Assembly (NCBI GenBank): GCA_017437905.1 | Contig: JAFRWY010000011.1 | Coordinates: forward strand, 1 to 33,303 | Origin: Eubacterium sp. | GTDB taxonomy: Bacteria > Bacillota > Clostridia > Lachnospirales > Lachnospiraceae | Direction of reading: 5' to 3' | DNA length: 33,303 bases | Shown here: piece after piece, positions 1-33,303 of the stretch | Layout of the letters: every line of letters starts with the position of its first letter | Position numbering within the stretch: position 1 is the first letter of the stretch | Program-made: the position numbers and the translations under genes | The notes under the pieces: model-generated | The model's input: the letters and a program-made list of their open reading frames with translations, nothing else | Database searches by the model: none | What the model was told of the DNA's origin: nothing

Positions 1-1
1 T

Positions 2-682
2 GACTATAAGCCTTCGTTGAATCAGGATGAACTTAACCATCAGGTAGAAGCCGTGATAACGGATATGATCAACGACGAGAGCTTTATGGGATATATCAAA
101 GACAAGCTGGGTGAGAAGGTTGATGTCAGTGAGTTGGAAGGGGAAAGAGAAAAGCTACGAGGACAGCTTCGACAATTATCCGGAGCGAAGAAGAAACTGA
201 CAGATATGCTGGATGCCCTGGACGTAAACGACAGGCACTATGATCGAAAGTATCAGGATATGCAGGACAGATTGGATAACCTGTACGATAAGATTGGCGA
301 GATAGAGGATGCTATTCAAGATGTGACAGAGAAGATCAATGCAGTATACGGAGAGCATCTGACAGCACAGGAACTTTACAAGGTCTTAGAGAATTTTGAT
401 GATATTTACTTCAAAATGTCTGACCTTGAAAAGAAGGAGTTCTACCAGAACTTCATAGAAAGCATAACAATATATCCGGACAAAAAGACAAACGAGCGCA
501 TCATAGATGAGATCGACTTCAAGTTCCCGATATATTATGATGGTCAAGAGGGTAGGGCAATTCGGTTGCTCAACGAAACAACAGTCGACCCGGTTGTGAC
601 GTTTCGATCACGATCGGACGATATCCTCTGCGTACTGCATCCTCCACCAGATTGTGGCCGGTTGAACCGGCATCAACGATAA
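2..682 (+). CDS. Large serine recombinase, C-terminal part (5' end outside window)
   Basis: This is the C-terminal portion of a TnpX/Tn4451-type large serine recombinase, the enzyme class that excises and integrates mobile elements by double-strand exchange through a Ser-DNA intermediate. The reading frame is open to the window start, so the catalytic resolvase domain and zinc-ribbon region lie upstream. Visible are a long charged coiled coil (about positions 120-350: LEGEREKL, QDMQDRLDNLYDKIGEIED), then the family's closing block (EFYQNFIESITIYPD, IDFKFPIYYDG). The family usually ends soon after a hydrophobic strand; here that point is ETTVDPVV, followed by about 25 atypical residues (FRSRSDDILCVLHPPP...). 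Those residues are the antisense of the first codons of the ATP-grasp gene at 570-695. I infer that the tail was acquired from the host target at integration. Family call is confident; activity cannot be judged. Confidence 0.88.
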   Translation, partial: DYKPSLNQDELNHQVEAVITDMINDESFMGYIKDKLGEKVDVSELEGEREKLRGQLRQLSGAKKKLTDMLDALDVNDRHYDRKYQDMQDRLDNLYDKIGEIEDAIQDVTEKINAVYGEHLTAQELYKVLENFDDIYFKMSDLEKKEFYQNFIESITIYPDKKTNERIIDEIDFKFPIYYDGQEGRAIRLLNETTVDPVVTFRSRSDDILCVLHPPPDCGRLNRHQR

Positions 683-695
683 TTATATTTTCCAT
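570..695 (-). pseudogene. 5' fragment of an ATP-grasp-type gene, cut by element insertion
   Basis: Reading leftward from ATG at 695-693 gives a 41-residue frame that begins MENIIIVDAGSTG and continues NLVEDAVRRGYRPIVIE, then loses sense (TSQPGRLLFR) and stops at 570. This resembles the N-terminal Rossmann-like start of ATP-grasp ligases (carbamoyl-phosphate synthase/biotin-carboxylase-like, in which a nucleotide-fold strand is followed by VEDAVRRGY). It has a proper start: AAGGGGG about 5 bases before the ATG, and a TATAAT -10 about 37 bases upstream. The resemblance stops at about 600-605, where the opposite strand becomes recognisable serine recombinase. I infer that the mobile element integrated into codons ~30-35 of this gene and that the rest of the gene lies beyond the other end of the element. 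The family assignment rests on about 30 residues from memory. Confidence 0.62.
580..612. other. Probable attachment site / element-chromosome junction
   Basis: The serine recombinase frame loses family likeness after VDPVV (about 600), and the minus-strand ATP-grasp start loses likeness after IVIE (about 603). The crossover core must therefore lie in this interval, which includes the palindromic GTCGAC at 584-589. Only one end of the element is in the window, so the exact core dinucleotide cannot be read. Serine integrases are known to exchange at short, often non-repeated cores inside conserved host genes. Confidence 0.55.
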
Positions 696-731
696 AAGTG
701 CCCCCTTCTTGTTGTAATTCTTCATTTCTTT

Positions 732-760
732 ATTATACCCCGATTTGCTAGTCCGGGAAA
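732..760 (-). promoter_or_regulatory. Promoter of the interrupted ATP-grasp gene
   Basis: On the minus strand a perfect TATAAT lies at 737-732 with a weak -35 (TTTCCC, 760-755) at 17-base spacing. Transcription would begin near 725, about 30 bases before the ATG at 695. It faces away from the MutS-like gene promoter at 771-798, so the gap is a divergent promoter region. If active it would now transcribe into the mobile element, antisense to the recombinase gene. Confidence 0.5.
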
Positions 761-770
761 TGTTTTTTGT

Positions 771-798
771 TTGGTTTCGGTGATGAAAGTGCTATAAT
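771..798 (+). promoter_or_regulatory. Promoter of the MutS-like gene
   Basis: TTGGTT (771-776) and a perfect TATAAT (793-798) are separated by 16 bases. The predicted start near 805 gives a leader of about 35 bases to the ATG at 841. Confidence 0.55.
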
Positions 799-840
799 TA
801 GCTATATCTGTATTCCATTGAAGATGCAGGAGGAACGCAT

Positions 841-2559
841 ATGAAAGGTGATAAGGAATTCAGTCTTCTCTATCCGAGAGGGAGGGAAGTGGAGTTTAAG
901 AAGCTGGAAGACGGCGCATTTCATGACCTGGGTCTTGATGTGATCAGCAAGGCGGTCGCTTCCGAGCCAAAGGAACAGGAGATCGTTGCGGAGATTTTGT
1001 CCTTCATGACCCCGGATCCGGATGTTACGAACTACAGGCAGGATGTTTTTGAGGATATCAAACGCCTTCCGGATATCCGGGCGAAGATTGCCGAACTGTT
1101 TGAGAAGATCGAGTTCAACAGGCAATTCGGTGTGATCAGGAAATCCAAAGACGAGGTGGAAGGACTCTGGCTGCTGATGCACCGGCTGGGTCAGTATCGG
1201 GATTACATCACCTGCGTCGATGCTTTGAAGGAGTGTCTTGGCGATGGCAGGATCAGGTCGAAGGGGCTGAAGGATTTCAAAGCCTATATCGATGAAGTTT
1301 ATGCGGATGCACATTTCAATGAGCTTAAGAAGGATCTGGAGAGGCTTTCGATGGAAACCTCAGAGATCCAGAGTGTGACCCTGGGGCTGAATCTGAACAG
1401 CAGGCTGGAAGCAGTCAGTATGGGAATCGTCTCCATAAATAACAAGCCCTTTAAAAAGGCCGGTATCGTAAGCAGTTTCGCAGAGGGGATCAGCCATGAC
1501 AAGATCAAGGACGGAAATGAATGGAACGGGGATATGCATTACCGTCTTGTGGATAAAAACAGCGGCCCGGGCATAGGCGGATTCATTTCGGACATGTTGA
1601 AGCATACCAATCCGGTGCTGGCCTCGACCGGGACAAGTACCATGACATCGATTCCGAAGGGAGACGGACTTGCCAATGCGCCTGCTCAGTTCGATGTCAC
1701 GCTCAATAAGATGCTGGACTCTATCGCCAAGAGTTTAAGACGGACCCTGGATAAATATGCGGATATGGCGCTCTATCATATCGCGGATGTGATCCCGGAA
1801 TTCGTATACTACATCCGGTTTGCGGAGTTTATGACGGGACTTGAAGAGAAGGGCTTCCGGTTTACGAAGGCCGGAGCGGTCATCGGCGGTGACAACCGGA
1901 TGCGTGCGAAGGGCTTTTATAACTTCAAACTCGCGCTGAATCTTTCGGATCCAAAGGAACTTGTGGAAAATGATCTGGACTTCGATTCCGATCATACGAT
2001 CTATATTCTTACAGGTGCCAACCGGGGTGGAAAGACCACTTCGACGCAGGCGGTGGGACTTTTATTTGCTCTGGCCCAGGGGGGCATTCCCGTTCCCGCG
2101 GATTCATTTGAATTTGAACCTGTGGATTGCATATTTACACATTTTCCTGCCGATGAAGATAAGACCGTGAATCTGGGGCGCCTTGGTGAAGAGTGTATCC
2201 GTTTCAAGGAGATCTTCAATCATGCCACGGCAGAAAGCCTTATTCTTATGAATGAGACCTTCTCCACAACCTCCTTTGAGGAGGGCTATTACATTGCCTG
2301 TGATGCGATCCGGGCGCTGCTTACCAGGAACGTGAGAACGATCTATAACACTCATATGCATAAGCTCGGAGTGGATGCGGAAGAATTCTCCAAAAATTTC
2401 GGACAGAAAGCCTCATCACTGATTGTGAAAAGTGATGGCGGAAACAGGTCCTTCAAGCTTGCGGTTGCGCCTCCGGAAGGTTCCTCCTATGCATCCGATA
2501 TTGCAAAAAAATACGGTGTGACATACGACATTCTTGTTGGAGAAAAGAACATGAAGTGA
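841..2559 (+). CDS. MutS-family ATPase without mismatch-recognition domain
   Basis: The 572-residue protein has the C-terminal MutS ATPase (domain V) preceded by a helical lever/core region; there is no N-terminal mismatch-binding domain, so this is a MutS-like protein rather than mismatch-repair MutS. Walker A is GANRGGKTT (about residues 398-406, MutS usually has GPNMGGKS). The Walker B region is LILMNETFSTT (about 470-480), with Asn in place of the usual first Asp but the catalytic Glu kept. The signature-like segment FPADEDKTVNLGRLGEE and the downstream THMHKL switch His are present. The start is fixed by AGGAGG 7-8 bases before ATG 841. The tail after GVTYDIL (VGEKNMK) is short and may have been altered at the edge of the decayed region that follows. 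Substrate is unknown; relatives are annotated as DNA mismatch repair or recombination-related ATPases. Confidence 0.85.
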   Translation: MKGDKEFSLLYPRGREVEFKKLEDGAFHDLGLDVISKAVASEPKEQEIVAEILSFMTPDPDVTNYRQDVFEDIKRLPDIRAKIAELFEKIEFNRQFGVIRKSKDEVEGLWLLMHRLGQYRDYITCVDALKECLGDGRIRSKGLKDFKAYIDEVYADAHFNELKKDLERLSMETSEIQSVTLGLNLNSRLEAVSMGIVSINNKPFKKAGIVSSFAEGISHDKIKDGNEWNGDMHYRLVDKNSGPGIGGFISDMLKHTNPVLASTGTSTMTSIPKGDGLANAPAQFDVTLNKMLDSIAKSLRRTLDKYADMALYHIADVIPEFVYYIRFAEFMTGLEEKGFRFTKAGAVIGGDNRMRAKGFYNFKLALNLSDPKELVENDLDFDSDHTIYILTGANRGGKTTSTQAVGLLFALAQGGIPVPADSFEFEPVDCIFTHFPADEDKTVNLGRLGEECIRFKEIFNHATAESLILMNETFSTTSFEEGYYIACDAIRALLTRNVRTIYNTHMHKLGVDAEEFSKNFGQKASSLIVKSDGGNRSFKLAVAPPEGSSYASDIAKKYGVTYDILVGEKNMK

Positions 2560-2580
2560 GTTACATCTCCCATAGTATGA

Positions 2581-3395
2581 TCGGAAATCTCTGATATATA
2601 TGGAGCAGGTGTGCCCAAGTCCATCAGAGAATGGGCCGATACAGATGCCAAAAAGTATATGAAGCGGGATGAGCAGATGGCCATCCTGGTGCAGCGGGAG
2701 ATCCTCTTTGTCTCCTGTGAAGGGCTTACGAAAAATGAGCAGCTGATGAAGGATATGCAGGATATGTTGTCGCTGATCCAGGAGCATTATGAATATCCTG
2801 TTGATACGGAGTATACCATCAACCTGTCCCAGGACGGGAGCTATGTGGTCGATCTTCTGCAGTGTCGTCCGTTGCAGCTGACTCAGGATGGGGACAAGGT
2901 GGACTTCCCGGAGGAAACTGCCGAGGAGAAAAAACTTCTTGAGACGAAGGGCGTATCCATGGGCTTTTCCCGGAAGATACCCGTGGACGTGGTGGTTTAC
3001 ATCGATCCCATCAGGTATTACAACATGCCCTACCGGCAGAAATACGATATTAAAAAACAGCTCTCCGATGTGAACTGGCACTATCGGGGGAAGGGAAAGA
3101 AACTGCTTCTTCTGACCCCGGGGCGGATCTGTACCTCATCCCCGGAGCTGGGGGTCCCCTCCGCATTTGCAGATATCAGTGAGTTCTCGGTGATCGCCGA
3201 GGTTTCGGAGACGAAGGCCGGCTACATCCCGGAGCTGAGCTACGGAAGTCATATCTTCCAGGATCTGGTGGAGGCCGGAATTCTCTACACGGCGGTATTT
3301 GAAGGAAACCACACCATCGCCTATCATCCGGAACTTCTGGAAAATGACCCCGGGAGGATCAGGGACATCACGGAGGAGATCACGAAACCCGCAGA
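2581..3395 (+). pseudogene. Decayed PEP/pyruvate-binding domain (PPDK_N/PpsA-like) gene
   Basis: One open frame (bounded by TGA at 2578) carries the end of a PPDK_N/PEP-synthase-type ATP-grasp domain. EYPVDTEYTINLSQDGSY followed by VVDLLQCRPLQ is the typical closing strand of that domain. The following PGRICTSSPELGVP and ELSYGSHIFQDLVEAGI match the C-terminal part of long (about 850-900 aa) clostridial PEP/pyruvate-binding proteins. Only about 270 residues remain. No good ribosome binding site precedes GTG 2611 and most of the N-terminal catalytic domain is absent. The segment DEQMAILVQ (normally mid-domain) passes directly into REILFVSCEGL, which suggests an internal deletion. Likeness stops at about 3390, where the frame continues meaninglessly over the next gene. 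I infer a pseudogene with 5', internal and 3' losses; the exact break points need an intact relative. Confidence 0.7.
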
Positions 3396-3428
3396 GGACC
3401 ACAGAAGATCCGGGAATTCTACAAGTAC

Positions 3429-4199
3429 ATGGCCGACAGATATCCTTTCCTGGCCTTTACATTTAAGGGGAGGATCAAATCACTTATACGACTTGAGGAG
3501 AAGATCAACGGGAATATCGTTGAATTTATTTATGATTATCATCGTATGACCGGGGAGTATCCTTCGGAGACGGAGATCAAGGATCAGATCGTGCGGATCA
3601 AGGATCTGATCGCTTACAGGATCGTGATCTCACTGCCGAAGTGTCATGTAAAACCGGATGAGAACAGGCAGGTGCGGGAACTCAGATATCTTTACGAGAT
3701 AGCCAATGCACTGCCGGATTTTCTGGAAGAGCGAGGGTTCAATCCGGAGCTGTCCGGGATCGATTCACAGAGTCTGACGATCGATTCCGCCTATAGGAAG
3801 TATTACAGGGATTATATAGAGAAGCCGAATAACTATGGGTACAGATCCCTTCACATTTCCTTCTTTGACAACACCTCACGAAGTAATATCGAGGTGCAGC
3901 TGAGAACAAAGGAAATGGATGATACCGCGGAGATCGGACCTGCAAATCATCTGGGGTATGAGAAACGGCAGGAAAAGGATCGAGCCAGAAGAGAGGAAAT
4001 CCCGGTAGGAGAGAATGTCTTCTTTGATGATGCGTATGAGAGAGGGATGAAGCTGCAGGAGCTTGATCTCAGCCGGGTTGATGTAAATATGTTCGGAGCG
4101 GCGGATAACAACCTGGTGAATGACGGCTGCGGACTGTATCGCGGCCGGTTGATCCTTCCGTATGAGCATTTATCCAGGTTTCAGAATGATTTGATCTGA
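3429..4199 (+). CDS. RelA/SpoT-domain nucleotide synthetase, possibly N-truncated
   Basis: The 256-residue product carries a RelA_SpoT synthetase domain and no HD hydrolase, TGS or ACT domain, so it is a small alarmone-synthetase-like protein that would make (p)ppGpp or a related nucleotide in the cytosol. Visible motifs are FKGRIKSLIRLEEKIN (synthetase entry, about residues 12-27), DLIAYRIVIS (about 58-67, putative Mg-binding Asp), YGYRSLHISFFD (about 137-148) and EVQLRT (about 156-161). No ribosome binding site precedes ATG 3429. The same frame upstream reads KIREFYKY and then turns to nonsense at about 3400, exactly where the preceding PEP-binding remnant ends. The native N-terminus was therefore probably a few residues longer and may have been removed by a deletion that joined the two genes. 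It may be expressed poorly or only by coupling. Confidence 0.72.
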   Translation: MADRYPFLAFTFKGRIKSLIRLEEKINGNIVEFIYDYHRMTGEYPSETEIKDQIVRIKDLIAYRIVISLPKCHVKPDENRQVRELRYLYEIANALPDFLEERGFNPELSGIDSQSLTIDSAYRKYYRDYIEKPNNYGYRSLHISFFDNTSRSNIEVQLRTKEMDDTAEIGPANHLGYEKRQEKDRARREEIPVGENVFFDDAYERGMKLQELDLSRVDVNMFGAADNNLVNDGCGLYRGRLILPYEHLSRFQNDLI

Positions 4200-4219
4200 T
4201 GTGAAAAAAGATTTTTCCT

Positions 4220-4257
4220 CTGTAAAGAATCTGTAAAGGTCAGTGGTTTATTATAAA
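4220..4257 (+). promoter_or_regulatory. 11-bp-phased CTGTAAAG direct repeat with -10 element
   Basis: CTGTAAAG occurs at 4220-4227 and again at 4231-4238, exactly 11 bases apart. A TATAAA -10 candidate lies at 4252-4257 and there is no good -35; the second repeat occupies the -35 position. This is the layout of promoters activated by PhoB/OmpR-family regulators bound as tandem dimers. It sits about 40-75 bases before the gene at 4296. A similar triplet occurs at 9920-9948. Confidence 0.5.
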
Positions 4258-4295
4258 CACATAAACAAAATATAAATCACATGGAGGAAAAAACA

Positions 4296-4805
4296 ATGAA
4301 AAATGTAGTATTAAATAACGATATGAATCTTACGATCCCCGAAGGCTTTACAGAGATCACCGCAGCTGAGGTACAGGAAATGACCGCATGCAAGGGGCCG
4401 GCTCCCATGTGGGATATCATTAACAGGGAAGAGCATACACTGATCACAGCCAGCTGGATCAAGAGCGGTTGGATCCTGTCTCATCTGTATATCGCAAAGG
4501 ATATGGCAAAGTCCCTTCTGATCCGTTATAAGTCCGGAATGAAGGTGGAATCGCCGTATGCATGCACCTACAGTGATATCAGCGAAACAACACTGGCCGG
4601 CAATAAGGCATATTCCTATTCCTGCACATACAGAGCACTTACAAAGGAAGCCGAGATGGTGGATATGATCCGCGAAACCGTTGTTGTTAAGATCAAGGAT
4701 ATCTTCTACGTATTCCAGTCCGTATGCCGCGATGAGATGAAGGCAAAGGGGGTTGAGTCGTTCCATAAAGTTTATGACTCGGTTCAGTTTGCAGCGGCAG
4801 CATAG
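4296..4805 (+). CDS. Small protein of unknown function
   Basis: I do not recognise this 169-residue protein. The start at 4296 is preferred over the in-frame ATG at 4281, because GGAGG at 4283-4287 lies 8 bases before 4296. There is no signal peptide or membrane segment. The sequence is of mixed alpha/beta character: NDMNLTIPEGFTEITAAEVQ near the N-terminus resembles the opening of proteins that measure or modify a small ligand, followed by IINREEHTLITASWIKSG, and an internal segment ETLAGNKAYSYSCTYRA-like in composition before a C-terminal IKDIFYVFQSVC strand. Overall it recalls small DUF1795/PsbP-like folds (strand-rich, substrate-free) but no motif proves it. It is monocistronic, with its own promoter bearing phased repeats, and it converges with the minus-strand operon ending at 4834. 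Confidence 0.7.
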   Translation: MKNVVLNNDMNLTIPEGFTEITAAEVQEMTACKGPAPMWDIINREEHTLITASWIKSGWILSHLYIAKDMAKSLLIRYKSGMKVESPYACTYSDISETTLAGNKAYSYSCTYRALTKEAEMVDMIRETVVVKIKDIFYVFQSVCRDEMKAKGVESFHKVYDSVQFAAAA

Positions 4806-4833
4806 ATTTTATTTAAAGAGGTTATCATCACAG

Positions 4834-5367
4834 CTACTGCACATAAACAACATCAATCTTCCGGAAAATGGTGGCTATCTGGGCAAGGCCGGTCAGGCTC
4901 AGTCCGATGCCGTAGATCTGTACCAGGGTAGTTGTGGTCCGGATGAAGAAGAGACAGGCGAGTACAACTACCAGATTCCCCAGGGCGTATAGCATTTTGA
5001 ATTTCCAGCTGCTGACACCGTAACGCCGCTCTTCCAGGGACTTCAGCAGTCCGATGACGCCGGCGAAGGCATGGGCGCCGATCAGGTACATCATGATATA
5101 GAATCTTGACTCATTCATCATGGATGCGGAAACCATACCGAAATCCAGAACGATCAGTCCCAGATAGAGGGTGGACTTTCCGCCCACCATATGCTTCGCC
5201 ATGGTAAAATACTGAATGAGCAGACGGATCCCGATGATTATAAGAACGATGGACAGGATTCCCATGATGGCCTCGACTCCGTCCTCCGGTTGAAAGAACA
5301 GTGCCAGTCCCATAATGACCATAAAACTGCCAAGAAGGAAGTTGGTTACTTTTCTGATTCTTGTCAT
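4834..5367 (-). CDS. DUF308/HdeD-like integral membrane protein
   Basis: The 177-residue protein has about six hydrophobic segments in pairs: FLLGSFMVIMGLALFF, IMGILSIVLIIIGIRLLI, LYLGLIVLDFGMV, IMMYLIGAHAFAGVIGLL, MLYALGNLVVVLACLFFI and IYGIGLSLTGLAQIATIF. The pattern of short glycine-rich helices, with G-I-x-L-I-x-G spacing near the first two, is that of the HdeD/DUF308 family of six-helix membrane proteins. HdeD is linked to acid stress in enterobacteria, but the role of clostridial relatives is unknown. Its ATG overlaps the stop of the upstream DUF6765 gene (shared ATGA at 5364-5367), so the two are translationally coupled as the last genes of a three-gene operon. Confidence 0.75.
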   Translation of the reverse strand: MTRIRKVTNFLLGSFMVIMGLALFFQPEDGVEAIMGILSIVLIIIGIRLLIQYFTMAKHMVGGKSTLYLGLIVLDFGMVSASMMNESRFYIMMYLIGAHAFAGVIGLLKSLEERRYGVSSWKFKMLYALGNLVVVLACLFFIRTTTTLVQIYGIGLSLTGLAQIATIFRKIDVVYVQ

Positions 5368-6476
5368 ACGTCAGCTCCTTCCCTTATTCTCCGGCGTTTC
5401 TTCCGAAGCGTAACGATCCGGTTGCCGGATTCCATGATACGCAGGGAAACCATCTGTTTCTGGCGGATGGCCGCCGCAAAGAACCTTCCCAGAACCGTCT
5501 CATCCTTTTCTGCCGCGGCCCGGTATTCATCGAAATGCCGGTCCATCCGAAACTCGGGGAGTCCTTTCCCGGAAAGTTGTTCCCCCAGAGTCTTCCATCC
5601 CAGATCCGAATCCGTCCGCCGGACCCGAAGGAACCGGTCGATCTCTACTGCGTAAGGATCCACCGACTCCGTATCATATACCTCTTTCTCGAACTCCGGA
5701 TATTCTCCCCGGAGATATTTCAGTGCGTAGACCATCTGGCGAAAGGCCTGAAGGAATTCCGCCGGGTTGTCCTTTACATATTCCTCATATTCCGCCCAGG
5801 CCGGCAGATACCGGTATTTCACAAAACTGTAATCCGGAAGATGTCCGGCGCGTCCATGGCCCAGATTCATGACGGAATCTTCGATCATCTGGTAAATGGT
5901 ATTCGTGTAAATGCCGTTCTCTATATCGTCCGGCTTGGAGGTGCTGTGGCGGAAGGTTACCCTTCGGAGCTTTACTTCGTCCCCCTCCGGAACATCTTCA
6001 TAAAAATGATAATTCGTATTGTTAATGACCAGAGAAGGGGTCCCTGCAAAATAACGGTGGGCCCAGGTATCCGCCAGTACATGCATGGCGATACCTGCTG
6101 CCTGAAGGGACGCTTCTTTCGCCAGCTGTACCGTTTCCACCAGTAGATCGCTGTTGGTATTGCAGATCATCCGGTACTTGTCACGGTACCGCCTTCCCCC
6201 CTTCACCCGGGCATGAAGATCATAGGGAAGAAAATGAAACGACGCCCAGATGCGGGTGATCTCCTGTCTGCCGTACCGGTCACCGGGCATGTCCATCATT
6301 TCCATCTGCAGCTGCGTTGTTGCCGCATCCGCCGGTCCTCCCAGCTCCTTCAGTAACGTTGCGGAGCAGAAGTCCACAAGGGCCGCGCTGTACGCGATCT
6401 CCTCGCTTTCTTCATGGGAATACCCGGCCAGGTATGCCGCGCAGTATGTAGCATAATAATGAAAGTCTCTCTGCAT
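5364..6476 (-). CDS. DUF6765 family protein
   Basis: The 370-residue soluble protein opens with MQRDFHYYATYCAAYLAGY, then SEEIAYSAALVDFCS, and has the conserved blocks FHFLPYDL (about residue 81), CNTNSDLLVETVQLAKE (about 105-121) and the hallmark GIAMHVLADTWAHRYFAGTP (about 127-146). These are the features of DUF6765, a family rich in His/Asp-containing helices that resembles phospholipase C/S1-P1-nuclease-like metal-binding folds (an HxxxDxxxH arrangement: H131, D135, H138 by eye). A metal-dependent hydrolase role is possible but unproven. It is the middle gene of the operon: 6 bases after the membrane-protein gene at 6483 and a 4-base overlap with the DUF308 gene. No signal peptide is visible. 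Confidence 0.78.
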   Translation of the reverse strand: MQRDFHYYATYCAAYLAGYSHEESEEIAYSAALVDFCSATLLKELGGPADAATTQLQMEMMDMPGDRYGRQEITRIWASFHFLPYDLHARVKGGRRYRDKYRMICNTNSDLLVETVQLAKEASLQAAGIAMHVLADTWAHRYFAGTPSLVINNTNYHFYEDVPEGDEVKLRRVTFRHSTSKPDDIENGIYTNTIYQMIEDSVMNLGHGRAGHLPDYSFVKYRYLPAWAEYEEYVKDNPAEFLQAFRQMVYALKYLRGEYPEFEKEVYDTESVDPYAVEIDRFLRVRRTDSDLGWKTLGEQLSGKGLPEFRMDRHFDEYRAAAEKDETVLGRFFAAAIRQKQMVSLRIMESGNRIVTLRKKRRRIREGADV

Positions 6477-6482
6477 TCTGCT

Positions 6483-6977
6483 TTACCTTTCCGTTAAACC
6501 AACCGTTTCCGCATCGTTCTGTTTCATCCATTTCTTAATCCGAAATGCCGCGATCACAAGATCCAGAAGCACGAAAAATCCCATGATGTCGATCACGATG
6601 GCTACAAGATCCTCCAGAGTTTCGTCGCTTACGGTGAATAAAGCAAGCAGACTGGTGAGGGCCGAAGAAAGATGTGTGGTGAGCATAAGGCATGCCAGTA
6701 CCCTGTATCGTCTTTTCTTTATGCCCATTCCCTCCACCCGGGCGGCAAGTCCCACATAAAGATTGAGACCGAGGACCGTTAAAAGAATCAAAATCAATAA
6801 TATCAAAAGACCGGTCATGCCTGTCTCCCGGATCTCTTCTTCAAACGATTGTTCCAGCACACTCCGGTATTCGATGAAGAGCATCACAGACTTTAGCACA
6901 TTCCATACGCCGAAAGCGATGACGCCGGTTCCGGCGACCACCAGGGTATCTTTATTTTTCCTTATCTTAGCATCCAT
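6483..6977 (-). CDS. Small membrane protein of unknown function
   Basis: The 164-residue protein has four predicted membrane helices: TLVVAGTGVIAFGVWNVL, LLILLILILLTVLGLNLYVG, a third near VLACLMLTTHLSSALTSLLA, and VAIVIDIMGFFVLLDLVIAAF. The tail is basic and ends KKWMKQND. An ATG 38 codons further upstream (7091) is also in frame. I prefer 6977 because a TGTTATAAT extended -10 lies at 7067-7059, downstream of the 7091 codon, so the main transcript would not contain it; the extra residues are also uncharacteristic. A GAGG lies about 10 bases before 6977. It is the first gene of the operon with DUF6765 and DUF308 proteins. No family was recognised. Confidence 0.66.
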   Translation of the reverse strand: MDAKIRKNKDTLVVAGTGVIAFGVWNVLKSVMLFIEYRSVLEQSFEEEIRETGMTGLLILLILILLTVLGLNLYVGLAARVEGMGIKKRRYRVLACLMLTTHLSSALTSLLALFTVSDETLEDLVAIVIDIMGFFVLLDLVIAAFRIKKWMKQNDAETVGLTER

Positions 6978-7058
6978 ATATGGGAGCCTCTTTCCGAAAA
7001 GTGTTTGTGTCCCGGGTCCTATGACCGCCGCATACCTGCTGCGTGACCCTGCCATAGG

Positions 7059-7067
7059 ATTATAACA
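7059..7067 (-). promoter_or_regulatory. Extended -10 promoter of the DUF6765 operon
   Basis: On the minus strand TGTTATAAT (7067-7059) is a full TGn extended -10. No convincing -35 is present, as is common for extended -10 promoters. Predicted initiation near 7052 leaves a leader of about 75 bases before ATG 6977. The 323-base gap 6978-7300 holds this promoter and the divergent one at 7188; nothing else was seen there. Confidence 0.55.
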
Positions 7068-7187
7068 CATCCGGAGGGATTCCTCTACCATTGTACTGCT
7101 TAGCCGTGGATAGTTTCGGGGGAATCCGGTCTCTATCGCCTGTAATGTATTTACCGGATAAAATTGTGAGGAATACGAAGAACACGA

Positions 7188-7217
7188 TTGACAGCCGGAA
7201 CGAAAAAAGGATATAGT
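7188..7217 (+). promoter_or_regulatory. Promoter of the GAF-SpoIIE phosphatase gene
   Basis: A perfect TTGACA (7188-7193) is followed after 18 bases by TATAGT (7212-7217). The predicted leader to the TTG start at 7301 is about 75 bases. Confidence 0.6.
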
Positions 7218-7300
7218 TTATTCAATCATTGTTGTGACGGATGACAAAAGGAATTCACAGCCGGATGGACAAAAGGTGAAAGAGAGGACGGTGATCTTCT

Positions 7301-8644
7301 TTGGATAAGGGAAGCGTATTTGAACGTTTTCTTGCAATAAGTATTGAATTGACAGCGGAAAGGGATCGCGATGTTCTGCTCTCACGTATCCTGGATTGTG
7401 CGATGGATGCGGCAAATTGTGATGCGGGGACATTCTATCTTCTTCGGGATGACGGACTGCATTTTTGCCGGATGGTTACCCGGTCACAGGGAGTAAGACA
7501 GGGCGGACACGACGCGCCGATCGAACTGCCGCCGGTTCCGATGGACCCGAAGTATGTCTGTGCATGGGTGGCCATACACAAAAGTTCCATCAATGTACCG
7601 GATGTTCGGGACAATACGAGTTTTGATTTTACCGGTTCCGTAAAATACGATGAGATGACCGGTTATCGCACCATGAGTATGCTGGTGATCCCCATGACGA
7701 ATGACAGAGGGGAACTGATCGGAGTTACGCAGCTGATCAATGCCATGAATGAACAGGGGGAGACAGTTCCCTTTGATCCGGGGATCGAGAAACTGGTTTC
7801 CGCCATTTCCTCCCAGGCGGCCATCAGCATTGCAAATACCTATTATGTGGATGATCTGACCCGCATCACCGCGGAAAAAGAACGGATCAGGACCGAACTC
7901 AGTATTGCGGCAAGTGTACAGAAACATATGATGCCCACCGGATTCCCGGTATTTACGGATCGGGATGAGTTTGAGATCTACGCAATCATGGAACCCGCAA
8001 AGGAAGTGGGCGGCGATTTCTATGATTTCTTTCTGATCGATGACCATCATCTTGCCATGGTAGTTGCGGATGTTTCCGGCAAAGGGATTCCGGCAGCCCT
8101 GTTTATGATGACAGCCAAAACCATGATCAAGACCCAGGCCAGGCTGCAGCCGGATCCGGTACAGGTGATGCGGAGTGTCAATGATGAACTGTGCGAGAAC
8201 AATGAGGATAATATGTTTGTGACCGCATGGCTCGGCATACTTGATACGGATACGGGTCTGCTGACCTATTCGGATGCAGGGCATGAGAGACTGTTCGTGT
8301 ATCAGGAAGGTGTATGGAGAGCCATGCCGAAGCAGCCGGGACTGGCACTTGCGATCTTCTCAAATGAAGAACTGGAAGCGATGCCCAGGAAGAGAGCTTT
8401 TTGCGACAGTACGCTGCAGCTGTCCTCCGGGGATGTGATCTTTCAGTATACAGACGGTGTGACCGAGGCCACCGATGCGGAGTACAGATTGTTCGGAGAA
8501 GAACGGTTGCTGGAAGCATTAAACAGTGCCCCTTCCACGAAGCCGGAGGAACTTCTGGCGTATGTGCATGGAGTGATCGATGATTTTGTGGGGGATGCGC
8601 CGCAGTTTGATGATATGACCATGCTGTGCCTGCAGCTCAATTGA
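7301..8644 (+). CDS. GAF-domain SpoIIE/RsbU-type PP2C phosphatase
   Basis: The 447-residue cytosolic protein has an N-terminal GAF sensor (about residues 20-185; DAGTFYLLRDDGLHF, MLVIPMTNDRGELIGVTQLIN), a short signalling helix (EKERIRTELSIAASVQ, about 195-210) and a SpoIIE/PP2C phosphatase domain (about 225-447). Metal-binding acidic motifs are intact: EVGGDFYDFF, MVVADVSGKGIPAAL, QYTDGVTEA and the closing PQFDDMTMLCLQL. Such enzymes dephosphorylate anti-sigma-factor antagonists (RsbV/SpoIIAA type) in partner-switching pathways; no partner gene is visible nearby. The start is TTG at 7301, since a stop lies 3 codons upstream. GGACGGTGATC (7286-7296) matches the extended anti-Shine-Dalgarno complement. 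It has its own TTGACA promoter and is probably monocistronic. Confidence 0.88.
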   Translation: MDKGSVFERFLAISIELTAERDRDVLLSRILDCAMDAANCDAGTFYLLRDDGLHFCRMVTRSQGVRQGGHDAPIELPPVPMDPKYVCAWVAIHKSSINVPDVRDNTSFDFTGSVKYDEMTGYRTMSMLVIPMTNDRGELIGVTQLINAMNEQGETVPFDPGIEKLVSAISSQAAISIANTYYVDDLTRITAEKERIRTELSIAASVQKHMMPTGFPVFTDRDEFEIYAIMEPAKEVGGDFYDFFLIDDHHLAMVVADVSGKGIPAALFMMTAKTMIKTQARLQPDPVQVMRSVNDELCENNEDNMFVTAWLGILDTDTGLLTYSDAGHERLFVYQEGVWRAMPKQPGLALAIFSNEELEAMPRKRAFCDSTLQLSSGDVIFQYTDGVTEATDAEYRLFGEERLLEALNSAPSTKPEELLAYVHGVIDDFVGDAPQFDDMTMLCLQLN

Positions 8645-8734
8645 GAGAAACGCTGACCATCACTTTTGTGTGGCCATTTGCCGCCATTTAAAAGGAACAA
8701 TAGATTCAAAGACATGGATAAGGAGGAAATGAAT

Positions 8735-8818
8735 ATGTCACAGGAAAGAGCAAATGAATATGTGGAGAAGATGTATACGGATGAAGAATTTCTGAGAGAG
8801 ATCTGCAGGCACGGATGA
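8735..8818 (+). CDS. 27-residue micro-ORF with a strong ribosome binding site
   Basis: AAGGAGG at 8720-8726 lies 8 bases before ATG 8735. The 27-codon frame begins MSQERANEYVEKMYTDEEF and ends EICRHG at TGA 8816-8818. Composition is highly charged and helical. The pattern (helix, then T-D-E-E-F-L-R-E-I) recalls the first helix of Nif11-like leader or small stress peptides, but this is only a resemblance. After the stop the same frame reads FNKKADE before losing sense, so a point mutation from GGA to TGA could have shortened a longer peptide. A terminator follows at 8894-8919. The rest of the 383-base gap between neighbouring genes (8645-9027) shows nothing else convincing. Confidence 0.42.
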   Translation: MSQERANEYVEKMYTDEEFLREICRHG

Positions 8819-8893
8819 TTCAACAAGAAGGCCGATGAGACGGGATGCCGGCCGGTAAACCGAAGAAGGATCTTATGGCTATATAGCGTGTAT

Positions 8894-8919
8894 GAAGGGA
8901 GTCGAAAGCGGCTCCCTTT
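8894..8919 (+). terminator. Intrinsic terminator after the micro-ORF
   Basis: GAAGGGAGTC (8894-8903) pairs with GGCTCCCTTT (8910-8919) around a GAAAGC loop, giving about 10 pairs with two G-T wobbles. The 3' T-tract is short (TTTCATT), so efficiency may be moderate. Confidence 0.55.
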
Positions 8920-9027
8920 CATTATCCGCCTGCCATGGAAATAAGAAAAATAAAAAAAGATATTTGTTGCTCTTTTGTTATACCTGTTCTGATAATATCC
9001 GAAAAAACAGACGAGGAGGAGGATATT

Positions 9028-9855
9028 ATGGCAGATCCGAGAACAAAAGAGGAACTTTTGCAGGAGATAAAGAATACAGAATCGGAGAATCAGAATTACA
9101 GGGAATTTAAGGAGTCATTGACCGATCTTAATCATGACATTGAAGAATTGATGAAGCCGAAAAAGGGAGTGAAGAACATTTTCGTGGAAGCAAAGGAGAC
9201 TTTGGATGATTTTCAGAGCCTGGCCAAGTATAAAGTGAATGAAGTGGATTATGTTTCTACCGAAACACTGAACCGCGCAGAAGAAGCGGGGATCAGCTCC
9301 CGGCTGAAGAGGACAGAGGAACTGAAGGAAGAACTCTCAAAATGGGCAACGCCGGATGCACCTGAAAGCTTTGGAAAGCTGGAAGAGGCGATGCAAAAGC
9401 ATGCAGAGCTTCTGTCGAAGATCTTCACCAGGACAGAGAACTGTAAGAAGAAGGTAAAGGCAGATACCGCGGAAACAGGTGAATACTTCGGTCAGTATGT
9501 TACGAAAGATGATCTGGAGAAGGTCCGGGAATCCGAGAAGAGGATCCGGGATGCGGTTTTAACCTATAGCGGGGACAGACAGGTAGTACCGGGCAAAAAG
9601 GGACCGGATGTAGGTAATGCAAGAAACCGTCGGGAGATTGAGGCCGTAGCGGACGTTCATGAATTCATTAAGAATTCAAATGACAGAACGCCCGAGGAGG
9701 ATAAGACCCTGAAGGCAAATCATCATAAGGCAGTGGAAGAGGTTGCACGTGCCATTGCGAAGAATCCCGACAGCCCGGCGGCAGGGCCGAAGAATCCGGT
9801 GAATCCGGCGAAGAAGGCGAAGCCCGCAGCACCGAAGGCAGGAAGGGCGTTATAG
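9028..9855 (+). CDS. Charged coiled-coil protein of unknown function
   Basis: I do not recognise this 275-residue protein. The start is ATG 9028, set by GAGGAGGAGG ending 6 bases upstream; an earlier in-frame ATG at 8935 has no ribosome binding site and would add an uncharacteristic hydrophobic stretch. The protein is almost wholly helical and charged, with coiled-coil-like segments (LLQEIKNTESENQNYREFKE near the start; RTEELKEELSKW about residue 91; KLEEAMQKHAELLSKIF about 115; DDLEKVRESEKRIRDAV about 155). The last 30 residues are a Pro/Ala/Lys-rich low-complexity tail (AAGPKNPVNPAKKAKPA). No signal peptide or membrane helix is visible, so it should be cytosolic. It lies behind the terminator at 8894-8919 and before the repeat-bearing promoter at 9920, and is probably transcribed alone. 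Confidence 0.72.
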   Translation: MADPRTKEELLQEIKNTESENQNYREFKESLTDLNHDIEELMKPKKGVKNIFVEAKETLDDFQSLAKYKVNEVDYVSTETLNRAEEAGISSRLKRTEELKEELSKWATPDAPESFGKLEEAMQKHAELLSKIFTRTENCKKKVKADTAETGEYFGQYVTKDDLEKVRESEKRIRDAVLTYSGDRQVVPGKKGPDVGNARNRREIEAVADVHEFIKNSNDRTPEEDKTLKANHHKAVEEVARAIAKNPDSPAAGPKNPVNPAKKAKPAAPKAGRAL

Positions 9856-9919
9856 TGATTTTACGGGGGACGGACCGCCGGACGGCACGGACAGGCAGCG
9901 GTCTAAGGCATATATGAAG

Positions 9920-9963
9920 CTGTGACTTTCGTGTGACGGTTCTGTGACAAACGGTCTGATAAT
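9920..9963 (+). promoter_or_regulatory. Three TGTGAC direct repeats at 11-bp spacing plus -10
   Basis: TGTGAC occurs at 9921-9926, 9932-9937 and 9943-9948, exactly 11 bases apart; two of the three are CTGTGAC. GATAAT (9958-9963) is a good -10 and no -35 is present. Equal one-turn phasing next to a -10 is the signature of tandem binding by a PhoB/OmpR-family activator. The site precedes the gene pair at 10026 and 10460. Confidence 0.6.
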
Positions 9964-10025
9964 ATATACCCCGATGAAAGAGAGAAAAGGTAGTATTAAG
10001 AACACCGGTAGAGGACGCGCGGATC

Positions 10026-10427
10026 GTGGATACGCCGAAGGGATTCCGGCTGAATCCGATCCTTGTGGTTGCGGTTATCTCGCTCCTTGCACTGGGAACC
10101 TGCTGGATGATGGGAGTATTCCGGAAGAAAGCCAATCCGGTAGACGGCACTTATCGTTTTACACATGTGGATGTCCATGGTGAAAAGGTCCTGCCCGAAC
10201 AGCTGGCAGCGTATGGAGTCAACACAAAGAATACGACCATTGAGATCGACGGAGATAAGGTGGATCTTACGGTTTTCGGATTTACCGGTCATTGTGACTT
10301 TACAATGGTGGGTGATGAGTTTACAATAACCAATGGAAGCAAGCAGATGTCGGGAAAGGCAGATATCGCCAATGACACCGTAAGGCTGCAGCACAATGGT
10401 TCGGACCTTGTGTTCGTAAAACAATAA
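10026..10427 (+). CDS. Small membrane-anchored protein, function unknown
   Basis: The 133-residue protein starts at GTG 10026 (GAGGA about 11 bases upstream). One N-terminal hydrophobic helix (ILVVAVISLLALGTCWMMGV, about residues 12-31) anchors the rest outside the membrane. The extracytoplasmic part is a small strand-rich domain (DGTYRFTHVDVHGEKV, TTIEIDGDKVDLTVFG, DTVRLQHNGSDLVFV) typical of the lipocalin-like small domains used in secreted clostridial proteins of unknown role. A cysteine in the helix is not in a proper lipobox. It is first in a probable operon with the DUF3137-like gene 32 bases downstream, behind the phased TGTGAC repeats. Confidence 0.68.
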   Translation: MDTPKGFRLNPILVVAVISLLALGTCWMMGVFRKKANPVDGTYRFTHVDVHGEKVLPEQLAAYGVNTKNTTIEIDGDKVDLTVFGFTGHCDFTMVGDEFTITNGSKQMSGKADIANDTVRLQHNGSDLVFVKQ

Positions 10428-10459
10428 AATCCCCCTTAGGAAGGGATAGGACGGAAACT

Positions 10460-11281
10460 ATGAGTAAAAGTGATTCGCTGCTCCGGATGGAGCAGCTGAG
10501 AAAAAAAGCAGAACGGGGAGCAGAATTGGAAGCCTGGGGCTATGTGGGAATTCTGCTCCTTCCTGTTGGTCTGGGACTTTTATTTGCCGGCAGCAGGATG
10601 AGAGAGAACGCCAATCAGGAAATGGATGAGCTTTACAAAGAGGTGTTCATCCGGGAACCGCTCACCGGGAATTTTGAGAATGTATCATTTGAACCCTATG
10701 AGGGATTCTCCGAGGAAATGGTGGAAGGTTTCCGGCTCTGCAGGATGGGAAATGAATTTGACTCGGAAGCATATGGAAGATGTGACCGGAATGGCGTTCA
10801 TATCGAATTGTCGGATGTGACGGTTCGGGATTATGACCGTCTGGCAAAGAAGAACAATTACACTACATTTTTTAAGGGCCGGATGATGGTACTTCATTTT
10901 CCGGACAGGATCGGTTCCGGAGAAACGGTTTTCAGCAGATCCTTTTCCGACAGGGCGCTGAGCCCCGGGGAGGAGCAGGGGAAAGTATCCATCGGAAATG
11001 CGGAATATGACGGGAAATTCGATCTGTACGTTTCGGAGCTGAAGGATGCGTCCGGTCGGGTCCTGCCCCGGCTGCTGGAAAAACTGGGATCCCTGTCCGA
11101 AAGGCATAAAGGCGTAGCGGCGAAGCTGGACGGGAATCGGCTGATCCTGGCTGTAAATGACGGGGACGGGGAGGCCTTTTACCGGAAAAAGAAGAAAAAG
11201 GTCTCATTGGAAGAGGAACTGGCGAAGGTACAAAGAGATATAGATGATATCAAGGCGATGATCGGGTTGATAAGCAGGTAA
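10460..11281 (+). CDS. DUF3137-like membrane protein
   Basis: The 273-residue protein has a basic N-terminal helix, one clear membrane segment (GYVGILLLPVGLGLLFAGS, about residues 27-45) and a soluble domain. FKGRMMVLHFPDR (about 139-151), KVSIGNAEYDGKFDLY (about 175-190), then a helix (LLEKLGSLSERHKG) and a closing strand DGNRLILAVNDGD are the order and style of DUF3137, a family of unknown function whose members are often annotated as galanin-like membrane proteins. The C-terminus is a short coiled coil (LEEELAKVQRDIDDIKAMIG). It follows the anchored protein gene by 32 bases and probably shares its promoter. The start ATG has AGGA-type purines upstream (GGATAGGACGG). Confidence 0.65.
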   Translation: MSKSDSLLRMEQLRKKAERGAELEAWGYVGILLLPVGLGLLFAGSRMRENANQEMDELYKEVFIREPLTGNFENVSFEPYEGFSEEMVEGFRLCRMGNEFDSEAYGRCDRNGVHIELSDVTVRDYDRLAKKNNYTTFFKGRMMVLHFPDRIGSGETVFSRSFSDRALSPGEEQGKVSIGNAEYDGKFDLYVSELKDASGRVLPRLLEKLGSLSERHKGVAAKLDGNRLILAVNDGDGEAFYRKKKKKVSLEEELAKVQRDIDDIKAMIGLISR

Positions 11282-11331
11282 GGGTTTTGTTCGTGTCAGA
11301 CGACAGATCGGAATGATAGGAGGAACCGGAT

Positions 11332-12377
11332 ATGATGAGAAAGAGACGATTGATGGGTATTTTTTATCCCTGATGCTTGTGCTGGGGATGATCCCCGCGC
11401 ATTCCTTTGCAGCGGAGGATGAGAAGTACGAAACCGTGGTTGCACAGCTTCCCGGTTATGATTTCACATTTGCGTATAATGACGGATGGTTTGCGGAGTC
11501 ATCCTTTACGTATTACCCGCATATTTCCACCTTATCCGCTCTTGCATCCATGGAGACCGGTACGGCGGATTCCATGAGATCCACACTTCAGGCCATGGGA
11601 TTCGAGGATGTGGAGGGCAACGGATACTACGGCCTTTCCAACGATAAACCGGAGTCAATAGCGGTGATGGCAGGAAAGAAAATGATCCGTGAAAACGGGG
11701 AAGAGATCCCGCTCATCGGAATCGTGGTACGGGGTTACGGGTATGATCTGGAATGGTATGGTAATTTCCTGATCGGAGACGGCGGAATCCATGAGGACTT
11801 CAAAACCACACGGGACGAAGCCATCCGGTTTATTAATTCGTATGCGAAAAAGGAGAGTATCACCGGAAAGGCGAAGATCTGGATCACCGGACTTAGCCGT
11901 GCCGGTGCAGTTGCGAATCTGGTGGCAGGCTACTATGCCATGAACACGGATGCAGCAGTCAATGGATTTACCACATCTCCCGAAAATGTATACGGGTATC
12001 CTGTCGGCACTCCCGATACGGTGGTGGCGGGAACGGTTACCAAGGGAGAACTTCTCAGTGTTTCCGCAGCCAGAACCGATGCGGAATATGCAGAGGATAC
12101 TCCGGGAGAAGCACTGATCTATGCAGAAGCGGATAAAGATTCCCTGATCGATCCGGCGGATCCTGCATTCTCGGGTATTCATTATTTAACTCCTGAGCAG
12201 GAATCGACCGGCGATAATGAAGGCGGAGATTCCGGCAACACCGGCGGAAATGATAAGAAGTCCCAGAATGCGAAGACCGGAGATGATACACCGATCGTTC
12301 CACTCGGGATCCTTATGTCGATTTCTCTACTTGCCATGGGAGGGATCATGGTGTATAAAAGGAAAAGGAAAGATTGA
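11332..12377 (+). pseudogene. Surface-anchored lipase-like protein, frameshifted in the signal peptide
   Basis: AGGAGG at 11318-11323 sits 8 bases before ATG 11332, which starts a classic signal peptide (MMRKRRLMGIF) but hits TGA at 11371. The remaining core and cleavage region (LSLMLVLGMIPAHSFA, then AEDEK) lies in the next frame, which is open to 12377. One extra T in the six-T run at about 11360-11365 would join them exactly. The body has the alpha/beta-hydrolase nucleophile elbow ITGLSRAGAVANL (Ser in GLSRAG) of class 3/Mbeg1-like lipases. A linker rich in Gly/Asn/Asp follows, then a sorting-like C-terminus: NAKTGDDTP, a hydrophobic helix (LGILMSISLLAMGGIMVY) and KRKRKD. Reading from ATG 11313 is open but gives no charged signal start. 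The region after the elbow is shorter than in full-size relatives and the usual His was not identified. Confidence 0.68.
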
Positions 12378-12429
12378 GACAAAGGCTTCATACGCAGAAA
12401 AAGATTAGATAGGACGATACTTTATAACC

Positions 12430-14472
12430 ATGAACGCAAATACTGTAACAAAAGGTGAGGAGGGAAGGAACGGAAGACTCACCGGAAAGCATATACTTCT
12501 GGCAGTGCTCGGAGCACTGCTTGTAACCGCACTGGGTGTGCTCAGGGCGCCGCTGGATCTGACGGAGATCTCCGTCACGGGATGGATCCTGCTACTGATC
12601 TTCCCCTTTGTATCCGCATTTTCATTCTACGCCCTGATCCGGCGGCCGGAGTATTCCGTCTTCCGGTTCATTAAGAGTCTGTACTGCCTGCTGGCACCGG
12701 CAATACCGGTTCTCTGGTATCCCGTGCTTTATGATCTGACCCGGCCGGGGTACTATGCATCGGATTTTATGGGAAGCTTCTTCCCGAAGTGGGCCCTGCT
12801 CTGGGTGATCGGAACCGCCGCTTTGTATGCATTCCTGCGGCTGATGGAATATGCAGGTTCAAAGATCCTGGTAAGGGAGGATTCCTCATCCACGCACCTT
12901 TTGGATCTGGCGGTCATGTACACACCCCAGAAGACCATAAGCGCAACGCCGCGGGAAGGGCGAAAGAAATGGTTTACGGTAGTGATCCTGATGCTTCTGA
13001 TCGCTCCGGCAGTCTTCCTCTTCGCGGTCACCCTGTTCTTATTCAATGTATATTCCAATATGGAATTTGAAGGGATCCTTTTTACGGTGCGCTTTGCCAA
13101 GGGAGGTCTTGCGATCGAGGATGTGATCGCCGGTGTCGAGTATACCATGATCTTCGTGCTGATCGCCGGTTATATTTTCCTTCAGCTATACAAATGCTTC
13201 CGGAACGACCGGCTGGTGGTAGCGGATACGAACAAGGACGGACAATATACGCTGGTGATGACCCGGAAGAAGCGGGCGCTTCATATCGTGATGTCCATCC
13301 TGCTGGTGCTGGGATGCGCTGCATTTTTCACGATACAGACGAATTTCCTGCACTATGTCAACATGAAGACCGGCAGGTCCACCATTTATGAAACCTATTA
13401 TGTGAAGCCGGATGAGAGCGTCATATCCTTCCCGGAGCAAAAGAGGAACCTGATCTTCATCTACCTGGAATCCATGGAAAGTACATATGCTTCCGGGGAA
13501 GCGGGAGGCTCACAGGAAGAGAATTACATCCCCGAACTGACGGAGCTTACGAAGGAAGGGGACACGGTTCATTTTTCAAATACGGAACTGCTGGGAGGTG
13601 CATCCGTCTTCGTACCGTCCATCACCTTCACCCAGGGCTCAACGGTCGCCCAGACCGCCGGTATCTCACTGAATACGCAGATCATTCCCCAGAACGGAGT
13701 GGTGGAGTATCCATCCACGGTAAGGCTGGAGGACATCCTGCACGAGAACGGATACAATCAGTATTACATCGAAGGCTCGAAGGGCGAATTCTCCATGTAT
13801 GATGAGTATGTGGGAAGATATGACGACAGTAAGCTGTACGACCGGATCGCTCTTACGGAACAGGGATATTCCTCGGAGGACGGAGATTATATCTGGAAAT
13901 GGGGCATCGAGGACCGGAAGCTTTTTGACATCACGAAGGAGATTGTTACCGAGGCCTCGAAAGAGGATAAGCCGTTCTTCGTTACCATGTACACCATGGA
14001 TACGCATTCCTATGAGTGCGGTCATCGCTGTGTCCTGTGTGACGATGGCATAGATCATGATTATCTTGCCACGGTGAACTGTACGTCCAGGCAGACACTG
14101 GATTTCGTGAGATGGGTACAGCAGCAGCCGTTTTATGAGAATACCACGGTGATCCTTGTGGGGGACCACCTCGGGAATAAGAAAACAGCCATGGTGGATA
14201 TTGATGATGACTACGTAAGGACCACCTATAACTGCATCATCAATCCCGCAAAAGAACCGGTAAATACAAAGAACCGGAAGTTCTCATCCCTGGATATGTT
14301 CCCGACGACGCTTTCCGCCATCGGTGTGGATATCAAAGGCGACAGGCTCGGACTCGGAACGGATCTGTTCTCACCCACGGAAACCCTGTGCGAAAAACTT
14401 GGTGAGGCGGAATACCGGAAGCAGCTGGAGCAGAGCAGCGATTATTACGACCGTGTATTTACGGGGAAATGA
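12430..14472 (+). CDS. LTA-synthase/phosphoglycerol-transferase-type membrane enzyme
   Basis: The 680-residue protein has an N-terminal membrane part with about seven hydrophobic helices (for example HILLAVLGALLVTALGVL, WILLLIFPFVSAFSFYAL, FTVVILMLLIAPAVFLFAVT, ALHIVMSILLVLGCAAFF) and an extracytoplasmic sulfatase-fold domain from about residue 340. The alkaline-phosphatase-superfamily metal site can be read: NLIFIYLESME (E347), the nucleophile Thr in TFTQGSTVAQTAG (T401, by alignment to the WTxxxMVAQT block) and ILVGDHLG (D579, H580), with THSY further upstream (about 522). Such enzymes move phosphoglycerol from phosphatidylglycerol to a polymer or glycan at the cell surface. An unusual Cys cluster (YECGHRCVLCDD, about 525-536) could bind metal or form disulfides. 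No clear ribosome binding site precedes ATG 12430, which lies 52 bases after the lipase-like gene. Confidence 0.82.
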   Translation: MNANTVTKGEEGRNGRLTGKHILLAVLGALLVTALGVLRAPLDLTEISVTGWILLLIFPFVSAFSFYALIRRPEYSVFRFIKSLYCLLAPAIPVLWYPVLYDLTRPGYYASDFMGSFFPKWALLWVIGTAALYAFLRLMEYAGSKILVREDSSSTHLLDLAVMYTPQKTISATPREGRKKWFTVVILMLLIAPAVFLFAVTLFLFNVYSNMEFEGILFTVRFAKGGLAIEDVIAGVEYTMIFVLIAGYIFLQLYKCFRNDRLVVADTNKDGQYTLVMTRKKRALHIVMSILLVLGCAAFFTIQTNFLHYVNMKTGRSTIYETYYVKPDESVISFPEQKRNLIFIYLESMESTYASGEAGGSQEENYIPELTELTKEGDTVHFSNTELLGGASVFVPSITFTQGSTVAQTAGISLNTQIIPQNGVVEYPSTVRLEDILHENGYNQYYIEGSKGEFSMYDEYVGRYDDSKLYDRIALTEQGYSSEDGDYIWKWGIEDRKLFDITKEIVTEASKEDKPFFVTMYTMDTHSYECGHRCVLCDDGIDHDYLATVNCTSRQTLDFVRWVQQQPFYENTTVILVGDHLGNKKTAMVDIDDDYVRTTYNCIINPAKEPVNTKNRKFSSLDMFPTTLSAIGVDIKGDRLGLGTDLFSPTETLCEKLGEAEYRKQLEQSSDYYDRVFTGK

Positions 14473-14497
14473 TGATTTGGTTTACATAATCTAAGGC

Positions 14498-15073
14498 TTG
14501 AGGCGCGGTAATATCACAGCCATCGCGATCATCCGGCCGGATGCGGAGAAGAATTATACCGAATATTCCATAGTGAGTGCACATTCGGTTCTGAATGATG
14601 AAATTGCGTATGAGGATGAAGAGGAGGAATCGGAAGAAGCGGAAGATACGGAAGAAGAGAATCCGGAAGCTGAGGAGGGTACGGAAGAAGCGGAGGCACA
14701 GGAAGAAGAGGAAGAGCCGGAAGAGCAGGAAGAGGTAGGAACGGACTGGTTCCATCTTTATGAGCCTACCAGACTGGGAGACCGGTATGATCTGTTGGAC
14801 GAAGATATGCGGAAAGCCGTGAGCAGCCTCTGGAAAAGGGAAAAGGAGAATGAAAGCATTATCCGCTTTTCCGAAGAGAGCAGTGACATAATCGGACCGA
14901 AAGCAATCTATCTCTCACGACTGGAAGGCGGAAATCCGGTCCCGAAGGTGTCACTGATCATCCGGGTGAAGGCTGCAGTGGATCTTTTTGCGGGAGAAGA
15001 ACCCCAGTTTGATGATATAACCATGCTGAGCTTTACCTACCTTGGGAAGAAGGACAGGGAGGAGAACGGATAA
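14498..15073 (+). pseudogene. Chimeric PP2C phosphatase remnant with acidic linker
   Basis: The frame opens at TTG 14498 right after a stop, without a ribosome binding site, and its first residues (RRGNITAIAIIRP) match the closing RDNITxIxV motif of Ser/Thr PP2C phosphatases, with Gly for the metal-binding Asp. A strongly acidic low-complexity segment follows (about residues 38-80, nearly all Glu/Asp/Ala/Pro), then a unique stretch (TDWFHLYEPTRLGDRYDLLD). The last 30 residues (VKAAVDLFAGEEPQFDDITM then LSF) are the closing motif of SpoIIE-type phosphatases. Two C-terminal PP2C ends in one 191-residue frame, without any catalytic body, point to deletion and fusion. It may still be translated. 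The neighbouring SpoIIE protein at 7301 ends in a similar motif (PQFDDMTML), a possible source. Confidence 0.5.
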
Positions 15074-15176
15074 AGGGAGGGTTTTCGGATGGAAATATGA
15101 CCGCCTGGGAAGTTCGTATGTAGGTTTAATCCGATGGCCGGAAGAAGACGGATGTGGTAGTATCAGAGGAGAAGGG

Positions 15177-15395
15177 ATGTTGCCTGGGGCAGATGGGGAG
15201 GTCTGTGTATGGTTGTATGTGAACGGCTGGGAAAGGAATACGGGGCAGATTTGCACTTCGGGATTTTCAGCCGGAGAAGTTCCGGTGGTTCGGGGGTTTG
15301 TGAGGAAGATACCCAGGTATCTCTTCTATCTGGTGGGAACCGTCGGGTGTACCTTCGGAACCGGGTATCTGCTGAATAACAAGATCAGTTTATAG
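15177..15395 (+). CDS. Possible short membrane protein, unrecognised
   Basis: An ATG at 15177 preceded by AGAGGAGAAGGG begins a 72-residue frame that ends in one plausible membrane helix (YLFYLVGTVGCTFGTGYLL, about residues 48-66). The first half (WLYVNGWERNTGQICTSG) has no recognisable character, and codon use is less regular than in the flanking genes. The same frame extends upstream to 15042, overlapping the preceding remnant, but that part looks non-coding. It ends 13 bases before the next gene. It could equally be degraded DNA between 15074 and 15408. Confidence 0.3.
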   Translation: MLPGADGEVCVWLYVNGWERNTGQICTSGFSAGEVPVVRGFVRKIPRYLFYLVGTVGCTFGTGYLLNNKISL

Positions 15396-15408
15396 AGGGA
15401 AGAGAAGC

Positions 15409-15903
15409 ATGGAAGAGAATCAGAAACAGGTATTGATCGGGAAAAGGCTGTATGCTGCGATCTGCAACTTTGAACGAAGCAGGGAAGCAAGAGAAGAGTA
15501 TTACAGCATCATGGATACACAGATCGAGAACCGGGGAAAGCAGCAGACCATCCGGGAGCAGGTCCTCCGGGTCTATGCCATGCTGTTCTGTGATGATCTG
15601 GGGATGGAGGAAGGACTTCCGGCAGGACCGGATGAGGTGGAGGCCACGGCAGACCGGCTGTACATCGGCACCGCGGGATTCGATCCGGATCACTGGTACC
15701 GGATGAAGTATCATTTCCCTGTGATCGATGAAGATAATTATGACCGTTTCGCTGCGCTGGTGCTTTCGGATCTGAAAGCGGGACCGCTGCATGAAGCCGT
15801 TGTAAATGACGGGGACATGCTTCTGGTGGGAGAGAAGAATCCGCTTCTTATGACCCTGGAGGAACGGGAATCCCAGCAGCTTCGGAAGATCGATCTGGTA
15901 TGA
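15409..15903 (+). CDS. Cytosolic protein of unknown function
   Basis: I do not recognise this 164-residue protein. It begins with ATG 15409 behind GAGGGAAGAGAAG. The N-terminal half is helical and charged (GKRLYAAICNFERSREAREE, then QTIREQVLRVYAMLF), the second half mixed (FDPDHWYRMKYHFPVIDEDN, then YDRFAALVLSDLK). It ends with a strand-like MLLVGEKNPLL. No signal peptide or membrane helix is visible. It lies 13 bases before the receiver-winged-helix regulator at 15917, so the two are likely cotranscribed and may act together. Confidence 0.68.
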   Translation: MEENQKQVLIGKRLYAAICNFERSREAREEYYSIMDTQIENRGKQQTIREQVLRVYAMLFCDDLGMEEGLPAGPDEVEATADRLYIGTAGFDPDHWYRMKYHFPVIDEDNYDRFAALVLSDLKAGPLHEAVVNDGDMLLVGEKNPLLMTLEERESQQLRKIDLV

Positions 15904-15916
15904 GGAGGGAGCGGCC

Positions 15917-16723
15917 ATGACAATACTTGTAGTGGAAAAGAATAAAAACTCACTGAAGGATACCTCGAAGTCGCTGGAGAAGGTCTGCCAGGGGGCGAAG
16001 ATCCTTGAATTCTCAGACAGTCCCAGTGCACTTGCGGCTGCCAGGGAGACAAGGATCGATGTGGCATATCTGGAGGATAAGCTGCCGGAAATGGACGGGC
16101 TGCTCCTGGGACGGTATCTGAAGGATCTCTATCCCACCGTGAACCTGATCCTGATGACGAAGAAGAAGGAAATGGCCTTCGATGCCATGGCGATCCGAGC
16201 CAGCGGATGCATCCAGTATCCGCCCCGGGAAGCGGATATTGCCTGTGAGCAGAGGGAACTTCGCTACCCCTCCGGAGAGGCGGAGAAGCGGAGAGTATTT
16301 GTGCAGACCTTCGGGAACTTCGAGCTTTTTGCCGATGGCGTGCCGGTTCCCTTTAAATACTCGAAGACGAAGGAGATCGTGGCGGTCCTGATCAATAACA
16401 AGGGTGTTCAGACCACCAACGGGGAGATCATTGCATCTCTCTGGGAGGATGAGGGGGACCCGAAGGTGAAGTCCTCCTATCTCAGTAATCTCCGGCAGGA
16501 TCTGCAGAATACCCTTTCGGATCTGGGGCTTACGGAGATCATCATAAAGCAGCGGGGAAGTATGGCCATCGCGAAGGATAAGGTGGAATGTGACCTCTAT
16601 GAATGGCTGGATAAGAAGGAGAAATCCAGATACCGTTACGTGGGCGATTATATGAATCAGTATAGCTGGGCGGAGTTCATGCATGCGGAGCTGGATGAGA
16701 TCAGTTATGCGGAGGACCTGTGA
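15917..16723 (+). CDS. Regulator: pseudo-receiver plus winged helix
   Basis: The 268-residue protein has a CheY-like N-terminal domain (residues 1-115) and an OmpR/SARP-type winged helix (about 130-235; VFVQTFGNFELFADGVPVPF, KYSKTKEIVAVLINNKG, IIASLWEDEG, SYLSNLRQDLQ). This class is common in Lachnospiraceae as regulators of unlinked targets. The receiver aligns to the phosphoacceptor as DVAYLEDKLPEMDG with Glu53 at the Asp position, and the acidic pair near the N-terminus (usually DD) is EKNK with only Glu7. It therefore cannot be phosphorylated normally; Glu may mimic the phosphorylated state. The tail ends YMNQYSWAEFMHAELDEI, typical of the family. GAGGAGGGAG precedes the ATG. A strong terminator at 16801 closes the transcript. 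Confidence 0.8.
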   Translation: MTILVVEKNKNSLKDTSKSLEKVCQGAKILEFSDSPSALAAARETRIDVAYLEDKLPEMDGLLLGRYLKDLYPTVNLILMTKKKEMAFDAMAIRASGCIQYPPREADIACEQRELRYPSGEAEKRRVFVQTFGNFELFADGVPVPFKYSKTKEIVAVLINNKGVQTTNGEIIASLWEDEGDPKVKSSYLSNLRQDLQNTLSDLGLTEIIIKQRGSMAIAKDKVECDLYEWLDKKEKSRYRYVGDYMNQYSWAEFMHAELDEISYAEDL

Positions 16724-16800
16724 CGGACCCGGGGAGACGTGGAGAACCTGCATCAGGCCGGGAAAGAAGCGGAGGATCGAAGGATCCGTCGGATAAAAGG

Positions 16801-16839
16801 AAGAAGCGGCAGTACTGCTTACGGTACTGCCGCTTCTTT
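16801..16839. terminator. Strong bidirectional terminator
   Basis: A perfect 15-base stem (AAGAAGCGGCAGTAC, 16801-16815, with its complement 16824-16838) encloses an 8-base loop. It sits between convergent genes, and both flanks give T-rich runs (TTTATTATCC on plus, TTCCTTTTATCC on minus), so it can end transcripts from both sides. Confidence 0.85.
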
Positions 16840-16855
16840 ATTATCCTTGGTACGG

Positions 16856-17905
16856 TCATTCGCGTCCTGCCTTGAACCGTGCCTTTTCTTCATACATGAG
16901 CCGGTCGGATTCCCGCAGCATCTCATCGGGGTCGGTTCCTATGGACAGGCCGAAGGAGCAGGAGTAGTCGGTCTCGGCAACGGATCTCCGGAGGTTTTCA
17001 AGCAGCTGCTTCATTTCCGCTTCCTTCTGCCTCGTACAGAAGATCACGAATTCGTCGCCGCCGATCCGGTAGATCCAGTTCCTGGTGCCGGAAGTCCGGA
17101 GGAAGCATTCCGCCAGGGTCTTAAGCCCCAGGTCTCCGGCCTGATGCCCCTGGGAGTCATTCAGCCGCTTCAGATAGTTCATATCGATGGATATGATGCC
17201 TGTGATCGCGGAACGGTATTTCCGCATATCCGTATAGAAGACCTGCCGGTTGTACAGTCCTGTCAGTGCATCCAGCTTCGTATGCTGGATGTAGATGTGA
17301 AGGTAGTACAGGATGATACCGAAGGTAACGGTCAGATTGAACAGCCCGTCCACATTAAAGAAGATGGTCAGGATCGATGTCAGCAGGGCTACGGCCAGGA
17401 AGTAAACGATCAGCAGCCATTCGTATCCGTGCCGGCTTTCGAAGGACCGGACAAGGGCAATGCAGAGCAGCACCACATAGAGAATGCTGACCAGGATAAA
17501 GGTATATCCGAGAGGGCCTCTGATAAAATGATTGTTTTCATCGATGGAAAAGGCGATCTCACTGAAAAATGCCGTGCCGTAGACCATGGTATTTATGATG
17601 GCCGGGATCAGCAGCAGGAAGTTCATACGGTGATAGACCATAAAGATCGAAAGCATGATCACCACCGGACGAAGCGTATATCCCAGGAAGGAAAACAGTA
17701 CCCGTAGTTCGGTTCTCTGGTCCAGGGATCCGGTCCAGGATTCGAAATAATCCGCGATACTGAGAATGATCACTACCGCCAGGATCCAGCGCAGGATATG
17801 GATCGTCGTACGGCCAAGATATACATCATAGACCGTGATCGTAAGGATTCCCGTGCAGACCACCAAAAGAATATAGTTTTGAATCACAAAATCCTGAATA
17901 CTCAT
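16856..17905 (-). CDS. Membrane diguanylate cyclase (GGDEF)
   Basis: The 349-residue protein has an N-terminal half of about six hydrophobic helices (for example YILLVVCTGILTITVYDVYL, ILRWILAVVIILSIADYF, FILVSILYVVLLCIALV, WLLIVYFLAVALLTSILTIF) and a C-terminal GGDEF domain. DALTGLYNRQVF begins the domain (about residue 212), IDMNYLKRLNDSQGHQAGD carries the metal- and guanine-binding Asp/Asn, and RIGGDEFVIF is the intact active-site loop (about 277-286). It should make cyclic di-GMP at the membrane in response to an unknown signal. No RxxD inhibitory site precedes the loop (the position reads RNWI), so product inhibition through that site is not expected. It ends YEEKARFKAGRE. The start ATG has CGGAG 5-6 bases upstream. 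It is a single-gene unit. Confidence 0.88.
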   Translation of the reverse strand: MSIQDFVIQNYILLVVCTGILTITVYDVYLGRTTIHILRWILAVVIILSIADYFESWTGSLDQRTELRVLFSFLGYTLRPVVIMLSIFMVYHRMNFLLLIPAIINTMVYGTAFFSEIAFSIDENNHFIRGPLGYTFILVSILYVVLLCIALVRSFESRHGYEWLLIVYFLAVALLTSILTIFFNVDGLFNLTVTFGIILYYLHIYIQHTKLDALTGLYNRQVFYTDMRKYRSAITGIISIDMNYLKRLNDSQGHQAGDLGLKTLAECFLRTSGTRNWIYRIGGDEFVIFCTRQKEAEMKQLLENLRRSVAETDYSCSFGLSIGTDPDEMLRESDRLMYEEKARFKAGRE

Positions 17906-18048
17906 AAAAACTCCGTATCAACCCCAAAACCTTCCCCGGATATCGAATAATAGCATAAAAAGGCAGAAAAATCAACCTGCGTAACGGACCTGGGCGGGAG
18001 AGCGCTCTCTTCCGTTCAAAGGATCTGAACCGGAGTTTCATAAAAAAG

Positions 18049-18077
18049 TTGCGATTGTCCGGGGAATGGAGGATAAT
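18049..18077 (+). promoter_or_regulatory. Promoter of the two-component genes
   Basis: TTGCGA (18049-18054) and GATAAT (18072-18077) are separated by 17 bases. The predicted start near 18084 gives a leader of about 29 bases to ATG 18113. The CTTAA repeats seen before the ABC genes are not found here. Confidence 0.5.
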
Positions 18078-18112
18078 TGGTTCTAAGCGGAAGATAAGGA
18101 CGGTGTGGATGG

Positions 18113-18793
18113 ATGAGACGAGAGATACTGATAATCGATGATGATGCGGATCTGTCTATGATCATATCGGATATGCTGAGTGATCAGGGGTATTCCGTAA
18201 CCTGTGCCGGGAGCAGCGAGGAGGCATTTGCCCTGCTTTCCGACAGAACCTTTCATCTGATCCTGCTGGACATCAATCTTCCGGATGCGGAGGGCTTTGA
18301 TGTCTGCCGGGAGCTTCGGAGGGTGTCTGAAGTGCCGGTGATCTTTGCCAGCGCAAGGACCAGTGAGACCGACCGGGTCACGGGTCTTGATCTGGGCGGA
18401 GATGATTATATCCCGAAGCCCTTCTCCATGAAGGAACTGCTGTCCCGGATCAATGCGCTGATCCGCCGGACCTACGGCTTCAATGAGATGGAGAAGAAGG
18501 TCCCCTTCGGAAATGTAACCGTGGATATCGGTTCACGTTCCGTGGTGAAGAATGGCACGGCGGTGAGCCTTTCCATGCGGGAATTTGATCTTCTGAAGTA
18601 CCTCTTAGAGCATCCCAATACGGCAATCCCGAAGGATAAGCTGCTCAGTGAAGTCTGGGGAGCTTTCTCTGAGGTGGATCCCTCCACCCTTACGGTACAC
18701 ATCCGGTGGCTCCGGGAGAAGCTGGAGGATAACCCGGCAGATCCGAAGTACATAAAAACAGTTTATAAGGTCGGATATATGATGGAACTCTGA
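18113..18793 (+). CDS. OmpR-family response regulator
   Basis: The 226-residue protein has a canonical receiver (residues 1-115: IIDDDADL acidic pair, LILLDINLPDAEGFD phosphoacceptor at Asp52-53, FASAR, and the switch Lys in IPKPFSMKELL) and an OmpR/PhoB winged-helix DNA-binding domain (about 128-226: LSMREFDLLKYLLEHPN, DPSTLTVHIRWLREKLE, YIKTVYKVGYMM). It should be activated by the kinase encoded immediately downstream and bind direct repeats. It is the first gene of a kinase/ABC transporter module, and the CTTAA triplet at 20008-20033 is a likely target. The start ATG 18113 has a weak GGTGTGGATGG upstream; no better start exists. Confidence 0.9.
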   Translation: MRREILIIDDDADLSMIISDMLSDQGYSVTCAGSSEEAFALLSDRTFHLILLDINLPDAEGFDVCRELRRVSEVPVIFASARTSETDRVTGLDLGGDDYIPKPFSMKELLSRINALIRRTYGFNEMEKKVPFGNVTVDIGSRSVVKNGTAVSLSMREFDLLKYLLEHPNTAIPKDKLLSEVWGAFSEVDPSTLTVHIRWLREKLEDNPADPKYIKTVYKVGYMMEL

Positions 18794-18852
18794 AGCGGGT
18801 GAAACGAGCCGAAGAATCCCCCGGTTCGAATCAGAGATATGGAGACAATAAC

Positions 18853-20004
18853 ATGAAAAGAAGAATACTCTGCATCACCATACTATTCTCGCTGCTTCTT
18901 GTGGGAGCAGCGTTTTTCGTATCTATGCTTACCCATGATAAATCGCAGCAAAGTACCAGGTCCGAAGAGGTTTTGGTAGCGAATGAGATTGCACGGCTGA
19001 TCGATGCCGGGGAATATACCGAGGCCCGGGAGAAGGCGGATCGGCTGGGAGACTCCCTTCGCGGATCTACGGTAGGCGGAACCTTCGGGAAGGATGGCAT
19101 TATCGTGTGCGGTCTTGCCATCTTCTTTATGGGCATGGTTTTCCTTTATGTTTATTTTAAAATCCTCCGTCCCTTTGACCGGATGAAGGAGTATGCCGCA
19201 GAGATCGCAAAGGGGAATTTCGATGTGGGGCTGAATGTGGAGCGGTCCAATTATTTCGGGGCCTTTACCTGGGCCTTTGACTGTATGCGAAAGGAGATCA
19301 CCCGGTCCCGTGCAGCGGAGCGTGAAGCAGTGGAGAACAACAAAACGGTGATCGCCACATTATCCCATGATATCAAAACTCCCATCGCTTCCATACGGGC
19401 CTATGCGGAGGGCCTGGAGGCGAATCTGGATACAACCCCCGAACGCCGGGCAAAATATGTATCCGTCATTATGCGGAAATGTGACGAGGTGACAACGCTT
19501 ACCAATGATCTCTTCCTGCATTCCCTTTCGGATCTGGGTAAGCTTCAGATGCAGCCGGAGGAATTCGAGGCGGTTCCTTTCCTGGAGGAGACCATCCGGG
19601 AGATTTCCGCAGAGCAGCAGGATGTTGAGTTTGAGAAGCCGGATTTCTCACCGGTGATCAGCACGGACAAGAAGCGGCTCACCCAGGTGGTGGAGAATCT
19701 GATCAACAATTCCCGGAAATATGCAAAGACGAAGATACGGATATTTATGACGGAGAAGGACGGAATGCTGGAGCTTCATTTCACGGATGAGGGACCCGGT
19801 ATTCCGGATGAGGATATGCCCTTTATCACAGGAAAGTTCTACCGCGGAAGAAACGCAGGAGAAGAGAACGGCTCGGGCCTCGGACTCTATATCGTTAGAT
19901 ACATCGCCGAACAGTCCGGCGGAAGTCTCATGCTGCAAAATCGCGGCGGAGGAGAGACGGGGCTTGAGGCGGTTGTGTCGATTCCCATCAGGAACGAAAT
20001 GTGA
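18853..20004 (+). CDS. Sensor histidine kinase
   Basis: The 383-residue protein has an N-terminal membrane helix (ILCITILFSLLLVGAAFFV), a short extracytoplasmic loop of about 70 residues, a second helix (GIIVCGLAIFFMGMVFLYVYF) and then a HAMP-like linker. DHp motif LSHDIKTPIASIRAYAE carries the phosphorylatable His (about residue 174). The ATP-binding domain has NLINNSRKYA (N box), DEGPGIPDEDM (G1), ITGKFYRGRN (F box) and GSGLGLYIVRYIAEQSGG (G2). ATG 18853 is preferred (GGAGAC upstream, clean start MKRRILC); an earlier in-frame TTG at 18799 would overlap the spacer by 18 codons. It pairs with the regulator 59 bases upstream. The sensor loop is medium length, so it is not a Bce-type intramembrane kinase. 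Confidence 0.9.
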   Translation: MKRRILCITILFSLLLVGAAFFVSMLTHDKSQQSTRSEEVLVANEIARLIDAGEYTEAREKADRLGDSLRGSTVGGTFGKDGIIVCGLAIFFMGMVFLYVYFKILRPFDRMKEYAAEIAKGNFDVGLNVERSNYFGAFTWAFDCMRKEITRSRAAEREAVENNKTVIATLSHDIKTPIASIRAYAEGLEANLDTTPERRAKYVSVIMRKCDEVTTLTNDLFLHSLSDLGKLQMQPEEFEAVPFLEETIREISAEQQDVEFEKPDFSPVISTDKKRLTQVVENLINNSRKYAKTKIRIFMTEKDGMLELHFTDEGPGIPDEDMPFITGKFYRGRNAGEENGSGLGLYIVRYIAEQSGGSLMLQNRGGGETGLEAVVSIPIRNEM

Positions 20005-20007
20005 TAA

Positions 20008-20051
20008 CTTAACGGTTCTTAAGTACTCCTTAATAAGAGTTGATCTATGAT
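20008..20051 (+). promoter_or_regulatory. Phased CTTAA repeats and -10 before the ABC genes
   Basis: CTTAA occurs at 20008-20012, 20018-20022 and 20029-20033 (spacing 10 and 11 bases). TATGAT at 20046-20051 is a -10 candidate and the third repeat overlaps its expected -35. This is the arrangement expected for activation by the OmpR-family regulator of the same locus. TGATC half-sites also cluster at 20041-20068. It suggests the transporter has its own inducible promoter in addition to read-through from the kinase. Confidence 0.5.
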
Positions 20052-20088
20052 GTGATCAGAAAATGATCATAAGCAGGAGAGATTCAGC

Positions 20089-20850
20089 ATGAAAAAAGCA
20101 ATTCTGAAAACCGGGGGACTCTGCAAAAGCTTTGCCCATAACGGAGGGCAGGTACATATTATTTCAAATCTGGATATGGATATCTACGAGGGAGATTTTA
20201 CCATCATCATGGGGTCTTCCGGGTCCGGAAAGTCGACCCTTCTTTACGCCCTTAGCGGAATGGACCGGGCTACTGCCGGGGAAGTACTGCTGGATGGAGA
20301 GAATATCACCGTCATGAGTGAGAAGGAACTGGCGAAGCTCCGCCATACCAGGTTCGGCTTTGTCTTCCAGCAGATCCATCTGGTAAGCAATCTGACGCTT
20401 TTCGAAAATGTGGCGGTTCCGGGGTATCTGGATAAGTCCCGTTCCACCGCAGAGGTAAATGAGCTTGCGGACTCCCTTCTGGAAAAGATGAATATCGGGG
20501 GGATCAAAACCCAGATCCCGGCCCAGTGCTCCGGCGGAGAACAGCAAAGATGCGCCATAGCCCGGGCACTGATCAACCGGCCGGCGATTATCTTTGCGGA
20601 TGAGCCTACAGGCGCACTGAACCGCCGTAATACACTGGAGGTACTGGACCTTCTGACACAGTGTAACCGGGACGGACAGAGCATTTTAATGGTAACCCAT
20701 GACCTTCGGGCAGCCCTCAGGGCAACACGGCTGCTTTATCTTGAGGACGGAAAGATCATCGGGGAGCTGGCGCTGCCTCCGTATAAAGCAGAGGATGAGA
20801 AGAGCCGGGAGACACAGGTAAATGCATGGCTCTCCTCCATGCAGTGGTAG
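20089..20850 (+). CDS. ABC transporter ATP-binding protein (MacB/LolD type)
   Basis: The 253-residue ATPase has Walker A GSSGSGKST (about residues 44-52), Q-loop VFQQIHLV (about 91-99), signature CSGGEQQRCAIARAL (about 146-160; Cys instead of the usual Leu), Walker B IIFADEPTGAL (about 167-177) and switch His in MVTHDLRAA. This is the LolD/MacB/BceA class that powers FtsX-fold permeases, often for removal or sensing of antimicrobial peptides or for extracellular lipoprotein and cell-wall functions. The start ATG has AGGAGA 10 bases upstream. The permease gene follows 10 bases later, and a two-component system precedes it. Confidence 0.92.
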   Translation: MKKAILKTGGLCKSFAHNGGQVHIISNLDMDIYEGDFTIIMGSSGSGKSTLLYALSGMDRATAGEVLLDGENITVMSEKELAKLRHTRFGFVFQQIHLVSNLTLFENVAVPGYLDKSRSTAEVNELADSLLEKMNIGGIKTQIPAQCSGGEQQRCAIARALINRPAIIFADEPTGALNRRNTLEVLDLLTQCNRDGQSILMVTHDLRAALRATRLLYLEDGKIIGELALPPYKAEDEKSRETQVNAWLSSMQW

Positions 20851-20860
20851 GGGGTGCGCC

Positions 20861-23248
20861 ATGGATCTTAGAACTTTGATCAAAGCGAATATCCGCTACA
20901 AAAAGGGTTCCTTTAAGAGCATCATCATACTGATGTTTATCATATCCCTTTCAGTGACAACCATTGTCAGCCTGAAGAAGAATTTTCCTGAATCCATCCA
21001 AAATGCCTATGACCGGCAGGATGTGGGAAATATCACCCTGAATATCCGTAAGGATTTTCTTACGGAGGAAATGATCAATGAAGTCCGGGAGTATCCGACC
21101 GTTAAGAAGGTTGAGGTGATCGATGCCATCACACCCGACATTTATAAGTTTGATAACGGAAGAGGCGGGTCCTTCGCCATCCGGGTAATGGCCATGATGG
21201 ATAAGGTGGACCGGCTCTGGAACAGTGATCTCTCCGGCTATGAAGCAGAGGTTCCGCCCCTTTCTTCGGGAGAGGTATATCTCCCCAGAGGTCTTGCCGA
21301 ACAGGACGGGGTAAAGGTCGGAGATCGGTTGACACTTGAATTTAAGGACGCCTCCTATACATTTACCGTAAAAGGAATGGTGGAAGAACCGGTTTGCGGC
21401 AGTGTCTACATGAACCTGAAGACACCCTTTATCTGCAGTGAAGATTTTGAACGGATCAGGGAAGAGAGAATTGAAGCCGCTAAAAAGGATGCAGTAAATG
21501 CTGCGGATCTTTATGAAATAGTTTACATAACTAAGGCGGATGACTGCGAGCTTTCAGACAATCGTTTCGCGTCCGCACTGTCAAAGGAGACAAGTATCGG
21601 CAGTTATGCCCACGGGGTGCTTACCCGGACGGACAGCATTCATTATCAGAGCATCATGCCGGATATTATCCTGAATATCTTCGCAATTTTTGTGATCATT
21701 CTTTCCGTGATCGTCTTTGTGGTGATGTCCAACAGCATTTCCTCCAGTATCGAAATGAACTACACCGATCTGGGGATTTTGAAAGCCATGGGGTATGACG
21801 AAAGACGGCTCAGATACATTTTCCTGGGTCAGTATATGCTGGCGGAGGTGATCGGAACACTGCTCGGTGCAGTTGCGGCCATTCCCGTGATCCTCTACCT
21901 GCCGAGAGCATTTGAGTCCTCCATCGGTACGAAGATCTTCGGCGGTGTAAATGTACTGCCAACGGTTCTGATCCTGCTGGGGATCCTTCTTCTTTCGGCT
22001 GTATTTATCCTGCTGGTTTCCGGGAAGGTGGGGCATATTTCACCGATCCGGGCGGTATCCGGTGGCAGGAGCGAGGTGTATTTTGACAGCAGGATCCGGG
22101 TTCCGATCACAGGTAAGCTGCTTTCTCCCAGCCTGGCCTTCCGGCAGTTTACCTCCGGAAAGCGCAGATATATAGCCTCGATCGTTATTGCATCGATCCT
22201 GGTATTCTTCCTCATGACCATGACGGGGATGACGGATGCTGTTTCTTCGGAAAATACACAGAGAGCCATGGGCGGCACGTCGGAGAATCTGGAAGTGTAT
22301 ATCGATTTTGATGAGTACAGTCCCGAAAATGCGGAATATGTTAAGGAGCAGATCGGAAGGTCCGAGGAGATCATCCGGGAATATACGGATATAGGTGAGA
22401 GGTATTTCTTCAATGATAAGTACTTTCTGCTGGACGGGGAGAAGATCAACTGCCGGATTTCTGAGGATGAGGAAACCTTTACAGTAACCGAAGGCCGGGC
22501 TCCGAAGTATGATAACGAGATCGTCGTGGGCCAGATCTATGCCGAGGATATGGGATACAGGATCGGAGATAAGCTTCCGGTTTCCTACAGGGGCAGAACG
22601 AGGGATTTCATCATTTCCGGTTTTGCTGTTGCCTTGATCGATACCGGGCGGTTTTTCGGAATGAACGGCGCCGGAGCAAGAACGCTGATCGATGATTTCA
22701 TTCCCAGGAACGCCGGATATAAGCTTACGGATCCTGAGAAGACCGGTGAGATCTATGAGCGTCTTAAGTCGGAGCTTCCGGAGAAGTGTTCGGTATGGAA
22801 GAATGCTTCGGCGGATGAAGAGGATGATTCCATTCTGACAAAGACCGCCATGGCCATCAAGGCGGTAATCTATGTGATCTCTGCAGTCTTTGCTCTGGTG
22901 GTGGTATCCATGATGTGTTCGAAGGCCTTTGTCCGGGAGAAGATCGATATCGGAATCTATAAGTCCATGGGCTTTACTTCGGGGAATCTGAGACTGCAGT
23001 TTGCGGTCCGGTTTCTGATCGTTGCTTTCTTCGGTATCCTGATCGGAACCACGATGAGCCTTACCATTTCCGAGAAGATGCTTTCCCTTATGCTCCGCAG
23101 CATGGGGATCGCCAGGTTTGTGATCGACTACCGGTTCTCTACGGTATTCCTGCCCATCCTTGCCGTGGCACTGAGTTACTTCATCTTTGCATATCTGGTT
23201 GCCGGAAAGACGAAAAAGGTGGAGGTAAGAAGCCTGATCACCGAATAA
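20861..23248 (+). CDS. FtsX-family ABC transporter permease with two extracellular domains
   Basis: The 795-residue protein has about eight membrane helices in two FtsX-type sets: helix 1 (SIIILMFIISLSVTTIVSL), then about 200 extracellular residues, helices 2-4 (IILNIFAIFVIILSVIVFVV; MLAEVIGTLLGAVAAIPVIL; TVLILLGILLLSAVFILLV). Helix 5 (YIASIVIASILVFFLMTMT) precedes a second extracellular domain of about 200 residues and helices 6-8 near the C-terminus. The repeated DLGILKAMGYDERRLR and DIGIYKSMGFTSGNLR are the conserved loops that couple to the ATPase. Two periplasm-like domains make it larger than MacB and different from BceB, which has one. GTAGGGGGTG lies before ATG 20861; an earlier in-frame ATG at 20822 overlaps the ATPase gene. 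Substrate is unknown. Confidence 0.88.
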   Translation: MDLRTLIKANIRYKKGSFKSIIILMFIISLSVTTIVSLKKNFPESIQNAYDRQDVGNITLNIRKDFLTEEMINEVREYPTVKKVEVIDAITPDIYKFDNGRGGSFAIRVMAMMDKVDRLWNSDLSGYEAEVPPLSSGEVYLPRGLAEQDGVKVGDRLTLEFKDASYTFTVKGMVEEPVCGSVYMNLKTPFICSEDFERIREERIEAAKKDAVNAADLYEIVYITKADDCELSDNRFASALSKETSIGSYAHGVLTRTDSIHYQSIMPDIILNIFAIFVIILSVIVFVVMSNSISSSIEMNYTDLGILKAMGYDERRLRYIFLGQYMLAEVIGTLLGAVAAIPVILYLPRAFESSIGTKIFGGVNVLPTVLILLGILLLSAVFILLVSGKVGHISPIRAVSGGRSEVYFDSRIRVPITGKLLSPSLAFRQFTSGKRRYIASIVIASILVFFLMTMTGMTDAVSSENTQRAMGGTSENLEVYIDFDEYSPENAEYVKEQIGRSEEIIREYTDIGERYFFNDKYFLLDGEKINCRISEDEETFTVTEGRAPKYDNEIVVGQIYAEDMGYRIGDKLPVSYRGRTRDFIISGFAVALIDTGRFFGMNGAGARTLIDDFIPRNAGYKLTDPEKTGEIYERLKSELPEKCSVWKNASADEEDDSILTKTAMAIKAVIYVISAVFALVVVSMMCSKAFVREKIDIGIYKSMGFTSGNLRLQFAVRFLIVAFFGILIGTTMSLTISEKMLSLMLRSMGIARFVIDYRFSTVFLPILAVALSYFIFAYLVAGKTKKVEVRSLITE

Positions 23249-23322
23249 AGGACAGGGGAGGGCCTGCCCCGGATCCGCTTTAAAATAGCGAAAATGCGGT
23301 TTTAAAGCAGGGTACGTTATGT

Positions 23323-23328
23323 TATAAT
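23323..23328 (+). promoter_or_regulatory. Candidate promoter (TATAAT) just before a terminator
   Basis: A perfect TATAAT (23323-23328) has only TTTTAA at the 17-base -35 position (23300-23305). Predicted initiation near 23335 falls about 6 bases before the terminator stem at 23342. An AT-rich inverted repeat GCTTTAAAA / TTTTAAAGC (23277-23285, 23300-23308) lies over the -35 position and could be an operator or a weak terminator of the upstream operon. Confidence 0.4.
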
Positions 23329-23341
23329 GAATAAGACATGT

Positions 23342-23393
23342 GGCACCTACCGGAATACAAGGTTATAAAAGTTTCGGGAGGTGCCGCTTTTTT
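23342..23393 (+). terminator. Intrinsic terminator between ABC operon and aldo/keto reductase
   Basis: GGCACCT (23342-23348) pairs with AGGTGCC (23379-23385), extended by CCGGAA/TTTCGG past an A-G mismatch, around a 16-base loop; GC and six T (23388-23393) follow. It can end the ABC operon. Because a promoter-like TATAAT lies immediately upstream, it could also end a short leader RNA of about 55 bases. Confidence 0.75.
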
Positions 23394-23471
23394 ATCGGTG
23401 TCGGCCGGGGGTGGTGTGCGCTGTCCCAAGGGTCGTACCGGTTGATATGTATTTTCAGGAGGGTATTTTGC

Positions 23472-24323
23472 ATGGATCAGAAGAACAGTATTTACACGTT
23501 GTCAAATGGCGTCCGGATCCCGGCAGTCGGTTTCGGAACCTGGCAGGCGCCGGAGGGTGATGTGGCCTATGCTTCGGTAAAGCATGCGATCAGCTGCGGT
23601 TACCGGCACATCGATACGGCACAGGGGTATGGAAATGAAGCGAGTGTGGGAAAGGCTGTCCGTGAAAGCGGGGTCCCCAGGGAGGAGCTTTTCATCACCA
23701 CGAAGCTGGTGAATGATAATCACAGTTACGATCTGGTCATGAGTTCCTTTGAAGAGTCCCTTCGGAAACTGGATACGGAGTATGTGGATCTTTTCCTGAT
23801 CCACTGGCCGAATCCGCTGCCCCTAAGGGATCGGTGGGAAGCGGCAAATGCGGAAAGCTGGAAGGCCATGGAGGAACTGTATGAGGCAGGAAAGATCCGT
23901 GCCCTGGGCATCAGCAATTTCCGTCAGCATCATATCGAGGCGCTTCTTAAGACCGCAAAGGTCCTGCCGGTTGTGAACCAGATCCGTCTCTGTCCGGGGG
24001 ATCCCCAGGAGGAACTGGTTGCTTACTGCAGGTCCCTGGATATCCTTCTGGAAGCATACAGTCCTCTGGGAACCGGAAAGATCTTTGAGGTTCCGGAGAT
24101 GAAGCAGCTGGCGGAGAAGTATCAGAAGAGTATCGCACAGATCTGTATCCGCTGGAGCCTTCAGATGGGCTTCCTTCCGCTGCCGAAGTCGGTAACGCCT
24201 GTCAGGATCGAAGAGAACCTGAAGGTGTTTGATTTCGAACTGGAGGAGGCGGATGTCCGTCTGATCGCGGACCTGAAGGGATGCGTCGGCTATTCCGGAG
24301 ACCCGGACAATATGCCCTTCTGA
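23472..24323 (+). CDS. Aldo/keto reductase
   Basis: The 283-residue protein is an NAD(P)H-dependent aldo/keto reductase of the AKR5 (2,5-diketo-gluconate reductase-like) type, a TIM barrel reducing carbonyls in the cytosol. Visible features: VGFGTWQAPEGD near the N-terminus; catalytic Asp-Tyr pair in GYRHIDTAQGYGNE (D44, Y49 by eye); Lys in TTKLVNDN (about 74); His in LFLIHWPNP (about 107). The cofactor site is LPKSVTPVRIEENL (about 236-249). ATG 23472 is fixed by GGAGGG 8 bases upstream; the open frame extends back to 23340 but that DNA is the terminator region. It is followed by the beta-helix gene after 68 bases, and these may form one unit. The natural substrate is not evident. Confidence 0.9.
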   Translation: MDQKNSIYTLSNGVRIPAVGFGTWQAPEGDVAYASVKHAISCGYRHIDTAQGYGNEASVGKAVRESGVPREELFITTKLVNDNHSYDLVMSSFEESLRKLDTEYVDLFLIHWPNPLPLRDRWEAANAESWKAMEELYEAGKIRALGISNFRQHHIEALLKTAKVLPVVNQIRLCPGDPQEELVAYCRSLDILLEAYSPLGTGKIFEVPEMKQLAEKYQKSIAQICIRWSLQMGFLPLPKSVTPVRIEENLKVFDFELEEADVRLIADLKGCVGYSGDPDNMPF

Positions 24324-24391
24324 TCCCGGAAAGCATAGGGGTAAAGGAAGAAACAGGCGGCGCCGGGCAGCGCCGGAGAAGGAGGATTGTT

Positions 24392-25396
24392 ATGAGCCTT
24401 GGATGTTATGATATTTCACTGGATGCGTTTCCCCGCCTTGCAGGCGAGGAAAGCGATGATGCGCGGATCGGGAGGGCAGTGGCGGCCTGCGAGCGGGGCG
24501 TGCTGTATATCCCCAAAGGGGTTTACCGGATCTGCAGTATGCTGGAGATAAGGAACTGCTGTTCCCTGCTCATGCATAAATCCGCCGTGCTGAAGGCGGA
24601 TGCGGAAATGCCTTTTGTTCTGTTCTATGATGCGGAAGCATCGTACCCGGATATCGTTGAGAAGGACGGACATATCGTTCCTTCGGAGGATCCGGATGCG
24701 GAGGACTGGAATCTCTTCGTGACCGGCGGTGTGATCGATGGTGCGGGACTTGCCAGCTGCATGTGTCTGAACAGTTTCAAGCATTTCACCATGCGGGATA
24801 CCTCTTTCCGGAACGGAAAGCGTTACGGACTCAGGATCGAGGAGGCGGGAAGCAGCTGGACCTACGAGCTGGTGGCACAGAACCTGTATCTCAAATGTAC
24901 CCTGCCGGGTCTTGCGGGAAATGCGGGGATCAGCAGCAACGGCGGAGACAGCCATTTTATCGACTGTATCGTTGTGGATTACACAAAGGGCTTCGAACTT
25001 TTAGGCGGCGGTTCCAACCGGCTGACCCGATGCCATGTATGGGGCGGTCCCATTCCTCCGCCGGAGGAGGGAGCGCTTCCGGAAATGCTGAAGGATTCCG
25101 TGAATTATGTCCTCAGCTCCTATGATGTGATCCTGACGGACTGCTATGCGGATACCGGAATGACCGGATATCTGGTGACGGAGAATGCAAGACTGATCGG
25201 ATGCAGTTATTTTAACAATTACACATACCTGATGGATGATGTGACGGTGATCGACCACCGCAGCGGAAGCCTGCTGGTGACGGACGGACTGTTCCGGAAG
25301 ACCAGTCCCCATGCCACGCTGTACCGGGGAGACGGGAAGGATGTGGGATGGAGGGATAATGTGCTGGACGGGGATTTCCCCGATGTACCGTTTTAA
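24392..25396 (+). CDS. Right-handed beta-helix (pectate-lyase-like) protein
   Basis: The 334-residue protein begins YDISLDAFPRLAGEESDDAR, then GVLYIPKGVYRI, the entry of the pectate_lyase_3 type of parallel beta-helix proteins (as in polygalacturonases and phage tail spikes). Coil-like repeats follow (FVTGGVIDGAGLASCMCLNS, then KHFTMRDTSFRNG; GLRIEEAGSS; NLYLKC; DSHFIDCIVVDY; GSNRLTRCHVWGG; ENARLIGCSYFNN). Catalytic Asp residues of GH28 (NTD, DD, GHG) were not identified, so enzymatic activity is uncertain; carbohydrate binding or lyase activity is possible. No signal peptide is visible, which is odd for an extracellular pectinase. AAGGAGG is 6 bases before ATG 24392; a longer frame from 24281 overlaps the reductase gene and is not used. 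A terminator follows at 25440. Confidence 0.7.
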   Translation: MSLGCYDISLDAFPRLAGEESDDARIGRAVAACERGVLYIPKGVYRICSMLEIRNCCSLLMHKSAVLKADAEMPFVLFYDAEASYPDIVEKDGHIVPSEDPDAEDWNLFVTGGVIDGAGLASCMCLNSFKHFTMRDTSFRNGKRYGLRIEEAGSSWTYELVAQNLYLKCTLPGLAGNAGISSNGGDSHFIDCIVVDYTKGFELLGGGSNRLTRCHVWGGPIPPPEEGALPEMLKDSVNYVLSSYDVILTDCYADTGMTGYLVTENARLIGCSYFNNYTYLMDDVTVIDHRSGSLLVTDGLFRKTSPHATLYRGDGKDVGWRDNVLDGDFPDVPF

Positions 25397-25439
25397 TGCG
25401 GCCGGATATGGTACCGATCCGTAAAATCCGGAATAGAAT

Positions 25440-25472
25440 GACTGCTCCTCATGTGCGGGGCAGTCATTTTTA
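25440..25472 (+). terminator. Intrinsic terminator
   Basis: GACTGCTCC (25440-25448) pairs with GGGGCAGTC (25457-25465, one T-G wobble) around an 8-base loop, followed by ATTTTTATG and a second T run. It separates the beta-helix gene from tyrS. Confidence 0.8.
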
Positions 25473-25502
25473 TGATTTTTCGAAAACTATACGAACTTGC
25501 TA

Positions 25503-25531
25503 TTCAAAAAGCGGAAAGAATATGTTACAAT
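25503..25531 (+). promoter_or_regulatory. Promoter of tyrS
   Basis: TTCAAA (25503-25508) and TACAAT (25526-25531) are 17 bases apart. The predicted leader is only about 34 bases, too short for a T-box riboswitch, and no T-box motif was seen. Confidence 0.5.
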
Positions 25532-25571
25532 CAACATTCGGAGAATTCTAAAGACAAGGAGTAACCTGACC

Positions 25572-26792
25572 ATGGGCGTATATGAGGAACTGATCGAGCG
25601 TGGACTGATCGCGCAGACTACGGATGAGGAAGAGATCCGCGAGCTGGTGAACAGCGGGAAGGCGGTATTCTATATCGGATTTGATCCGACGGCGGATTCC
25701 CTGCATGTGGGACATTTTATGGCGCTGTGTCTGATGAAGCGTCTGCAGATGGCCGGAAATAAGCCGATCGCGCTGGTTGGCGGCGGAACAGGTATGATCG
25801 GAGATCCCTCCGGCCGGACGGATATGCGGCTGATGATGACGAAGGAAACCATCGATCATAACTGTGAGTGTTTTAAGAAACAGATGAGCCGTTTCATCGA
25901 TTTTGGTGAGGGAAAGGCCATCATGGTGAATAATGCGGACTGGCTGCTGGATCTCAATTACGTTGAATTCATTCGGGATATCGGTTCCCAGTTCAGTGTC
26001 AATAAGATGCTGGCGGCAGAGTGCTACAAGCAGCGGCTGGAGCGGGGACTCAACTTCCTTGAGTTCAACTACATGCTGATGCAGAGTTATGATTTCTATA
26101 TGCTGTACCAGAAGTACGGCTGCAATATGCAGTTCGGCGGTGACGACCAGTGGTCCAACATGCTGGGCGGTACCGAACTGATCCGGAAGAAGCTGGGCAA
26201 GGATGCCTATGCCATGACCATCACGCTGCTTCTCAATTCCGAGGGCAAGATGATGGGCAAGACCGCAAAGGGTGCGGTATGGCTGGATGCGGAGAAGACC
26301 TCGCCCTTCGAGTTCTATCAGTACTGGAGAAATGTGTCCGACGATGATGTCATCAAGTGCATCAAGCTGCTGACCTTCCTTCCCATGGAGCAGATCCGTG
26401 AGATGGAAACCTGGAAGGATGCGGAGCTGAACCGTGCGAAGGAGATCCTGGCCTTCGAACTTACCAACATGGTACACGGAGAAGAGGAAGCAAAGAAGGC
26501 GGAAGCCGGAGCAAAGGCATTCTTCGGCGGCGGAAGCGTGGAAGATATGCCGGAGGCGGAGATCACGGAAGCCGACTTTAAGGACGGTGTCATCGACGCC
26601 ATCCAGATCATGGTAGCCACCGGACTGGTGAAGACCCGGAGCGACGGACGGAGAGCCCTGGAGCAGGGAGGCGTCATCGTAAACGGCGAGAAGGTTACGG
26701 ATGTAAGACAGAGCTACACGAAGGACGTATTTGCAGAGGAATTCATCATCCAGAGAGGAAAGAAGAATTTCCGCAAAGTGGTTCTCAGGTAA
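25572..26792 (+). CDS. tyrS: Tyrosyl-tRNA synthetase
   Basis: The 406-residue class I synthetase charges tRNA-Tyr with tyrosine in the cytosol. The HIGH motif is HVGH (in [10 protein letters not shown], about residue 46) and the KMSKS loop reads GKMMGKT (about 228-234). The ATP-binding strand is [11 protein letters not shown], the tyrosine pocket includes [19 protein letters not shown] and [10 protein letters not shown], and the C-terminal S4-like RNA-binding domain contains [23 protein letters not shown] 25572 is preferred (AAGGAG 10 bases upstream, conserved [12 protein letters not shown] opening); the frame extends back to 25497 but that overlaps the promoter. Length and motifs are complete. 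It is followed after 45 bases by the pseudo-receiver gene, which may be cotranscribed. Confidence 0.95.
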
Positions 26793-26837
26793 GCGGAACC
26801 GATCCATACACAGAAGAGGAAAGATGAGGACAGGAGA

Positions 26838-27995
26838 ATGCTCGAGAATCTGAAAGAAAGTGCGCTTAAGAAATTAAATCAGATCCGCGGGATCGAAGAG
26901 GAACCGGAGGAGGAACCGATTCCGGAGTTTAAACTGGACCAGAATATGGGCAAGTGCTACGTGCTTCTGATCGATAAGAAGGGAGAGGACCTGATCGAAC
27001 TGAAGCAGCTTTGCGACCGCCTGGGATGTATCACCACCGTATCCCACACGGGTATGGCGTGCATGGAGCGGGTGCTGAAGGATAAATACGACATTATCTG
27101 CATCGCCAAGGATCTTCCCCTGATGGACGGGGCACAGACCATGCGGAATATCCGTTCCACCAAGGAGAGCAAGTGCAGGGATGCGAAGATCTATGCGCTG
27201 GTTCCGCCGGAGGATAAAACACCGGAAGATGAACTGATCAAAGCAGGCTTTAAGGGCATGCTCCGTATGCCGGTGGATGAGGCGTTGTTCTGCAAGATCC
27301 TGATGGAGAATGTGTCTTCGAAGATGCTTCCGGAGGATCCTCGGCTGATCGCCCTGATCGAGGAGCGGGCCGCCGCGGCAAAGGCACTGCAGCCCTGTGG
27401 TGTATCCCTGTCCGAAGGTCTTAAGGCAAACGGCGGAGATATGAACGAACTGAAGATCCAGATGGGGAAATTCTGCGATCTTTATGAGGAGTACAGAGGC
27501 AAGCTGTCTCTCTACGTATTCGGAAATGATGTGGACGCCTATATGACAGGCGCCAGAGAGGTGCGCGAGGCGGCGAAGATGATCGGCGCCAGATACCTTG
27601 CGGATATCTTTGATGATCATGTTAATCTCAGCAAGGATGACAGCCTGGATGTGGCGGCAGCCACCTGGGGAAGAACCCTTCTTGCCTGGGAACGGGTCGT
27701 ATCCGGCGTTGCCATCTATCTCGGCCGGAGCATCGAACTTGTGGCAACGGTGACGGAGCGGATGAAGACGAACGGTATCCGGCTGCATTGGGCGGATATT
27801 CAGGCCATCGCGAAGGGGATCCTGGATCTTGTAAATGATTCGGAGATGGAGGATGCGGTAGCCAGCATGGACCGTCTCCTGACGTATGAAATGTCCGGCA
27901 CCTCCAGACTGAAGCTGGTGAAGGCCAGCCGTGCGCTGAACCGGGGAGATGTGGACGAAGCGCGGGAAGCGCTCAGCATTATATTATCGAACTAA
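26838..27995 (+). CDS. Pseudo-receiver protein with helical C-terminal domain
   Basis: The 385-residue protein has a short acidic N-terminus (GIEEEPEEEPIPEF), a CheY-like receiver (about residues 38-160) and a helical C-terminal region. In the receiver YVLLIDKKGED lacks the normal double Asp and YDIICIAKDLPLMDG has Ala90 at the phosphoacceptor position; Asp92 is offset by two. It can therefore not be phosphorylated in the usual way. The C-terminal domain (NELKIQMGKFCDLYEEYRGK, YMTGAREVREAAKMIGARYL, then SMDRLLTYEMSGTSRLKLVK) looks like four-helix Hpt or TPR-type helices but has no clear His. GAGGACAGGAGA precedes the ATG. It lies 45 bases after tyrS and ends at a hairpin terminator. Role unknown; protein-protein scaffolding is a reasonable guess. 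Confidence 0.68.
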   Translation: MLENLKESALKKLNQIRGIEEEPEEEPIPEFKLDQNMGKCYVLLIDKKGEDLIELKQLCDRLGCITTVSHTGMACMERVLKDKYDIICIAKDLPLMDGAQTMRNIRSTKESKCRDAKIYALVPPEDKTPEDELIKAGFKGMLRMPVDEALFCKILMENVSSKMLPEDPRLIALIEERAAAAKALQPCGVSLSEGLKANGGDMNELKIQMGKFCDLYEEYRGKLSLYVFGNDVDAYMTGAREVREAAKMIGARYLADIFDDHVNLSKDDSLDVAAATWGRTLLAWERVVSGVAIYLGRSIELVATVTERMKTNGIRLHWADIQAIAKGILDLVNDSEMEDAVASMDRLLTYEMSGTSRLKLVKASRALNRGDVDEAREALSIILSN

Positions 27996-28003
27996 ATGGG
28001 AAC

Positions 28004-28030
28004 AAGGCCTCCGCGTGGCGGAGGCCTTCC
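28004..28030. terminator. Hairpin terminator between convergent genes
   Basis: AAGGCCTCCGC (28004-28014) and its perfect complement (28018-28028) enclose a 3-base GTG loop. The T-tract is only two T on the plus side and TTGTT on the minus side, so it is a strong stem with a weak tail; it lies between convergent genes. Confidence 0.65.
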
Positions 28031-28034
28031 CGGG

Positions 28035-28535
28035 TTAAAGACCTTTCGTTTCCTCCGGGTTTCCGTAGGGAGCTCCGGGTTCTGCAACGATCTCGTGAGG
28101 CTCGCTGAGCAGAAAATCCAGCGCGTCCAGATCCGTGTTGGGACGGATCAGGGTCGGTGTCTTACGGGACCGTTTCTTCGGCGGGAGGGTCTGCAGGGTT
28201 CCGTCCCCGGAACCGGCTTCGGCCTCGGCCTGCCCTTTCTTCGCCTGCTTTCCGGCCTTTTCGGTCTGCATCCTCCGGCGCTGTTCCGAGCGGAACCGGC
28301 GGAGCTCGGTCTGAAGCTCGGTGGGCAGAGATTTGTAGATATACTCCGTCAGATTGATGTCGAAGACATAGGACAGCACCGCCAGCTGCTCGGGCCTCGG
28401 GTGAGCGCGGCCGGTCTCCAGGTTGCTGTAGCTCTGGCGGCTGGTATGGAGTATGGTTGCAAGCTCCTTCTGGAGCAGGGCGCGGGATGTTCTCAGACTT
28501 CGGAACAGATCACCCCAGAAAATGGTTGGATACAT
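28035..28535 (-). CDS. XRE-family HTH transcriptional regulator
   Basis: The 166-residue protein has an N-terminal XRE/Cro helix-turn-helix (residues about 8-60: DLFRSLRTSRALLQKELATI, HTSRQSYSNLETGRAHPRPEQL with the typical Ser-Asn-LExG-R-xPxP pattern), a short helix (LSYVFDINLTEYIYKSL), and then a charged, low-complexity tail (RRFRSEQRRRMQTEKAGKQAKK) rich in Arg, Lys, Ala and Gly. ATG 28535 is set by AAGGAGG 6 bases upstream (on the minus strand); an in-frame ATG 10 codons earlier overlaps the ribosome binding site. The imperfect inverted repeat GGAACAGGAAA/TTTCCCGTTCC at 28592-28620 lies over its own promoter region and is a likely operator for autoregulation. It is divergent from thyA. Confidence 0.82.
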   Translation of the reverse strand: MYPTIFWGDLFRSLRTSRALLQKELATILHTSRQSYSNLETGRAHPRPEQLAVLSYVFDINLTEYIYKSLPTELQTELRRFRSEQRRRMQTEKAGKQAKKGQAEAEAGSGDGTLQTLPPKKRSRKTPTLIRPNTDLDALDFLLSEPHEIVAEPGAPYGNPEETKGL

Positions 28536-28591
28536 GATTACCTCCTTTTGAATCGGTTTTTGCAACGGTTACAGTGACTATGATAGTATAT

Positions 28592-28620
28592 GGAACAGGA
28601 AAGAGATCATTTCCCGTTCC
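28592..28620. promoter_or_regulatory. Inverted repeat, probable XRE operator
   Basis: GGAACAGGAAA (28592-28602) and TTTCCCGTTCC (28610-28620) match as an inverted repeat with one mismatch in 11, separated by GAGATCA. A minus-strand TATACT -10 candidate lies at 28590-28585, directly beside it. The two 11-base arms and the dimer-sized spacing fit a dimeric helix-turn-helix repressor. Confidence 0.55.
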
Positions 28621-28648
28621 AATGATATAAAAATGCGTCTCAATCACC

Positions 28649-28665
28649 GGATCCGGGCCGGATCC
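28649..28665. repeat. 17-base perfect palindrome
   Basis: GGATCCGG (28649-28656), a central G, and CCGGATCC (28658-28665) form a perfect palindrome in the leader region before thyA. It may be a second operator or a hairpin in the thyA leader; chance is possible in GC-rich DNA. Confidence 0.4.
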
Positions 28666-28739
28666 TGCGGGGAGTGCACGGTTCGAACGCGAAAAAGCCC
28701 GCTCGGACCGGGGGTGGGACAGAAAGGCAGGAGATTTTT

Positions 28740-29570
28740 ATGAGTAAAGCGGATACGTTATTCATCAATATGTGCCGTGAGATCATTGATCATGGCTATA
28801 GCACGGAGGGGGAGAAGGTCCGTCCGAAATGGGAGGACGGCTCCTATGCCTACACCATCAAGCGTTTCGGTGTGGTGAACCGCTATGACCTGGCGGAGGA
28901 ATTTCCGGCCATCACCCTCCGGAAGACCTATATCAAATCAGCCATCGACGAAGTGCTCTGGATCTGGCAGAAGAAGTCCAACAATGTCCATGACCTGAAG
29001 AGCCATATCTGGGATGAATGGGCGGACGAGACCGGCTCCATCGGTAAGGCCTACGGCTATCAGATGGGTGTGAAGCACCATTACAGGGAAGGGGATTTCG
29101 ATCAGGTGGACCGGGTGCTCTTTGATCTGAAGGCGAATCCCTACAGCCGCCGGATCATGACAAATATGTATGTGCATCAGGATCTTTCGGAAATGCATCT
29201 CTATCCCTGTGCCTACAGCATGACCTTCAATGTGACCGGGGACAGGCTGAACGCGGTGCTGAACCAGCGGTCCCAGGACGTGCTGGCAGCCAATAACTGG
29301 AATGTGGTGCAGTACAGTGCACTGCTGATGATGATCGCACAGGTGACCGGTTTCAAGCCGGGAGAACTGGTTCATGTGATCGCGGATGCGCATATCTACG
29401 ACCGGCATATCCCCATTGTGGAGGAACTGATACAGCGCCCCACATTTCCGGCTCCGAAGGTGACCCTGAACCCGGATGTGAAGGATTTCTATCAGTTTAC
29501 GCCGGATGATTTTGTCGTGGAGAATTACGAGACAGGGCCTCAGGTGAAGAATATTCCGATCGCAGTATAG
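28740..29570 (+). CDS. thyA: Thymidylate synthase
   Basis: The 276-residue folate-dependent enzyme converts dUMP to dTMP with methylene-tetrahydrofolate. The catalytic Cys is in HLYPCAYSMTF (about residue 158), the dUMP-phosphate Arg/Ser block is NQRSQDVLAANNWNVVQYSA (about 178-197), and HVIADAHIYDRH (about 217-228) carries the nucleotide-binding His/Tyr. RSQD and the closing IPIAV are as in the family. ATG 28740 is fixed by GGAG 7 bases upstream; a longer frame to 28674 is not needed. It is followed after 53 bases by the dihydrofolate reductase gene, which recycles its dihydrofolate product, a common operon arrangement. Confidence 0.95.
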   Translation: MSKADTLFINMCREIIDHGYSTEGEKVRPKWEDGSYAYTIKRFGVVNRYDLAEEFPAITLRKTYIKSAIDEVLWIWQKKSNNVHDLKSHIWDEWADETGSIGKAYGYQMGVKHHYREGDFDQVDRVLFDLKANPYSRRIMTNMYVHQDLSEMHLYPCAYSMTFNVTGDRLNAVLNQRSQDVLAANNWNVVQYSALLMMIAQVTGFKPGELVHVIADAHIYDRHIPIVEELIQRPTFPAPKVTLNPDVKDFYQFTPDDFVVENYETGPQVKNIPIAV

Positions 29571-29623
29571 CAGCCGGGGTGTGCATTTTCCGTATCGGGT
29601 TTTGATGAAAAGGAGAGAAGACT

Positions 29624-30148
29624 ATGATCGCAATCGCAGCAGTAGATCAGAACTGGGGTATCGGTCTGAAGGACCAGCTCCTGGTGAGGATTCCCAGTGA
29701 CATGAAGAAGTTCCGTCAGCATACCCTGAACCATGTGGTTGTCCTGGGCAGGAAGACCCTGGCCGGATTCCCGAACGGGATGCCCCTGGCCCAGAGGACG
29801 AATATCATTCTCAGCAGAAAGAAGGATTTCACGGTACGTGGCGGTGTCGTGGTACATGATCAGGAGGAACTTTTCCGCGAACTGGCAAAATATGACAGTG
29901 ACGAGATCTATGTGATCGGCGGCGGCAGCATTTACAATATGCTGATCCCTTACTGCGACAGGGCCATCATTACGAAGATCGACTACACCTACGAAGCGGA
30001 TACCTTCTTCCCGAATCTGGAGAAGCTTCCCACCTGGGAACTGGCGGAGGAAGGGGAGGAAGAAACCTGTTTCTCCATCGAATACAGGTACCAGACTTAT
30101 GTAAACCGAGAGCCTCTTCCCTTTCCCGAAAGTGGCGACAATTCATAA
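29624..30148 (+). CDS. folA: Dihydrofolate reductase
   Basis: The 174-residue enzyme reduces dihydrofolate with NADPH and completes the thymidylate cycle with the upstream thyA. MIAIAAVDQNWGIGLKDQLL opens the fold (the M20-type loop with W-G-I-G), IPSDMKKFRQHT carries the conserved acidic residue (Asp26 by eye), VVLGRKTLAGFP is the NADPH loop, TNIILSRKKDF and YVIGGGSIYNMLIP complete the nucleotide-binding strand and helix. KIDYTYEADTFFP is the usual closing region. AAAAGGAGAG lies before ATG 29624. It is probably cotranscribed with thyA. The symbol dfrA would be equally acceptable. Confidence 0.93.
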   Translation: MIAIAAVDQNWGIGLKDQLLVRIPSDMKKFRQHTLNHVVVLGRKTLAGFPNGMPLAQRTNIILSRKKDFTVRGGVVVHDQEELFRELAKYDSDEIYVIGGGSIYNMLIPYCDRAIITKIDYTYEADTFFPNLEKLPTWELAEEGEEETCFSIEYRYQTYVNREPLPFPESGDNS

Positions 30149-30177
30149 AGAAAACTGTTTCACTTGCCTGTGAAATA

Positions 30178-30186
30178 TGATATAAT
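30178..30186 (+). promoter_or_regulatory. Extended -10 promoter of the YbjQ-type gene
   Basis: TGATATAAT (30178-30186) is a perfect TGn extended -10; TTTCAC (30158-30163) is a weak -35 at 17 bases. Predicted initiation near 30192 lies at the base of a hairpin (CCGTGTAC 30191-30198 with GTGCACGG 30205-30212) and a second hairpin follows (30220-30240). The structured 68-base leader could protect the 5' end. Confidence 0.55.
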
Positions 30187-30258
30187 CTGACCGTGTACGT
30201 GTAAGTGCACGGGAGAATACCGGGGGCAGTGCGTTCCCGGATATGGGAGGAGTATGGA

Positions 30259-31350
30259 ATGTCTGACATGTTACTTACGACGGGGACCGGATTTGAAGGC
30301 TACGAGGTAGAAGAGTATCTGGGGATCGTTACCGGAGAGGCAATCCTGGGAACGAATTTCATTAAGGGAATCGCAGCCAGTGTGACCGACGCATCCGAGC
30401 AGGATATGGCGAAGGTGGAAAAGGCAAGAGAGGATGCAGAGAAGCAGCTCTTCAAGGCGGCGAAGAAGAAAAAGGCGAACGCCATCCTCGGCGTTCAAGC
30501 CATTTATACGAACCTGGAGGGCGGTTCCTTCGGAGCAGTGATCTACGGTACGGCCGTACGGATCCGCGAACTTCCGAAGCCGGAGGAGAAGATCTGCAAG
30601 GAACTGGTAGTCATGAACTACTACGCACGTCTGGTGCCGCGTCCGGTGAAGGTTATTCTGGAAGGCTCGAAGGACAACATCAACATGAAGGTGCTGTTCT
30701 TCAATTACAATAAAGAGGATATCCTGGCTGTCCGCGCCAGTGTGGAGCTGACCAATGTCTATGACGAACGGCTCGTGATCAAGGACGTGGACTTCACGTT
30801 TGATAAGGGAAATGTGTCCCAGATCGAGTCCGGCTTCGTACCGGCGCAGATCTCCGAGAATGACGTGAGACTGCTGAAGGAGGCAAAGGTGATCGTCAGC
30901 AAGTATGCAACGCCGAGAGACGTATTTGCATGCAATGATACGCCGATCGCGGTCACCATGTCCGCACGCCGTCTGGAGTCCCTGAAGCAAAAGAGAGGTA
31001 TCGATGCGGTTGAGAAATATCAGACCGACGGTATGATCTGGACCTGCAACTGCGGACATGTGAACGAGGCGGGAACGGACGAGTGTCTTGTCTGCGGCAG
31101 AAAGCAGGAGGATATCAAGGTTACCACAGCCTTCAATTATGAAGAGATGATCGAGAAGATGCGTGAGAAGGAATACGTCATGGAGATCAAGGACGTATTG
31201 ATGGATTACATTAAGTCCATCGAGCCGAAGTATCGTCTGCAGCTTCTTGAGATCATGGAGTCCGGTCTTCAGTATGAGAAGACCCGCGGCAACATGAAGG
31301 ATACAGTGATCGAGAAGGTTGAAAAGGTCTTTGAAGAGGAAGATCATTAA
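30259..31350 (+). CDS. YbjQ/UPF0145-type domain fused to a zinc-ribbon protein
   Basis: The 363-residue protein begins MLLTTGTGFEGYEVEEYLGI, then VTGEAILGTNFIKGIAASVTD, a good match to the start of YbjQ/UPF0145 (pentameric, putative heavy-metal-binding) proteins, here residues about 3-100 (ANAILGVQAIYTN, FGAVIYGTAVRI). A middle domain of unknown type follows (about 120-240; VKVILEGSKDNINMKVLFFN). A zinc ribbon is then present: WTCNCGHVNEAGTDECLVCG (about 275-294), four Cys in two CxC/CxxC pairs. The C-terminus is helical and charged. GGAGG is 9 bases before ATG 30259; upstream in-frame ATG 30205 lies in the leader. It is followed after 24 bases by the TPR-like gene at 31375, so the two may be a unit. 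Function unknown. Confidence 0.75.
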   Translation: MSDMLLTTGTGFEGYEVEEYLGIVTGEAILGTNFIKGIAASVTDASEQDMAKVEKAREDAEKQLFKAAKKKKANAILGVQAIYTNLEGGSFGAVIYGTAVRIRELPKPEEKICKELVVMNYYARLVPRPVKVILEGSKDNINMKVLFFNYNKEDILAVRASVELTNVYDERLVIKDVDFTFDKGNVSQIESGFVPAQISENDVRLLKEAKVIVSKYATPRDVFACNDTPIAVTMSARRLESLKQKRGIDAVEKYQTDGMIWTCNCGHVNEAGTDECLVCGRKQEDIKVTTAFNYEEMIEKMREKEYVMEIKDVLMDYIKSIEPKYRLQLLEIMESGLQYEKTRGNMKDTVIEKVEKVFEEEDH

Positions 31351-31374
31351 AGACAGGATTTGAGGTGAACGAAC

Positions 31375-33303
31375 TTGGGCTCCGGGCTTAGTATGACAAG
31401 TGTGAATAAAATCAAGGAGCTTGCCGAGGCGAGAGAATACAGCCTGGCGGTCGATATCCTGGATTCCCAGGACCTTGAGAAATCGCTGAATCCGCAGTTC
31501 CTAAGGGTCTGCGGAGAGGTGTACGAGAATGTGGGACGCATATGTGATGCCAGAAATATGTACGTGAAGGCACACATTATGGGACCGCAGTCGAACCGGA
31601 TCATTTACTCGCTGATCACATTTTATCTGAAACAGGGATACTTCGGTCTCGCTGAGCAGTACCGGGATCAGTTTATCGCCACGGCGATGGGGCAGGAACG
31701 GAAGAACATCGAGTATGTGATGAAGAAGGCCAAAGGCGCAAAGCCGGAGGAACTGCGGGAGTACCTGGATCCGTATTATGTTAACTCCATGGATGAGGAG
31801 TGGAGCTTCGAACTCTTCCTTCTCCTTACGCTGATGAAGGCGGACACGGAGATGCTGGCGGCGGATTATCGGGCTACCTTCAGGAGAAGCGACCGCAGTG
31901 AGATCATCCGGGAGGTTCTGAACGGAAAGCAGTCTCCGGAGGAACTCTTCTCCGTATTCGCGAAGAGCGAACGTCCGGACAATGATCCGGAACAGGAAGA
32001 GATCCGGGAACTGGAGAAGGAACAGCTCCGGAAGGATTGGAAGCGGCTCCACCCGGAGAGCGTCCAGGACGATATGCCGGAGGTTACGGTTGATACACCG
32101 GAGGATCTGAATGATTCGGATGCGGAGATCCTGGAGGAACCGGATACAGAGAAGAAGTTTAAATCCTTCCTGAAGAAGACCTTCCGTAAGAAGAAGGAGA
32201 ATACGGAGGAAGGATCGGAAGAGAATACGGAGCAGGCCCCTGAAGCTTCGAAAAATGCGGAGGGGAAGGAACCTGCAGAGGGAACGGGCGAAGCAACGGA
32301 GACTTCCGAAGAGAAGCCGGCCGGGGCGGAAGCGGTGGAACCGGCCGCGGTGGCGGAAGAACCGAAGCCGGAGGAGGAAACGGTCCAGCTTGAGGAAGCG
32401 GAAACTCTCGCTCCTTCAGCGGAAGCACCTGCAGGACCGGCGGAGGCGGATCCGGATCATGATCATTTGGAGGATATGCTCAGCATAGACTTCGATGACG
32501 GCTTTGCAGCCGAATCTGAAATGGCCTCGGATCTGGACGAGGAAGAAGAAACGGTATATCAGAATCCGCTGGATCTGATCAATCTCGGGGCTCTTTACAG
32601 AGAAGAGATTGCGGAAGCGGTTGAGACGAAGGAAGAACCGGTGGCTGAGGAAGCGGTTGAAGAGACAGTAACGGAGCCTGAACCGGTGGAAGAACCGATA
32701 GAGGAGCCGATAGTTGAAGAAGCAGCGGAAGAGGCGGTAACGGAGCCTGAACCGGTGGCTGAGGAAGTAGTGGAAGAGGCGGTAACGGAGCCTGAACCGG
32801 TGGAAGAACCGATAGAGGAGCCGATAGCGGAAGAAGCAGCGGAAGAGGCGGTAACGGAGCCTGAACCGATCAAGGAACCGATGGCTGAGGAAGCGGTTGA
32901 AGAGGCGGTAACGGAGCCTGAACCGGTAGAAGAACCGGCGGCTGAAGAAGCGGCGGAACAACCGGCAGTGCTCATCGAAGAAGAGCCGGAGGTATTCGAG
33001 GACGAAGAGCCGATCTCATGGGAGGAGCCCGCAGTCCTGATCGAGGAAGAACCGGAAGCATTCGAAGACGAAGTGCCGATTTCCTGGGAAGAACCGGAAC
33101 CGGAGCCGATCGGGGAAGAACCGGAAGCAGAGCCGGAACCGGAGCCGACCGGGGAAGAACCGGAAGCAGAACCGGAACCGGAGCCCATCGAGGAAGAACC
33201 GGAAGCAGAGCCGGAACCGGAGCCGAACGGGGACGAACCGGAAGCAGAACCGGAACCGGAGCCGATCGGGGAAGAACCGGAAGCAGAGCCGGAACCGGAG
33301 CCA
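31375..33303 (+). CDS. TPR-like protein with a long Glu/Pro repeat tail (3' end outside window)
   Basis: The frame is open from 31375 to the window end (643 codons). TTG 31375 is preferred, because GAGGTGA lies 7-8 bases before it; ATG 31393 has no ribosome binding site. Residues 1-150 are helical with TPR/Sel1-like spacing (KIKELAEAREYSLAVDILDS, FLRVCGEVYENVGRICDARN, YSLITFYLKQGYFGLAEQYR). A basic patch follows at about 260-275 (KFKSFLKKTFRKKKEN), then an acidic, Pro-rich region. From about 32626 this holds imperfect repeats of TEPEP(V/I)xEE, and from 33115 exact-length 13-residue repeats (EEPEAEPEPEPxG). Codon periodicity is preserved throughout, so this is coding. No signal peptide or membrane helix is visible. 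Relatives and function are unknown; low-complexity acidic tails of this kind occur in scaffold or surface proteins. Confidence 0.75.
   Translation, partial: MGSGLSMTSVNKIKELAEAREYSLAVDILDSQDLEKSLNPQFLRVCGEVYENVGRICDARNMYVKAHIMGPQSNRIIYSLITFYLKQGYFGLAEQYRDQFIATAMGQERKNIEYVMKKAKGAKPEELREYLDPYYVNSMDEEWSFELFLLLTLMKADTEMLAADYRATFRRSDRSEIIREVLNGKQSPEELFSVFAKSERPDNDPEQEEIRELEKEQLRKDWKRLHPESVQDDMPEVTVDTPEDLNDSDAEILEEPDTEKKFKSFLKKTFRKKKENTEEGSEENTEQAPEASKNAEGKEPAEGTGEATETSEEKPAGAEAVEPAAVAEEPKPEEETVQLEEAETLAPSAEAPAGPAEADPDHDHLEDMLSIDFDDGFAAESEMASDLDEEEETVYQNPLDLINLGALYREEIAEAVETKEEPVAEEAVEETVTEPEPVEEPIEEPIVEEAAEEAVTEPEPVAEEVVEEAVTEPEPVEEPIEEPIAEEAAEEAVTEPEPIKEPMAEEAVEEAVTEPEPVEEPAAEEAAEQPAVLIEEEPEVFEDEEPISWEEPAVLIEEEPEAFEDEVPISWEEPEPEPIGEEPEAEPEPEPTGEEPEAEPEPEPIEEEPEAEPEPEPNGDEPEAEPEPEPIGEEPEAEPEPEP
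33115..33303 (+). repeat. 39-bp in-frame tandem repeats
   Basis: The unit encodes EEPEAEPEPEPxG (13 residues); about 4.8 copies are in the window with variation at the last two residues (TG, IE, NG, IG) and one E-to-D change. Unit length is constant and in frame, so copy-number change would not shift the frame. The array continues past the window end. Confidence 0.85.

Follow-up and report, generated by a model that had tools for sequence, protein, structure and literature searches.

Contig C5 of the source Eubacterium sp. genome, G000 (3.09 Mb in 133 contigs, with an estimated completeness of 100 and contamination of 4.12%), constitutes the entire 33303-base stretch of DNA analyzed here (the window). 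Because the window is an entire contig, the recombinase frame at its left end is cut by the contig start. The 3′ part of this large serine recombinase gene adjoins, on the opposite strand, the 5′ end of an ATP-grasp gene, beyond which lie the remnant of a regulator gene and a MutS-like gene. The features are listed below; the label AraC/GyrI, like the labels ABC permease, portal, and SPFH used later, comes from reading the sequences and is not a family-search assignment.

2 to 588, plus strand: 3′ portion of a large serine recombinase gene whose frame is still open where the contig starts; judged by relatives, the second recombinase of a tandem pair, adjoining the attachment site
587 to 588, no strand: GA crossover dinucleotide and element/host boundary, placed by the relatives' GA and the end of DNA identity
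589 to 682, plus strand: read-through tail added to the recombinase frame, putatively encoded by host DNA; it has 31 residues if the core-containing codon is included, and its stop lies at 680 to 682
589 to 695, minus strand: 5′ end of the ATP-grasp gene, codons 1 to 35 plus bases 1 and 2 of codon 36, assigned by homologs
570 to 587, minus strand: element-side end of the truncated ATP-grasp frame, coding for RLLFR and a stop, from the open reading frame list and the crossover position
696 to 781, minus strand: region upstream of the ATP-grasp gene, with AAGGGGG at 707 to 701 and a TATAAT-like sequence at 737 to 732, as read from the sequence
782 to 843, plus strand: what remains of an AraC/GyrI-type regulator gene, its 3′ end, from tblastn and blastn
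841 to 2559, plus strand: MutS-like gene (MutS domain V; PF00488, E value of 4.9e-21), taken as the chromosomal anchor on its same-genus identity

The minus-strand frame that starts at 695 reads MENIIIVDAGSTGHNLVEDAVRRGYRPIVIETSQPG and matches the first residues of full-length (~560-aa) ATP-grasp proteins. Its best matches were a protein encoded on contig C131 of the source genome (63% identity over 35 aa; E value of 5.7e-10, with one genome searched) and one in G163 (58%; E value of 8.1e-9). Homologs in frames of ~560 to 570 aa occur on C131, in G036 and G074 of the same genus, and in G163, G276, and G390, which represent three further genera of the family, so the possibility raised in the initial annotation that this frame might lack homologs does not apply. 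The C131 protein matches the Pfam families GARS_A and ATP-grasp_4, while the 51-aa fragment itself has no Pfam match. Clear similarity to ATP-grasp proteins extends to about residue 31; the crossover described below falls in codons 36/37. Host codons are therefore 1 to 36, with codon 36 sharing one base with the core, in a truncated frame of 41 codons. Of the expression signals proposed for this frame, the sequence resembling a ribosome binding site is indeed present (AAGGGGG, 707 to 701, minus strand), but an intact promoter is not confirmed: TATAAT lies at 737 to 732 on the minus strand, but a consensus scan of 540 to 900 returned no minus-strand sigma-70 site.

Two features elsewhere in the window were also observed. 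A frame at 2611 to 3549 matches the end of the PPDK_N domain (PF01326) without the full gene and has the look of a decayed gene, and a gene with a long Glu-Pro repeat region at 31375 to 33303 reaches the contig end.

Relatives of the recombinase and type of element

The recombinase frame was searched in genome contigs (65 loci) and viral contigs (44 loci). Its closest relatives are on the IMG/VR contigs L139 to L142, with 97% amino acid identity over 198 to 199 residues and 94 to 95% DNA identity, followed at 89 to 91% amino acid identity by L143 to L145 and by L074 from Catenibacillus scindens, which is 91% identical to the window piece. The 97% homolog at L142:8894-10594 has Resolvase, Recombinase, and Zn_ribbon_recom domains (PF00239, PF07508, and PF13408); the window's partial recombinase, whose N-terminal part lies outside the window, has no Resolvase, Recombinase, or zinc-ribbon Pfam match of its own. 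On the 5′ side of this homolog, L142 encodes a protein with weak matches to tape-measure repeats, a holin (PF05105), an amidase (PF01510), and another large serine recombinase, and the gene order is the same in L140 and L144, as judged from frames only. Window positions 1 to 588 are one end of a mobile element that, given this gene order in its relatives, is most likely a tailed temperate phage; the structural and lysis genes are those seen beside the relatives' recombinases, and the contig start cuts the window at its own recombinase. Record titles name Lachnospiraceae for 27 of the 65 genome-contig loci, and the family appears to be found mostly in gut Clostridia.

Other traces of this recombinase family are present in the source genome. 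Contig C86 carries a second large serine recombinase of 581 aa near its end (L064; 9937 to 11682, minus strand), in which the GA occupies the same position and is followed by the tail VETIVLLGN, with an SPFH-like gene farther on; this is probably another element of the same family. Contig C112 holds a degraded relic of a third such recombinase at 24338 to 25130 (L041/L038).

Position of the crossover

DNA alignments of the window to eight close relatives (L139 to L145 and L074; 90 to 98% amino acid identity) end at window positions 587 to 597, and the matches past 588 amount to a few bases, which we took as chance. Over the 120 bases ending at 588 there is a single mismatch to each of L139 to L142 and three to five to L143 to L145 and L074, and directly after the GA at 587 to 588 the window and its 97% relatives part at once. 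Since the shared DNA runs up to this GA, we placed the crossover there. The same position was then read across the family from 110 aligned loci (the 109 search loci and the C86 recombinase), of which 95 reached residue 194 or beyond and 15 were dropped; a few alignments that fell one or two codons short were carried on to this position without gaps. GA occupies the codon matching 587 to 588 in 94 of the 95, the remaining one (L143) having GC.

The element-end boundary is thus real and exact at GA 587 to 588, with the GA core observed at one element end, the one in the window. The initial annotation had placed the boundary at about 580 to 612, a range that contains it and is now narrowed to a dinucleotide. 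Its description of a serine recombinase 3′ end abutting an opposite-strand ATP-grasp frame is borne out by the 97% relatives on one side and the full-length homologs on the other, and the element does end within the first ATP-grasp codons, of which 36 rather than about 32 belong to the gene.

Usual target of the recombinase family

Among the relatives with GA, 86 had at least 24 bases of flank, and 8 with shorter flanks were left out of scoring, as was L143. The 86 flanks comprise 79 distinct ones; in translation, 78 of the 79 begin with E-[TVCSAL]-[VICL], a loosely drawn class defined by this analysis, and 58 with E-T-[VIC], these counts being of sequences and not of independent events, since some viral and genomic contigs may represent one element. 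The sole exception to the loose class is L090, which reads D-S-L. Since the relatives carry motif-bearing flanks after the GA, the recombinase gene, as read from these sequences, runs through its own attachment site at its 3′ end and takes its tail from the target.

For one of the 97% relatives, L140, the target itself is known to be a rumA-like gene; the targets of the other relatives are known by the tail motif only. The source genome has both a rumA gene (on C133) and a rumA-like gene (on C70), and near their ends both read ETVCLLSNRKPD. The C70 gene shows no interruption and still has its own downstream gene after it, and the host flank of L140 matches the C70 gene end plus that downstream gene at 72% over 670 bases, which places the 97% relative in the equivalent gene elsewhere. 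At the window locus there is no insertion in rumA, the flank being the ATP-grasp gene.

To compare these sites we used a position matrix built from the 79 flanks, which covers only the half-site after the GA. The C70 and C133 right half-sites are identical and score 14.3, higher than all 5252 GA sites in window positions 801 to 33303. The window flank scores -14.1, below the lowest of the 79 relatives (-9.0 in leave-one-out scoring), a value that 1144 of the 5252 arbitrary GA sites equal or exceed. Past the GA, the insertion site has no recognizable likeness to the usual target. The low score fits a secondary site and also leaves room for a chimera.

The C133 rumA site is less straightforward than that of C70. 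The C133 gene is identical to the L140 flank for ~50 bases past the GA, with portal homology beginning ~40 bases further; the first 400 positions of this contig (L281) contain rumA and, after a brief intervening stretch, a phage portal gene cut by the contig end. In most related IMG/VR phages, the portal is preceded by more phage DNA than on C133. This site may be occupied by another copy, a damaged remnant, or misassembled, and since it runs into phage-like DNA, only C70 was counted as plainly free. Two IMG/VR contigs (3300013414_001122 and 3300036471_000043) carry both a related recombinase and a C133-type portal, so the C133 portal piece could belong to the window element's kind of phage. 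We considered the C133 rumA/portal junction as the other element end and rejected it, since the partner of a simple insertion should carry the rest of the ATP-grasp gene. An identical run, GAGACTGTGTGCCTCTTGAGCAACCGAAAACC, is found at the ends of different rumA-like genes in L140 (from 7903), L281, L282, and L167, as if the elements also spread this tail DNA among themselves.

The ATP-grasp gene and the MutS-like neighborhood

The ATP-grasp gene is an accessory gene. Homologs at an E value of ≤0.01 were found in 6 of the 61 genomes of the genus sample, and matches at an E value of ≤1e-4 in 4 of 397 sampled genomes of the family, the source genome being included in all of these numbers. When the paralog protein was searched against the source genome, it matched only C131, C44, and the window piece (E ≤ 0.01), and the rest of the interrupted gene was not found in that assembly. 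Nor was an empty site found in an ATP-grasp gene with the window's sequence. At the DNA level, positions 585 to 799 matched 41 of 392 genomes of the order at an E value of ≤0.01; the best match outside the source genome was in G566 (74% over 80 bases), and the others, of ~20 to 50 bases, were taken as chance. Copies of 585 to 845 were absent from plasmids and phages at an E value of ≤1e-5, and a 24-base exact pattern had no match in viral contigs.

The MutS-like gene is 79 to 90% identical to its counterparts in four same-genus genomes. Altogether, 9 of the 36 same-genus relatives searched carry it at 49 to 90% identity over most of its length, and the others have weaker MutS-type matches or none. 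In seven of the nine (G024, G011, G022, G002, G009, G013, and G035), an AraC/GyrI-type gene lies directly upstream on the same strand, with an internal deletion in G022. The upstream gene of G019 resembles an ABC permease, with frames read by eye, and an AraC/GyrI match is lacking in G027. At no locus of the nine did any of three ATP-grasp queries match within ~1.3 to 5.3 kb upstream of the MutS-like gene. An ATP-grasp gene divergent from the MutS-like gene in element-free relatives, as the initial annotation predicted, is therefore found at 0 of 9 loci within these upstream stretches, against 7 of 9 for the AraC/GyrI-type gene, and with relatives lacking it here the simple picture of an empty site fails.

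What remains of the AraC/GyrI-type gene in the window is its last 15 to 20 codons (tblastn, 65% over 20 aa at 782 to 841, E value of 0.001). DNA identity of this remnant is firm only from 800 (blastn, 93% to G024 over 800 to 900), which leaves a second break, overlooked in the initial annotation, at ~782 to 800, where the remnant begins. The rest of the gene, searched in the source genome, gave only eight distant matches, the best at 33%. Since relatives have the whole gene upstream and only a remnant is present here, the stretch from 589 to ~799, which holds the ATP-grasp 5′ end with its leader, appears to occupy the place of most of that gene; the ATP-grasp 5′ end, too, has been acquired or rearranged at this locus. 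The AraC/GyrI-type gene may have been lost either before or together with the insertion of the element. A second crossover by the same integrase near 800 was considered and rejected: the intact G024 site scores only -3.2, a value reached by 127 of the 5252 GA sites, and the window does not keep that half-site.

Origin of the junction

We consider it likely that a tailed-phage-like element integrated at a secondary site, the GA at codons 36/37 of an accessory ATP-grasp gene. A phage with two tandem large serine recombinases would have made a single site-specific crossover at this GA. Such an integration would swap the 3′ tail of the recombinase gene for host DNA, and at usual sites the new tail would again be E-T-V-like; here, the antisense strand of the ATP-grasp gene would supply an unrelated tail of ~30 residues, while the ATP-grasp gene would be cut to a 41-codon frame. 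The identity of the element as a phage would follow from its relatives, the other element end would carry the rest of a previously functional ATP-grasp gene, and the ATP-grasp locus would have arrived separately, in an event that cost the AraC/GyrI-type gene most of its length. A DNA search of the source genome with the first 10 kb of L142 gave recombinase pieces only, in C86 and C112, and since neither the other element end nor the rest of the ATP-grasp gene was found, we infer the insertion itself from one junction. Against this explanation stand the low score of the flank, the failure to find a second junction, the position of the junction, 588 bases from a contig end, and the fragmentation (133 contigs) and contamination (4.12%) of the assembly.

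These same weaknesses would suit an assembly or library chimera that joined an element end to an unrelated chromosomal contig: the contig starts within the recombinase, there is no second junction, the flank does not resemble the usual target, and the assembly is fragmented. Indeed, a window flank scoring below all 79 relatives, together with the empty canonical site on C70, points to a secondary site or, less likely, to a chimera. Yet the break lands on the very base pair at which the family crosses over, and after the GA the window reads CCC where 48 of the 79 relatives read GAC, which would leave an assembler no long overlap by which to join the two without spanning reads. We therefore hold a chimera to be unlikely. 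A later deletion or rearrangement that brought the ATP-grasp 5′ end up to an element integrated at a usual site is in keeping with a rearranged neighborhood in which only the last codons of the AraC/GyrI-type gene are left, but such a deletion would need to stop on the crossover itself, and no usual flank remains; we judge it very unlikely. The proposal in the initial annotation that the ATP-grasp gene is the normal, conserved target of the integrase and the ancestral divergent neighbor of the MutS-like gene has in its favor that the boundary does fall within the first 36 codons. It is largely refuted by the flanks of the relatives (78 of 79 with the E-[TVCSAL]-[VICL] motif), by the MutS-like loci (0 of 9 with an ATP-grasp match in the upstream stretch searched), and by the rarity of homologs (6 of 61 genus genomes), and we regard it as highly improbable.

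With insertion at a secondary site as the preferred explanation, the locus yields a boundary at base-pair resolution, a target rule, and a candidate natural secondary-site insertion for this recombinase family. It also cautions that a gene fragment beside an integrase need be neither its preferred site nor an ancestral neighbor. Since the recombinase tail comes from the landing DNA, landing outside the E-T-V-x-L-L-S code gives a foreign tail, and it is conceivable, though in our estimation rather unlikely, that an off-target landing carries a built-in penalty, with the foreign tail of ~30 residues blocking excision and locking the element in place. If the tail does matter for excision, such a penalty would explain the motif in 78 of 79 distinct flanks.

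Comparison with known serine recombinase systems

A close parallel is with the rumA-targeting single serine integrases of streptococcal ICEs, which are described as having the att site inside the integrase gene and exchanging 3′ ends reciprocally with the target (PMC4701971); IMEs in rumA have also been mentioned (PMC5704250). As in those integrases, the att site of the window recombinase lies in the 3′ end of its gene, with a target-encoded tail. Unlike the streptococcal ICEs as described there, the relatives of the window element are phages with tandem recombinases, the comparison being one of described features, and the window site, unlike the reported rumA insertions, lies antisense to the 5′ end of an ATP-grasp gene (PMC4701971). 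Among the literature titles listed, none describes this phage family inserted at rumA-like sites or within an ATP-grasp gene.

A GA core is also known from TndX of Tn5397, for which a central GA is reported always to be present in the target, with preferred sites in one host and no obvious preference in Bacillus subtilis apart from the central GA (PMC4430133). Compared by description, the window enzyme is likewise a large serine recombinase with a GA core, whereas Tn5397 is a conjugative transposon and prefers a target that encodes a Fic domain (PMC4430133). Multitargeting large serine recombinases, a clade that is reported to include TndX-like enzymes, have close orthologs that enter several unrelated genes; again compared by description, the relatives of the window recombinase differ from these in keeping the tail motif at nearly all sites (PMC10083194).

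Insertion away from the usual site has precedents as well. Four serine-integrase elements at secondary sites are reported in the study of the streptococcal elements (PMC4701971), and the PhiBT1 integrase is reported to use pseudo-attB sites in Nocardia, where the canonical attB is absent (PMC5937489). The window element resembles PhiBT1 in that a phage serine integrase would have acted at a noncanonical site, and it differs from the reported situation in Nocardia in that at least one canonical site, that of C70, is present and uninterrupted in the source assembly (PMC5937489). Off-target insertion is a known kind of event, and the individual case described here is new.
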